Shown here one piece after another: positions 1 through 64,000 of a stretch of 64,000 nt of DNA. The stretch is taken from assembly GCA_025041175.1 (NCBI GenBank), contig JAKCFJ010000003.1, positions 186,001 to 250,000 of the forward strand. Direction: 5' to 3'. The stretch comes from Halobacteriales archaeon YIM A00010. Its GTDB lineage: Archaea > Halobacteriota > Halobacteria > Halobacteriales > Haloarculaceae. The position numbers were made by a program, and so were the translations under genes. The first letter of the stretch is position 1. Every line of letters starts with the position of its first letter. The notes under the pieces are model-generated. The model saw nothing but the letters and a program-made list of their open reading frames with translations. It ran no database searches and had not been told where the DNA came from.

Positions 1-69
1 GTTCCCGATTCACTAATTCTCTCGGGTTTCGTAGACCGGGTACCGAACACACGGAGCAGTGATTGCGTG

Positions 70-169
70 ATACTGTCGGACAGAGCCACGTACGGACTGA
101 GACGGGATATCCAGCTGCTGTCTGTCGGTTCACCGCATTCGATATTCAATTACCTCTGTCCGACAGTAT
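70..169 (+). mobile_element. MITE-like element, copy 1 (100 bp)
   Basis: The 100 bp element is bounded by a perfect 16-bp terminal inverted repeat, ATACTGTCGGACAGAG and its complement. The interior matches copies at 421-520, 5317-5417 and 21653-21753 along its whole length. It has no coding capacity, so it is probably a non-autonomous miniature transposable element mobilised in trans. No clear target-site duplication is visible. This copy lies in the same orientation as the one at 5317 and inverted relative to those at 421 and 21653. Confidence 0.8.
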
Positions 170-420
170 GAGAGTCGTGCATCATGCAATCGGTCGCCCT
201 GAGACGGAGTGTGAGCTCGCGGCCGAGACTGGTGTCGACGCACGGATTCAGGAGGTTCGAGGAAAGCCACCTCCGGTACCGAATGTATTACGGGCGTACA
301 CTTGTAACAGCAAGCACATAGTTATTATACCCTGCTTCAGGGACGTGACGGACACAGTGAGCCACCGTTTACGGAGCAGCGTGGAACCATCGGGACCGGT
401 GCTGTGGTGGAGTCTCGTTG

Positions 421-520
421 CTGGTGTCGGACAGAGATGGTCGACTATCGGATGCTGTGAATCGCCAGATGGCAGCTAGATATTCCGTCTCAATCCGTAC
501 ACGGATCTGTCCGACAGTAT
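421..520 (-). mobile_element. MITE-like element, copy 2 (degenerate end)
   Basis: This is the reverse orientation of the element at 70-169. The right terminus (505-520) keeps the repeat with one change, while the left terminus has drifted at its outer bases (CTGGTGTCGGACAGAG). The interior still aligns with the other copies, including the GATATTCCGTCTCA block. The decayed end suggests this is the oldest of the four copies. Confidence 0.75.
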
Positions 521-654
521 GAATCGTCACAGTGGTCTTTCCGTGTTAACGGCGTCCGCGAGGGCCGGGGATTGCCGTGGATCACCTCGACCGCCACTCG
601 CTGACTGAATCACCTAGTCGTCATCTATACCCCTGTGCGGCGCCCACATCGAGT

Positions 655-951
655 ATGGAAGACTGTCGCGAACATTCACTAGACGAGAACGCAGACCGGA
701 TCACGGTGACGTATCCAACAACGGCCGGTGCCCACACCAGGTCTAACCTCGAAACTGATTCGTATCGGAGATACCTCCGAACGTCGAAGGCGGGGACGGC
801 CACCGTCGGTGATGAGTGGGAGGAGTTCGTCAGCGGCGGCTGTGGGAGTACGACAGACCTCGTGCTTCGGATCGAGGCGGTCGAAGGCGGTGACCGCATC
901 GGCGAGAAAACGGACATTGCGTTCGAGCCGCGGTCCGAAACCGACGAGTAG
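655..951 (+). CDS. hypothetical acidic protein (98 aa)
   Basis: This 98-residue frame starts at an ATG and is rich in Asp, Glu, Thr and Gly, the composition expected of a soluble haloarchaeal protein. No domain is recognised. A TATA-like CTATAC lies about 30 nt before the ATG with no leader, which suits a leaderless transcript. The opposite strand is also open here but gives an Arg/Ser-rich sequence typical of a shadow frame. The call rests on composition and the promoter-like box only. Confidence 0.4.
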   Translation: MEDCREHSLDENADRITVTYPTTAGAHTRSNLETDSYRRYLRTSKAGTATVGDEWEEFVSGGCGSTTDLVLRIEAVEGGDRIGEKTDIAFEPRSETDE

Positions 952-1484
952 CTCCGTCGGGATCGACAGCAACCGAGGCAAATCAACCGCTGGAGACCGA
1001 CCCGGCAATTGCTCGCAACCGTTCGGGTGACCATGCTGTGTGGGACGGCGGAACCTCTTGGAGTGGACGGTGATCGTACCCTCCGCAGCATCCGCAGATC
1101 ATAGTTATATTATAATATTAAATTTATATATTAAAATAAGATATTTATATGAGAATCAAAGATTGCAATCGTTCGCTTTGGTTTCTGCGTCGCCGTTGCT
1201 GGAACAGTTTGGGTACGAAGAGGTCCGTTGTTATCCCTCGCAAAATACATATTCGATACTGTTTCTATCACCACGCTATTCGGGTGTGAACGCACGCCTG
1301 CGTTTCTCGTAAGATTTCGTGGATTACCTTGCTATCGTGAGAAATGAACGATTTCTCGCATCCAGCAAATCTCGGACCGGTGTGCGAGACCACGAGACAC
1401 TCGCCATATTCTACCTGAAAAGCGATCAGTGTCTGTCATCGATAGGATAAGCAGACCTCGATCGAGGATCGTTACCACACCCGC
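952..1484. other. non-coding stretch with AT-rich island
   Basis: No gene is supported. A 57-bp stretch at about 1096-1152 is almost pure A/T, in contrast with the GC-rich surroundings. It could be a promoter region or a remnant of foreign DNA. The rest, up to the biotin operator, shows nothing recognisable. Confidence 0.4.
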
Positions 1485-1516
1485 TTGTCAACCGACGTGT
1501 CTAAGTGGGTTGACCG
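1485..1516 (+). promoter_or_regulatory. BirA-type biotin operator
   Basis: TTGTCAACC, 14 nt, then GGTTGACCG form an imperfect inverted repeat (7 of 9 positions complementary) ending 14 nt before the bioY start codon. Its half-sites and spacing match the biotin operator bound by bifunctional biotin ligase/repressor BirA (TTGTnAACC-N14/15-GGTTnACAA) in bacteria and archaea. Placed on the promoter of a biotin transporter operon, it probably represses uptake when biotin is plentiful. The cognate BirA is not in this window. Confidence 0.7.
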
Positions 1517-1530
1517 TCGGATGCATACCG

Positions 1531-2151
1531 ATGACCGAACGGAGTCAGGATCGGACAGAACACGAAGAAACGAACGCAATAACGTCCGACGTGGAACTCG
1601 TGGGCGATGAGACGACGACCAACATCGTCCGCGCCGCCTCGTTCGCGGCGCTGATCGGCGCGCTCTCGTACGTGAGTTTTCCGAACCCGGTTTCACCGAC
1701 ACCCGTTACGTTGCAGGTGCTCGGAATATTCCTCGCCGGGATATTCCTGGGGCCGATTTGGGGGGCGACAGCGTGCGCGTTGTATCTCGTTGCTGGTACA
1801 CTCGGCGCGCCGGTGTTCGCGGGGGGAGCGGCGGGGTTCGGCGTGCTTCTCGGTCCCACGGGTGGGTACCTTTTGTCGATGCCGTTCGCGGCGTTCGCCG
1901 TGGGTGCGATCGTTCACGGGGGGTTCGCGCCTTCCGATCCGAGAGCAAGGGGTCTCATCAGGCTCGTGGGCGCGATGGTCGTGGGGACGGTGCTCATCTA
2001 CGCAGCCGGTGTTGCTGGGATGATGGCGACGCTCGATCTCGGTCCCACCGAAGCGTTCCTAACAGGGGCAGTCGCGTTAGCGCCGGCCGAGGTGCTGAAA
2101 ATCGCGGCTGCGGTCGGTATCGTACGAAGCGACGCGATAACTGCAGCGTGA
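1531..2151 (+). CDS. bioY: biotin transporter substrate-binding subunit BioY
   Basis: This is the S-component of an energy-coupling-factor biotin transporter: a membrane protein that binds biotin and hands it to the EcfA/EcfT motor. The 206-residue product has a ~30-residue acidic cytoplasmic N-terminus, then about six hydrophobic segments. It carries the Gly-rich BioY block (GGAAGFGVLLGPTGGY) near residues 107-122. The start is the ATG at 1531, because the family core begins soon after it and the biotin operator lies just upstream; a longer frame from 1429 would run through the operator. The ATPase gene follows 4 bp after the stop and the EcfT gene overlaps that one, so all three form one operon. 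Confidence 0.93.
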   Translation: MTERSQDRTEHEETNAITSDVELVGDETTTNIVRAASFAALIGALSYVSFPNPVSPTPVTLQVLGIFLAGIFLGPIWGATACALYLVAGTLGAPVFAGGAAGFGVLLGPTGGYLLSMPFAAFAVGAIVHGGFAPSDPRARGLIRLVGAMVVGTVLIYAAGVAGMMATLDLGPTEAFLTGAVALAPAEVLKIAAAVGIVRSDAITAA

Positions 2152-2155
2152 CTCA

Positions 2156-2890
2156 ATGATCGAAATCAGGGATCTCACGTTTCGATACGATCGACAGCCC
2201 CGATCGAACGACGCCGGATCGGCATCACGACCCGTCATCGACAGCGTCTCGCTCACCATCGACGACGGCTCGTTCGTCGTGCTCGCAGGGCCGAACGGAT
2301 CGGGGAAAACGACGCTCGTCCGTCACTTCAACGGGCTCCTCGTGCCTGACGCCGGATCGGTAGCGGTGAACGGCCGGCGGGTCAGCGAGGACGTCGTGGC
2401 CGCGCGAACGGCGGTGGCAATGACGTTTCAGGACCCACGAGACGGGTTCGTCGCCGCCACGGTGGGCGCAGACGTCGCGTTCGGCCCGGAAAACCTCGGG
2501 TTGAAGCGGGAACGAATCGATCAGCGGGTACAACAAGCGCTCACAGCGGTGCGGATGGACGGCACCGAAGAGAGGCGCATCGATCAGCTCTCGGGGGGCG
2601 AGCGAGCGCGGGTCGCGATCGCCGGCGCGCTGGCCATGCGGCCCGACCACCTCGTGCTCGATGAACCGTTTGTGGGGCTCGATGAACCAGCGCGCCAATC
2701 GGTCCTCGATCGGCTCAGAGCGCTCTCTACCGACGGTATGAGCATCATCGTCGTCACTCACGATCTTCGAGAGCTCCTCGATCTCGCCGATCGGTTGCTG
2801 GTCGCGTCCGGCGGACGGATCGTCCTCGATGGACCGCCGGAAGCGATGATGGATCGTCTGGCCGACCGGGAGGTACGTGTGCCGTGTTGA
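2156..2890 (+). CDS. bioM: ECF transporter ATPase (BioM/EcfA-type)
   Basis: This ABC ATPase powers biotin uptake from the cytoplasmic face of the ECF complex. In the 244-residue chain I see Walker A GPNGSGKTT at residues 45-53, a Q-loop (TFQDPRDGF) near 91-99, the signature LSGGE at 145-149, Walker B LVLDEP near 165-170 and the switch histidine in VVTHD. These features are those of the CbiO/EcfA family. The position between bioY and an EcfT gene assigns it to biotin. Only one ATPase gene is present, as in BioMNY systems, so it would act as a homodimer. Confidence 0.93.
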   Translation: MIEIRDLTFRYDRQPRSNDAGSASRPVIDSVSLTIDDGSFVVLAGPNGSGKTTLVRHFNGLLVPDAGSVAVNGRRVSEDVVAARTAVAMTFQDPRDGFVAATVGADVAFGPENLGLKRERIDQRVQQALTAVRMDGTEERRIDQLSGGERARVAIAGALAMRPDHLVLDEPFVGLDEPARQSVLDRLRALSTDGMSIIVVTHDLRELLDLADRLLVASGGRIVLDGPPEAMMDRLADREVRVPC

Positions 2891-3588
2891 CCTACGAACC
2901 CGGAACGTCGGTCGCCCACCGGCTCGATCCGCGAACGAAGCTCGCGGTACAGATCGGGTTTGCGCTCGCAGCGTTTTCCCACACGACTCCGCGGGGGCTC
3001 TCCCTTTTGACGGTGCTCACAGGGGTCGTTCTCGCAGCTGCCACGCTGTCGCCGTTCGACGCCGTCCGCGAAATCCGCTATGCGCTCCCGTTTCTGTTCG
3101 CTGGACCGCTGCTGTCGGCGGTCGTCCTCGGATCGCCGTGGATCGTACCCACCGAGGCCATCGGGCCAACGCTTGCGAGCTACCGCGCTTTGCTCGTGTT
3201 GCTCGTCAGCGTCGCGTACGTCCGGACGACGCCCGTTCGAGAGTCACGAGCGGCGATCCAGCGCGTCGTTCCCGGACGGCCCGGCCGCCTGCTCGGCGTC
3301 GGCGTGGCGCTCGTCTTTCGGTTCCTGCCGGTGTTGATCGCCGATCTTTCGCGGGCGCGTTCGGCACTGCGAGCGCGGCTCGGAACCGAACGCCGCCTCA
3401 TCGACCGGATGCGGATCGTCACAACCACGGGCGTTCGGCGGGCGTTCGGACGCGCAGACCGGTTGGAGATGGCGCTCCGTGCACGGTGCTTTGCGTGGAA
3501 TCCAACGCTTCCAGCGCTGAAACTGTCGCACTGGGATGTACCGTCGCTCGTGCTGGCTACCGGACTCGTCTGCTGGACGTTCGTTTGA
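2884..3588 (+). CDS. bioN: ECF transporter transmembrane coupling protein (BioN/EcfT)
   Basis: This 234-residue membrane protein couples the ATPase to BioY. It has four to five hydrophobic helices and ends with the cytoplasmic coupling region typical of EcfT, where two Ala-Arg motifs (in LRARLG and LRARCF) contact the ATPase. It starts at a GTG that overlaps the ATPase stop by 7 bp, so translation is probably coupled. Its stop codon lies only 6 bp from the convergent tfb stop codon, so the two transcripts must overlap or terminate within each other. Confidence 0.9.
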   Translation: MLTYEPGTSVAHRLDPRTKLAVQIGFALAAFSHTTPRGLSLLTVLTGVVLAAATLSPFDAVREIRYALPFLFAGPLLSAVVLGSPWIVPTEAIGPTLASYRALLVLLVSVAYVRTTPVRESRAAIQRVVPGRPGRLLGVGVALVFRFLPVLIADLSRARSALRARLGTERRLIDRMRIVTTTGVRRAFGRADRLEMALRARCFAWNPTLPALKLSHWDVPSLVLATGLVCWTFV

Positions 3589-3594
3589 TGCCCG

Positions 3595-4569
3595 TTAGCG
3601 CTCTTCTCCATCGGCGTCGAGCAACTCTTGGTAGCGGTTGCGGATGGTCACTTCGCTGATGTCCGCGGCCTCGCTGACCTCGCTTTGAGTGATTTCCTCG
3701 TTGGTGAGCAGCGGGGCGGCGTAGACCGCGGCGGCCGCGAGTCCGACCGGGTTCTTGCCGATGTGGACGAGCTGCTCCTTGCCGGTTTCGAGCAGCTCGT
3801 GGGCGCGGCGTTCGGCCTCCTCGGAGAGACCGAGCTCCGAGGCGAATCGGGCGACGTAGCTTTCGGGGTCAGCGGGCTCGATTTCGAGCCCAAGTTCGCG
3901 GACGACGTAGCGGTAGGTCCGCTTGAACTCCATCGCGTCGATCCGGCTCACGGGCACAACCGTGTCGATGCTGCGGGGTGTCCCGGCCTGGCGGGCCGCG
4001 GCGTAGATGGCCGCCGAGGCGACGCCTTCGATCGACCGGCCGGGCAGCAGATCCTCACCGAGTGCCCGGCGGTAGATGACGCTCGCGGTCTCGCGGACGC
4101 TTTCGGAAAGTCCGAGCGCGCTACCCATGCGCTCGATCTCACCCAGCGCCTGTTTCAGGTTGCGCTCCTTGGAGTCGCGGGTCCGGAACCGTTCGTTCCA
4201 CGTGCGCAGGCGCTGCATCTTCTGGCGCTGGCTCGCGTTCAGCGAGTTGCCGTAAGCGTCTTTGTCCTGCCAGCCGATGTTCGTCGACAGGCCCTTGTCG
4301 TGCATCAGCGTCGTGGTCGGCGCGCCCACGCGGCTCTTCTCGTCTTTCTCCTGGGCGTCGAACGCCCGCCACTCGGGACCACGGTCGACCTCGCTTTCCT
4401 CGACCACCAGACCACACTCCTGACAGACCGTCTCGCCGTGGACCTCGTCAGTGACGAGCGAGCCGCTACACTCGGGGCAGACGGTCTCCGTGCTGTCGGA
4501 GGTGGTCTGTGTTTCCTGGGTCGTTGCTCGGGGCTGTGCATCAGTGGTGTGGATACGCGTTTCTGACAT
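3595..4569 (-). CDS. tfb: transcription initiation factor IIB (TFB)
   Basis: TFB recruits RNA polymerase to TBP-bound promoters. The 324-residue product has an N-terminal zinc ribbon (C31, C34, C49, C52), a B-reader/linker region around residues 65-110 (GAPTTTLMHDKGLSTNIGW) and two cyclin-fold repeats (about 120-215 and 220-315). A helix-turn-helix at the C-terminus contacts the BRE. I chose the ATG at 4569: the zinc ribbon follows, and GGTGAT lies about 8 nt upstream as a ribosome-binding site. The frame remains open upstream without family resemblance. A TTTTTATTG box about 110 nt upstream implies a leader of roughly 80 nt. Haloarchaea carry several TFBs; this one cannot be assigned to a paralogue. 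Confidence 0.96.
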   Translation of the reverse strand: MSETRIHTTDAQPRATTQETQTTSDSTETVCPECSGSLVTDEVHGETVCQECGLVVEESEVDRGPEWRAFDAQEKDEKSRVGAPTTTLMHDKGLSTNIGWQDKDAYGNSLNASQRQKMQRLRTWNERFRTRDSKERNLKQALGEIERMGSALGLSESVRETASVIYRRALGEDLLPGRSIEGVASAAIYAAARQAGTPRSIDTVVPVSRIDAMEFKRTYRYVVRELGLEIEPADPESYVARFASELGLSEEAERRAHELLETGKEQLVHIGKNPVGLAAAAVYAAPLLTNEEITQSEVSEAADISEVTIRNRYQELLDADGEER

Positions 4570-4782
4570 GGATCTATCACCTGCCAACGAAGGGCAGGGG
4601 AGGGAGGTGGCTACCGGACGGGGAGACGCCGAAGAAACCCGGTAACCGCCAATCCTAACGTAGGGTAAGGCCGAAAGCAATAAAAATCTTTTGTCCACGG
4701 GTTCGATCGCTCGGCGCTCGAATGACGATTCAGGCGCGCGATATTTCTCGAGGGGTTCCGCCGCGATGAGCGTCTTCCACCA

Positions 4783-5226
4783 CTACAGTGATTTTTTCAA
4801 ACAGGTCGCTGTCGTGGGGCAGAGGCTGTCGAACTCGGTCGTCTGCTGAATGGAGACGGGCACGTCAGAGCGATCGTGTTCGCTGTAGCCGCGGTTGGCG
4901 AAGAAGCCGGCTGCCGTCGTCGTCAGCAGATACAGCGTTTCCACACCGTCCGCCGACGCTGTGGTCTCCAACGCTTCACACAGCGCCGTCCCAAACCCGT
5001 TCCCTTGCGCGTCGTGTTCGACGACGACCGACCGTAACAGCCCATTCGCTCCGTAGCGTTCGAGACCAGCGATGCCGACCGGGTCAGTGCCAGCGTATCC
5101 GACGTAGAACCAGTCGGGATTCGCTCGCACCTCTTGGGACGGCAGATCGTTCCGTTCCAACAGCGTTTCGACGTACGTGAGGGTGTCGTCGTCGGCCTGC
5201 TGGAGCGTGAGCGTCTCCCTGTCCAT
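4783..5226 (-). CDS. GNAT acetyltransferase, ArsN2-like
   Basis: This 147-residue GNAT-fold N-acetyltransferase has the acetyl-CoA loop EHDAQGNGFGTALCEAL at about residues 72-88. Its C-terminal half (LTTTAAGFFANRGY, then SLCPTTATCLKK) closely resembles ArsN2, a family linked to arsenic resistance and acetylation of organoarsenical antibiotics. There is no other arsenic gene nearby, so the substrate is inferred from family only. The ATG at 5226 is preferred because the 14 extra residues available upstream look unrelated to the family. It stands alone on the minus strand. Confidence 0.75.
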   Translation of the reverse strand: MDRETLTLQQADDDTLTYVETLLERNDLPSQEVRANPDWFYVGYAGTDPVGIAGLERYGANGLLRSVVVEHDAQGNGFGTALCEALETTASADGVETLYLLTTTAAGFFANRGYSEHDRSDVPVSIQQTTEFDSLCPTTATCLKKSL

Positions 5227-5316
5227 ACTGACTGGTTGCACTGACGCGGCTAATACGTTTGCCAGCACGGCACGGAGAGGGTGTCCAGCGTGGCTGAACG
5301 CGGATAATCAATATTC

Positions 5317-5417
5317 ATACTGTCGGACAGAGCCACGTCTGGAGTGAAACGGAATATCCACCTGCTGTCCGGCGATTCACCAGCAGCCGATATTCGATCA
5401 TCTCTGTCCGACAGTAT
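5317..5417 (+). mobile_element. MITE-like element, copy 3 (101 bp)
   Basis: Both perfect 16-bp termini (5317-5332 and 5402-5417) are intact and the interior aligns with the copy at 70-169. It ends 36 bp before the MoxR start codon. The TATA-like TAATACTAT at 5421-5429 begins just outside its right end, so the insertion sits directly against, and probably displaced, the upstream part of the MoxR promoter. Confidence 0.85.
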
Positions 5418-5453
5418 CAGTAATACTATGTAGCCAACGGTTGGAGGACGGGT

Positions 5454-6401
5454 ATGGAAATCGGCGATGCCACCGGCCAGTGCGAAACAATACTCGACTC
5501 CATCGAGGAAGCCGTCATCACCGATCGGGAGATTCTCGAAACGGTGTTAGTGGGACTCATCGCTCGTGGCCACGTCTTGCTGGAGGACGTTCCTGGCACA
5601 GGAAAGACGCTGACCGCACGAAGCATGGCCACAGCGCTCGGGCTCTCGTTTTCTCGCATCCAATTCACCCCCGATCTGCTGCCCGCAGACATCACCGGTA
5701 CACACGTTTTCAACGAACAGAAGCGGTCGTTCGAGTTCTCTCGGGGACCGATTTTCACCCAGATACTACTCGCTGATGAGATCAACCGTGCCCCCCCGAA
5801 AACCCAAGCCGCCCTCTTGGAAGCGATGGAAGAACGACAGGTTACGGTGGATGGCGAGACCCACGCGCTCCCAGACCCGTTTTTCGTCATCGCGACACAG
5901 AATCCGATCGAAATGGAGGGGACGTTCGATCTCCCCGAAGCGCAAGTCGACCGCTTCATGATCAAATCGAGCCTCGGATACCCTGCCACTGGTGGGGCGG
6001 TGGAGCTGCTCGAACGGCGACTCGCCCGTCAACAGCAAACCCCAACCGTCGAGGAAGTGGTGACGACCGAGCAGGTCCGGGCGCTCCGGACCGCGCCCGA
6101 ATCGATTCACATCGAGACCGATCTCCTCGAGTACATCGTTGGGATCACGGAAGCGACCCGCGAGAACCCCCACGTGTCAGTGGGTGTATCGCCGCGGGGA
6201 TCCCAGCGGCTGCTCGAAGCAGTCCGAGCGTACGCCGTGCTTCGGGGCAAAGAGTTCGTCACGCCCGACGACATCAAAACGCTCGTGCCGCCAGTGCTCG
6301 CCCATCGCCTCGTTCTCACTCCCGAAGCCGCCGTCGAAGGAATAGACAAACGGGAAGTTATCCAAAACGTCCTCGCCCGCGTCTCCGTGCCGACCGTTTG
6401 A
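5454..6401 (+). CDS. MoxR-family AAA+ ATPase
   Basis: MoxR ATPases act as chaperone-like factors that assemble or mature partner proteins, usually together with DUF58/vWA proteins. The 315-residue protein has Walker A (GTGKT, residues 48-52), Walker B ADEINRA (near 107-113), sensor 1 (IATQNP) and an arginine-finger/sensor 2 region in the lid (SPRGSQRLL). A TATA-like box about 30 nt before the ATG suggests a leaderless transcript. Its usual partners (DUF58 and neighbours) begin 1.5 kb downstream, beyond two MBL-fold loci, so the ancestral operon appears split here. Confidence 0.93.
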   Translation: MEIGDATGQCETILDSIEEAVITDREILETVLVGLIARGHVLLEDVPGTGKTLTARSMATALGLSFSRIQFTPDLLPADITGTHVFNEQKRSFEFSRGPIFTQILLADEINRAPPKTQAALLEAMEERQVTVDGETHALPDPFFVIATQNPIEMEGTFDLPEAQVDRFMIKSSLGYPATGGAVELLERRLARQQQTPTVEEVVTTEQVRALRTAPESIHIETDLLEYIVGITEATRENPHVSVGVSPRGSQRLLEAVRAYAVLRGKEFVTPDDIKTLVPPVLAHRLVLTPEAAVEGIDKREVIQNVLARVSVPTV

Positions 6402-6469
6402 CATTTCCTGTGAATCCTCGGTTTGCTCAGCGGGGGGACGGAGTCTGCACCCCGCGCCAGACAATCCCC

Positions 6470-6690
6470 CATTATTTGTTGATTCTTCGCTACGCCGGGT
6501 TCACAATTCTGACCGACCCGAACATCCTGCACAGCGGCGACCACTTCGACCGCATCGTCGGAGAAAAACTCGACCACAGCCTGCCCATCGTAACGACTCA
6601 GCATTCAGGGAGGCAGGTCTCGAAGACAAAGTTGCGTACGTGGATCACGGCGATACCTACCGGTTCGAAGCGCCTGGGGCTCGGAAGTAG
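6470..6690 (+). pseudogene. decayed MBL-fold hydrolase
   Basis: Remnant of a metallo-beta-lactamase-fold protein. One frame reads FTILTDPN, then HSGDHFDRIVGEKLDHSLP, where the family normally has an N-terminal metal-site region separated from an HxHxDHFD motif; the intervening segment is missing, as if deleted between two GDH-like repeats. The C-terminal part (VAYVDHGDTYRFEAPGARK, ending at the stop at 6688-6690) is in another frame. The metal-binding motif is destroyed, so it is not functional. Assignment is from motif memory, not a search. Confidence 0.6.
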
Positions 6691-6824
6691 GTGGTCAGTG
6701 ACCACCGGAAACGAGGTGAAGACCAACGATACCGACGACAATCACGCCGATAAACGCGATCCGAACGAGGATTGCAGTTCTCTGGAGCGCGGTACTTAGG
6801 GACAAACCGAACGTAGGAGACACC

Positions 6825-7811
6825 ATGTCTCGAAACCACGCGGGCGACACGAACGGGTTCTACGTCACTGCTCTTGGAACGGGTGCGTCGACGCTTTCCA
6901 ACGAGCGCGCATCCGCTGGCTACGTCGTTCACGTCGACGGCGACCCGACACTGGTAGTGGACGCCGGGGGCGGCGCAGCCGGGCGGCTCAGCGACGCGCG
7001 AATCGATCTGACGACGGTGGACGGGGTCTTTCTCGGTCATCTCCACATCGACCACACAGCAGACTTCCCCGCGATCGTCAAGGCTGCGTACCAGCAGGGC
7101 CGCGGCGACCGTCCGCTCCCAGTGTACGGTCCCGCGGGAACGCCGGAGTACCCGGGAACCGAAATGTGGGTTTCGCGGCTGTTCGACGAGGAAACTGGTG
7201 CCTACGGGTATCTCTCGGAGTTCGTCGAGCGGTACGCGGACGGAGACCTCGCTCTCCCGGTCACTGAGGTGGACGCCATCGCTGGCCAGGACGACGACGT
7301 AGCGCGGATCTACGAGCGTGATAGGATCACTGTCGACGCAATCCCCGCCGTACACGGACAGATTCCGTCGCTCGCCTACCGGATCTCCCACGAGGGAGCG
7401 TCGTTCACGTTCACCGGCGATTACGCCTCCAAAACGGAGAACGTCCCGCGGATAGCCCACGGAACTGACATCCTCATCCACAACCGATTGCTCGCGAACG
7501 ATGTGGATCCGAACGATCCCAAAACGAATCTGCACTCGACCGCACGGTCGTGTGGACGAAACGCCCGGGAGGCCCGTGCTGGTACTCTCGTTCTGTCTCA
7601 CGTTAGTCGCGGTGATCCTGCTGACTTCGAGACGGCCCTCGAAACCATCCGCGACGAGTACGACGGCCGGGTGATCGTCCTCCGGGATTTGATCGATATC
7701 TATCCCGATGGGACCGTTGTCGACGCGAGAGAGAACCCCCAAACCGGACGAACAGGATCGGGCGGCGGCGACGGTCCCGACATCGTCGTCATCGACGACC
7801 GGTCAGGGTAG
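6825..7811 (+). CDS. MBL-fold metallo-hydrolase (RNase Z/arylsulfatase-like)
   Basis: This 328-residue protein carries the metallo-beta-lactamase signature HLHIDH (H72, H74, D76, H77), a further metal aspartate in FTGDYAS and a late histidine in VLSHVSRGD. The order resembles the RNase Z / AtsA branch of the fold. The substrate cannot be read from sequence. It stands between moxR and the DUF4129 operon in the same orientation, next to the relic of another MBL gene, so the two may have entered together. The C-terminal ~30 residues are Gly/Asp-rich and probably disordered. Confidence 0.85.
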   Translation: MSRNHAGDTNGFYVTALGTGASTLSNERASAGYVVHVDGDPTLVVDAGGGAAGRLSDARIDLTTVDGVFLGHLHIDHTADFPAIVKAAYQQGRGDRPLPVYGPAGTPEYPGTEMWVSRLFDEETGAYGYLSEFVERYADGDLALPVTEVDAIAGQDDDVARIYERDRITVDAIPAVHGQIPSLAYRISHEGASFTFTGDYASKTENVPRIAHGTDILIHNRLLANDVDPNDPKTNLHSTARSCGRNAREARAGTLVLSHVSRGDPADFETALETIRDEYDGRVIVLRDLIDIYPDGTVVDARENPQTGRTGSGGGDGPDIVVIDDRSG

Positions 7812-7955
7812 TGTAACTGTCACAGTATGAGAAGTGTTATATGACGGTTTCATGAACTATTAAATAGTCCTGCGCCGACGCATCGCACGGGAAATATCGT
7901 TTCGTGTCACCTATGCGGCGTTCACCCGAATGGGTCACTGTCCCGATTCAGAAAC

Positions 7956-8657
7956 ATGCTGCGCTCGTTACGTATCGACCGGGATCGCGCGCTCTCAGCC
8001 GTTGCCATCTGTCTCTGTGCAGTTGGAGTGAGCGTCGCAGCGACGGCGCTCGAATCATCGCTCACGACGGGGATGGCTCCAAATCCACCACGTACCGCAC
8101 CGGAATCCGGTCTGTCCCTCTGGGCGCTTCTGTATCTACTACTGAATTCGATACTTTCGCTGTTTGGCGTCTCACTCAGTTGGGACGCACTCCCCGGAAC
8201 GGCGATCCCCATCCGAGGGGTGACCACTCTCCTACAGCTAGTGCACCGATATCGATCCGTTCTCCTCGTCGGTTCGGTCGTGATAATAGTGCTCGGGCTT
8301 GCGATGAAACACCGACAGCGGATCGGACCGACGAACACATTCGCGCCACCGGGCCCGACGGTACAGTCCCAGACACGGGCAGCGGACGACCGGGCGGTGG
8401 CGTCCCCCTCGAACGCTGTCGCGCGTGCGTGGACAGAAATGGTCCGGCACGTCGAAATCGACGACCCACACTCACGAACCCTCCGAGAGTGGGAAACGGC
8501 CGCGGTCGAGTCGGGATTCGACCCAGTTGCTGTGCGAACGATCACCGAGACGTTTGCAGACGTGCGGTACGGCACCGCGGACGTGACGCCAGAACGGCAA
8601 CGGCGGATTCAGGAAGCACTCACTGAACTCACTGAGCACGAGGTGACTGCCGAATGA
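7956..8657 (+). CDS. DUF4129 domain membrane protein
   Basis: This 233-residue protein has hydrophobic segments near residues 13-33, 53-75 and 107-122, followed by a cytoplasmic C-terminal DUF4129 domain (about 150-225; AWTEMVRHVEIDDPHSRTLREWETAAVESGFD). DUF4129 is usually found with transglutaminase-like or DUF58/MoxR proteins; its molecular role is unknown. It is the first gene of a four-gene operon whose members overlap by 4 to 14 bp. It was probably once continuous with moxR. Confidence 0.8.
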   Translation: MLRSLRIDRDRALSAVAICLCAVGVSVAATALESSLTTGMAPNPPRTAPESGLSLWALLYLLLNSILSLFGVSLSWDALPGTAIPIRGVTTLLQLVHRYRSVLLVGSVVIIVLGLAMKHRQRIGPTNTFAPPGPTVQSQTRAADDRAVASPSNAVARAWTEMVRHVEIDDPHSRTLREWETAAVESGFDPVAVRTITETFADVRYGTADVTPERQRRIQEALTELTEHEVTAE

Positions 8658-9265
8658 GCCGATCACCCATCACCGCTGTGCGTCAGTGGTTGGTCCTTGC
8701 CGGCGGTGGTCTCGCGTTCGCCGCCTGCGTCGTGATCGCCACAGCGTACGCCGATGTCGCACCGATCGAAATCGTCCGGTGGCCTGGAGACGGTACGCTC
8801 GTCGTGATCGCCTTCGTTACAGTTGTTGTGGCGTTTGGCACGTTCGTTATAAATATTAATTTCGCGATTAAAAGTGGTGGGACGGTGGATCCCGAGCCGG
8901 AAACGACTCCATCGGTACCACGAGCAGGGACGGAACTCGATCGGATCGTGGAAAACCGGCTCCTGGCATTACACCGTTCGACGGAGGAGCGCAACCGCGT
9001 TCGAGAGCGCCTCCGGCAAACAGCGATGCAAACTATCCAGCGGACGGCTGGGGTGTCGCGGTCGCGAGCTGGGGAACTCGTAACCCGGGGCGAGTGGACC
9101 GAGAACGCGACGGCAGCCGCCTTTCTGGGACGGACAGATCCCCCACACGTTCTCCGTCTTTGCGAACACGCATCGAGTCGGCTCGTCTTTCGGTACAGCG
9201 TTCGGCAGACGACCCGTGCGATCGTAGCACACGCGAGCGAGAACGAAGAAAATGACCACGATTGA
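8654..9265 (+). CDS. DUF7269-like membrane protein
   Basis: This 203-residue protein has two N-terminal transmembrane helices (about residues 12-32 and 47-70) separated by a short loop, then a ~130-residue soluble region rich in Arg and Glu. The ATG overlaps the DUF4129 stop by 4 bp (ATGA). In this operon position haloarchaea commonly encode DUF7269 proteins; the family name is from context and memory. Function unknown, presumed to work with the DUF58 protein downstream. Confidence 0.7.
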   Translation: MSRSPITAVRQWLVLAGGGLAFAACVVIATAYADVAPIEIVRWPGDGTLVVIAFVTVVVAFGTFVININFAIKSGGTVDPEPETTPSVPRAGTELDRIVENRLLALHRSTEERNRVRERLRQTAMQTIQRTAGVSRSRAGELVTRGEWTENATAAAFLGRTDPPHVLRLCEHASSRLVFRYSVRQTTRAIVAHASENEENDHD

Positions 9266-10508
9266 ACGGACGAACCGGTGGCGGCACGCGTTTGTCGTCG
9301 TCCTCGTGACCAGTTCGGTCGGCGTATACACGGAACGGCCATCCATCCTCCTAGCGTCGATTATCGGCGTCGCGTACGCGGCGTACCCCCTCCTGACCCC
9401 CAAGCCGACGGTCGATCTGGCTCTCTCTCGAACCGTGAGTGACGAATCGCCGGAGCACGGCGATCCGGTGAGAGTCACCGTTACTGTGCGGAACACCGGA
9501 ACGCGAACGGTTGCCGACCTCCGTCTCATCGACGGCGTCCCACCGCTGCTACCAGTTACCGACGGATCGGCGCGACAGACGGCAACGCTTCGACCCGGTG
9601 GCTCGGCGACCGTCCGGTACACAGTCACTGCAAAGCACGGTTTCCATCGATTCGAGCCGGCGACGGCCATCGTCCACGACATCAGCGGTGGGAAGCGGAT
9701 CCAAACGAGCATCACAGCGGCGGACGCCTCGGTCAACACCCTCGATTGTTCCGTCGACGTACGGACCGTGCGACGACGGACACACCGGTCTGGCGGGGTA
9801 GCGACGGCTGCTACGAGCGGAAGAGGGATCGAGTTTTATCAAACCCGAGCATACCAACGCGGCGATCCAGCCAACCGGATCGACTGGCGACGGTTCGCCC
9901 GAACGGGAGAGCTGACGACCGTCGAACACCGAGCGCCACGCCAGTCGTCCGTCGTCCTTTGCCTCGATGCGCGCGCGAAATCCGTTCGAAGCGCGCGGCC
10001 GAACGAACCCGACGCGGTGGCATACAGCGTTGCCGCAGCGACGGAACTGCTGTCGGTTCTCCTCGAGGAGGGGTACCGCGTGGGAATCGCGGTCATCGGA
10101 CCCGAGTTTGCCTGGCTCCCCCCGGCGACGGGACGCGAACACCACGAACAGGCGGTACAACTGCTCGAAACGCACCGCGTACGCGGTTCGACGCAGGCGG
10201 ATACCCGACGCGAAACGGCTGACCGTTCCGAGCAGTTACACGCGTTGTTCCGACAGGGGGACGCCGAGGTGATGCTGTTTACACCGTTGCTCGATGACTT
10301 TGGGGTAACCGCCGTCCGGCAGTGCGAAGCCAACGGCCGCACGGTAACAGTCATTAGCCCGGACAGCACCACCAGGGAGACTCTCGGGGGGAACCTCGCG
10401 CGGATCGAACGTCGTAATCGGGTACAGTCGTTGCGAGAGTCACAGATCCCGGTGTGTGACTGGACGCCTGGAGACCCCATCGTGTGGACAGAACGGAGTG
10501 CAAGATGA
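9252..10508 (+). CDS. DUF58 domain protein
   Basis: This 418-residue protein has two N-terminal hydrophobic helices (about 13-30 and 34-50), a DUF11-like beta domain (about 60-130; VTVRNTGTRTVADLRLID) and the DUF58 signature GRGIEFYQTRAYQRGDPANRIDWRRFARTG (split here as GRGIEFYQTRAYQRGD and NRIDWRRFARTG) near residues 195-225. A degenerate vWA-like domain (VVLCLDAR) follows. DUF58 proteins partner MoxR ATPases, probably in envelope-associated assembly. It overlaps the preceding gene by 14 bp and the following gene by 4 bp. Confidence 0.88.
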   Translation: MTTIERTNRWRHAFVVVLVTSSVGVYTERPSILLASIIGVAYAAYPLLTPKPTVDLALSRTVSDESPEHGDPVRVTVTVRNTGTRTVADLRLIDGVPPLLPVTDGSARQTATLRPGGSATVRYTVTAKHGFHRFEPATAIVHDISGGKRIQTSITAADASVNTLDCSVDVRTVRRRTHRSGGVATAATSGRGIEFYQTRAYQRGDPANRIDWRRFARTGELTTVEHRAPRQSSVVLCLDARAKSVRSARPNEPDAVAYSVAAATELLSVLLEEGYRVGIAVIGPEFAWLPPATGREHHEQAVQLLETHRVRGSTQADTRRETADRSEQLHALFRQGDAEVMLFTPLLDDFGVTAVRQCEANGRTVTVISPDSTTRETLGGNLARIERRNRVQSLRESQIPVCDWTPGDPIVWTERSAR

Positions 10509-11212
10509 CGAACGAATCACGCATAACGAGACACCCGAGCCACGCGAGTGGTGGCATTGCCCTTCTTGGAGCGTTCTGTGCGACGGGACTCAGTACGAGC
10601 GGGCAACTGCAGCTCACCGTCGTTGTCCTCGAAGCGATCGGAGCGTTCGTTCTGCTAGGGAGCAGTGTGGCCCGACAGCAGGGGAAACGGGCGAGTGGTC
10701 TCGCGCTCTTGCTCGCTGGAAGCCTCCTCGTCAGCACCGCGCTCGGTTTGGGTGCCGTGTTCCCAGTGGGTCCGATCGAACGTGGCGCGCTCCTCGGCGG
10801 ACTGCTCGGCCCGGTACTGGTGTTGCTCGCCGTCTATCCGCTGCGGGCACCCTGGTCGCGACTCCTTGCTGGACTCGGAACGGCGTTGCTGGTTTGTGGG
10901 GTCGTGGTACGAGGATGGCTGGGACCGATCGGTCGGATACAGCTGTTCGGTGCCGTGATGCTGACGATACTCGCGTGGGACGCTGCCGAACGGGCGATTA
11001 CGCTCGGAAACCACGTCGGTCGTGGTGCGCGTACGTTCGTCGTGTCGATAACCCATACGGTCGGCAGCGTCGCGATCGGAACCGTCGCGATCATCGTTAC
11101 GATTGGAACGTATCGAGTCGCTCCGGAAACGATACCGCTCGGTGGCGCTGCCCTCCTGTTAGGATCGATACCTGTCCTACTACTCTCACTATATCTATCA
11201 TATCTGCGTTGA
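10505..11212 (+). CDS. multispanning membrane protein (DUF7519-like)
   Basis: This 235-residue, very hydrophobic protein has about seven to eight predicted helices and no soluble domain. I place the start at the ATG (10505) that overlaps the DUF58 stop as ATGA; an in-frame GTG 21 nt upstream is less likely. Last gene of the operon. DUF7519 proteins occupy this place in related haloarchaea. Function unknown, likely a membrane partner of the MoxR/DUF58 system. Confidence 0.7.
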   Translation: MTNESRITRHPSHASGGIALLGAFCATGLSTSGQLQLTVVVLEAIGAFVLLGSSVARQQGKRASGLALLLAGSLLVSTALGLGAVFPVGPIERGALLGGLLGPVLVLLAVYPLRAPWSRLLAGLGTALLVCGVVVRGWLGPIGRIQLFGAVMLTILAWDAAERAITLGNHVGRGARTFVVSITHTVGSVAIGTVAIIVTIGTYRVAPETIPLGGAALLLGSIPVLLLSLYLSYLR

Positions 11213-11260
11213 ATATTGTTATCGCGTGATGATATCTCATTGGAGATTGTTGCTCATCGG

Positions 11261-11887
11261 CTATGAGATGAACTCCTTGATAATCCGGCCTTCAGCCCGG
11301 TGCAGAACGCCACTAGCCGCCGATTGATTGATCCCGAACGTGTCTGCAAGCTCGATGAGCGTACAACCACGAGGACTGTCGTAGTAGCCGCGTTCGACCG
11401 CTTCAGTAATGAACTCCCGTTGGCGCTCGGTCAAGAGTCCGCTCGCATCGTATGATTGAGTGAACGACAGTATCTCATACGGGATGTCAGCCGCCGCTAA
11501 CGCGGTAGTTAACTCCGACAACTGCTCCTGTGAGGCAGTTTGTTTGCCGGATGCCCACCCGTCTCGGATGATGATGGGAAATCGAGGAAGAATCCCCATT
11601 GCACGCCTCGCCTCATATGTTGACGGCATCGGAAACACCAGCTGGATCAGTACCATCCCCTCGTCGGAATGGAGTACTTCGTACGAGCGTACCTCCGGTG
11701 CGTCGTCGAACCGGCGAACGATGGCGTCCCCGTCCGGTGTCGTTACTTCGACCAGTTCAAGCACGTCATCGTCTGCGGGCTGGCTCGTCAGGATCTTGAA
11801 CTCGGTGTCCGAGAAGTCGGTCGAGACGGCAGCCAGCCAATTGTCGTCGTCTGCCGCAATCTTGACCTTCAGGCGTACACGAGGCAT
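11261..11887 (-). CDS. HTH-10 (bacterio-opsin activator-like) regulator
   Basis: This 208-residue protein ends in the Bat-type helix-turn-helix (HTH-10): LLTERQREFITEAVERGYYD then TLIELADTFGINQSAAS, residues about 150-200. The N-terminal ~140 residues form a sensory domain without recognised ligand motif. It is transcribed divergently from the leader peptide/decarboxylase-like gene at 11993-12636 and is the natural candidate to control it through the palindrome at 11943-11956. Confidence 0.88.
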   Translation of the reverse strand: MPRVRLKVKIAADDDNWLAAVSTDFSDTEFKILTSQPADDDVLELVEVTTPDGDAIVRRFDDAPEVRSYEVLHSDEGMVLIQLVFPMPSTYEARRAMGILPRFPIIIRDGWASGKQTASQEQLSELTTALAAADIPYEILSFTQSYDASGLLTERQREFITEAVERGYYDSPRGCTLIELADTFGINQSAASGVLHRAEGRIIKEFIS

Positions 11888-11942
11888 ATACGCTAGCGTT
11901 GGCTGACGAGTGGCTTAAATGGCTCCTGGTTGACTTAAAAAG

Positions 11943-11956
11943 GTGAATGTATTCAC
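11943..11956. promoter_or_regulatory. palindromic candidate operator
   Basis: GTGAAT-GT-ATTCAC is an inverted repeat with 6-bp arms. It lies immediately before a TATA-like CATAAAT (11959-11965) that is itself about 30 nt before the leader-peptide ATG at 11993. Location between divergent genes, one of them a regulator, makes it a candidate operator. Confidence 0.45.
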
Positions 11957-11992
11957 GCATAAATCCGTGATCTTGCCGAGCGTAGTAGACCC

Positions 11993-12067
11993 ATGCCTCT
12001 CACGGCAACTGCGGTCGACGTGCTGACGCGTGTCTCGAGTACCGCTGCGGAGGAGGATACCGCATGA
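11993..12067 (+). CDS. 24-residue leader peptide
   Basis: A short frame (MPLTATAVDVLTRVSSTAAE followed by EDTA) ends in TGA overlapping the ATG of the next gene (ATGA, 12064-12067). A TATA-like box about 30 nt upstream suggests a leaderless transcript starting at this ATG. GGAGGA inside its coding sequence serves as ribosome-binding site for the downstream gene. This arrangement suggests translational coupling; no attenuator-like codon run is visible. Confidence 0.5.
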   Translation: MPLTATAVDVLTRVSSTAAEEDTA

Positions 12068-12636
12068 ACCCGAGACTAGAACCGATCGAAAAGCCCGATG
12101 ATCCCAAAATGCAGTCCCACTACCGGATGATGCGAGAGGAGTACGGCACCGTACTGACCCCGGTGAAGGTCGTGTTCGCGCGCATGCCGGGGGCTATGGA
12201 ACTCGTCGGCAAGTTCCAGGAATTCCATGCGGATGGGATTCAGCTCGAGCCTGAGCTCAAGCTCATGGTGGAGACGCTCATCTCGGAGGTCAACGGGTGC
12301 GATTTTTGCGTGGACATCGCGCGGTCGGAGGCCATCCGCGAGGACCTCGGAATGGAGAAGTTCAACGCACTCACAGAGTACCAGACGAGTCCGCTCTTTT
12401 CTGATCGGGAGCGCGCAGCACTGGCGTATGCGGAGGAAGCCACGCGCGACACGAACGTCTCCGACGCCACGTTCGAAGAGCTCCGCACGCAGTTCGATGA
12501 TCGGGAGATCGTCGAAATCACGTGGCTGAACGCGATGGAAAACTACAACAACCTCGTCAACATTCCGCTCGGAATCGAATCCGATGGGTTGTGCGCGATC
12601 GCCAAGTCGGAGACAGAGACGGAACATGATGAATGA
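12064..12636 (+). CDS. carboxymuconolactone decarboxylase/AhpD-like protein
   Basis: This 190-residue all-helical protein carries the AhpD-type motif EVNGCDFCVDIA (CxxC, with the upstream Glu) at about residues 74-85. Family members are thiol peroxidase partners or decarboxylases of cyclic acids; the CxxC favours a redox role. A GGAGGA ribosome-binding site precedes the ATG. A DoxX-like gene follows after 31 bp on the same strand, a pairing that suggests a small redox or oxidative-stress operon. Confidence 0.85.
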   Translation: MNPRLEPIEKPDDPKMQSHYRMMREEYGTVLTPVKVVFARMPGAMELVGKFQEFHADGIQLEPELKLMVETLISEVNGCDFCVDIARSEAIREDLGMEKFNALTEYQTSPLFSDRERAALAYAEEATRDTNVSDATFEELRTQFDDREIVEITWLNAMENYNNLVNIPLGIESDGLCAIAKSETETEHDE

Positions 12637-12667
12637 ACTTCCCCTGCAAAACGTACAAGAATAAATC

Positions 12668-13030
12668 ATGGCACTCGCCCCGTCCACCGCCTACATCGGT
12701 GTCAGTATCCTGACCATCGTCGCTAACGGCATCTCGGCGGCAGCCTTCTTTCGCCCCCCTGAGGCCGTCCTCAAATCCATGGCCGAGGTAGACGTGAAGG
12801 AATCGTGGCTGCCCGTGCTGGGCATCCTCAAAGCAGCGGGCGCGCTCGGACTGCTGATCGGCATCGGCGTGCCAGCGCCATCGATCGGGACGGCCGCCGC
12901 AGCCGGCCTCGTTGTGTACTTTGTCGGTGCCGCCATTGTCCACCTGCGCGCTGGCGATTACTCGTTCAGTGGGCAGCACGTGTTCCTCCTGCTGGCCGTG
13001 GCCACACTGTTGTTGGACCTGGTCTCGTGA
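12668..13030 (+). CDS. DoxX-like membrane protein
   Basis: This 120-residue protein has four transmembrane helices (about residues 8-28, 46-66, 70-92 and 100-118), the size and layout of the DoxX-like family. The motif VLGILKAAGALGLLIG is typical. Members are associated with thiol redox and detoxification. It probably shares the transcript of the CxxC protein upstream. Confidence 0.8.
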   Translation: MALAPSTAYIGVSILTIVANGISAAAFFRPPEAVLKSMAEVDVKESWLPVLGILKAAGALGLLIGIGVPAPSIGTAAAAGLVVYFVGAAIVHLRAGDYSFSGQHVFLLLAVATLLLDLVS

Positions 13031-13032
13031 AC

Positions 13033-13193
13033 CCCTGGGAGAGGTCGTCGGTGACGTGGCGTTACATGGCCACCTCGGTCCCGGTACAGTCGTCATTCCC
13101 GACAAAACCGATGGCCCCGAACGGACCGCGCTATACGACGTGATTGAACGGATCACGCCACCCATCGTCCGTCTGCCGGGTGATTCGTGGTGA
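13033..13193 (+). pseudogene. possible 3' remnant of an unidentified gene
   Basis: The frame reading PLGEVVGDVALHGHLGPGTV and VIPDKTDGPERTALYDVIER, ending at 13191-13193, has clear protein-like haloarchaeal composition but no start codon of its own; its open frame runs back through the DoxX gene in another phase. It looks like the C-terminal ~50 residues of a lost gene. I do not recognise the family. Confidence 0.3.
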
Positions 13194-13958
13194 CAGTGAT
13201 GCAGACACGCAATCACCAGCCGTGAACCGGACGAACGGCACCGCGAAGACGGACACACCGATCTCCGCTAACAGCACCGTCCACCCGAGCATCCTCGTTT
13301 TCCCGACTCAAACTCCGAAACCACAACCGATGATCTCGAAAGATCCGTCGGGGCTGTCACAACTACTGCGCAGCCACAATGCGAGCAGTGCTCTTTCTCA
13401 GAACCTCGGTTCATCGCCTGCCGACCCCACGTCCATCGCTCTCGGCACCCTGACTAGCTATGGAGGAGCGAAGCCACACGGAGAGCGTGGTCCGTTGGGA
13501 GCAAGGGAAAAAGGACGAATGCCGAGTACCTGACCCGTGTAAAACGTTCACTCGATGCCTAATGAATATTTTGGCCATTGATTGCACAGTACGTCTGCAG
13601 AACACGATTCGCTCCGTGAAAGCCAAGCCTCCCAGTGGTCGGGGGCTTTGGGAGTGGGTATGGGTCAATGGTCGTTGTGGTATGGGTCGATGGTGCCTCT
13701 GACTCCCCGACAGTGGACGCTCCGGCAGGAACGGTAAAAGACGTTTGGCTGGGGAATGCAAGATGTGCGCCGGGAGCCTACGAGCCTCGCGTCAGCGAAA
13801 GCGTTGTGACGGAAAGAGTACTCTGTCGGTCATGGAGCGTTGACCACTCGATGGACAGTTCAGTCAGGCAATTGCTCCATGCTCCCGAAAACGCCACCGC
13901 AGAGTCACGGACGGATGACCGACAGTGTAGTTGACCGCGTCCGTCACGCCACACACTC
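13194..13958. other. non-coding stretch with a short direct repeat
   Basis: No gene is supported; open frames on both strands are Ser/Arg-rich shadows. A G/T-rich patch contains GGTATGGGTCRATGGT twice (13657-13672 and 13679-13694), a 22-bp period with one mismatch. Confidence 0.4.
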
Positions 13959-14420
13959 TCACTCTCGGAGCGTGCGGACGAACTCCTCGTCGATACCGAA
14001 CTGTGGAACGCCGACCACCTCACCGTAATGATCGCCTTCCGCACCGTAGGCGTTCAACGTCTCGATTACGTCTTGAAACTCTTCGTTATCTCGTCCGACA
14101 ATGGTAGCGGTGAACGAGTGAGGACCGACTGTATCGACCAAAAACCAGACGTTTGGATGGTTTGCGACCCGCTCGAGAACCTCTTCTTTGTCGCCGTTTA
14201 TTGCACCCCCAATAATACCGACCTTGAGATCGTCGAGTCTGTCGATTCGCAAGAACGTATTTTGTTCTACGAGTCGCTCCTCCTGTAACCGCTTTTGTGC
14301 GTACCAAACTGTGCTCTTTGGGATCCCGGTTCGATCGGAGATTTCTTGTAGGCTAGCTGATGGATCTCGGACCATTTCCTCGGCTACCCGCACCCACTCC
14401 GATTTTATTTTTTCGGTCAT
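13959..14420 (-). CDS. Lrp/AsnC-like winged-helix regulator
   Basis: This 153-residue protein has an N-terminal helix-turn-helix (residues about 20-50; ASLQEISDRTGIPKSTVWYA) and a C-terminal ligand-binding RAM-like domain (VGIIGGAINGDKEEVLERV). I use the ATG at 14420, which begins directly before the HTH; the upstream open frame overlaps candidate operators. It is divergent from the OPT transporter, 227 bp away, and is the likely local regulator of the catabolic cluster. Confidence 0.82.
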   Translation of the reverse strand: MTEKIKSEWVRVAEEMVRDPSASLQEISDRTGIPKSTVWYAQKRLQEERLVEQNTFLRIDRLDDLKVGIIGGAINGDKEEVLERVANHPNVWFLVDTVGPHSFTATIVGRDNEEFQDVIETLNAYGAEGDHYGEVVGVPQFGIDEEFVRTLRE

Positions 14421-14446
14421 TATTAAACGATCTACTCCGTTACGAC

Positions 14447-14467
14447 CGAAATATGTTTCGTATTTCG
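14447..14467. promoter_or_regulatory. inverted-repeat candidate operator
   Basis: CGAAATA-N7-TATTTCG has 7-bp perfect arms and lies 27 bp upstream of the Lrp-like regulator start, in the divergent region before the OPT transporter. TTCGAACGT also occurs twice (14464-14472 and 14497-14505), 33 bp apart. Together they look like binding sites for the neighbouring regulator. Confidence 0.45.
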
Positions 14468-14647
14468 AACGTGCATACAAGATATACCCCTTAAATTCGA
14501 ACGTCATATCCCTTAATACGTTGTGAGCTAATCTGTACCAGAGTTCGATGATCGAAACGTTCCGCGGTCCAGTGGGGTGGAACTCGACAGAGACGGACTC
14601 CGAATCGGCGGACGATCAGACAACGATCGAGAGATCAGACACAACGT

Positions 14648-16324
14648 ATGAGTGAGGACGAATCGAAATCAGGAGGCGGGGACGTTGTAGAAACCCCTTC
14701 GGATGAGATCCAGCGGAGGGAAGGGTACATCAAGCGGATCGATCGAGAGGAGTTGCCGGAGACGCATCCGTCTCCGCTCAATCCCAAGATTCTGGTGGTT
14801 AACACCGTTTTATCGGCGTTAGGCGCCATTATCGGTCTCGAACTAATCACGAGAATTGGAATCGCAACGAACACGTCTATCATCGGTGCGATCGTTGCGA
14901 TCCTCATTGCGAGGATACCGTTCGCCCTGTTCGACGATTTCGCGCAGATAAACACCCAAAACCTCGTTCAAACGGCGACATCCGGCGCGACGTTCGCGGC
15001 CGCGAATGCGTTGCTCCTCCCGATCGGAGTGCCGTGGCTACTCGGTCGTCCGGACCTGGTTCTTCCGTTGTTGGTGGGCGTCTCGTTGGCGCTGACCGTG
15101 GATGCGACCGTTCTCTACTGGACGTTCGATTCTGAGGCCTTTCCCGCAGAAGGGATCTGGCCGCCGGGCATCGCGGCCGGTGAGGCGATCTTCGCAGCCG
15201 CCGAGAAGGGCAAAAAGTCGATGTACCTCGTGTACGGTGGCATAGCTGGCGCAATCGGACAGTACGTCAGCGGGATCCCGATGTCTCTCGTCGGCGTCGC
15301 TTGGATCGGAAACGTCTGGGCGCTCTCGATGTTCGGACTCGGGCTGTTCGTCCGGGGCTACAGCTCGACGCTGTTCGGGTACGACATCTCCGAGGCGTAC
15401 ATCCCGCACGGAATCATGATCGGTGCGGGGGTCGTTGCACTGTTGCAGATCGTGTGGGTCATCTTCGGTGACGGCGGCTCCGAGAGCGACACGGAACTCA
15501 CCCGGAGCCCGAAGCATCTCATGCTGGGGCTGGGTCGTGGGATCGCGCTGTATCTCGGGGTAGCGGTGCTCACCGCAGCCCTCACGGGCATCATTTCCGG
15601 ACTCGAACCGACAATGTTCGTGGCGTGGATCCTCTTTGTCGCCTGCGCGGCGCTCATCTCGGAGCTGATCGTGGGACTATCGGCGATGCACGCCGGATGG
15701 TTTCCCGCGTTTGCCGTGTCGCTCATCTTCCTGGTCATCGGGCTACTGATCGGATTCCCCCCGTTCAGCCTCGCAGTCTTGGTCGGATTCGTCGCTGCGA
15801 CCGGTCCGTGTTTCGCGGACATGGGGTACGACCTGAAAGCCGGGTGGATGCTCCGCGGTTCGGGCGAGGACGCCGACTTCGAGATGGAGGGACGCAAAAA
15901 GCAGTACGTCGCTGAACTCTTCGCGTTCATTATCGCCATCGCTGTCGTGTTCTTTTTCCACGAGGCGTACTTCACACAGAACCTATTCCCGCCGATCGAC
16001 CGCGTGTACGTTGCAACGATCGAGGCGGGTGCGAGCGCGGACATCGCCAGAACGCTCGCGCTGTGGGCGGTGCCTGGAGCACTCGTACAGTTTCTCGGCG
16101 GACCGGACCGACAGATCGGTATTCTCTTCGCAACCGGTCTGCTCATCGGAGGGGTGGGCCTCGGTGGACTCGTCGTTCTGGTAGCGATCGCTGTTCGGCT
16201 GTTTCTCATCGATCGGTACGGCGAGGAGGCCCAGTCGAGCCTGTACGTTCTTGGTGCCGGAGTCATCGCTGGATCGGCGGTCACCAGCTTCTTCACCTCG
16301 ACCCTCGGGGTGTTGAGAGAGTGA
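14648..16324 (+). CDS. OPT-family transporter
   Basis: This 558-residue protein has about 14 hydrophobic helices after a 45-residue acidic N-terminus. The stretch GPCFADMGYDLKAGWML near residues 386-402 matches the conserved G-Y-D-L-K-x-G motif of the oligopeptide transporter (OPT/YSL) superfamily, which imports peptides or metal-chelate-like small molecules. As first gene of a long same-strand cluster with ring-opening and racemase-like enzymes, it is probably the uptake system for the cluster's substrate. Confidence 0.88.
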   Translation: MSEDESKSGGGDVVETPSDEIQRREGYIKRIDREELPETHPSPLNPKILVVNTVLSALGAIIGLELITRIGIATNTSIIGAIVAILIARIPFALFDDFAQINTQNLVQTATSGATFAAANALLLPIGVPWLLGRPDLVLPLLVGVSLALTVDATVLYWTFDSEAFPAEGIWPPGIAAGEAIFAAAEKGKKSMYLVYGGIAGAIGQYVSGIPMSLVGVAWIGNVWALSMFGLGLFVRGYSSTLFGYDISEAYIPHGIMIGAGVVALLQIVWVIFGDGGSESDTELTRSPKHLMLGLGRGIALYLGVAVLTAALTGIISGLEPTMFVAWILFVACAALISELIVGLSAMHAGWFPAFAVSLIFLVIGLLIGFPPFSLAVLVGFVAATGPCFADMGYDLKAGWMLRGSGEDADFEMEGRKKQYVAELFAFIIAIAVVFFFHEAYFTQNLFPPIDRVYVATIEAGASADIARTLALWAVPGALVQFLGGPDRQIGILFATGLLIGGVGLGGLVVLVAIAVRLFLIDRYGEEAQSSLYVLGAGVIAGSAVTSFFTSTLGVLRE

Positions 16325-16379
16325 CCGTCGATCGCTGCTCGTTCGTCGGATCGATTATCGATCGAACACAAATGATACA

Positions 16380-17498
16380 ATGAACAGTACCAACACACCA
16401 CGATTCGAATCCGAAATCGATCAGGAGTGGGTCACGAACGCCGCTACAGGCGGAGCCGTCCTCGGTGGCGGTGGTGGCGGAGCACTCGATGAAGGAGTGG
16501 ATTTCGGCCGATTGGCCGTCGACTACGGCGATCCTCGCGTCCGACCGTTGGATGCGCTCGACGACGACGCGTCCGTCCTGACGGTCAGCGCGGTCGGCGC
16601 GCCTGGCGCAACCGATCGCTGTGTCAGCCCACAGGACTACGTGCGCGCGGTCGAGTTGGTCGTCGATCAGTTCACCGATCGGGATGCGCGTGTCGCCGCT
16701 CTCATGACGAACGAAATGGGGGGGTTTGCGACGGTCAACGGGCTGTTGCAGTCCAGCGTCACTGGACTCCCCGTGGTCGATGCGGCCTGTAACGGCCGTG
16801 CACACCCCACGGGGGCGATGGGTTCGATGGGGCTGTCGCCGGAACGAGAGTCCGTTCAGGCAGCAGTCGGTGGCGACCGGTCGACCGATCGTCACACTGA
16901 ACTCGTCGTCAGAGCGTCGCTCGAGACCGCTGCGGACACCGTTCGCCGGGCCGCAGAGGATGCAGGGGGTCTCGTCGCGGTTGCCCGAAACCCGGTGTCA
17001 GCCGCGTACGCCCACGAAAACGCCGCGATCGGAGTGTACGAACGGGCGGTATCCATCGGGCGCATCATCTCGAACGCCGAAAGCGGCGGCGCTGCGGCCC
17101 GGGACATTGCGGACCTCCTCGGTGGGACCGTTCCGATCACCGGGGAGGTCGAGACGGTGTCGCTCGAGACGACCGGCGGGTTCGACGTCGGCTCGGTGTC
17201 CATCGCTGACGCCGAGCTGACGTTTTGGAACGAGTATATGACCGTAGAGCGGGAGGGATTCCGTCTTGCGACGTTTCCAGATCTCATAACGACGCTCGAC
17301 ACGGACACCGGGCGTCCGATCCCGACCGCGGATCTGCAGACCGGCCAGTCGGTCGCCGTCGTCACCGCTCCTGCGGATTCGTTGTCTCTCGGGGCGGGAA
17401 TGACACGACCGGAGCTGTTCGAACCGGTCGAATCGGCAGTGGGGAAATCGGTGATCGAACACGCATTCCCCGGTGAATCGGGGGAGCTACCGGAGTAA
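16380..17498 (+). CDS. DUF917 (S-methyl thiohydantoin desulfurase-like) protein
   Basis: This 372-residue protein has the family's glycine-rich N-terminus (GGAVLGGGGGGALDEG, near residues 24-39) and the conserved NEMGGFATVNGL and CNGRAHPTG-type segments (about 112-145). DUF917 proteins commonly accompany hydantoinase/oxoprolinase genes, and one branch acts on a thiohydantoin ring. It follows the OPT gene by 55 bp and precedes DUF1177 by 4 bp. The exact reaction here is unknown. Confidence 0.85.
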   Translation: MNSTNTPRFESEIDQEWVTNAATGGAVLGGGGGGALDEGVDFGRLAVDYGDPRVRPLDALDDDASVLTVSAVGAPGATDRCVSPQDYVRAVELVVDQFTDRDARVAALMTNEMGGFATVNGLLQSSVTGLPVVDAACNGRAHPTGAMGSMGLSPERESVQAAVGGDRSTDRHTELVVRASLETAADTVRRAAEDAGGLVAVARNPVSAAYAHENAAIGVYERAVSIGRIISNAESGGAAARDIADLLGGTVPITGEVETVSLETTGGFDVGSVSIADAELTFWNEYMTVEREGFRLATFPDLITTLDTDTGRPIPTADLQTGQSVAVVTAPADSLSLGAGMTRPELFEPVESAVGKSVIEHAFPGESGELPE

Positions 17499-17502
17499 CA
17501 CA

Positions 17503-18423
17503 ATGATGTACGACTCAGTTCAGCGCGCGATCGAGTTGCTCGACAGTCCGAACGCCGACGGAGCTACCGTAACGGACGCGTTCAGCGAGTACGGCGTCGC
17601 CACCGACGTCACGACGATCGAAGCTGATGAGGGATCGACCGACTTCCTCAGCCTCGAGATCGGTGGCACGGATCGAACCGCGCCGACGCTGGGCGTCGTT
17701 GGACGGCTCGGCGGCGTCGGCGCACGGCCACAGAAAACCGGAATCGTTTCGGACGCGGACGGAGCGATCACCGCCATCGCTGTGGCCTTCGAACTCGCGC
17801 GAATGCGCGAGCGCGGCGATGCGCTGCCCGGTGATGTCGTCGTGAGCACACACGTGTGCCCGGACGCGCCGACGATCCCTCACGAGCCGGTTCCGTTCAT
17901 GTCCAGCCCCGTCGACATCGCCACGATGAACGAACACGAGATCGAGGACCGGATGGACGCCATCCTCTCGATCGACGCCACGAAGGGAACGCGCGTCCAC
18001 TGCCAGCGGGGGTTTGCGATCACTCCGACGGTCAAAGAGGGGTGGATCCTCCGGACGAGCGAATCGCTCCTCGACGTCCAAGAGCGAGTGACCGGCGAAC
18101 CGCCGGTGACGCTCACGCTCTCCACACAGGACATCACGCCGTACGGCAACGACGTCTTCCACATCAACAGCATCCTCCAGCCGTCGACCGCGACCGACGC
18201 TCCCGTCGTCGGGGTTGCAACGACGAGCGTCAACCCTGTTGCCGGCTCCGGGACGGGGGCGAACTACCTCCCTGACCTTGCGGGTGCAGCGGGGTTCGTC
18301 GTGGAAACCGCAGTGGACTACACGAACGGTCGGGCCTCGTTCTACGACGAGGAGGAGTACGACCGGTTGACGGATCTGTACGGACCGATGTCGCACCTCC
18401 AAACGCTGGGTGACGGACCGTGA
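17503..18423 (+). CDS. DUF1177 protein
   Basis: This 306-residue protein fits the DUF1177 family, whose genes cluster with DUF917, AroM and OPT transporters. Segments such as VSTHVCPDAPTIPHEPVPFMSSPV (here residues about 115-138) and the zinc-peptidase-like distribution of His/Asp/Glu suggest a hydrolase, but no activity is established to my knowledge. The ATG at 17503, just after the DUF917 stop, is preferred over an upstream overlapping one. The stop overlaps the AroM start (GTGA). Confidence 0.78.
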   Translation: MMYDSVQRAIELLDSPNADGATVTDAFSEYGVATDVTTIEADEGSTDFLSLEIGGTDRTAPTLGVVGRLGGVGARPQKTGIVSDADGAITAIAVAFELARMRERGDALPGDVVVSTHVCPDAPTIPHEPVPFMSSPVDIATMNEHEIEDRMDAILSIDATKGTRVHCQRGFAITPTVKEGWILRTSESLLDVQERVTGEPPVTLTLSTQDITPYGNDVFHINSILQPSTATDAPVVGVATTSVNPVAGSGTGANYLPDLAGAAGFVVETAVDYTNGRASFYDEEEYDRLTDLYGPMSHLQTLGDGP

Positions 18424-19079
18424 CGTCGGTTGGACTCGTCACGATCGGGCAAGCGCCCCGTGACGACGTGACCCCCGCGATTTCTGCTCGATTGCCCGAA
18501 GCGGTCGAAATCCACGAGGCGGGCGCTCTCGATCCGTTCGAGACCACAGCAGAGATACGTGCCGAAGCCGGGGTGCAACCGGACGAACCAATGTTCGTCA
18601 CCCGACTCCGGGACGGAACCGCGGTTGATGTCGATCGCTCGGCGATCCATGAACTGCTACAGGAACAGATCGAAGAACTCGAAGACAGCGTCGCGGCGAT
18701 CGGTGTGCTCTGTACAGGCTCGTTTCCCGATCTCGACGCAAGTGTGCCGATCCTCGAACCCTCGCGGCTCCTTCGGGCCTGGGTCGAGGGGATAATCGGC
18801 CCGGAGGACACGCTGGGTGTCGTGATACCGGAGCCGGAACAGTCCCAGCAGACGGTCGACAAATGGGGAGAGTACACGCTGTGTACAGCGACAGGCTCGC
18901 CGTACGGCGAGCCGAGGGCAATCGACCGAGCGGCTATGGAGTTGGGTACCGAACCGGATCTCGTCGTGATGGACTGTATCGGATACACCCTCGAGATGAA
19001 ACGAACGGTTCGTGAAGCCACGGGCAGCGTGTTGCTCGGCCGCTCTGTCCTCGCCAAAACACTTTCCGAGCTGCTATAA
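18420..19079 (+). CDS. AroM-family protein
   Basis: This 219-residue protein begins with VGLVTIGQAPRDDVTP, the hallmark N-terminus of AroM, and retains GVLCTGSFPDL and VVMDCIGYT. AroM is related to the Asp/Glu racemase fold, and its role is unresolved. The GTG start overlaps the DUF1177 stop by 4 bp, so translation is likely coupled. Presence in this island suggests a racemase- or isomerase-like step rather than a link to aromatic amino acid synthesis. Confidence 0.85.
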   Translation: MTSVGLVTIGQAPRDDVTPAISARLPEAVEIHEAGALDPFETTAEIRAEAGVQPDEPMFVTRLRDGTAVDVDRSAIHELLQEQIEELEDSVAAIGVLCTGSFPDLDASVPILEPSRLLRAWVEGIIGPEDTLGVVIPEPEQSQQTVDKWGEYTLCTATGSPYGEPRAIDRAAMELGTEPDLVVMDCIGYTLEMKRTVREATGSVLLGRSVLAKTLSELL

Positions 19080-19084
19080 CAACA

Positions 19085-20077
19085 ATGACAGGGGATACCA
19101 CCCGATCCGGACCAGACGAAACCGACACGCGGCCGGAAACGGTTGCTGTGTGCCAGCGGTTGCTGGAGGAGAATCTCGGTGCGACGCCGAACGAAACGCT
19201 CGTCGTCGTGACCGACGGCCCAAAGCGCGATATTGGCCGTGCGCTCTTCGAGGCGGGTCGTGCGCTCGAACTCGAAGCCGGGCTTCTCGAGATGCGTCCC
19301 CGGGAACGAAGCGGCGTCGAACCGCCCGAATACGTCGTTTCGGCCATGGAGATCGCGGACATCGTCGTCTGTCCGACGAGCACGTCTCTTACGCACACAC
19401 GGGCGCGGGAACGCGCGTGTAAGTCCGGTGCGCGGGTCGCGACGATGCCCGGTATCACACCGGAAATGTTCGACGGTGGCGCGATCACGGCGGACTACAC
19501 GGAGGTAAAGCGTCTCACGGCTGCGATCACGGAGCGTCTATCGAACGCAAGCCGCGCGCGAATCGAATCCCACGGGGAGCGCCTGACGCTCGGTCTCGAC
19601 AGTCGAGACGGCATTCCGAGCGACGGCGTCTGTCGGAAGGCCGGCTCCTCCGGTAACCTCCCTTCCGGCGAGGGATACATCGCGCCCGTCGAGGGGACGG
19701 CAAACGGAACGCTCGTCGTCGACGGCGGCATCGTCGGTGTCGGCGTTGTCGACGAACCGCTCGTGATAGAGATCAGTAACGGGCGCATCGTTTCGGTCTC
19801 AGGAGAGTCAGCGGAGGCGTTCCGGGATGCGGTAGCGGACGACGACTGCGCACGCCGTGTCTGCGAGCTCGGAATCGGAACGAACCCAGCCGCCGAGATC
19901 ATCGGGATCGTTCTCGAAGACGAGAAAGTGTATGGAACGTGCCACGCTGCGTTCGGCGATAACGCCGGGTTCGGTGGCACGATCGAGTGCGACAGCCACG
20001 TTGACGGGATCGTTCGTGAACCCGACGTTTACCTCGACGACGAGCTCGTGGTCAGCGGAGGAGATCTTCGCGTATGA
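19085..20077 (+). CDS. M29-like aminopeptidase family protein
   Basis: This 330-residue protein resembles the metal-dependent aminopeptidase T/leucyl aminopeptidase (M29) group. Visible motifs are LPSGEGYIAPVEGTANGT (about 195-212; Glu ligands), ELGIGTNPAA (about 260-269) and the C-terminal HAAFGDNAGFGG plus SHVDG metal-site segments. It would release an amino acid from a peptide or carbamoyl-like intermediate. The stop overlaps the next start by 4 bp. Confidence 0.8.
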   Translation: MTGDTTRSGPDETDTRPETVAVCQRLLEENLGATPNETLVVVTDGPKRDIGRALFEAGRALELEAGLLEMRPRERSGVEPPEYVVSAMEIADIVVCPTSTSLTHTRARERACKSGARVATMPGITPEMFDGGAITADYTEVKRLTAAITERLSNASRARIESHGERLTLGLDSRDGIPSDGVCRKAGSSGNLPSGEGYIAPVEGTANGTLVVDGGIVGVGVVDEPLVIEISNGRIVSVSGESAEAFRDAVADDDCARRVCELGIGTNPAAEIIGIVLEDEKVYGTCHAAFGDNAGFGGTIECDSHVDGIVREPDVYLDDELVVSGGDLRV

Positions 20078-20928
20078 CCGACCGCTGTGACGCCCAATCG
20101 TCGGCCACGGCGGAGTCGTCATCGGTTCCGGACCTCGCTCCGTGGCTCGGCGATCGGGCAACCGTCCGGAGCTTCGATCCAGACGCCACGGTTCCGCCGG
20201 ATGAGATCCGCGAAATCGTCGACGCGGGACGGAACGCACCGACCAGCGGAACGACACAGATGTACAGCTTCGTTTGGCTCCGGAAGCAAGCGACGAGGGC
20301 GCGGGTTCACGAGCTGTGCGGTGGCGGGACGAGACAGGTCGAGGAGGCCGCTCACTTCCTGCTGGTGTGTATCGACATTCGTCGGATTCGGCGGCTGCTT
20401 CGCCACGCTGACCACGAATTCGGCTTTTCGCCAGGGATGGCGCTGCTGGAAGGGGCGATCGACGCATCGCTCGCCGCGCAGGCGTCGATGACCATCGCGG
20501 AGAGTCGGGGCTACGGCGTCTGTCCGATCGGGAACATCCTTACCAACCAGGCCGCGATCGCTCGGGAGGTCGAGCTTCCGGAGCTGGTCGTTCCCATCTT
20601 CGGTCTCTGCATCGGCGTTCCGTCGGAGGAGGCTCCCAAAGAGAACTGTCCGCGAGTACCGCTTTCGGCCGTCCTTCATGTCCATGAATACGACGATCCT
20701 GCGCCGGAGCTACTCGATCGCTGCTACGACCGGATGAACGCATTGTACGGCGGTAGCGTGTACGGCGATCGGACGCGGACGTGGGACGAGACGCTCGCGC
20801 GATACTGGGGACCGAACGGGTTCATGAACGAGCGCGAGGAGACGCTGGTTGGAACGCTCTCCCAGCAGGGGTTCTTCCGGGCTGGGGAATCCGACGGAAC
20901 GCTGGCCGAATACATCTCCAACGGATGA
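20074..20928 (+). CDS. nitroreductase-family flavoprotein
   Basis: This 284-residue protein has the FMN-binding RSFDPDATVPPDEIREIV and AGRNAPTSGTTQMYSFVWL segments (residues about 30-68) and the later GYGVCPIGNI and VPIFGLCIG motifs. This is the layout of NfrA-like NAD(P)H:FMN oxidoreductases. It overlaps both neighbours by 4 bp, so it belongs to the catabolic operon and may reduce or oxidise a ring intermediate. Substrate unknown. Confidence 0.85.
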   Translation: MTDRCDAQSSATAESSSVPDLAPWLGDRATVRSFDPDATVPPDEIREIVDAGRNAPTSGTTQMYSFVWLRKQATRARVHELCGGGTRQVEEAAHFLLVCIDIRRIRRLLRHADHEFGFSPGMALLEGAIDASLAAQASMTIAESRGYGVCPIGNILTNQAAIAREVELPELVVPIFGLCIGVPSEEAPKENCPRVPLSAVLHVHEYDDPAPELLDRCYDRMNALYGGSVYGDRTRTWDETLARYWGPNGFMNEREETLVGTLSQQGFFRAGESDGTLAEYISNG

Positions 20929-21620
20929 CTCGAAACCGAACCACAGACAGCACCACGACGGTTGCGGGCCGCGAGTCGCCCCGGATGGGCGTACTGCGGG
21001 TGCTCACGACAAACGATCGGGACGTACTCGAAGCCCACGGTCAAGCCATCGAGGCACATCTTCCCCGCGTGACAACGGTGTCGCGTTGTATCCCCGACCA
21101 TCCCGATGGAATCCCCTCGGCGGCAGCAGAGACGGCAGCAAAACCGTACATCGTTGATATCGCCACCGAGATGGAAGACGAGGTCGACGTGCTGCTCGTG
21201 AGCTGTGCATTGGATCCTGCGGTGGATCGGCTGCGCTCGTCGCTTTCGATTCCGGTCGTCGGAGCGGGCCACAGCACGGCATCGATGGCAAACGCAGTCG
21301 GAAGGCGGATCGGCACGCTCAGCATCGAAGGTGGCGTTGCACCGGTGATCAGCGAGACGCTCGGGAATGTCCACCACGCTGAGCGCGTCGACGGCGCTGA
21401 AACGACACGTTTCTTGACGACAGCGGCCGGTCGAAAAGCGATTCGTGAGGCGGTGGATCGCCTCGAGACGGCTGGCTGTGACGTGGTTGCACCGTCCTGT
21501 ACGGGCCTTACCACGTCCGGTGTCCTTCCGGAACTCGACGCAGCCACGCCGATGACGATCGTCGATCCGGTGCTTGCGATGGGAACGATCGGGTATGTGA
21601 CAGTGAGATCAGGTGTATGA
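20925..21620 (+). CDS. Asp/Glu/hydantoin racemase-like protein
   Basis: This 231-residue protein has the two-domain racemase fold with the paired cysteines LVSCALDP (about residue 90) and APSCTGLTT (about residue 191). It starts at the ATG overlapping the nitroreductase stop; the longer upstream frame lies within that gene. Together with the hyuA/hyuB genes downstream on the other strand, a hydantoin racemase role is plausible. It is the last gene of the plus-strand operon; a MITE follows 32 bp later. Confidence 0.85.
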   Translation: MTRNRTTDSTTTVAGRESPRMGVLRVLTTNDRDVLEAHGQAIEAHLPRVTTVSRCIPDHPDGIPSAAAETAAKPYIVDIATEMEDEVDVLLVSCALDPAVDRLRSSLSIPVVGAGHSTASMANAVGRRIGTLSIEGGVAPVISETLGNVHHAERVDGAETTRFLTTAAGRKAIREAVDRLETAGCDVVAPSCTGLTTSGVLPELDAATPMTIVDPVLAMGTIGYVTVRSGV

Positions 21621-21652
21621 CGATCAGATAGCGCGGTCGCTGGAGGCGGTTC

Positions 21653-21753
21653 ATACTGTCGGACAGAGGTGATCGAATATCAGATGCTGATGAACCGACA
21701 GACAGCAGCTGGATATTCCGTCTCACTCCGTACGTGGCTCTGTCCGACAGTAT
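21653..21753 (-). mobile_element. MITE-like element, copy 4 (101 bp)
   Basis: Perfect 16-bp termini at 21653-21668 and 21738-21753, with the interior in reverse orientation relative to the copies at 70 and 5317. It separates the racemase-like gene from the second Lrp-like regulator, 86 bp before the latter's start, so it may alter that promoter. Confidence 0.85.
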
Positions 21754-21839
21754 CAGGAAGACTCGATAGCTTCTGGGGAACGGACTCGTTCACGACGCCG
21801 AGCAAAGGGATTATTCCGCGTGCTGTCGATAGTCGGCTC

Positions 21840-22400
21840 ATGGTCGAAGCGGAGGCGTCTACCGAATCCGAAACGGGGTGGCTCGAGAACGCGAAGGTTC
21901 GAACGATCCTGCAGCGCCACCTCGACGAGACAGACTACCGCATCTATAAGGAACTGAACGCGAACGGCCGTCTCCCGGACACCGAGCTCGGCAATCGGGT
22001 CGGACTCTCTCGGACAGCGGCGCGGCGGCGTCGAAAGAGCTTGGAGGAGGACAACATCATCGACGTAACCGGCGTGCTCGTCTTACAGGAGGCCGAGCTA
22101 GCCTACGCCGACGTTCGCGTTCGAATCGGGTCCGATGCCAGCGAGGCCGAGATCGAGGCGTTCGTCGCGGATCTCGCCGAGGACGAACTCGTGTACGAGC
22201 TCGACGAGTACATGGGCGAGTTCGATCTGCTCGTGCGCGTCTGGCACGCATCGCTGAGCGACATCAAGGGGTACCTCCGGGAAACCCTCCAGCAATCGAC
22301 GGTCGTCGAGTCCTACGAAGCGACTCCGGTCACGAAGACGATCAAGGCGTGGCACAAGAAGCTCGATGCCTTCGACGAGGAGGATGTCGACGGGGCGTAG
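21840..22400 (+). CDS. Lrp/AsnC-family regulator
   Basis: This 186-residue protein has an Lrp-type helix-turn-helix at about residues 33-80 (DYRIYKELNANGRLPDTELG then GLSRTAARRRR) and an AsnC ligand domain (ADVRVRIGSDASEAE onward). The acidic C-terminus (DEEDVDGA) is typical of haloarchaea. It lies between the racemase operon and the convergent hyuBA operon, and may sense the product of the pathway. Confidence 0.88.
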   Translation: MVEAEASTESETGWLENAKVRTILQRHLDETDYRIYKELNANGRLPDTELGNRVGLSRTAARRRRKSLEEDNIIDVTGVLVLQEAELAYADVRVRIGSDASEAEIEAFVADLAEDELVYELDEYMGEFDLLVRVWHASLSDIKGYLRETLQQSTVVESYEATPVTKTIKAWHKKLDAFDEEDVDGA

Positions 22401-22468
22401 TGGGTATCAGTTCGAAGCGCAGCTGATACCGTTCACCGGTTCGGTGCACTGATCGCAACCGTCACCGT

Positions 22469-24265
22469 TCACTGGTTCGACCTCGTTGGTTCGTCGTCCC
22501 GGCAACGATCGGTGGCCGTTTCGTCGACCGTCTCGCTCGATTCGTCGATAGCGACGCCGTAGACTTCTTCGGCGATCTCCGCTGTGATGTAGTCGTCGAG
22601 GTAGTCCTCGAGGACCCGCTCCGGATCCCGATCCGTCGGATCGCCCCAGCCACCGCCGGCACTGGTCACCAAGCGGGCGATGTCGCCGTCAGCGAGGTCG
22701 TAGTTCGTGACTTTGCTGTATCGTTCGATGGATCCGTCCGTCTCGATGATTTCGATGTGGTTACCGTCTCCGCTCTGTCCGCCATCGACGCCCCACGGCG
22801 GGAACTCCGAACGGCCGAACGAAGCGGTCAGGAAGGCCCCGCTCTCGTTGTAAACTTTGTAGTCCTGTACGAGACCCGTTCCCCCGCGGTGTTCGCCGTG
22901 ACCGCTTTTCTGGGGCGTATCGAGCCGGTACTGGTCGAACAGGAGCGGAAAGCGCGTCTCCATGACCTCGACCGGCATTTCCAGCGTGTCGCCGTCGCCG
23001 ATGCAGACCAGTACGTCGGACCCATCGGCGTCGGCAGCAGCCCCCCATCCACCGGGTTGGGGTTCGATGACGAGGAAATCCTCGTCCGTTCGGTCGTCGG
23101 TGCCGCCGACGATCGTTGCACAGACGCTCATGAAGTGGCCGGCCGGGAGCTTCTCCGGAAGGTGTGGTGCGAGGGCTTTCCACGGCAGATCGGCGGCCAT
23201 CGCCGAGGACTCCCAGTCGGTGCCGATGGCGTCCGGTTTGGTAGCGCTGAACACAGTTCCATCAGGTATAGTGATCTCGAGCGGTTCGAAAAACCCCTCG
23301 TTCGTTTCGGCATCAGGGAGCGTGATCGCCTGGAAGAACGCCCGAAGGTCGCTCACGGACGCGGGGTACGGCGAATTGATCGGTCCCTCGGCCGCCGGAT
23401 CGGTGCCGGTGAAATCCATCTCGACAGCGTCGTCCGTAATGGTAACCGCTACTTCGCAGTGAATCGGTTCGTCGGTGATTCCGTCGTCGTCGATGTGGTC
23501 GCTCGCGCGGTACGTCCCGTTCGGCAGCTCCTCGATCTCGTCGCGGACGAGCTGTTCGCCGTAGTCGAGGTAGTCGGCCATCGCTTGGCTCACCGTTTCC
23601 CTGCCGTAGCGCCCGATGATCTCGTCGACTCGTTCGGCGGCGACCTCCATCGATGCCTCCTGGGCCTGCATATCACCGAGCGTCATCTCCGGCATCCGGG
23701 TGTTTGCCTCGACGATATCGCGGACGTGCCGGTTGACGTTACCCCCTTCGTAGAGCTTGACCATCGGATACTGGATGCCCTCCTGGAAAATGCTCGTCGC
23801 GTCAGTCGTCCACGAACCGGGGTCTTTCCCGCCGACGTCGGTCCAGTGAGCCTTCGAGGCCGTACAAAGGACGAGCTCGCCATCCGCGAAGATGGGCGAG
23901 ACCATGGCGACGTCGTTGAGATGGGTGCCACCGTGGTAATCATTTAGTAGAACGACGTCTCCGGGTTCGAGACCGTCCTCGCTGTACTTCTCGATGACGT
24001 CCTCGACGCAGAACTTCAGCGTGCCGAGGAAGCCGGGAACGCCGTTGGCCTGCGCGATGACGTTCCCATCGGCGTCGATCAGCCCACAGGCGTAATCGAG
24101 GGTCTCGTAGATGACGCTCGATTTGGCGGTTCGGCCGAGATTGATGAACATCTCCTCGGCCGCGCTCTGTAACGCGCTCGTGATGACTTCACGGGTGAAG
24201 GGATCGACGGCCGTCTCACCCGTCGTTGTGACGTGATCGTGGTCTCGGTTGTGGTCAGCAGTCAT
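22469..24265 (-). CDS. hyuB: hydantoinase B/oxoprolinase family protein
   Basis: This 598-residue subunit belongs to the ATP-dependent hydantoinase/5-oxoprolinase/acetone carboxylase family. Motifs include DPFTREVITSALQSAAEEMF at the N-terminus, VLLNDYHGGTHLNDVAM (about 107-123) and the Gly-rich SAGGGWGDPTDRDPERV near the end. The ATG at 24265 overlaps the hyuA stop by 4 bp, so the subunits are made together. Together they would open a hydantoin, oxoproline or thiohydantoin-like ring using ATP. The gene is convergent with the Lrp-like gene. Confidence 0.92.
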   Translation of the reverse strand: MTADHNRDHDHVTTTGETAVDPFTREVITSALQSAAEEMFINLGRTAKSSVIYETLDYACGLIDADGNVIAQANGVPGFLGTLKFCVEDVIEKYSEDGLEPGDVVLLNDYHGGTHLNDVAMVSPIFADGELVLCTASKAHWTDVGGKDPGSWTTDATSIFQEGIQYPMVKLYEGGNVNRHVRDIVEANTRMPEMTLGDMQAQEASMEVAAERVDEIIGRYGRETVSQAMADYLDYGEQLVRDEIEELPNGTYRASDHIDDDGITDEPIHCEVAVTITDDAVEMDFTGTDPAAEGPINSPYPASVSDLRAFFQAITLPDAETNEGFFEPLEITIPDGTVFSATKPDAIGTDWESSAMAADLPWKALAPHLPEKLPAGHFMSVCATIVGGTDDRTDEDFLVIEPQPGGWGAAADADGSDVLVCIGDGDTLEMPVEVMETRFPLLFDQYRLDTPQKSGHGEHRGGTGLVQDYKVYNESGAFLTASFGRSEFPPWGVDGGQSGDGNHIEIIETDGSIERYSKVTNYDLADGDIARLVTSAGGGWGDPTDRDPERVLEDYLDDYITAEIAEEVYGVAIDESSETVDETATDRCRDDEPTRSNQ

Positions 24266-26313
24266 GGGTATCGAATGTGGATGGTGCCGTAGCGATCGAT
24301 GCAAAACGATTGAGCGGGACGCACGAGCGTGGTACAGGCCGGTTCTTCGATCACTGCTGGCCCGTCCACAGGGGTCTCAGTGGGGATGGCGTCCCGTTCG
24401 TAGACCCGCGTCCCGTGCTCGCCGTCCTCGTCGAAGTCGACCGTCCGCGTTGCCTTGATCGCGTCCTCGACAGCCCCCGAGCGGCGCGTCTCGTCGATGC
24501 TCGGCTTCGGGACCGGTACGGTGGCTGTGAGCCGGAGGTTGACAACTTCGATCGGGTCGTCCAGCCGGAAGTTGTACGTCTGCTCGTGAAGCGCGTGGAA
24601 GCGCTCGATCGTCGCCTCGATCGCACTCCCGTCGATAGATGACTCCTCGACAGTTGTCGTGACAGTGTGTTCCTGTCCCGCATACCGGAGGTCGGCGCTC
24701 CGCTCGATGACGAGCTCTGACTCATTGATGCCCTCCGAAGCGTAGCGGTCGCGGGCTTTGGCTTCCATGTCGGCGAAGATCGTGGCGATCTCGGCCGCTG
24801 TATCGCCGTCGAACGGCATCACGTTCGTGCGCACGAAGTCCTTCCGGAGATCGGTCATCAACATTCCCCACGCGGAGAACTGCCCCGGTGCTCGCGGGAT
24901 GATCGTCTCTTTGACGCCCAGTTTTCCGCCGAGCGTCGCTGCGTGGAGCGGTCCCGCCCCACCGCTTGCGACCAACACGAAATCACGCGGATCGTACCCG
25001 CGACGAACACTGACCTGTTTGAGGGCGTTCGTCATGTTGGAGTTGACGACCCGTAGGATGCCGTGGGCCGCCTCGTGGACCGTGGTATCGAACTCGTCGG
25101 CGAGTGGCTCGAGGGAGTCACGAGCTGCGTCGACAGCGAGATCCATCTCACCACCGAGGAAGTACTCCGGATTGAGCCGGCCGGTTAGCAGATTCGCGTC
25201 GGTAACCGTCGGCTCGGTCCCGCCACGACCGTAGCAGGCCGGTCCCGGATCCGCGCCGGCGCTTTTCGGGCCGACATTGATGGACCCGCCTCGATCGATC
25301 CACCCGATCGAACCGCCACCGGCTCCGATCTCGATGATGTCGACGACCGGAATTTTCAGCGGATACCCCTCGTCTCGGGGGGAGCTTTCGAGCCAGTAGT
25401 CGGTTTCGATGGACACTTCGCCATCCTCGATGAGGGACGTTTTGGCGGTCGTGCCGCCCATGTCGAAGCTGATAACGTTCGGTTCGTCGATCCGGTCGCC
25501 GATGCGCGCTGCGCCGTAGACGCCACCGACCGGTCCGCTTTCGACCATTTCGATCGGTGTTGATCGGGCGTGCGCGAAACTACTGGTGCCGGCGTTGCTC
25601 TGCATCGCGTACCTGTTGGTCGTCAGACCGCGTTCGTCGAGACGGGTTTCGAGCGTGTCCAAGTACTCGTCGGCGATCGGACGGACGTAGGAGTTGAGAA
25701 CGGCTGTGTTCGTCCGCTCGTACTCGCGGTACTCCTGGGTGAGTTCGTGTGAAAGTGTGACGTACGCGTCGGGATGTACCTCGTGAATGAGTTCGCGGGT
25801 CCGACGCTCGTGTTCGGGATTGATGTACGAGTTGAGATACGAAACCGCTATCGTCTCGAACCCCGCGTCTTTGATCTCCCGAGCGACCCGTTTCACGTCC
25901 GTTTCGTCGAGATCGGTCAGAACCGTGCCCGCCTGGTCGGTGCGCTCCTCGATTTCCCACCGATGCCGACGAGGAACGAACGGTTCCGGCTTCTCGTACT
26001 TGAAATTGAACATGTCCGGCCGGTTCGATCGGGTGATGTCAAGTACGTCCCGGAAGCCCTCCGTCGTCACGAGGGCACAGTCGACACCTTCCCGTTCGGT
26101 GATAGTGTTGATGACGACCGTTGTTCCGTGAACGAACTGATCGGCGGTGGCCGGATCGACCTCGCTTTTCCCGATCGAATCAACGACGCCGTCAGCGAAG
26201 TTCTCCGGCGTCGTCGACGTCTTCTCTAATCGGAGCGTACCGCCTTCGACGGAGACGAAGTCTGTGAACGTTCCGCCGATATCGACGGCGATTCGAGTCT
26301 CATCTTCTGGCAC
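24262..26313 (-). CDS. hyuA: hydantoinase A/oxoprolinase family protein
   Basis: This 683-residue subunit has the actin-like ATPase motifs DIGGTFTDFV (residues 11-20) and FDMGGTTAKTSLI, plus the family blocks HGTTVVINTITER and GPVGGVYGAARIG. It starts with GTG at 26313. TTTATTAC about 30 nt upstream serves as TATA-like box, so the transcript is nearly leaderless. Pairing with hyuB indicates an ATP-dependent ring-opening amidohydrolase; substrate cannot be fixed from sequence. Confidence 0.93.
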   Translation of the reverse strand: MPEDETRIAVDIGGTFTDFVSVEGGTLRLEKTSTTPENFADGVVDSIGKSEVDPATADQFVHGTTVVINTITEREGVDCALVTTEGFRDVLDITRSNRPDMFNFKYEKPEPFVPRRHRWEIEERTDQAGTVLTDLDETDVKRVAREIKDAGFETIAVSYLNSYINPEHERRTRELIHEVHPDAYVTLSHELTQEYREYERTNTAVLNSYVRPIADEYLDTLETRLDERGLTTNRYAMQSNAGTSSFAHARSTPIEMVESGPVGGVYGAARIGDRIDEPNVISFDMGGTTAKTSLIEDGEVSIETDYWLESSPRDEGYPLKIPVVDIIEIGAGGGSIGWIDRGGSINVGPKSAGADPGPACYGRGGTEPTVTDANLLTGRLNPEYFLGGEMDLAVDAARDSLEPLADEFDTTVHEAAHGILRVVNSNMTNALKQVSVRRGYDPRDFVLVASGGAGPLHAATLGGKLGVKETIIPRAPGQFSAWGMLMTDLRKDFVRTNVMPFDGDTAAEIATIFADMEAKARDRYASEGINESELVIERSADLRYAGQEHTVTTTVEESSIDGSAIEATIERFHALHEQTYNFRLDDPIEVVNLRLTATVPVPKPSIDETRRSGAVEDAIKATRTVDFDEDGEHGTRVYERDAIPTETPVDGPAVIEEPACTTLVRPAQSFCIDRYGTIHIRYP

Positions 26314-26357
26314 GATGCATATCTTCAGCCACAGTGTAATAAACGTTTTGTCGGCTA

Positions 26358-26373
26358 TTTCTATATATAGAAA
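26358..26373. promoter_or_regulatory. perfect 16-bp palindrome upstream of hyuA
   Basis: TTTCTATATATAGAAA is a perfect palindrome about 15 bp upstream of the hyuA TATA-like box. The position suits an activator or repressor site, possibly for one of the two Lrp-like proteins in the cluster. Confidence 0.45.
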
Positions 26374-26670
26374 CGCTTCGAATGGTATCGACTACTAAAT
26401 GCATGGTGAAATCTTGTTTTACAGACGATTATTGGTGATCGAGTCACAAAACGAATGGAAGTAACACAAACGAACGGAATCAGTTGTCTGCGGTCAATCG
26501 TCCCGTTTCTTGTGGTCGATGCGTCCCCTCCCCGGACAGAGGGATATTCGTCCTATTTTCGTCCTGCTGTTGATGAGAGGCTGTTCGATGCGAGGATTGG
26601 GTAACGGTATCACCAATACTCGCCTTCCTCTCCGACTCCATCTTCTCGAGGGGACGCTTCCTCGGGGGGC
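26374..26670. other. non-coding left flank of the origin
   Basis: I see no gene and no clear repeat here. Open frames are Pro/Arg/Ser-rich shadows. Confidence 0.4.
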
Positions 26671-26692
26671 ACCCACCCCACGTTTCCGTCGT
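26671..26692 (-). repeat. origin recognition box-like repeat 1
   Basis: On the minus strand this reads ACGACGGAAACGTGGGGT and continues GGGT. It is a 22-bp exact inverted copy of 27235-27256. The GGAAACG...GGGG core resembles haloarchaeal ORBs bound by Orc1/Cdc6. Confidence 0.75.
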
Positions 26693-26820
26693 ATCGAAAT
26701 AAGAGAGGTGGGGGGAGAGGGGGAGGGGTACGGCTATTCGGGGAAATCGGGGAAACTTATCCCCACTCCCACCCACCTCTCGACTCATCTTCTTCCCACC
26801 TTCTCCTTTCTCTCCATCCC

Positions 26821-26840
26821 ACCCCCCACGTTTCCGTCGT
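26821..26840 (-). repeat. origin recognition box-like repeat 2
   Basis: The minus strand reads ACGACGGAAACGTGGGGGGT, the same element as repeat 1 with a longer G run. Both left-hand boxes point away from the AT-rich centre on the minus strand. Confidence 0.75.
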
Positions 26841-34478: not shown

Positions 34479-34757
34479 ACCCTGCCGAACACCGTGAAAT
34501 CAGCACGATACGGTTGGGCGTAGTGTGGTTTTGATCGCCTTATACGACCCACTCGTGATCCGGAGACAGCGAGGCAAGCGAACCCCGTTTCGAGCCCACC
34601 GAAACCGGCGATCCGTCGTTCGACGCTACCTCCGGTTTGGGAGGTCAGTTTGGAGAACGTGGCCGGAGTTATCACTGGAAGTATGTCTTCAGATTGCATG
34701 CATAGCCGATGATGTTTTTTCTATAGAGAGACAACTATGAAGTAGTGGTGATGGATC

Positions 34758-35621
34758 ATGTTTGAGACCATACTCGTCCCAGTGGACGGGAGTGATAGGG
34801 CGAAACACGCCGCCAAATTCGGACGTGAGCTCGCACAGTGTTACGACGCGCGTATCGAGGTGCTCCACGTTTTCAAAGAAGGGCGTCGGCGTGACGAGAC
34901 AGGGGAACGAGATCCGAAAGAACGAGGGCGAGAGATACTCGATGAAATAGCGGAACTCGCTAGCGGAGTCGGGGTCGTGGTCGATGCCCATCTTGCAGAG
35001 GGCCAGCCACACAAGTCAATCCCTGACCACGTGGACAAAAACGACGTTGATCTCGTGGTGATGGGCCGTCGTGTACGGAGTGGACTCGGAGAACGCCTGA
35101 TCGGTACCAGTACCGATCGCGTGTTGCGTCGGACCAGCACGCCGGTACTGACGGTTCCTGGCGGGAACGGTCAGCACCCCACAGATATCAACTACGAGAA
35201 CATCCTCATCACGACGGACGGCAGTGAGAACGCCGAACGTGCGGCGCCGTACGGTGTCAGTATCGCTCAACACGTTGCTGGCTCGCTCCATCTTCTCAAC
35301 GTTGTCGACGTACAGGCTGAGGCGGGCGCCTTCAATGCTGGCGGGGTGACGGATGAGTTCATCGAACAACTCGAGTCGGACGGCCGAAAGGCGACCGAGA
35401 AGCTTGCCCGACAGATCGACAATGCTGACATTACGGTGCAGTCATCGGTTGTACGAGGGACGTTACACGAAGCCATTGGTGAGTACGTTACCGAGAACGG
35501 CATCGACCTGGTTGTCATAGCGTCTGAGAACAAGTCAAAGCTGATCAGCCAGTCTCTCAGAAGCATTACGGACCGCGTTCTCCGCACAGTGAGCGTGCCA
35601 GTACTGGTCGTCGTCTCCTAG
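34758..35621 (+). CDS. tandem universal stress protein (UspA-like)
   Basis: This 287-residue protein has two USP domains (1-142 and 145-287). The first ends with the ATP-binding pattern GRRVRSGLGERLIGTSTDRV; the second has lost the glycines (SENKSKLISQSLRSITDRV), so only one is likely to bind nucleotide. It is on the same strand as the FNT-USP fusion, 279 bp downstream, with its own promoter region. A role in stress response is inferred from family. Confidence 0.9.
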   Translation: MFETILVPVDGSDRAKHAAKFGRELAQCYDARIEVLHVFKEGRRRDETGERDPKERGREILDEIAELASGVGVVVDAHLAEGQPHKSIPDHVDKNDVDLVVMGRRVRSGLGERLIGTSTDRVLRRTSTPVLTVPGGNGQHPTDINYENILITTDGSENAERAAPYGVSIAQHVAGSLHLLNVVDVQAEAGAFNAGGVTDEFIEQLESDGRKATEKLARQIDNADITVQSSVVRGTLHEAIGEYVTENGIDLVVIASENKSKLISQSLRSITDRVLRTVSVPVLVVVS

Positions 35622-36044
35622 CGTGCTGTCGGATAGCGAAACACGGGAGCGTCGACACGGTGGCGGACTCGCGTGCCCCGCCGATTTATTGTGAACTGCC
35701 GAAGTAGATTTCGAATTTTCATATCTTAATATCAGTTGTCGAAATAAAATATTCGAGCGCGACCGGTTTCGATCGGTGCTCGTATACGGAACGCAATTGG
35801 GCCTTGCAGTTTTGATCTCCGCGTCGAGCGTGTCTACGAACGCGATTCGTTCGCTATCGAGTGTATCCTGCAACGATGCCAGCTTAGTGCTGCTCTCCGT
35901 CTTCTCGGCAACTCGTCATCTATTATTTCCATGTGTGATGACGTGTCGAAACCCCATGCGCACTCACCGGTCAGTCGTGTAGTAGGTTCCAAATGGCGCA
36001 GTCGATCGATAGCGCTCCCGCCCACCGCTCCGAAGATGCCAGAA
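35622..36044. other. intergenic, nothing recognised
   Basis: Two converging genes end here. The stretch near 35690-35760 is AT-rich. I see no convincing gene, repeat or terminator-like hairpin. Confidence 0.4.
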
Positions 36045-37547
36045 TCACCTGTTCGTGAGCGAGCGCCAGGTGAAGAGACCACCACCTGCAACGGCTGGTA
36101 GCACGCCGAACCCCGGTCCATCGGTGGTCGTCGTCTCTGGCGCTGTGCTGGTCGTCGTGGCTGCCGTGGTCGTCCCCGGTGTGGTTTCGGTCGAAGATGT
36201 CGCGGTTCCAGACTCTGTGGCTGTTTGCGTCGACGGCTGTGTTGTCGTCTGAGTGGGTGGCTCTGTGATGCCGGTGAGTACCACCAGATTTTTACTATAC
36301 AGGTAGACGCGCCCCCCAGCAACGGCTCCCTGTGTCCATCCTCTCCCTGTCACAGCCATTGGATGCGTCCATATCGTTTCTCCATTCGATGGATCGATGG
36401 CAGCAGTTCCACAATACAGGATCCCGCCGACCAGCGCGAACCCGTCTAGCGAAACGTCTCCTTTCTCCCCCCGTTTCACATCGATCGTTGTTCGCCAGCG
36501 CTCGCTTCCGTCGGCTCGATCCAGCGCGATGATAGTCGAATCGATGACGTTCACGCTGATATACACGCTCGTCTCGTCGGCTGTCCCGATGGTCATGCCT
36601 GGCGTGGAGGCACCTGGCGTATAGGCGGTGCGCCAGTGTTCCTCGCCGGTCGCTGCATCGAGTGCAATGAGCGTCACGCCGGGCTTGCTCTCTTCGGCGA
36701 CGAACAGCGTTCCGTTGTCGACTATTGAAGTGGCTGACGACTCGAATCCCACGTTCGGGACTGCTGACCAGACTTCGTCTCCTGTCGCCACATCTAGCGC
36801 CGTGACGCCCTTCGTGGTGGGGACGTATACTCGCCCGTCGGTGACTGGAAGAGAGCCGAGGTCGCCGTTGAATCGTTGCTGCCAGCGTTTTTTCCCATCG
36901 GCGGTGAACACCGTGAGCAGACTCGCATCGCTGTCGGGAAGACTCGTCACGACGGAGCCAGCGGCGGCTGTCACTGTGTTAAATGGCGAATACGATCCGC
37001 CGTCGGTATCGAAGCGCCAGCGACGCTTGCCAGTGTGTGCGTCGACAGCGATGAGCGCGGTGTCGGACGGGCTCCCTTCATACGGGTAGAATTCGACACT
37101 TACATAGACTGTGTCGTCCATCACAGCTGGCTGGCCAACGTATGTATACACGATACCGCCCCCAGGATCGATTATCTCTGGTATCTCTGGCTCGAAAGCC
37201 CAGCGTTTCTGTCCGTTCGTCGCGTCGAGTGCGACGAGGTCAGCTCCCCCGACATAGACGGTCTGGTCAACGACTGCCACGCCGTCGATACCCCTTTTGG
37301 AGCCGATATCAGTGTTTTTCCACACTTCTTCGATGTCGCCAGTCGGACCGACCCCCGCAGCGACTCGGGCAGAGTGTCCCGCATCAGCCTTGTACTGTGG
37401 CCAGTTGCTCGTTGTCGAGGCTGATTGTGCCTGTGCTGTCTCGTGTGCTTCGTTTGATTTGGTCTCAGAGAGCAGTCCGAGCCCTGCGAGGACGCCGACT
37501 GTTCCTGAGAGTACCGTTCGACGACTGAGAGAGGTGGGTCGAGCCAT
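36045..37547 (-). CDS. Tat-exported PQQ-like beta-propeller protein with PGF-CTERM
   Basis: This 500-residue surface protein begins with a Tat signal (SRRTVLSGTVGVLAGLGLL, residues 8-26). It contains repeated W-x-tetrad blades (DATNGQKRWAFEPE, DAHTGKRRWRFD, DVATGDEVWSAV, DAATGEEHWRT, DRADGSERWRT) of a PQQ/quinoprotein-like propeller. After a Thr/Ser-rich, probably glycosylated stretch (about 425-475) it ends in PGFGVLPAVAGGGLFTW plus basic residues, the PGF-CTERM signal cut by archaeosortase A. It is probably anchored outside the cell; substrate unknown. Confidence 0.9.
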   Translation of the reverse strand: MARPTSLSRRTVLSGTVGVLAGLGLLSETKSNEAHETAQAQSASTTSNWPQYKADAGHSARVAAGVGPTGDIEEVWKNTDIGSKRGIDGVAVVDQTVYVGGADLVALDATNGQKRWAFEPEIPEIIDPGGGIVYTYVGQPAVMDDTVYVSVEFYPYEGSPSDTALIAVDAHTGKRRWRFDTDGGSYSPFNTVTAAAGSVVTSLPDSDASLLTVFTADGKKRWQQRFNGDLGSLPVTDGRVYVPTTKGVTALDVATGDEVWSAVPNVGFESSATSIVDNGTLFVAEESKPGVTLIALDAATGEEHWRTAYTPGASTPGMTIGTADETSVYISVNVIDSTIIALDRADGSERWRTTIDVKRGEKGDVSLDGFALVGGILYCGTAAIDPSNGETIWTHPMAVTGRGWTQGAVAGGRVYLYSKNLVVLTGITEPPTQTTTQPSTQTATESGTATSSTETTPGTTTAATTTSTAPETTTTDGPGFGVLPAVAGGGLFTWRSLTNR

Positions 37548-37771
37548 ACTACCGATATCCTGATTGGTACCGATATATTTTCTGGAAGTACCCAGTTTCG
37601 GAGTTAGAAGTATGATCTAAGGTCAGGTGGGTGGATTTCTCATGCACGATTAGCATCAAAAGCCATCTTGATGGCTGATTTTTCGGATATTACATCTTTC
37701 TTAAAATCAGTATCATTCGGCGTGGCTATCAGCGACGAGTGAATCTCTCAGTGTTGCTGTCAACGATCTAT

Positions 37772-37948
37772 TGGCCCGACGCGGCAGGCATGGGCGGCCA
37801 GATGAGCCACGGCGCGCTCGTCGCACGGGAATACGGACTTCCCGCAGTGGTATCGGTCTCCGAAGCAACACGCCGAATCGAGACCGGACAACGAGTTCGG
37901 ATCGACGGTGCCCAGGGAACCGTCAAAATCATCGAGAACGACCGATGA
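37772..37948 (+). pseudogene. PEP-utilising enzyme, C-terminal fragment
   Basis: The frame MGGQMSHGALVAREYGLPAV followed by ATRRIETGQRVRIDGAQGTV matches the swivelling phosphohistidine domain of PEP synthase/rifampicin phosphotransferase-type enzymes, with the SHG histidine intact. Nothing upstream belongs to such an enzyme, so this ~58-residue piece is the remnant of a deleted gene. Confidence 0.7.
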
Positions 37949-37987
37949 TCCACGAATCATCGTCGGGATTGAAGACGGAGGCCGGGG

Positions 37988-38404
37988 TCACGGCTCGAAG
38001 CCGCGGTTTTCGATGAGACGGACGGCAATCTCTTCCGGACGTACCCGCTCTAGAGCGAGTTCAATGAATGCTTGGTCAATCTCGTACCGCTTGTCATTTC
38101 TCACGTTGTATTCGTGCTTTAGGTGACCTTTGGCGTCGTGCATCTGATCTTCGTAGCCGAAGACCTCCGATTCTTTGAAGAACATCGCAAACTGTTCACG
38201 GTCCCAAGATGGTGGGCGACTATCGGCGATCTTATCGGCTTGATCCTGTGCAGCGTCTGTTTCTACTTCTTGGAGCACCGCCTTCGACGGTTCGGACGGG
38301 GGTTCCTCACGTTCTTCGGATTGATCCTTGGGGGTTTTCGGTTGGTGTTCCGTTCGTGTTCCTCCGTCGGCTTCCTCCTCGACAAACTCATCGAAATCAC
38401 TCAT
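37988..38404 (-). CDS. ParA partner protein (unknown family)
   Basis: This 138-residue protein has a long acidic, disordered N-terminal half (EEADGG... EEREEPPSEPS) and a basic, helical C-terminal third (KRYEIDQAFIELALERVRPEEI). It overlaps the parA 3' end by 8 bp, so it is translated together with ParA. By position it is the likely centromere-binding or adaptor partner, as ParA operons usually encode one. I do not recognise a ParB domain. Confidence 0.65.
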   Translation of the reverse strand: MSDFDEFVEEEADGGTRTEHQPKTPKDQSEEREEPPSEPSKAVLQEVETDAAQDQADKIADSRPPSWDREQFAMFFKESEVFGYEDQMHDAKGHLKHEYNVRNDKRYEIDQAFIELALERVRPEEIAVRLIENRGFEP

Positions 38405-39320
38405 TGGTAACACCTTCGCGTTCGACGATGCGAGCCAATTCGTCCAAGTGCTCGAGCGTTAATCGGTCGTTTTCACTCACTGAATCCTGTGATTCGACGT
38501 ACCGACCGAACGGCACTTTCTTCTCTTCTAACGCGTTCTCGAGATTCGAGTTTTTGCGCATTCCGGGTTTTGGAACCTCGACCTCGCCGTCGTCGATGGC
38601 GTCCCACTCTTTCGGTGGGATCCGGGCGAACGAAGGGAGATATTTCGCAAACGTATCTGATCGATTCAAGCTTTCGAGTAGCCGTCTATCTGCCTTATCG
38701 TGTTTGATGTACTCGCTTATCATGTTAGGAACTATTGCGAGGATTCTGAAGTTGAGCTCGTCGGGCATCTCCTGGACCACCCGCTTGTAGGTCCGTTTGA
38801 ACCCCGACCGATTCATGTCACCCGGCGGAATCGGAATGATCGTTCTCGCAGCTGCCCCGTAGGCTGCCTTTGCGATGTGGCTCCACTCACCACCGCCGTC
38901 CATGATGATGTAATCGTACCTGCCGTCGTCGAGGAGCGTCTGGATGAAGTTCTTCTTGAGGAGGGTGATACTGTTCTCACTGAGCTCGCTTTCGAGCGTA
39001 CTGAGCTTGACTGAAGCGGGAACGAAGTCCCACTCCCAGTCGGTGGGGTAAATGTACTCCTCGTATTCGCCGTATTCGTGGATAACAATGTTCGTGAGGT
39101 CGTGCGTTGGGTCGGCGAACACGTCCGCATACCCGAGGCTTTCGGTTATGTGCCCGTTCGGATCGAGGTCCATGAAGAGGACATCGTGTCCGCGTATAGA
39201 GAGTCGATCCGCGATATTAAGCGCAAGAATGGATTTTCCGACGCCACCTTTCAGCATGTTCACGCTAACGGCTTGGCCAGTAATCGGTTCAGCTTCTTCC
39301 GCAGGGGGCTTGGTTGTCAT
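38397..39320 (-). CDS. parA: ParA-family partition ATPase
   Basis: This 307-residue protein has the deviant Walker A KGGVGKS (K24 to S30) with the signature lysine, FMDLDPNGHITESLGY (switch I/II region) and YDYIIMDGGGEW as Walker B. ParA/Soj ATPases segregate plasmids and chromosomes. I take the ATG at 39320. Immediately upstream lie the tandem repeats at 39440-40040, the expected place of a centromere. The gene probably repeats the layout ATPase, partner, centromere of low-copy replicons. Confidence 0.92.
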   Translation of the reverse strand: MTTKPPAEEAEPITGQAVSVNMLKGGVGKSILALNIADRLSIRGHDVLFMDLDPNGHITESLGYADVFADPTHDLTNIVIHEYGEYEEYIYPTDWEWDFVPASVKLSTLESELSENSITLLKKNFIQTLLDDGRYDYIIMDGGGEWSHIAKAAYGAAARTIIPIPPGDMNRSGFKRTYKRVVQEMPDELNFRILAIVPNMISEYIKHDKADRRLLESLNRSDTFAKYLPSFARIPPKEWDAIDDGEVEVPKPGMRKNSNLENALEEKKVPFGRYVESQDSVSENDRLTLEHLDELARIVEREGVTNE

Positions 39321-39439
39321 GGATGGAAACGGCGGCAAGGGCTACTGGAATCGTTCATCTATTGCGACCAACTTTCGGACGACTTTGGTGCCGCACAGTG
39401 ACGTAATGATCCGGTTTAAAAATAAAGCTTTGTCAGACA

Positions 39440-40040
39440 TAAGTCAGCTAAGTGAGATTAGATTGCTGTCCCAGCGTACGTTGGCGACTTGGCTCCGTTT
39501 GTAGACTTCGTTCAGTGAGCTAAGTTAGCTGAGTCTGCTGACTTAGCATAGCTGGCTAAGTTAACTGTCGACTGATGGAGTAGCTCCCGATCATGGAGCA
39601 GCCGGCCAACTGAGAACAGGTCGTTATCCCAGCATGCGTTGGTGGGGTGGCTGTATTAGTGAACTTTGTTTGGTAGACTGAGCTGGCTGAGTCTGCTGAC
39701 TCAGCATAGTTAGCTACGTTAGCATGGTTGGATCAGTTCTCATTTATGGATCAGCCGACCGAGTCAGAACAGGACGCTGCCCCAGCACACATTGGTCACT
39801 TGGCTCTGTTGGTTAACTCCGTTTAGAAGGCTAAGTCAGCTGAGCCAGCTAACTCAGCACAGCCTGCTAAATCAGCTGTAGTCCGATGGAAAGTTCTCGT
39901 TCGTAGATCAGCCACCCGAGTGAGGAGGGATCGCTATCTCAGCACACAGTGGTAGCATGGCTGTATTAGTGAGCTTTGTTTAGTAGACTAAGTCTGCTAA
40001 CTCAGCTAACTCAACACAGCCTGCTAAGTCAGCATAATCT
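39440..40040. repeat. putative centromere: four ~155-bp tandem repeats
   Basis: Four degenerate repeat units start near 39463, 39621, 39773 and 39930 (CCCAGC/CTCAGC landmarks at 39470, 39628, 39781 and 39938; period 153-158 bp). Each unit holds a ~50-bp block of short inverted words of the CTAAGTTAGCT / GCTGACTTAGC type (39518-39567, 39675-39723, 39829-39878 and 39986-40033). A stray copy lies at 39441-39455. There is no gene. Next to parA this looks like a partition site bound by many protomers. Confidence 0.8.
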
Positions 40041-40230
40041 GGTGGGGTGCCCCTCATTTATAAAACTCAAACGAATATCTCCGCTCAGTCGGAACGGCTT
40101 TCCAACCGCCGAGCGGCTGAAAAAGTCCTCACCGGTGATAGTCCGGGAAGCACCACGGATCGTATCGATGTAGTTGCTATGACCACGGACCATGCGTTGG
40201 GGGAGACGTTACCGACGTTCCTCATAGTAT

Positions 40231-40303
40231 CTTAGCTCCATTAGCAGAGTTAGCAGACTTCACTCAGCGGACTAAGTTAACTGACTCAGCATAGCCAGCT
40301 ACG
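40231..40303. repeat. satellite block of the centromere repeat
   Basis: CTTAGCTCCATTAGCAGAGT, then CTAAGTTAACTGACTCAGCA, reproduces the core word block of the tandem repeats, about 200 bp beyond the array, just before the P450 3' end. Confidence 0.7.
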
Positions 40304-40415
40304 TTCGATAACTCGTTTATGAAACCCAAACGTTTTTTCGCGTTTGGTCTGCTCACCCTCCTTTGGCCACCCAGCGGAGAGATTGATGTCGGACGCCGAT
40401 CCATCGGACTCTTCG

Positions 40416-41765
40416 TCATTCTACGACGCTTTCTTTTTCAACCACCATCTCGATCAGGTCGGTTGGCCGCGTCGTTATGGACGCAGTGACGTTCAATGGG
40501 GCGTCCGAAACCAGTCCCAAGGAGACTCGTTGTGCGATTGTTGCGAGTACGAGTTTCATCTCGACCAGGGCGAATTGTTCGCCGATGCACCGCCGCGGTC
40601 CGCCACCGAACGGGAAATACGCGAACTCGGGCCGCTCGGCGTCACGCTCGTCCGACCAGCGTTCGGGGCGGAACTCGTCTGGATCGTCGTAAAACCGCTT
40701 GTCGTGATGGACCACCCACTGTGGTATTGTTATCGTCATTCCCTCGGGGACAGTGTAGCCGTCGATAGTCACGTCCGTCACTGGTTCCCGACCGGTTCCC
40801 CATATCGGTGGATAGAGACGCAGCGATTCCGTGAGTATCTGCCCCGTGTACTCGAGATCCGATAGCTGATCCACCGTTGGCGTCGCGCCGTCCAAAACGG
40901 CTGCAAGCTCAGCACGAAGTTTTCGCCGCACATCCGGATTTTTCGAAAGCAGATACCACGTATAGGTGAGCGCCAGCGCGGTCGTCTCGTGGCCCGCCAG
41001 CAGCAACCCGATGATGTTATCGCGCAGCTCCGTCTCCGATAGTTCTGTCCCTTCCCGGTCGGTGCCAATGAGTATCGACAGGAGGTCATTGCCGTCTTCG
41101 TTCGTTCGCCGCCGTTCCCGGATGAGGTTCTCGATCAACGAGTGCAGGTCGTTCGTCGCTCGTTGAAAACGACGATTGGCAGGCGTCGGCACCCATTTCG
41201 GGACGACAGTGCTCAACTGCGAGTAGTCCGTCTGTTGTGACAACGCATCCACCGCGGCGCGCACGATGGACTGATCCTCACGAACGTTATGGTTGAACAG
41301 CGTCTTGGCGAGGATCGCCAACGTGAGTTGGCTCATCTCACGCACGATATCGACCGTCTCCCCCACGGTCCATCCTTCGACCGTCTGTTCGGCGTCCGTC
41401 ACCATCGTTTCAGCGTAGGTCGTGATTTGCTCGCGGTAAAAGCCCGGTTGGAGCTGCTGGCGTTGGCGTTGCCACGTACGTCCTTCACTAACCGAGAGCG
41501 ATTCGTCCTCGACACCGCTGAAAGCGTCTCGTCTGAGATCGCCGGTGGTGAACGTGGAATTCTCGGTAACGAGTACTTGCTCGATATGATCCGGATGGGT
41601 GAGCACGTACGTCGGTCGGCCAGGAAACTGCAGATACGTGATGTCGCCGTATTCACTCGCCCACTGTTCGAGCGCAGCGAGTGGATCGCGCATGAACGGA
41701 AGCGAGTTCCCGAGAAGCGGCAATCCCGTCGGACCGGGAGGTCGTTCGAGCGTGGACTGTGCCAT
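40416..41765 (-). CDS. cytochrome P450
   Basis: This 449-residue soluble-type P450 contains the I-helix oxygen motif AGHETTA (about 257-263), the K-helix ESLR (about 316-319), PERW in the meander region and the heme-ligand loop [13 protein letters not shown] (about 389-401). It is a monooxygenase for a hydrophobic substrate that cannot be named. No ferredoxin reductase is adjacent. It is divergent from the Bat-like regulator at 41927, which probably controls it. Confidence 0.95.
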
Positions 41766-41926
41766 CAGTACGCACCTCCCAGGGGTACGATACGAGTGAA
41801 TCCCTCTTTCTGTGATCGTGTCGTCAGTGGTGACATCATCTATAGAAACGCTCGATGATTCGAAAGCTCTATTCTGTTGTATGCGAACTCGTTTAAGTTC
41901 GTGCGTCGAATCGTCGATGAATATTG

Positions 41927-42595
41927 ATGGTCTCCGAACATCCGGCGATGCGGCACGTGACGATCACGATGCGGCCGACGAGCGGATATTTCCATCCAGT
42001 CGACCGCCAACTCGCGGATGCCCCGGACGTTACCCGTGAGGCCATCCATCATTTTGAGTTGTTGGACGATGGCACGCTCGCACTGTTAGCGAGCGTACGA
42101 GGGAACATGAAGCGGTATCGGGACATCTTGGCTGCGTCACCGGAAGTGATCGAGTTCGCGGTTGCTGGAACACACGAAGGAGTCGGCTACAGCCAAGTCG
42201 AACCGAACGAGTTGAATCTTCATCTCATCGAACAACAACGCTCGTCCGAGTTCATTGTACAGATGCCCGTTGAATACACGTCGGATGGCGGTCAGCGAAT
42301 CACCATGATTGGGACGGCTGGCTCATTCGTGGACGCGAGCGCCGATTCACCGCAAGGCGTTGACGTAGAGATCGAAGAGATCGGTGAGTACCATCCGACG
42401 ATGAACCATCTCTTTGCCCGCCTTACGGCGCGTCAACGGGAGGTATTGGAGAAAGCCATCGAGGCGGGATACTACGAGAATCCTCGACGAACGACGCACG
42501 AAGAGATCGCGGAGCCCCTCGATATCACTCCGGGATCAGTCGGTCAGCACTTGCGCAACATCGAGGCGACGGTGTTCGGCCAATATCCGCTGTAG
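41927..42595 (+). CDS. HTH-10 (Bat-like) regulator
   Basis: This 222-residue protein has an N-terminal sensory region (about 1-155) and the C-terminal HTH-10 domain: LTARQREVLEKAIEAGYYEN then TTHEEIAEPLDITPGSVGQH. The ATG at 41927 is preferred to the adjacent TTG. The divergent 161-bp gap to the P450 gene holds both promoters, which suggests substrate-responsive control of the P450. Confidence 0.88.
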   Translation: MVSEHPAMRHVTITMRPTSGYFHPVDRQLADAPDVTREAIHHFELLDDGTLALLASVRGNMKRYRDILAASPEVIEFAVAGTHEGVGYSQVEPNELNLHLIEQQRSSEFIVQMPVEYTSDGGQRITMIGTAGSFVDASADSPQGVDVEIEEIGEYHPTMNHLFARLTARQREVLEKAIEAGYYENPRRTTHEEIAEPLDITPGSVGQHLRNIEATVFGQYPL

Positions 42596-42708
42596 TGGCT
42601 CTGTCGAACCATTGGCACGTGATAGGAGTAATGAACGCTGACGACACTATTCCCGGACCTATCTGGAACGATTGTGTGTCTGCAACAAACACAGCTCTCG
42701 CTCGAATT

Positions 42709-42781
42709 GTTAGCTAGGTTAGTAGGCTTTGCTCAGTTGGCTAAGCTTACTAACTTAGCATAGTCGGCTAAGTTAGCTATA
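42709..42781. repeat. distant satellite of the centromere repeat
   Basis: GTTAGCTAGGTTAGTAGG followed by GGCTAAGCTTACTAACTTAG and GGCTAAGTTAGCTATAG has the same words as the array at 39440-40040, 2.7 kb away beyond the P450 and Bat genes. The remainder of 42596-43172 shows nothing else. Confidence 0.7.
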
Positions 42782-43172
42782 GATCATTCTGTCTGTGTTT
42801 TCGTCGAGTGCGCTCGGACACGGACACTTCCGTCTCCAGGCCGATACAGCAACGATCCCCACGAGGCTTTACACCTGGACACGAATAGAGCAACATGCAG
42901 GTGACCGCATCCATGACAACAGGATTGGTCCCGGCCAATCAGACGACGTATCGTTACATGAATCGTGTCCGGGTGTATTGCTGCTGACGCGGCGACAGTC
43001 ACCCGCGGACGAGTAGACTACTCCGGAGAAATCATCTGTCAACTGCACAGCTGTGTGATTTTGTGTTTGAAAAACTGCTGGCTTTCGAGCCGTCCCTGCT
43101 CATCCGTCCCTTCGCCTGCAGGCCAGCCGTTATCCGCGTGGAGGCCCTCGTTCCTATGGAGGTGCGATACGC

Positions 43173-43289
43173 ATGCCACGCTTTCCGGACTTCCCATCGG
43201 ACGAGTCCGAGGAGGATGCCCCGAACCCTGCTGACATCATCGATCGGATTATCAACGGCGGCGACGAGCCGACGCCGGTCGGTGACTGA
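43173..43289 (+). CDS. 38-residue acidic microprotein
   Basis: This short frame (MPRFPDFPSDESEEDAPNPA, continuing with DIIDRIINGGDEP) is preceded 8 nt upstream by GGAGGTG, a near-perfect Shine-Dalgarno sequence for haloarchaea. The composition is strongly acidic. There is no known domain. An SD usually marks an internal gene of a transcript here, yet no gene is evident upstream. Confidence 0.5.
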   Translation: MPRFPDFPSDESEEDAPNPADIIDRIINGGDEPTPVGD

Positions 43290-43486
43290 GCCACTACTGG
43301 CACTCCCCCGCAATAGCGGGTGCACTATGGGGGCGGAGTTCCAGTATTTGTTTTTGATGCTGAATGTGCTGGCCGCCACCAAGAACGGCGTCCGAGAAGA
43401 CGATCCAGTTGTCGGCTTCAACCAACGGAGAAAGCCGCTGGTCTTGCTTGCCCATCGTATAAATAGATCGCCACCGATCATCCGGT

Positions 43487-43963
43487 ATGCGAACCGCTGT
43501 CGCCGGAACGTTCGGCCCGCTTCACGACGGACACCGAGCACTGTTTCGAGCGGCACTGGAGCGCGGCGATGAGGGGGTGATCGTCGGACTCAGTAGCGAC
43601 GCGTTTGCATCGGAGTCACGGCAGCCTGATCCCCGACCGATCCCGTCGTACGAGGAGCGCGAGCGGCGCGTGAAAGCGGTGCTTAACGCGATCGACGAGT
43701 GGAATCGATCCGTCGAAATCCGGAAATTCACCGACGAGTACGGGTTCGCAAGCCGTGATCCCTCGTTGGATGCGCTGGTCGTCTCACCCGAGACCGACGA
43801 GGAAGTGGGCGAAATCAACCGCCAGCGGACGGATCAGGGATTGAACCCGCTCGAACCGATCGTCGTTCCGTACGAGTACGCCGAGGACGGCAAACCCATC
43901 TCATCGACCCGGATCGTCAGGGGCGAGATCGACGAACACGGACACCTTCTCGAAGGAGATTGA
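43487..43963 (+). CDS. coaD: pantetheine-phosphate adenylyltransferase (archaeal CoaD)
   Basis: This enzyme makes dephospho-CoA from ATP and phosphopantetheine. The 158-residue nucleotidyltransferase has the family motifs GTFGPLHDGHRAL (residues 8-20; the HxGH-type site) and ISSTRI near residue 142. The length and the DEERR-type helix EERERRVKAVL suit archaeal PPAT. It is preceded by a TATA-like ATAAATA about 30 nt before the ATG and stands alone. As an essential CoA gene it argues that this replicon is, or has absorbed, chromosomal DNA. Confidence 0.93.
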   Translation: MRTAVAGTFGPLHDGHRALFRAALERGDEGVIVGLSSDAFASESRQPDPRPIPSYEERERRVKAVLNAIDEWNRSVEIRKFTDEYGFASRDPSLDALVVSPETDEEVGEINRQRTDQGLNPLEPIVVPYEYAEDGKPISSTRIVRGEIDEHGHLLEGD

Positions 43964-44460
43964 ACGAGACTGACGGATCGAATCAAAACAAGGCTGTCTT
44001 GATACCCAGAAGTCAAAGTGCGAGACGTCGATCTCAGTAGTGTAACGTTCTGTGTTCGCTGTGATGGGGTGAAGAATGGAGCATTTCTAGACGATGAAGA
44101 TACTGATCGCAACTAGACCAACGATCGAGCGGCGACGTTTTCACTCGACACCAGTAAATTGATCGTTCTGTCGTTATCAGCGACGCGGAGCAGCAATGCT
44201 AGCAGGAGAGCTACTGACGACATAATTAATAGATATAATACACTTTGTCTGGCCGACACTAGCTTCCGTACCACCAACCCCGATCGTGAGAAAAGAGCAG
44301 TATTTCGCTATTCAATTAGTATCTGGTTAATAACCAAATCGAAGATCCAACCAATGAAGATAGCTTTGGAAAATCATACTATTTATGAGTGAAAAAATAT
44401 CATTTGTGAGCTGCCACTGCAAGCCAAAGAGTGATACAAGACATACGTCAAATTCACAAT
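43964..44460. other. intergenic, at most a tiny zinc-ribbon-like frame
   Basis: No gene is firmly supported. From GTG at 44018 to 44116 a 32-codon frame contains FCVRCDGVKNGAFLDDEDTD, with a CxxC, too short to call. The segment 44150-44400 is AT-rich and holds the promoter of the following gene. Confidence 0.35.
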
Positions 44461-45486
44461 ATGGACGGGGTGACGATTGTATTGGGGTGGGACGCTTTGG
44501 ACTACGACTTGGTCGAAACATTCGGGCTTACGGAAGCGTTTGGCCCCCACTATTCACGGCTCGAAACGTTCGACAACCCTCGCCTAGGTAAGCCTCACAC
44601 GTACGAAGTGTGGCCATCGATTATCACGGGTACGACGCCGAAAGAGCACGGCATTCATATCGAATCCAAAAATGGTGTCGATTGGAAGCATCCGGCTATT
44701 GCAGCGATAAGTCGAACGGCTCAGGGCATCGTTCCCCGGCGTATCCGAACCAAGTTCGGTAGGAGACTCCAGAATCGGGGGGTCAAGCTCGATTTCAAAT
44801 CCGCGGACTACTACGAAGCACGAGGGATCTCTACGGTGTTCGACGGCCGGACAGCCCGCCCAGTTGCGATCCCGAACTACCGAGTTCCGGGTGACGACGA
44901 GCTCGGAATCGTCTTCGATCGGGGGGCACACCTCAAACAGTTCCTTAACGTCAAAGACACCGGAAACGGGAACACCCAATCCGTTCCAACAGCGTCGCTA
45001 TCGCGGCTCGAGGAACGACTCGCTGCTGAAGCCGCCGGAAAGTTGGGTGTCGTCCACTCAGCCATTCAGCGCGAATACGATCTCATATTCGTATGGCTTG
45101 GCTTTCTCGATACGATAGGTCACGTTGCACCCGTTGCAGCCGAAACAGATCCGAATTGGCAGGAACGTGCCTACCGAATGGCTGCGAAGTGGACGACTGA
45201 AATCAAAAACATCATTCAGGAGACTGATAGGTTGATGTGTGTTTCTGATCACGGGCTGCAGAACGGGGAACACACCCATGCTGCGTTTATCGGCGCTACT
45301 GAGAGACAGTTTCCGAGGAGGGCTGATTCCGTCTGTGATCTCCGATCCGTAATCGAAACCGTTACGTCATCCAACGGAAAAACCGGTGAGCCGGAACTCA
45401 GGGATGAATTTCGGGGAGAGGACAGTATCCCATCGCGTACGGCTGAAGATGTGAGAAATCAACTAGACGATCTGGGCTATCTATAG
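44461..45486 (+). CDS. alkaline-phosphatase-superfamily hydrolase
   Basis: This 341-residue protein starts VTIVLGWDALDYDL (metal Asp of the superfamily), has a Thr nucleophile candidate in WPSIITGTTPKEHGIH (residues about 55-70) and ends with the metal-site pattern CVSDHGLQNGEHTHAAFIG. This is the phosphodiesterase/phosphomutase-like branch that also includes type I nucleotide pyrophosphatases. The substrate is unknown. A sulfatase of the same superfamily lies 114 bp downstream on the same strand. Confidence 0.8.
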   Translation: MDGVTIVLGWDALDYDLVETFGLTEAFGPHYSRLETFDNPRLGKPHTYEVWPSIITGTTPKEHGIHIESKNGVDWKHPAIAAISRTAQGIVPRRIRTKFGRRLQNRGVKLDFKSADYYEARGISTVFDGRTARPVAIPNYRVPGDDELGIVFDRGAHLKQFLNVKDTGNGNTQSVPTASLSRLEERLAAEAAGKLGVVHSAIQREYDLIFVWLGFLDTIGHVAPVAAETDPNWQERAYRMAAKWTTEIKNIIQETDRLMCVSDHGLQNGEHTHAAFIGATERQFPRRADSVCDLRSVIETVTSSNGKTGEPELRDEFRGEDSIPSRTAEDVRNQLDDLGYL

Positions 45487-45599
45487 CTATTATTTAAAAC
45501 AGAAACATCGTGTGACAGGGTGTGTTCGCACTTGCAGTAGCGAACCGCCAAGAATGCGCCAGCAAAAGGATTAATCACGTATCTCTCATATTTGAGACA

Positions 45600-46940
45600 A
45601 TGGCGAACAATCCACCAAACATACTACTGATCCACTGTCACGACCTGGGACGATATCTCGGCTGTTACGGACGGGATATCGACACGCCGAACATCGATGC
45701 CCTTGCTGAGGAGGGCGTCCTGTTCGAGAACCACTACGCGACAGCTCCCCAGTGTTCTCCCAGTCGCGGGAGCCTGATGACTGGGCGATACCCACACAGC
45801 AATGGATTGATGGGGTTAGCTCACGAGGACTGGGAGCTAAACCCCGATGAAACCATCATACCGGAGTATCTCAACGAATATGGGTACAGCACCCATCTAT
45901 TCGGTCTGCAGCATATCACTGACCACCTTGATCGACTCGGTTTTAACCATATTCATTCCGGAGCGAATCTCTCTCCAGCGGTTGCCCCCGCAATCCACGA
46001 GATCAACCGAGCGCGGGATATTGCTGATACGCTCGAAGTCTTTTTCGAAAAGGACCCGTTCAAACAGCCGTTTTTCGCCTCTATCGGGTTTTTCGAGACT
46101 CATCGCAGACAGAACAACGGACTGTTTGGGTTCACGGACGCAGAGTACGAGTCCGACGATCCCTCCGAGGTCGAGCCGCTGGCGTATCTTCCCGACGAAC
46201 CCGGAATCAGGGAGGACATAGCAGCGATGCACGGAATGATCCGGGCGATCGATGACGCCGTCGGCACAATCACTACCGCGCTCGAAGGGACACAGTTCGC
46301 CGAGAACACACTCACCGTATTTACGACCGAGCACGGGATTGCCTTCCCTCGGGCGAAGGGATCGTGTTACGATCCCGGCATTGAAGCCGCTCTTCTCATG
46401 CGGTATCCGGGCGTGATTGACGGCGGACAGCGCTGTGAGGAACTCGTGAGCAACGTCGACGTACTACCCACGCTGCTCGATCTCCTTGACAGCACTATTC
46501 CAGAGCGAATCGAGGGCCAGAGCTTCCTCCCGCTGTTGACTGAAGAAGAGTATTATCCCCGCGACCAACTGTTCGCCGAAATAACCTGGCACGATCGCTA
46601 CAATCCGGTTCGGGCACTCAGAACGAGTCAGTACAAATACATTCGAAGTTTCTGGCATCTGCCATCGGTCTATCTGACGAATGATGTCTTTGCGAGCAAA
46701 GCGGGCCGAGATATCCGCGAACAGTTCCAGTCGGGCCGTCGACCCTACGAGGAACTGTACGACCTCGACGTGGATCCGTATGAGAAAACCAACCTGGCCG
46801 ATGATCCGGCGTACGAGCACGTCTGTGAGCAGCTTCGGGGGCGGTTAGTGCGTTGGATGGGAAATACGAACGATCCGCTGCTGGAGGGGCCCGTGCCGCC
46901 TGCAGATTACGATGATCTCCTTCCTAACCACACCGTATAA
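45600..46940 (+). CDS. sulfatase
   Basis: This 446-residue type I sulfatase has the formylglycine motif CSPSR (C52 to R56), the N-terminal metal site NILLIHCHDLGRYLGCYG and a C-terminal ELYDLDVDPYEKTNLADD segment typical of the family. C52 would need conversion to formylglycine; no maturase gene is in the window. It is probably cytoplasmic, as no signal peptide is present. The ATG at 45600 starts the family; the frame upstream is unrelated. It likely acts on a sulfated sugar or polysaccharide fragment. Confidence 0.92.
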   Translation: MANNPPNILLIHCHDLGRYLGCYGRDIDTPNIDALAEEGVLFENHYATAPQCSPSRGSLMTGRYPHSNGLMGLAHEDWELNPDETIIPEYLNEYGYSTHLFGLQHITDHLDRLGFNHIHSGANLSPAVAPAIHEINRARDIADTLEVFFEKDPFKQPFFASIGFFETHRRQNNGLFGFTDAEYESDDPSEVEPLAYLPDEPGIREDIAAMHGMIRAIDDAVGTITTALEGTQFAENTLTVFTTEHGIAFPRAKGSCYDPGIEAALLMRYPGVIDGGQRCEELVSNVDVLPTLLDLLDSTIPERIEGQSFLPLLTEEEYYPRDQLFAEITWHDRYNPVRALRTSQYKYIRSFWHLPSVYLTNDVFASKAGRDIREQFQSGRRPYEELYDLDVDPYEKTNLADDPAYEHVCEQLRGRLVRWMGNTNDPLLEGPVPPADYDDLLPNHTV

Positions 46941-47246
46941 TGTATTCGGCGCTGTCTAGTGTGAATCTCCGAGATAGTGTTAGGAGAGAAGAGAGTCGTC
47001 ACTAGCAGTGGATAGCTGTCCGTAGTACCCGCGATACCAGTGTACCCCGAATCGACATATCCCTGTGGCAAACTCGGCTTGTGAATTTCCATCCGAAGCA
47101 ATAGACACGCTCACCACTTCATCACCACCGAAGACGTCTCCGTACAGTTTGAGCCACGCCCGTGGTCGGCAGCACATCGGTGCCTTACCACGGCGGTGTT
47201 CAGATAAGAATGAAGCGGAACGATTTTCTCGTGATCCACACAAAAC
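46941..47246. other. intergenic with a possible gene remnant
   Basis: On the minus strand a frame reads WLKLYGDVFGGDEVVSVSIA and FATGICRFGVHWYRGYYG, ending near 46980. It has protein-like content but no recognisable family and no good start. It may be the fragment of a lost gene. Confidence 0.3.
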
Positions 47247-48038
47247 CTAGGGTGATGGAGTTGCTGTGAATGCTGGTCGTGGATACGTTTCTTTCGCTCG
47301 TTCAGCAACGTCGAGATCGACATCGACGGTGACGAACGGCTGGCTCCGTGAGGTACGAGCGATCATCGTTCCATCGGGATCCACGACCCACCCCTCGCCG
47401 CCAAATATCACGTCCGACGGGTCGTCTTCAACGGTGACGCGGTTCGACGACGCGACGAACGACCCCGAAACGACGCTCATCGCTCGACCGCCGGCACGCC
47501 ACTTTTCGAGCGTACAGGCTTCGGTCGCCCGCGGATTGACGATGAGATGCGCGCCGGCCTGACCGTACTTCCGGGCCTCCTCGGCGGCCCACAGATCCGT
47601 ACAAATGAGAAAGCCCGTCAGCGCTCCGGCACACTCTACTGGCGAGAAATCACGGTCTCCGCTGTCATACCACGACGCCTCCCAGAAACCCGCCTCCTCC
47701 GGAAGATAGCGTTTCACGTGCGTCGTTTCCGTCCCACCAGCCGAGGTCCACATGAGACCCTCGTTGAGTCGCTGGTCGTGACGGATTGTTGGGCGAGACA
47801 GAAGAACAGTCGCCGGCGCAAGCGCATCTAAGCGGGCAGTCCACTCCTCGTGGGCGTCAACTGCCCGTTTCCACGCAGCTGGATCATCGTCAGGGCTTGC
47901 AGGAAGCCACGGGGCAAACGGCATCTCCGGGAGCAACACGAGATCACTCTCCTCGGTAGTAACGTGATCGACGAGATCGTCCCAAGCACGCTCAAACGCA
48001 GCACGGTCTTCTGGAAGTTCACACACAGTAAGGCGCAT
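47247..48038 (-). CDS. nitrilase-superfamily carbon-nitrogen hydrolase
   Basis: This 263-residue amidase-type enzyme has the Glu-Lys-Cys triad: LLPEMPF (about residue 38), HVKRYLPEE (about 110) and LICTDLWAAE (about 145). It would hydrolyse an amide or carbamoyl compound. I use the ATG at 48038, since MRLTVCELP matches the first strand of the fold. It is separated by 95 bp from the SCP2-like gene transcribed in the same direction. Confidence 0.9.
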   Translation of the reverse strand: MRLTVCELPEDRAAFERAWDDLVDHVTTEESDLVLLPEMPFAPWLPASPDDDPAAWKRAVDAHEEWTARLDALAPATVLLSRPTIRHDQRLNEGLMWTSAGGTETTHVKRYLPEEAGFWEASWYDSGDRDFSPVECAGALTGFLICTDLWAAEEARKYGQAGAHLIVNPRATEACTLEKWRAGGRAMSVVSGSFVASSNRVTVEDDPSDVIFGGEGWVVDPDGTMIARTSRSQPFVTVDVDLDVAERAKETYPRPAFTATPSP

Positions 48039-48133
48039 TCTTCGAAAGATGCAAAGAGACATCACATAAATGTTCCCTATCGCTCGCAGTCAGCGGTAGA
48101 ACCACAGTCGGGATGATATTCTGCCGTTTCGGC

Positions 48134-48565
48134 TCAGTATTCGAATTCGGTATCGATGTACTGTGCGTTTTCAGTCATGATCTGAATCGCTTCGCTGTAC
48201 TGGAGGATTTTCTGGATATCGCCATCGAGTTCGAATTTCTTCTCGCGCCGCCCCTCGACAGCGTCGACATCGCCTCGGATGAGGTGTTTCCAGTGGGTTG
48301 CTGGGCCGTAGTATTTGAAGCCGAAGCTCTCCGAGGGAGGCATATCGGTTTGGTGTGCGCGTGTGCAGTTCCCATCAACGAGGTCGACAAAGAAACACAG
48401 CGGCTCGCCGTCGTAGGTCTCATCCGGCTGGATTTCGAACAGAAACGCACCGTTGAAATCGACGCCCCACCCCGACGCCGCCCGCTCGAAATCCTCGTTT
48501 TCGTTTAGCTGCTCGCGCCACGTGGCAATCCAGTCGTCGGCCTCACTCGGTAGTGTGATCGCCAT
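48134..48565 (-). CDS. SCP2 sterol-carrier-like protein
   Basis: This 143-residue protein has the alpha/beta layout of the SCP2-like lipid-binding fold (WGVDFNGAFLFEIQPDE, later HWKHLIRGDVDAVEG and LDGDIQKILQYSEAIQIM). It would bind a hydrophobic ligand. A 37-codon membrane microprotein gene ends 22 bp upstream on the same strand, so the two probably share a transcript. Confidence 0.7.
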   Translation of the reverse strand: MAITLPSEADDWIATWREQLNENEDFERAASGWGVDFNGAFLFEIQPDETYDGEPLCFFVDLVDGNCTRAHQTDMPPSESFGFKYYGPATHWKHLIRGDVDAVEGRREKKFELDGDIQKILQYSEAIQIMTENAQYIDTEFEY

Positions 48566-48587
48566 TACGGGATAGCTGCGTCGAACA

Positions 48588-48701
48588 TCAAATAAACGTG
48601 TTGGCGATCATCCACAGCCATTTATACGAACGCAGGATTGGGAGTAAGACAAGCGCCCAGACCGCCAAGTAGAGGAGAACCAATCCGAACGCGATCAACA
48701 T
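48588..48701 (-). CDS. 37-residue membrane microprotein
   Basis: The frame MLIAFGLVLLYLAVWALVLL followed by PILRSYKWLWMIANTFI is a single long hydrophobic helix with a short cationic turn. It ends 22 bp before the SCP2-like gene in the same orientation. A TATAATATTATAC palindrome 50-63 bp upstream gives a plausible promoter. No homologue is known to me. Confidence 0.5.
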   Translation of the reverse strand: MLIAFGLVLLYLAVWALVLLPILRSYKWLWMIANTFI

Positions 48702-49205
48702 TCGTTTCAAGATAACCACATTCTATGCCCGTGGTTCAGTCTCAGTCATTGTATAATATTATACGTCTGATAGACAATATCCTATAAAGCAACTTCGATC
48801 AGCAGCGATCGAGTTGCATTTTCGATGCAAAAGCAGCCGATTCCCGTCGAAAAGCCGGACTGGTAGTAATTATCACATTGGAGGAAACGATAACGGCGCT
48901 CACGGTACTGTCTGCCACTGCACGGTGTCGACCCAACCGGTCAAGTCTGTTCGATTCGACAACGTCATCGTGGATGAGAACGGCAACTGACACATGTCGC
49001 GGAGCCCTCTTTCCGACGGAGAAACAACCCGTCGTACGGATACTACGCCAGTCACGATTACGGGCTGTTCTACACGAGAAACGAGGCGCGCGGTCTCCCG
49101 GTTTGGGTCTCATTCCGGGAAAACGATCGATAGTGACGGTCAGACAGCCACAATAGCCGCCACGACCGAGAACACGGCAGATCATACCGTCTGCGGGGGC
49201 AAGTA
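48702..49205. other. intergenic with palindromic AT box
   Basis: GTATAATATTATAC (48751-48764) is a perfect 14-bp palindrome and probably the promoter of the microprotein/SCP2 transcript. No other gene or repeat is supported up to the start of the STAND gene. Confidence 0.45.
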
Positions 49206-52200
49206 ATGGCACAGAGCACCCAGGCGGCAGAGCTGATTGGTACCATTTCTCAGCGGAGCAATATCATTTCCTATCTGGTGGAGAACGATAAGCCCGTCTC
49301 CAAACAGACGATCAGCAGCGACCTCGAACTCGCTCGATCAACCGTCGACGAAGTGACACGAAATCTACGCGAGGAAGGGCTGCTCGAATCGACGGCAACC
49401 GGCCACGTCCCGACGCTGTTTGCGACCCTGGTCTGGGACGCGTACGAATCGTTCGCTCAGAGTATCGCAGAGATCGGTGCGTCGGAAGACGATACCACCC
49501 CGATGTGGCCGACCGAGACCGAGCGCCAGGAGGTGATGGGGCTGGTCGCCGCTCGACTCGATATTCTCGAGTGTGCCCGGACGCCCCACGACAAGCGCGA
49601 TCTGGTCGACGATCTCGCTGTCTCCCGATCGACGGTAGACCGCGCGATTCGCGAGCTGGAGATCGTCGGTCTCGTCGCGTGGATGTCAGACGGGTACGTG
49701 ACGACAACACCGGCAAGACGGGCGGTCGACCAATACCGGGCCACCGTCGAAGCGGTCGCAGACGTTCTTGCTGCACGGGAGGTACTCGCGGTGCTCTCTC
49801 CCGACAGTCCGCTCCAGTCGACCCTTCTCACCGACAGTACTGTGGAGTACGCTGCCGATGCTCCGCCGTATCACCTTCCGGAGGGCGTGCGCGACCGGAT
49901 CGTGGCGGCCGATCGCGTGCGCCTCTACCTCCCGGTCCTCGCCACCCCACAGCTACTGGATTGTTGCCAGCAACAGGTGATTCACGGGGAACTGACGCTC
50001 GATCTGCTCACTGATTCGTCCCTCTACCAGACTCTCTCCGCGGAGTTTCCGGGACCGCTCAGTTCGATCGCCGGGAACGATCACTGCACTGCTCTCGTCG
50101 CAGACACTCCGCCCGACAGCCGACCCCCATTTGGACTGCTGCTCGCCGAGACCGAGAGAACCACGACCGTCTCGGTCATCACGTACGGCGAACAGCGAAC
50201 GATCCACGGAACCATCCACAACTGTTCTGCTGCGGCCGTTCGGTGGGCTAAAGAGTGGTATGAGAGTGTTTATGAGGGGGCGGCCGACGTCACTGACGAG
50301 TTGCGGGCGCTCGGGCCGGCGGGAAGAACTACAACGATGGGTGATTCCGAGCGGCTCGCGCTCGAAAGTGAGGGATTCGTGCAGCTGACGCCCGCGTATT
50401 TCTCCCAACGCGCTCCGTCCTCGCCGATAACCGGCTGGCGTACCGGATTCGATCTCGTGGACGTTCACGCCGGATACGCCATCGATCGGGGGACAGAGCG
50501 CGACGGGACGCGCTGTAACTTCACCGAAGCCCTCACAGAGCGCCTCACAGCTGGAACGAATATCACTCTCCTCGGCACCCCTGGTTCCGGAAAGAGCACA
50601 GCCTGTAAGTCGGTCGCCTGCCGGTGGTACGAACAGGGGCGGGGTCCGGTCTTCTACCGGGAGAGCGGTCGTGGGATGACGGTACCGCAGTCGTCCGTCC
50701 TTAGTGGTCACCTCCGAGAGACAGACGGCCACGCGCTAGTCGTGGTCGAAGACGCCGTGCGGGCGGAAGCGAACGCCATCTTCCGGCTCATGCGAGCGTT
50801 TCGGGGAACGGACGCCGTGACGTTTCTGCTCGACGCGCGAAAGGAAGAATGGGACGATCCAGAGCGGCTGCCGATCGACGCGGGACTCGAGGCCTACCGA
50901 CACGAGGACATCGAGACGGTTCCTGTCCCCGCTTTTGACGACACGGAAGCAGAGCGTCTCGTCGGGCAATTCGAGCAGACAACCGGCCGCGATCTCGACA
51001 GTACGCTCGTTTCTCACCTCTGTGAGGACGGAATTGGAGCCACCGAGGGACACGAGAAGCACACGCCCATGTCCAACACACCTGGTGCGTTGCTCCTCTT
51101 CTTACACCGGCTGGTGTTGGCTGTGGAGCCACTCGCGGTTTACGACGCGAACACGCCGACATCGCTCGTCGAGGACGTCCAACGTACCTACGAAGACCTC
51201 CGTCGGGCTGGCGAGCTCGCCCTCGATGTGGGGGTGTTCGTGAATCTACTCAACGCGGCTGGCATCGGCTTCGATTCTGCGCTCGTCTGTGCGCTCGCCA
51301 CCGCCGAGAACGCGGTCGAGATCGACGCGATCCGCGACGCCTTGTCGACACTCGAGGGACGCGTGCTCTTCGCGCGCGAGGAAACCGTATCCAGGTCTGT
51401 GCCGTATCAAGTGGCACACGAAAAGTGGTCCACCTTATTTCTCGATCATCTACTCGACGCTGAAGGCGACCGTACAGCGAGCCGGCGAGTCGGGCGGTGC
51501 GTTACGGTGCTCCTCTCGTTGGCCGATAAGAAGAGTCGACGGGATCGGCTTACGGCAGCGTTCAGAACGGGAACATCACTTATCGAACGCATCGCAGACG
51601 CCCCCAGCGAGTGGGCCGACACCATCGTCGAACAGCTCTACGGTCTCGGATTGCGACACCGAGGGCTTGCCCCCCTGTTCGGAACGGCGAACGATTCGTT
51701 CATTGACTTGCCGGAGGCCTGCTCACAGTCAATGGTCGTTAACTGTACGCTCTGGCGGATTCAAATGTTGCTGGAAGCAGGGGATGTGAACGGCGCAGAG
51801 CGCGAGTGTGAGACTCTAGCCGCTCTTATTGATGACGTCGAGACGAGGCAACCGGAATGGGCGGCAACACTGCGGGGCCGACGGCTCAATGGACTCGGTA
51901 TCATCGCTTGGTATCGAAGCGAGTACGATACTGCCAAACGACTGTGGACTCGCGCAATCGAGCACTATCGTGAGGCAGGCAACAAACGACGACTCGCTCA
52001 AACGCATGCACATCTCGGGGGGGTTGCGTATTACCACGGTGACACCCAGACGGCCGAAGCGTCCTTCACCCAGAGCCTCGAAACGTTCCGTGACATCGGT
52101 CCCGCATGGCAGGAAGCCAGTACCCTCTCTAACCTCGGAGTAGTCGTTCAGACGAAAGGAGAGTTGGTGACGGCAATCGACTACTATCGGCAAGCTATCG

Positions 52201-53141
52201 ATCTCGTCCGTGAAACCAGCGACCCCCGACATGAAGCGAGAATACTCGCCGACCTCGGAATAGCTGTCGCATACAATGGTGATCTCGACGGCGGGAAGAC
52301 GTACTGTATACAAGCCCTCGAACTCTCTCGTGAAGGCGGAATCAGCAAATGGGAAGCCGTGTGTTTGGATCGAGTGAGCCAAATTAGTTTGCTACAGGGA
52401 GATATCAACACCGCTGAACGGTACTGCAAGCAGGGTCTCGATATCAGACGGGAACTCAGCGACAAGCGAAACGAGGCGAAAAGCCTCCTGTCCTGGGGTA
52501 TCATTGCTCGTGAGCGCGGTGTGTTCGACACTGCTATTGAGCGATGTACGACGAGTCACGAGATCTTTCAGGAGGTCGGAGACCGAATTTTCGAAGCCCG
52601 GAGTCTCACGACGATCGGTACAATCACCCGCGAGCAGGGTGATCTCGACACCGCCCACGAGCACGCACAAAACAGTCTCACGCTCCATCGAGAAACAGGG
52701 GATTTCTGCAGTGAAGCCAAGGGCCATCGACTGCTGGGACGGATTGCCCACGATCGAGAACGGTTCACAGCTGCGGAGGACCACCTCACGCAGGCACAGA
52801 CCGATTTCCGTGCATCGGGCTACCGCTGTGAGCAAGCGAGAACCCTGGCTTCGCTCGGCACCCTCGCTCGTGCCCAATCGAACACAGAGCACGCCCGCGA
52901 ACGGTTCGAAGCGTCCATCGAGCTGTGTCACGACATCGGCATGATCCGCGACGCCGTGCAGACAGCAGAGCAGCTCGTGGCCGTCTGTGAAACGCTCGGT
53001 GATCCCGATGCTGCCCTCACACACTGTGAGCGGGCCTGTGATCTCGTCCGAGAAACCGAGTTCGTCGAATCGAGTGCCCCACTCCGGAAGCGACGGGACC
53101 GACTCGCAGAACAGCTGACTAGCGATGACACCGCGCGATGA
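49206..53141 (+). CDS. wHTH-STAND NTPase-TPR signalling protein
   Basis: This giant 1311-residue protein has two winged-helix domains (about 10-75 and 105-170; KQTISSDLELARSTVDEVTR and KRDLVDDLAVSRSTVDRAIR), a domain at about 180-380, a STAND/NACHT-like P-loop with Walker A LLGTPGSGKST (about 455-465) and Walker B VVVEDAV (about 512-518), a helical winged-helix region, and about ten tetratricopeptide repeats (about 890-1300; e.g. AKRLWTRAIEHYREAGNKRR). STAND proteins are switches that oligomerise when their repeats sense a ligand. The TPR end is the likely sensor. Followed by a DUF7504-like gene and a CHAT protease gene, it may be the control arm of a death or defence system. Confidence 0.88.
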   Translation: MAQSTQAAELIGTISQRSNIISYLVENDKPVSKQTISSDLELARSTVDEVTRNLREEGLLESTATGHVPTLFATLVWDAYESFAQSIAEIGASEDDTTPMWPTETERQEVMGLVAARLDILECARTPHDKRDLVDDLAVSRSTVDRAIRELEIVGLVAWMSDGYVTTTPARRAVDQYRATVEAVADVLAAREVLAVLSPDSPLQSTLLTDSTVEYAADAPPYHLPEGVRDRIVAADRVRLYLPVLATPQLLDCCQQQVIHGELTLDLLTDSSLYQTLSAEFPGPLSSIAGNDHCTALVADTPPDSRPPFGLLLAETERTTTVSVITYGEQRTIHGTIHNCSAAAVRWAKEWYESVYEGAADVTDELRALGPAGRTTTMGDSERLALESEGFVQLTPAYFSQRAPSSPITGWRTGFDLVDVHAGYAIDRGTERDGTRCNFTEALTERLTAGTNITLLGTPGSGKSTACKSVACRWYEQGRGPVFYRESGRGMTVPQSSVLSGHLRETDGHALVVVEDAVRAEANAIFRLMRAFRGTDAVTFLLDARKEEWDDPERLPIDAGLEAYRHEDIETVPVPAFDDTEAERLVGQFEQTTGRDLDSTLVSHLCEDGIGATEGHEKHTPMSNTPGALLLFLHRLVLAVEPLAVYDANTPTSLVEDVQRTYEDLRRAGELALDVGVFVNLLNAAGIGFDSALVCALATAENAVEIDAIRDALSTLEGRVLFAREETVSRSVPYQVAHEKWSTLFLDHLLDAEGDRTASRRVGRCVTVLLSLADKKSRRDRLTAAFRTGTSLIERIADAPSEWADTIVEQLYGLGLRHRGLAPLFGTANDSFIDLPEACSQSMVVNCTLWRIQMLLEAGDVNGAERECETLAALIDDVETRQPEWAATLRGRRLNGLGIIAWYRSEYDTAKRLWTRAIEHYREAGNKRRLAQTHAHLGGVAYYHGDTQTAEASFTQSLETFRDIGPAWQEASTLSNLGVVVQTKGELVTAIDYYRQAIDLVRETSDPRHEARILADLGIAVAYNGDLDGGKTYCIQALELSREGGISKWEAVCLDRVSQISLLQGDINTAERYCKQGLDIRRELSDKRNEAKSLLSWGIIARERGVFDTAIERCTTSHEIFQEVGDRIFEARSLTTIGTITREQGDLDTAHEHAQNSLTLHRETGDFCSEAKGHRLLGRIAHDRERFTAAEDHLTQAQTDFRASGYRCEQARTLASLGTLARAQSNTEHARERFEASIELCHDIGMIRDAVQTAEQLVAVCETLGDPDAALTHCERACDLVRETEFVESSAPLRKRRDRLAEQLTSDDTAR

Positions 53142-53335
53142 CCCGCGTGCGCTACGGAACGTCATTCCGAGATCGGGTTGGGGATAGCGGCTCTATCGTT
53201 CGTATCGTTCACGACTCATGCACAGTGACCATTCATTTCGTGTTTCACCGAAACACTGGTCGACAACAACGACGGATAGCGACGGGTCCCGTCTTCCGAC
53301 AGGTTAATATTCTCATTCAATAACGTTATAATATC

Positions 53336-54058
53336 ATGGGAGATGAGGCACGCAGCTCGGGCTCTCCGAATCGGACGGCTCACGATCGAGACCCATTCGC
53401 TACCGAGCTCCTGGGTCTCAAACGCCGTGGGTGTTGTGTGCTCGTGACAGGCCACGTGAACGAGCAGGTGCGTGCCGCCCAATCCTGCCGGCTGTTCGGA
53501 CAGAGCGACGAATCCAGACGACGGGTGTTACTACTCACCGATGCGACACCGGATCACACATCCCAGTATCTACCGGCCGGTATCCCACCAACACACTCAA
53601 CTGTAACAACGCTCGATTATACAGAAGAAGTGCGTGATCTAACCGACACCGACGATCCCACGTCCCAACCGTCGTCAGCGGACACCAGTTCCGGAGAGTC
53701 AGCCTCGATGACTGGTCTTGGCGCGCTGCTGTGTGATCCAGTCAGTGACGCCGTTCGGACTGATTCACCGAGTCCGGGCGAGCTTCGGCTCGGTATCGCG
53801 ACGCTCGGCGTGCTCATCGACACCGACAGCCTTCGGGCAACCAAGGCGTTCGTCCGGCGCGTCCGAGACGATATCCTGGCCGTCAACGGAATGGGCCACA
53901 TTCATCTCCCTGGCTCGCCCGATCCCGAAACGTTCTCCGCGTTGTGTCCGATGATCGACATTCACATCGAGCTCCGGAAACCCAACTGCGTCCCCGAACA
54001 CCGCTGGCATCTTCTCGAGACGGGCCAGTCTACCGGCTGGCTCCCCATGCAGTTATGA
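53336..54058 (+). CDS. DUF7504-like protein
   Basis: This 240-residue protein reads CCVLVTGHVNEQVRAAQSCR then RRVLLLTDATPDHTS, the pattern of a degenerate RecA/KaiC-like P-loop fold without a complete Walker A, as in the haloarchaeal DUF7504 group (name from memory). A Ser/Thr/Asp-rich linker (about 105-125) divides it. Its stop codon overlaps the CHAT gene start (ATGA), so the two proteins are made together and probably interact. Confidence 0.65.
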   Translation: MGDEARSSGSPNRTAHDRDPFATELLGLKRRGCCVLVTGHVNEQVRAAQSCRLFGQSDESRRRVLLLTDATPDHTSQYLPAGIPPTHSTVTTLDYTEEVRDLTDTDDPTSQPSSADTSSGESASMTGLGALLCDPVSDAVRTDSPSPGELRLGIATLGVLIDTDSLRATKAFVRRVRDDILAVNGMGHIHLPGSPDPETFSALCPMIDIHIELRKPNCVPEHRWHLLETGQSTGWLPMQL

Positions 54059-56235
54059 ACGCACCGTCTCTGGACGATGCCGTTCGCATCGTCTCACAGC
54101 CGAAGGCCCAGCCGCCGGCGCTTGATCTGATCGACGACATTCAAGGCGTCCGTGTGCAGCTCTCCACGAGCCGTAGCTGTCGTCCGACGCGCTGTTCGAC
54201 CGACCCATTTCTCTTCCCTGTCGACGTGGCCTACGATCTCTCCCCGCTCGTCCTTTGGACCAACAAGCTTACGTCGGTTATCGTCCGTGATAGCGGCGGA
54301 TCTGTTTGTGCAAACGTCACGTATCACGAGACCGCAACCCTCCCCCCCGCGGAGTACATCGTCGATGTCTGTGCACTCGGACTGAAAGTTTATCTTCGGG
54401 TCCGTGGAGAAATGGATATCGCCCCGGATGGTGAACGCGGGCGGGTGATCGACTGCTCGGCCGCCGAATCCGTGCAGATCGGGCTCCGTTCGCTCCACCA
54501 ATCCCCAGCTGCGACCGTGACAACGACCGACCAACCACGTGATGTCATGCGCGCGCTCTCGTGTCTCGGCTCGGCGCTCAAGACCACTTCGTGTGAACGG
54601 TCGTACCCGACGCTCCGGGGCCACCCGCCGCTGCTCGAACGCGGCGAGAGCTTTCGTGATCCCTCGGAGCTCGAACGGACCGCGGAGACGGCAAGCGTCC
54701 GCATCGAGGTGCCGCCGACGCTCGATTCCATCTATCCGGTCGCGCCGCTCGCCTACTATCTGAATGCCGAGGTTCGGCCTGGCGAGACCGCCCAGCTCGT
54801 CACTGACGACACCCCCATCCCTCTCGATCGGGGTGAAGGGGTAGAACACGGGGTGACACAGCTGCTCAAACGCGCGTTCACGCTGGATTGCATCACCCGA
54901 ACGGAGGGGATCTACCCGATCACGCTCGGAGAACGGGAGACGCTCGAAGAGCGGCTGGCCGACGCCGGCATCGAGATCGATTTCGCCGCCCTCTACGAGC
55001 AACCGTTAGCCGAACAGCTCGGGCGCTACGTCTCGATCCCGTTCGATCTTCTCGAAGATCTCGTGCCGCGCTGGCCGCTCACCGCCGACGTTCGCCCGGT
55101 AGCGAAGCACCTTCCGTATCTTCCGTTCATCGTGGACAGCCTCGGCGCGGTTCGGTGTCTTCCGACCAACCGTCCCCAATCGACACCATCGGATCCCCCG
55201 GAGCTCGAGGCGTTCTACCGACGCGCACAGACGGGCACTGAGTTCACACGCAGCGGTGATGCTGTACCAGCGACGCGGTCGGGCTTCGCACCGAGATCGC
55301 CGGACGAAACCCCTGATCTTTCGGTGGACGTTCAGAGCACCCCACAATCGGATAGCATCGCCCACTTCTGGCTTGCTGATGGCTATCCGATTTTGGGAGC
55401 AAAGCCGACGCTACCCGCGCTCGAACGCCGATTCGATACGATCGAAGCGGGGGCGTACGAGGTAGCGGTGATCAGCAACGATACAGCGATGGCGGCCGAG
55501 TCGGACGTCGCTGAGCTGTATGGGCAACAAGAACGGATGGAGTTCGACGTCACGATCCACGAGCAACTGTCCTGTGAGGAGCTTCGGGAAGTGTTTACCG
55601 AGGAGTACGATCTCGTCCACTACGTGGGCCACGTCGACTCACAGGGTCTCCAGTGTACCGATGGGTGGCTAGACACGCATACACTCGATTCGGTTGGGAT
55701 ACGGATGTTCGTTCTCAACGGCTGTCGCTCCTACGAGCAAGGATCGGCACTGGTCGAGGCCGGCGCGATCGGCGGGCTGTGTACGATCACGAACGTGGGT
55801 AATACACCGGCAACCCGGATCGGCCGCACCGTCGCCCGGCTACTCAACGAGGGATTCAGCCTCGCCGGAGCCCTCGATCTCATCAGTGAAGACTCCCTCA
55901 CTGGACAGCAGTACATGATCGTGGGCGATCCTGGCGTAGCGATCGTCAAGATGCGCAACAACACGTCTGTCCTCGCCGAAATCACGCCAGCGTCAGATGA
56001 CGATGGGTTCATCGTGGATATCCACGGCTATCCGACGATCCGGTCACCGATTGGAATGATCTATGTACCGGCCATAGACGGCAAGGACACGTATTATCTC
56101 AATAGTGGCCACATGATGACTGCCACTGCCACCCGCGCCGAGGTTACAGAGTATCTCAACCACGATCGGTTTCCGGTTCGGCTTGACGGGTCGCTTGCGT
56201 GGAGCGATGAAATCTCTGCTGATTCGATCGAATAA
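54055..56235 (+). CDS. CHAT-domain caspase-like protein
   Basis: CHAT proteases are caspase-fold cysteine peptidases acting in prokaryotic immunity and cell death. In the 726-residue product the C-terminal CHAT domain (about 455-670) shows the catalytic dyad: HYVGHVD with H526, and LNGCRSY with C557, followed by GLCTITNVGNTPATRIGR. The N-terminal ~430 residues are a non-catalytic beta-rich/helical region of unknown family that may bind the partner or the target. The ATG at 54055 overlaps the DUF7504-like stop; an upstream extension lies inside that gene. Confidence 0.88.
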   Translation: MNAPSLDDAVRIVSQPKAQPPALDLIDDIQGVRVQLSTSRSCRPTRCSTDPFLFPVDVAYDLSPLVLWTNKLTSVIVRDSGGSVCANVTYHETATLPPAEYIVDVCALGLKVYLRVRGEMDIAPDGERGRVIDCSAAESVQIGLRSLHQSPAATVTTTDQPRDVMRALSCLGSALKTTSCERSYPTLRGHPPLLERGESFRDPSELERTAETASVRIEVPPTLDSIYPVAPLAYYLNAEVRPGETAQLVTDDTPIPLDRGEGVEHGVTQLLKRAFTLDCITRTEGIYPITLGERETLEERLADAGIEIDFAALYEQPLAEQLGRYVSIPFDLLEDLVPRWPLTADVRPVAKHLPYLPFIVDSLGAVRCLPTNRPQSTPSDPPELEAFYRRAQTGTEFTRSGDAVPATRSGFAPRSPDETPDLSVDVQSTPQSDSIAHFWLADGYPILGAKPTLPALERRFDTIEAGAYEVAVISNDTAMAAESDVAELYGQQERMEFDVTIHEQLSCEELREVFTEEYDLVHYVGHVDSQGLQCTDGWLDTHTLDSVGIRMFVLNGCRSYEQGSALVEAGAIGGLCTITNVGNTPATRIGRTVARLLNEGFSLAGALDLISEDSLTGQQYMIVGDPGVAIVKMRNNTSVLAEITPASDDDGFIVDIHGYPTIRSPIGMIYVPAIDGKDTYYLNSGHMMTATATRAEVTEYLNHDRFPVRLDGSLAWSDEISADSIE

Positions 56236-57094
56236 CAGCGCTGAAAAGACAGAAACAATTCCCAACTGTCTACAAACTACGGCCCACCGATAGTACCATC
56301 ACCAGCAGCGACAATTCCGATCTGAGAGAATATTAGAAATGTTGTTAGGAATCCACTAGCCAGTTTCGGGTGCTTTGCCATATACGCCGTGATTGTGCCA
56401 TCGGACATGACATTTCTACACAGGAGCTACGTGACAAAATATTTATCTAATTATTTTTAATAGGAAGTCGTTGGATGAGACTGGTAGCGTAGTTGTTGTG
56501 GCTTCCAATCCCGTAAAGCTCCCGGAGCGCCAGAGATTGTTTCCGCATTTCCTACTTTCCATCCTATGCGTTGTAAAATATGCTGTTATTCGGCTGTCGG
56601 TTTGTCTCCAATCCACGCCGAGAGAACAGAGCCCGTCGAGTGTAGCGTTGGGCCGGCACACAAAGGTGGCCTACCACGGATCCTCGGACAGCGGTTCTGG
56701 GGGAAGAAGTTTGGAACGTGCACGCGCACGCTCCGAGCAAACCTCTTGCGATCACCAACCCGACCGGGGTGATGCTCGTTTCGAATCCGGTTGATGCGCT
56801 GGCTCCATGCGACGGTGAACGGTCGTAACCACTCATCGGTAGTTTCTTTATCGTCGTTACTGAAACAGTTTGATAAACAGGATATTTATTATTCTATCTG
56901 TAAAAATATGTTTACGCTGTTTCGTTGACCATGTCGTGAGCACGCATCGTGGAGCGCGCTCCGTCGACGAGTAACATAGCCTCATCGACATGCGTTTTGC
57001 ACGCAGCTCGGCAACGAAGTGTGAGCAAAACGTTGGTTCTCACCGGTTCACGCTCCGTCTGTCACAGATCGTTTGATGCTGGATCGACAGCGTT
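56236..57094. other. non-coding stretch after the CHAT gene
   Basis: No gene is supported. Near the right end CGTTTTGC (56993-57000) and GCAAAACG (57025-57032) could close a 40-nt stem-loop that precedes the hairpin array. The remainder is AT-rich. Confidence 0.45.
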
Positions 57095-57245
57095 AACGAG
57101 ACACGTTGTGTCTCGTTTGCTAACCGAACGTAGTTCGGTGACGTTGACAAGAGCGTAGCTCTTGTCGGCAGCCGGAACTCTCCGAGTTCCGGCGACGTTC
57201 ACAAGATCGCAGATCTTGTGAGCCAACCAGAACGCGTCGCGTTCT
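57095..57245. repeat. array of six perfect 3-nt-loop hairpins
   Basis: Six different perfect inverted repeats, each with a 3-nt loop, lie head to tail. They are 57095-57117 (10 bp, loop GTT), 57123-57139 (7 bp, GTA), 57146-57166 (9 bp, GTA), 57171-57193 (10 bp, TCC), 57199-57221 (10 bp, GCA) and 57229-57245 (7 bp, GTC). Stem sequences differ but linkers repeat: GACGTT twice, and an AACC/AACCAG segment twice. So stems were varied by compensatory change or unit duplication. A sister pair is at 32445-32521. Confidence 0.85.
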
Positions 57246-57726
57246 AGTGATCACATACAGCCACGAGCGTTCGTCACCGAGGTGATCACGGTCTCATCGA
57301 CCACGTGATCCGGACTGCGATCAGCCTCGGGCTGTCGATCGGCTGTGTGAACAGTAGAACGCGTCCGTTCGACGCCAAATATAACAAAAATAGAAGTAGT
57401 ATTTGAAAAAGATATTTAATCAAAGTAGGACTGAATATCGAACACTATAAACAGCTATGATGTTTCTTTTCGCTCCACAACATCCACATCGATGTCGTCC
57501 AAACATCCGTCGAGGCGTGCGTTTTCTGGCATAGATCACTCGGAAAACGAACCGCCTCATTCTTCATCCGTATCCGAACACCATTCCCTATAGTCGGTAC
57601 TGATGTCCTTTGCTATCGTAATCACCCTATGCCTCTTTCCCGCGTTTCTCGGGTGCGCCGACCATCTCGGACTACGGAGAGGGGAAATTCGGCGGTCGGA
57701 CGGTTTCCGGCAGCCGAGTCGTGCGG
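57246..57726. other. non-coding stretch
   Basis: A few imperfect GTGATCAC-type palindromes follow the hairpin array; from about 57380 the DNA is AT-rich. No gene is supported. Confidence 0.4.
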
Positions 57727-57975
57727 CTATCGATTGGCGGCTTCCAAGGCCTCCTGAAGCGGTCCTCGGGCCACCCGTCGGACGCCGTCGAGCGGAGAGT
57801 GAGTCCCCCATTCCGGTACTGAACGACCGCATGCTGGACAAACGCGGACGGCACGGTTTCTTTCGGGTTGGATGTCCCACTCGATGATCTCGTTATCCCC
57901 GCCGATCCAACCGCAGTGGCACTCGTACGCGATACGTGAACTCTCGAAGCTCCTGTGAACGCCAGCGTTCGTCAT
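57727..57975 (-). CDS. zinc-ribbon microprotein (82 aa)
   Basis: This 82-residue protein carries two Cys pairs, CHC (C19, C21) and CPAC (C46, C49), the layout of a small zinc ribbon. The second half is helical (GVRRVARGPLQEALEAAN). A TATAAGT box about 30 nt upstream of the ATG supports a leaderless transcript. Haloarchaea encode many such zinc-finger microproteins. It lies downstream of the sulfatase divergence region with no clear partner. Confidence 0.65.
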   Translation of the reverse strand: MTNAGVHRSFESSRIAYECHCGWIGGDNEIIEWDIQPERNRAVRVCPACGRSVPEWGTHSPLDGVRRVARGPLQEALEAANR

Positions 57976-58047
57976 GGTCTGTTCCTCTTCCGAGGTGCAC
58001 TTATAGTTTGCTGCCCGGCGTTCCGAACCACCCGTTCACCGCGCGCA

Positions 58048-59511
58048 TCATCGGTACTCCTCGGCCCACCCGGCAGCTTGCAGTCCGCTTTCGAGCCGCC
58101 AGTTCAGCAGTTTCCTGTGGAAGTCTTCTTTCACGTCTCGCGCCTCGGGATCGTCCCAGAGGTTGTTCATTTCCTCGGGGTCGTCGTTCAGATCGAACAG
58201 TTGACCGTCGTCGTGGTCAACGAAGTGAACGAATTTCCAATCGTTGCTGACGATCATCGTCATCAACTCAGTTTCTCTGAGGATTCCGTCTTGTGCGTGC
58301 TCCGCGAAGACGAAGTCGCGTCCCGACCACGAATCGTCTCCTTCAAGGGCGGGGAGAAGGGACTCCGCTTCCACCGTCTCGTCGATCGGTACGTTGGCCA
58401 ATTCCAGTATCGTGGGTCCGAGATCGAACAGTGACACGAGTTCGTTGATCCGCTCGGATCCGAACCGACTCGGCGACCAGACGATCGTTGGCACCCGCGT
58501 GACTTCGTCGTACATGGTCCACTTTTGAATATGGCCGTGATCCCCCAGCGACTCGCCGTGATCCGAGGCGAAGATCACGACGGTATCGTCGTATCCGTTC
58601 GCCTCCAGTGAGTCAAGGATGTCGCCGATCTTCTCGTCGATCATCGTGATGTTCGCGTAGTAGTACGCTCGTTGTCGGTGGAGCCGCGACTCGTCGGCGT
58701 CCAACTCGTGGACGACGGAGTCGTGGTCAACCTCGGTGTTGTGTTCGCGCAGAGCTTTCAGTGGCTCTGGTTGGTTCTCTAAGTCTTCGGGCGACATCTT
58801 TGGCAAAGGCAGTTCCCGATCCAGATATGGTTCCGTGTACTCTTCGAGCGGATCAAACGGTGGGTGCGGGCCGGGGAAGCCGATTTCCATAAATAGGGGC
58901 CGATTGAGCTTCGGCATCCGGTTGAGCCAATTGGTCACAAAGTCCCCGACGAAGACATCCGGATGAGCGTCTTTCGGGAGTTCCCACTCGAATGCACCCA
59001 GCCGCTTCTCGTAGTCGTCCCACTGTCGGTAGAACTCGCGTTGTTGTTTGAGCAACCCTTTGGCCTGAAGCGCGCGATCCCACTCGTCTAGATAAAACTT
59101 TTCACCCGGAAGTGGGGGCTCTCCGGCCGGAATCGGCGCCAAATACCGGTCTTTATTTTCGACTTCGTAGCGCTCGTCGAAGCCCATCTCGGTGTCGTAT
59201 GGAGCGGTGTGCATCTTCCCGACGTTCACGGTGTAGTAGCCGCTCTCGGAGAGATCTTGTACCCACGAGCGGGTCCAGCGATCGCCGTTCCGGTAGATGC
59301 CGGTCGTATGCGGATAGTAGCCCGTGAAGAGACTCGCTCGGGAGGGAGCGCAGGAGGGTGCGGTGACGTGGCTGTTGGTGAACGAAACCCCCTCGTTCAC
59401 CAGCCGGTCCAGATTCGGGGTGTCCATGTGTTCGGCCCCGAGCGCGTGTATCGTGTCGAAGCGCTGCTGGTCGGTAGTGATGAAGATGATGTTTGGTCTA
59501 GTATCGACCAT
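58048..59511 (-). CDS. sulfatase
   Basis: This 487-residue type I sulfatase has the formylglycine motif CAPSR (C54 to R58), the metal site PNIIFITTDQQRFDT, and the second metal site VIFASDHGESLGDHGHIQKW (about 313-332). It ends in the usual LFDLNDDPEEMNNLWDD segment. No signal peptide is present. It shares the minus strand with the GntP transporter upstream (92 bp), so both are probably one operon for uptake and desulfation of an acidic sugar. Confidence 0.93.
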   Translation of the reverse strand: MVDTRPNIIFITTDQQRFDTIHALGAEHMDTPNLDRLVNEGVSFTNSHVTAPSCAPSRASLFTGYYPHTTGIYRNGDRWTRSWVQDLSESGYYTVNVGKMHTAPYDTEMGFDERYEVENKDRYLAPIPAGEPPLPGEKFYLDEWDRALQAKGLLKQQREFYRQWDDYEKRLGAFEWELPKDAHPDVFVGDFVTNWLNRMPKLNRPLFMEIGFPGPHPPFDPLEEYTEPYLDRELPLPKMSPEDLENQPEPLKALREHNTEVDHDSVVHELDADESRLHRQRAYYYANITMIDEKIGDILDSLEANGYDDTVVIFASDHGESLGDHGHIQKWTMYDEVTRVPTIVWSPSRFGSERINELVSLFDLGPTILELANVPIDETVEAESLLPALEGDDSWSGRDFVFAEHAQDGILRETELMTMIVSNDWKFVHFVDHDDGQLFDLNDDPEEMNNLWDDPEARDVKEDFHRKLLNWRLESGLQAAGWAEEYR

Positions 59512-59603
59512 ACACCGATGAGGTATCCGTTACCTTAAAAAGATTCGGCCACCGAATTGACAGGTGGACGGTAATCGGCGGCACTCTCTGAGGCGGCAAC
59601 TGT

Positions 59604-60989
59604 TCACACCAGCGGAAAGAGTCTAGAGAGTACGAGGATGACCACCAGCCCGATCACGGACGACAGCGTCGTCACGACGGTCCACGTCTGAAGCGTCTCC
59701 TTCTGAGTCAGCCCACCAATCTCGCTCACGATCCAGAACCCGCTGTCGTTGTACCACGAGAAGATGGCTCCCCCGGTCCCGATCACCAGCGTGAGATACA
59801 CCGGGTGGACCACCAGGTGGTCCGTGAGCGGCTGGACGATCTGTGCGGTTGTGAGGACGGCGACGGTAGCGGACCCCTGAACAATCCGAACAGCAGCCGC
59901 GATCACCCAGCCGGTGACCAACAGGCCGAATCCGAGTTCCGACAAGTAGCCGGCGATCACGCCGCCAATGCCCGCGGCTGCCAGTACGGCTCCGAAGGCG
60001 GATCCGGCCGATGTGATCGCCGCGATGTTCCCGCCCACCTGCAGCGAGTCGGTCAGTTCGCTGGACCACTCCTCGGAGTCGATCTCCGCGACCCTGTAGT
60101 AGGTGAGCACTGCCGCGATGGCCGCGACGGTGAGCGAGAAGTTAGGGTTCCCGATGAAGTCGGTGATCACGACCAACCGCTGATTTTCTGGGGCGAACGT
60201 CGAAACTACCGTCTGCGAAGCAACCAGTACGACGGCCAGGAGGATCGGTAGCAGCGACTCGAACAGGCCGGGCATTCGCTCGTGATCGTGCGCAGTGTCG
60301 GTGACGTCCATGTCGGCGAGGAAGCTGGATTCCCGCAACGGAATGTGTATCCGTTCGTTGATGAAGTAACCGTACCCCCCTCCGACCACGGTTGCCGTCG
60401 GGATGGCGATTGCGGTGCCGACGAGGATCGTGATGCCGACGTCAACGTTGAGGATCTCCGTGATCGTCAGTGGAGCGGGCGTCGGAGGAACGTATCGGTT
60501 GGCTGCGCCGGCGGCCGCCCCGATCATCACAACGTACAGGGCATAGTTATCCCCGTCAATGCGCGTACTCGCCGCCCAGGCCAGCGGCACCAAGAGGTAA
60601 AACACGTTGTCAAAGAACACGGGGATCGCGAGGATGAATCCGCTCGCGAACAGCGCCCACTCGATCCGCTTCTGTTTGGTTATCGAAGTGAACGCCTGGA
60701 GTATCCGGTTTGCCGACCGACTCCCCGTGAGCGATTTGCCGATCACGGCAGCCATCAGGATCGGGATTCCGATTTCGGTCATCGTATTACCGAACTCGGT
60801 CGCAATCTCCGACGCCACGTTCTGTAGCGGGATCTGCGGGGTGATGCTCGCAACGATGAACGCGGAGATCAGCAGTCCGATGAACGGGGGAACATCGAAC
60901 CGCACCAACAGGACGACCACCGCGATCGCCCCGACTACGAACGACAAGACTGCCGGATTGACTGGTCCGAACTGTAACAGCGAGCTCAT
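59604..60989 (-). CDS. GntP-family gluconate/sugar-acid permease
   Basis: This 461-residue protein has about 12-14 transmembrane helices and GntP motifs such as FGNTMTEIGIPILMAAVIGKSL (about 66-87) and NRYVPPTPAPLTITEIL (about 162-178). GntP permeases import gluconate and related sugar acids by proton or cation symport. The neighbouring sulfatase and the divergent IclR gene suggest a sulfated or uronate-type substrate and local control. Confidence 0.92.
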   Translation of the reverse strand: MSSLLQFGPVNPAVLSFVVGAIAVVVLLVRFDVPPFIGLLISAFIVASITPQIPLQNVASEIATEFGNTMTEIGIPILMAAVIGKSLTGSRSANRILQAFTSITKQKRIEWALFASGFILAIPVFFDNVFYLLVPLAWAASTRIDGDNYALYVVMIGAAAGAANRYVPPTPAPLTITEILNVDVGITILVGTAIAIPTATVVGGGYGYFINERIHIPLRESSFLADMDVTDTAHDHERMPGLFESLLPILLAVVLVASQTVVSTFAPENQRLVVITDFIGNPNFSLTVAAIAAVLTYYRVAEIDSEEWSSELTDSLQVGGNIAAITSAGSAFGAVLAAAGIGGVIAGYLSELGFGLLVTGWVIAAAVRIVQGSATVAVLTTAQIVQPLTDHLVVHPVYLTLVIGTGGAIFSWYNDSGFWIVSEIGGLTQKETLQTWTVVTTLSSVIGLVVILVLSRLFPLV

Positions 60990-61102
60990 CGACCCATAGA
61001 TCGGAAACGTCTATTATAATAGTTTTCATTCATCGAGACGTTCACCATCGACTCGGGTGATGGGTCTCAACGAGCCTGAAGCACAAGAGCTACCTCCTGA
61101 CA

Positions 61103-61117
61103 TTCGATATTATCTGA
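61103..61117 (+). promoter_or_regulatory. candidate IclR operator copy 1
   Basis: TTCGATATTATCTGA lies right at the iclR start codon (61119) in the divergent region with GntP. The same word recurs at 61924 and 62071 (TTCGATATTRTCTAAC). Binding here would block iclR translation or transcription start. Confidence 0.5.
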
Positions 61118-61118
61118 T

Positions 61119-61871
61119 ATGGCGTCAGAATCCAAGCGAATCAAGACGGCCGAAAAGGTCGTCTCGCTGCTCGAGTTTCTGCATAAAAACGGCGAATCGA
61201 CCCTGGCTGAGGTATCCGCACACATGGGGTTGACCAAGAGCACGACCCACAGTTACCTCGAGACATTGGTCGAACGAGAGATGATACTGAAGCGCGGCCG
61301 GCGGTACGGTGTCGGGCTCAAGCCGCTCGAGTTTGGGGGACAGGTCCGATCCGAGACCCGCGTCTACCGGGCGTCGAAGGCGCAGTTACACGATCTCCAT
61401 GCAGAAGTCGGAAACACGGTCCTGCTCGCGGTCGAGGAGTGCAACGATCTCGTACTTCTGGAGCGAATCAACCCTCAGGAGACGATCGAATTCGGCGGTC
61501 GTGTGGGACGACGAAGCCCCTTTCACAGAGGCGCGCTCGGAAAGGCAATACTCGCCAACCTTCCCGAGGAGAAAATGCAGGTGATAATCGAAAAACACGG
61601 CCTGCCGCCGCTCACCGAGAAGTCGATTACGGCCGAAGAGGAACTGTATGCGGAATTGGCGGAAGTGAGGGAGCGGGGCTACGCGGTGAATAACGAAGAG
61701 GAACACAAGAACTTCCTGGGAATCGCCTACCCGATACTGGTCGACGCGGAAGTGGTGGGTGCGATCAGTGTCGCGGGATCGAAGACGAAGCTGAAGATGG
61801 ACGAGGAGGCGATCCACAACGGCCTCCAATCAGCCGTCGACGTGATCGAGATTGACCTGCAGTACGGCTGA
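61119..61871 (+). CDS. IclR-family regulator
   Basis: This 250-residue regulator has a winged helix (about residues 8-60; TLAEVSAHMGLTKSTTHSYL) and an IclR effector domain (about 75-245; HRGALGKAILANLPEE and IAYPILVDAEVVGAISVAG). It is divergent from the GntP-sulfatase genes and likely represses them until a sugar-acid signal binds. The repeated TTCGATATTRTCTRA word near its start is a probable operator. Confidence 0.93.
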   Translation: MASESKRIKTAEKVVSLLEFLHKNGESTLAEVSAHMGLTKSTTHSYLETLVEREMILKRGRRYGVGLKPLEFGGQVRSETRVYRASKAQLHDLHAEVGNTVLLAVEECNDLVLLERINPQETIEFGGRVGRRSPFHRGALGKAILANLPEEKMQVIIEKHGLPPLTEKSITAEEELYAELAEVRERGYAVNNEEEHKNFLGIAYPILVDAEVVGAISVAGSKTKLKMDEEAIHNGLQSAVDVIEIDLQYG

Positions 61872-61923
61872 GCGTGACCGACAAACGGTCAGAAACGACG
61901 TTCAGAATGATTATCGCTCCTGA

Positions 61924-62086
61924 TTCGATATTATCTAACACTTACTATCTGTTGTGAGTCTGGCAGACTGAAATCCGCGTCGGATCGAAATAGTCGCCTT
62001 GGCTTTACGAGCGTACGCCTGTAAACGGTGGTCCGGAGCAGGGATGTTCTCCGAGTTTTCTCGACCAACGTTCGATATTGTCTAAC
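61924..62086 (+). promoter_or_regulatory. candidate IclR operator copies 2 and 3
   Basis: TTCGATATTATCTAAC (61924-61939) and TTCGATATTGTCTAAC (62071-62086) differ at one base and repeat the word found at 61103. They are 147 bp apart in a region without a gene, which suggests a now-lost or distant target, or a looping site. Confidence 0.5.
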
Positions 62087-63681
62087 GGGATCGAGGGGTC
62101 GTCGCGACGGTAGCGGGTGACGCTACTGAGGAATCAGTCCGCGGAAGCCAACTCGTCTCGATGGAGCCGCATGTCCACTGCCGGGAGTTGGAACCAGTAT
62201 GAGCCCACAACGGCGGCTATTCTTCACGATAATCCTCGAGATAAAAGCCGTTCCAAAGATGTTTGGTGAATTATATATTGCTATTTCCCACGAACGGTGT
62301 CGCTATCACAGGATCAAAGAGGACTATCCGCTTGACCTCTAATCTTGGCTTGCAGAAACGCTCCGGTCATAGTGGGGTGCATCTTCCCAAATTGTCCAAG
62401 ATTTATCTATTTTGATCCTACTTCGCAGATGACTTTACGATAGATATCACTGGATTCACTAGTTCTATCCGCAATCAGAAATGGAGGCTTCTCGAAAAAG
62501 TAATCGATGGATAATGTTTTTCACTACGTCTGATATCGAAACCGAATCTCTAGAGAGGACCCTATCATTAATGTCATAGCCATCCCTCTGTTCCCGATCA
62601 ACCATGGCCCCTCCGTGGCTTCGTGGGTTAGATTGCAACGCGGACATTACATATTTACTGGTGTAACTGGCTCGGAGCCTTTGATTCGCCGTCACACTCT
62701 CACGATTACGCGCGCGGGACACGCGATTCTCGCTGCGCGTTCTACGAGCTCTCGACGAAGCTACACGAATGCACTCTGCTGGGCGCGGAGCATGGAGCAG
62801 CTGTTCACTGTTGATGAACACTCCACGTGCTGTTGGCTCTGCGTCCAATTCGATGAGAGAAATCCCATCGTCGGGGTCGTTCGTGCGAGCCGATCAGAGA
62901 CACCGTCGAGCGACGACCTCGTCGTGAGCGTTCTGGACCGTCGGGACGGGATACCGAACCGAACCCGGTCGCTACGACCGATCGTCCTCTCGACGGTACG
63001 TGAGTACGTACAAGAACAGGGACCCGCGTCTATGGCTGGGGTGTGAGTATTTTTCCGGGAGGTTCTCCATACATGGCATTTCCACGAGAGAGAAACAACA
63101 GTGAGCGGGAGATTCATTACGGGACTGTACGCGTAACGGATCGCCGGACGTTGTCATTCACGTCGGGGATTCCTGGACCGTTTCGACCAGGGAAATAGCT
63201 CTTGACAGCGGCTTTTTCGGGCAGTGTGTTCATAGCCGTAGACCGTCCGCCCCCGGTTGTTTACTACGAACACCTCCTACCCGTGTGACAGCGTACTGGT
63301 CGAGTAACGGTGGTCGCCGCGCTGATCGTTGGCGCGGAGCTCCGTACGTGGTGAATGAATCGTGTTAGTGACGATACTGTACCACACCTGATCGGTCCCC
63401 TTCGTTCAGCGAGTCGTTCCAGTGGAGCACGCACCCTCTAGAGGCTCCATCTCGCTCAGCAGCTGGCCGCGGCCATCAGCGCGCTGTATGGCGATTGACT
63501 AGCAAATACGCCCGACGAACAAAACATACCCCTCATATATATTAGAAATATTAAATTAATATTTTATATCTATACTCTATTATCGTGAATAGATCTCGGA
63601 GACAGCAGGTACAACTCGCGCACACCGGTGAGGCGGTATCGACAAGAAAACTAGCGGAGGCGACTACCAACAGGACAACTA
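62087..63681. other. long non-coding stretch
   Basis: No gene is convincing; frames on either strand are Ser/Arg-rich and lack acidic bias. 63530-63590 is extremely AT-rich and probably includes the promoter of the chitin-binding protein. The region may hold decayed genes beyond recognition. Confidence 0.4.

Positions 63682-64000: not shown

Follow-up and report, generated by a model that had tools for sequence, protein, structure and literature searches.

A conserved 9-bp word lattice upstream of haloarchaeal parA genes as a candidate centromere and operator

The locus analyzed here is best explained as a ParA-type partition system in which an unannotated partner protein coats replicon-addressed lattices of 9-bp words, these lattices acting as both centromere and operator. 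We put the probability of this reading at about 0.78. The locus lies in a window of 64,000 nucleotides, the whole stretch of DNA that was analyzed, which belongs to contig C3 (930,865 bp) in a haloarchaeal genome of 5.97 Mb in seven contigs. Haloarchaea are polyploid and have several large replicons per cell, and the system bears on how they hand these replicons to daughter cells. The rows of words are probably the handle by which each DNA molecule is recognized and moved at division.

Lattice blocks and genes of the window locus

The features of the locus are given below in window coordinates.

27400..28689, plus strand: Orc1/Cdc6 gene, with a Cdc6_C match at C3:214360-214644 (window 28360-28644)
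37988..38404, minus strand: partner protein, 138 aa, overlapping the 3' end of parA; proposed centromere-binding protein
38397..39320, minus strand: ParA-type ATPase, 307 aa, with Walker-A motif KGGVGKS and Pfam matches to AAA_31 (2.3e-20) and CbiA/ParA
39422..39448, minus strand: promoter-proximal element GCTGACTTATGTCTGACAAAGCTTTAT, two words beside a TATA-like box; proposed operator
39424..39581, no strand: tandem unit 1, lattice block about 39511-39569
39582..39734, no strand: tandem unit 2, lattice block about 39669-39727
39735..39891, no strand: tandem unit 3, lattice block about 39822-39880
39892..40045, no strand: tandem unit 4, lattice block about 39979-40037
40227..40303, no strand: fifth lattice block, outside the tandem units, found by pattern score and sequence-model match (recovered by repeat search at 40235-40314)
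42709..42781, no strand: remote lattice block, score 18/20, sequence-model E 8e-9 (recovered by repeat search at 42704-42783)

A first-pass annotation of this DNA had described four units with a 153-158 bp period and further blocks at 40231-40303 and 42709-42781, the last 2.7 kb away. All of these were recovered and the coordinates were right. The four diverged tandem units upstream of parA start at 39424, 39582, 39735, and 39892 (spacing 158/153/157), and their copies are 66-76% identical to the reference copy. The remote block 2.7 kb away lies past two genes that separate it from the fifth block, one for a cytochrome P450 (40416-41765) and one for an HTH_10 regulator of the HVO_0513 type (41924-42595). 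The blocks had been described as about 50 bp of alternating CTAAGT and AGCT words. The blocks are real, but self-match within them has its maxima at lags 9, 18, 27, and 36, and they are more exactly a lattice in which the palindromic pentamer CTNAG recurs every 9 bp with 4-bp spacers, as in CTAAG TTAG CTGAG TCTG CTGAC TTAG CATAG CTGG CTAAG.

A 41-bp pattern of five CTNAG words, with a maximum score of 20, reached 17-18 at the main blocks, whereas the rest of the 64-kb window gave no score above 13, and the upstream 9-bp periodicity at this locus exceeded 200 of 200 dinucleotide shuffles (z = 17). The blocks are therefore not due to chance. Six block positions in the window were matched at E <= 6e-4 by a sequence model made from window and orthologue blocks, of which the window blocks are themselves part. 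Each lattice block has five or more words, and short-repeat centromeres, a kind already known in bacteria, have at least four contiguous repeats near the operon.

The window ParA is an ordinary member of the ParA family. The haloarchaeal family profile matches solved Soj/ParA structures at 8.5e-31, and KGGVGK, a deviant Walker-A motif of the form KGGxGK, is conserved, as expected of ParA/Soj proteins. The view that this ParA operon encodes an unrecognized partner held up, the 138-aa protein having no match in Pfam or NCBIfam searches. A profile search found exactly four partner genes in the host genome, one beside each of its four parA relatives, and the four pairs use four different words. 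The Orc1/Cdc6 gene lies some 10 kb from this locus and is genomic context outside the lattice.

Recurrence of the lattice at haloarchaeal ParA loci

ParA orthologues 82-88% identical to that of the window are found in Halegenticoccus, two Haladaptatus, Halocatena, and Halococcus. The CTNAG lattice is present upstream of parA in all five (score 16-19 of 20), and the window and the five orthologues (6/6) also retain a promoter-proximal element in which GCTGACTTATGTCTGAC precedes a TATA-like TTTAT; its copies upstream of parA in L022, L023, L024, L025, and L216 differ slightly. The 155-bp tandem repeat was absent from the four orthologues tested for it. Since the orthologues share the lattice and the operator-like element without the 155-bp tandem, these two are the conserved elements and the period is local. 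As judged from sequence comparison, a local tandem duplication accounts for the 155-bp period, and the conserved feature is the 9-bp CTNAG lattice.

A broader survey covered 86 loci, namely the window, its three paralogues, four orthologues, and 78 further ParA relatives taken from class-level genomes with ParA similarity as the sole selection criterion. In the 1 kb upstream of parA, identical 5-mers numbered 877, 818, 478, 442, and 462 at lags 9, 18, 27, 36, and 45, compared with roughly 70-200 at other lags in the same regions, and coding sequence had only the ordinary multiples-of-three pattern. The 9-bp periodicity was above all 200 dinucleotide shuffles at 63 of the 86 loci and was not significant by this test at the other 23. 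Control lags of 7, 8, 10, and 11 rose above all shuffles at 1, 2, 1, and 3 loci, respectively; lags 6 and 12, having 18 and 36 among their multiples, are not clean controls. Most of the signal comes from the 750 bp upstream of parA (17-24 per 1000 versus about 1 at control lags); it is strongest in the 250 bp directly upstream and near background past the partner gene, in a positional profile computed without bins containing runs of N. One 9-bp repeat, L017:4647-4801, was rejected as coding, being the acidic repeat of a partner gene. Across the 86 loci, parA and partner genes are usually on the same strand with a small overlap or a few-base gap, and an acidic partner was recognized in 77, the layout of a ParA operon.

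The idea of a centromere-like array is thus well supported by comparative evidence, but its regular spacing is not what defines it, since the orthologues lack the tandem unit and block spacing at 50 non-redundant loci showed no convincing excess at 155 bp over random placement; 155 bp as a general rule is rejected. The first-pass annotation had suggested searching other haloarchaeal replicons for ParA next to such words and had considered the design little known among archaeal centromeres. The search was productive, with a 9-bp lattice upstream of parA at 63 of 86 loci and words differing by locus, and the design is not rare but recurs across haloarchaeal ParA loci.

Conservation also bears on whether the repeats are neutral satellite DNA or chance low-complexity sequence. 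The 155-bp units are indeed diverged tandem duplicates, as a satellite would be, but orthologues of other genera carry the same word lattice, and the 9-bp rule holds with unrelated words upstream of most haloarchaeal parA genes. As the main explanation this is refuted by conservation, and we give it next to no probability.

Some observations concern the spread of these loci. The plasmid-type parA of L083 and L094 (about 290 aa) has near-constant length and identity to the query (7-287, 36-37%) across several haloarchaeal families, in over 20 genomes, a recurrence that, on sequence similarity, suggests a widespread recent mobile replicon. No viral relatives were found in IMG/VR with closer ParA queries, and the ParA family profile retrieved generic ParA only.

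Divergent words and their distribution over contigs

The lattice words diverge between loci. The window locus has CTNAG, the C2 paralogue ACWGT, and the two C6 paralogues CCTNAGG-like and TGATCACA words; CACCTATTG-, CTACCTNAG-, GCTATTCA-, and TACATTATG-type words occur at others. Word similarity correlates with identity of the partner C-terminal domain (Mantel r 0.60, 0/2000 permutations) and with ParA identity (Mantel r 0.66, 0/2000 permutations). Since ParA and partner identities are themselves correlated (r = 0.83), this is silent on which protein reads the words, and shared ancestry could be the source of the correlation.

For the window word and the C2 word, most matches fall on the contig that has the cognate parA; the bias is counted by contig, and contigs may not equal replicons. 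When practically the whole of C3 was scanned, only the par locus, 228.7 kb (window 42732), and 546.5 kb gave pattern scores of at least 16, and sixteen control pieces from C4 and C1 (320 kb) contained no score of 15 or more. With the window-word model, all matches at E < 0.02 were on C3 except one C1 site that reads as coding (C1:1552678, set aside since a small open frame encoding Glu-Ser-Ala repeats seems to begin there); an additional weak 24-bp site was found on C4. For ACWGT, 38 of 43 pattern matches were on C2, as were 21 of 23 matches of the C2 sequence model, and a control pattern gave 0. Remote ACWGT sites that look intergenic are located on C2 at 2.1, 225.9, 441.6, 447.3, and 1001.3 kb, and a match of the C2 word at C3:711868 was discarded because it falls within a permease-like reading frame. 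All 13 matches to the G271 word were on the contig of its parA, including two at distances of 285 kb and 16 kb. As models R1 and R2 were partly built from loci that they rediscover, the independent evidence consists only of the remote sites, which are few: one far out on C3, five on C2, and two in G271.

At the C2 paralogue (L018 4385-4563, C2:213.4-213.6 kb), the operon has ACWGT lattices on both flanks, one set downstream of the partner gene and the other covering about 1.2 kb upstream of parA. A separate dispersed repeat was also seen on C3 and C1. It is MITE-like, 112 bp long, with inverted terminal repeats ACACC(T/C)GGACACGAAT...ATTCGTGTCCGGGTGT, and lies at window 42867-42979, with copies, mostly 91-96% identical, at about 312.9, 332.5, 355.7, 393.0, 398.1, 414.3, 546.7, and 912.5 kb on C3 and about 2709.6 kb on C1. 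Two of the copies are 80-90 bp from the two remote blocks, at window 42709-42781 and C3:546.5 kb, a proximity that may be coincidental.

Partner family, alternative explanations, and proposed mechanism

The partner proteins begin with an FDDL-type N-terminus, followed by a very acidic linker and, at the C-terminus, a domain of about 75 residues. The N-terminal motif F-[DAG]-[DEG]-[LFVI] is present in 72 of 76 members. Relatives, among them WP_010890437.1 of pNRC100, are annotated "hypothetical protein", and members were found in 13 of the 196 genomes sampled from the phylum, all 13 in the same order. The family has no credible match in Pfam, NCBIfam, PHROG, or PDB. A search of 34 partner proteins found no ParB-type domain such as that of the HTH/CTPase ParB in ParABS systems, and no Pfam ribbon-helix-helix (RHH) match was found among the partners. 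Aligning the partner profile with a haloarchaeal RHH profile in hhalign gave a probability of 0.15% (positive control 99.8%); assignment of the partner to the RHH proteins is not supported by these profile comparisons, though it may yet belong to them. AlphaFold models, made from few input sequences, were of low confidence (pLDDT 50 for the whole partner and 62.5 for the domain), and a fold search with them against the PDB gave no match.

Could the lattice be an operator array for autoregulation of parA only, with any centromere elsewhere? The signal peaks in the 250 bp upstream of parA and the conserved word pair abuts a TATA-like box, as such an array would, but one promoter needs no blocks nearly 1 kb upstream, 2.7 kb away, or between genes hundreds of kilobases off. 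The two roles are also compatible, since in TP228 ParG coats parH and also represses its operon, one protein serving operator and centromere (PMC7308502). We consider an operator alone unlikely. It is extremely unlikely that the lattice is instead a replication-origin element, made of iterons or ORB-like sites bound by Orc1/Cdc6. In its favor, the window has an Orc1/Cdc6 gene about 10 kb off, and in pNRC100 and a Haloferax plasmid the distance from the par locus to orc/cdc6 genes is no more than about 4 kb. However, the lattices are directly upstream of parA (in a survey that was anchored on ParA), and a genome-wide lattice search found no match near the window orc gene or the other twelve Cdc6_C loci. 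Lattice matches fall at par loci or remote intergenic sites and none is at the Cdc6_C genes, beside which the ORB array of an Orc1/Cdc6 origin would be expected.

The first-pass annotation had proposed a partition complex that loads at several sites and spreads. Comparative evidence supports the loading at several sites. Spreading is neither required by this reading nor supported. A clamp-type (CTP-dependent) or otherwise spreading ParB-like partner would be consistent with several separate loading blocks on one replicon, but we consider it very improbable, given that no ParB-type domain was found in the 34 partner proteins and that arrays of contiguous words characterize coating systems that do not spread. 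The contiguous lattices suggest side-by-side coating.

We therefore return to a coating partner as the preferred reading, in which the locus would serve a large haloarchaeal replicon as its ParA-type segregation locus. The 138-aa partner would be made along with ParA and would bind the CTNAG lattice, molecules on neighboring words lying side by side, with one cooperative loading site per block of about 5-8 words. The centromere would then comprise several parA-adjacent blocks, the block at 2.7 kb, and the block at about 320 kb on the same contig, near and far blocks loading separate complexes on one replicon. Since words stand next to the promoter, which the block nearest parA overlaps, the same partner is expected to repress the operon. 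Nucleoid-bound ParA, stimulated by the partner, would capture the coated lattice and its ATPase cycle would move the replicon, so giving the system its segregation function. Contact with ParA is most likely made by the conserved FDDL-type motif on the acidic N-terminal tail. Replicons sharing a cell, by using different words, would each be addressed separately. More tentatively, and at somewhat less than even odds, haloarchaea may have a family of replicon-addressed centromeres whose 9-bp lattices, both close to parA and scattered across the same megaplasmid, are read by a new-fold family of DNA-binding partners, with word specificity diversified so that at least four systems coexist per polyploid cell.

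One close likeness is to TP228 ParF-ParG-parH, which has a ParA-type ATPase, a small partner with a flexible N-terminal tail, and a centromere of short, degenerate boxes with short spacers (PMC7308502). The TP228 boxes are tetramers with AT-rich spacers, whereas here pentamers recur every 9 bp; ParG is an RHH protein with arginine-finger tail motifs, whereas the partner has an acidic tail and no detectable RHH similarity; and the accessible part of that source describes no replicon-wide remote blocks such as those seen here (PMC7308502). The delta-omega-parS system of pSM19035 likewise has contiguous short repeats, bound by the small RHH-type ParB omega, but these are 7-bp heptads in either orientation rather than 9-bp palindrome-centered words (PMC9499535). 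Full activation of ParA there takes four or more heptads in a row (PMC9499535), and the main blocks here have at least that number of words. Among archaea, Sulfolobales SegAB shares a ParA orthologue, an overlapping small partner gene, and sites upstream of the operon, but it is a chromosomal system in which SegB is an RHH protein that recognizes imperfect palindromic motifs, not long lattices (PMC12284271). AspA-ParB-ParA of Sulfolobus pNOB8 also segregates an archaeal plasmid with a sequence-specific DNA-coating protein, but it has three proteins, and AspA, of winged helix-turn-helix fold, binds one 23-bp palindrome and spreads (PMC5120986). We found no haloarchaeal description of the 9-bp palindromic lattice, the partner family, the different words per cell, or the dispersed blocks in the open-access papers searched; subscription papers were mostly outside the scope of this search and priority is not established.

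The shared lattice rule supplies concrete candidate sites, a candidate binding protein, and a means of typing replicons by word. Direct testing is possible in the model strain Halobacterium NRC-1, whose plasmid pNRC100 shares this layout, with a GCTATTCA lattice filling the 300 bp upstream of its parA relative. On this plasmid (NC_001869.1), the lattice of the parA relative occurs twice, in opposite orientation, at about 66.2-66.4 and 157.0-157.2 kb, so that pNRC100 carries two copies of the candidate centromere.
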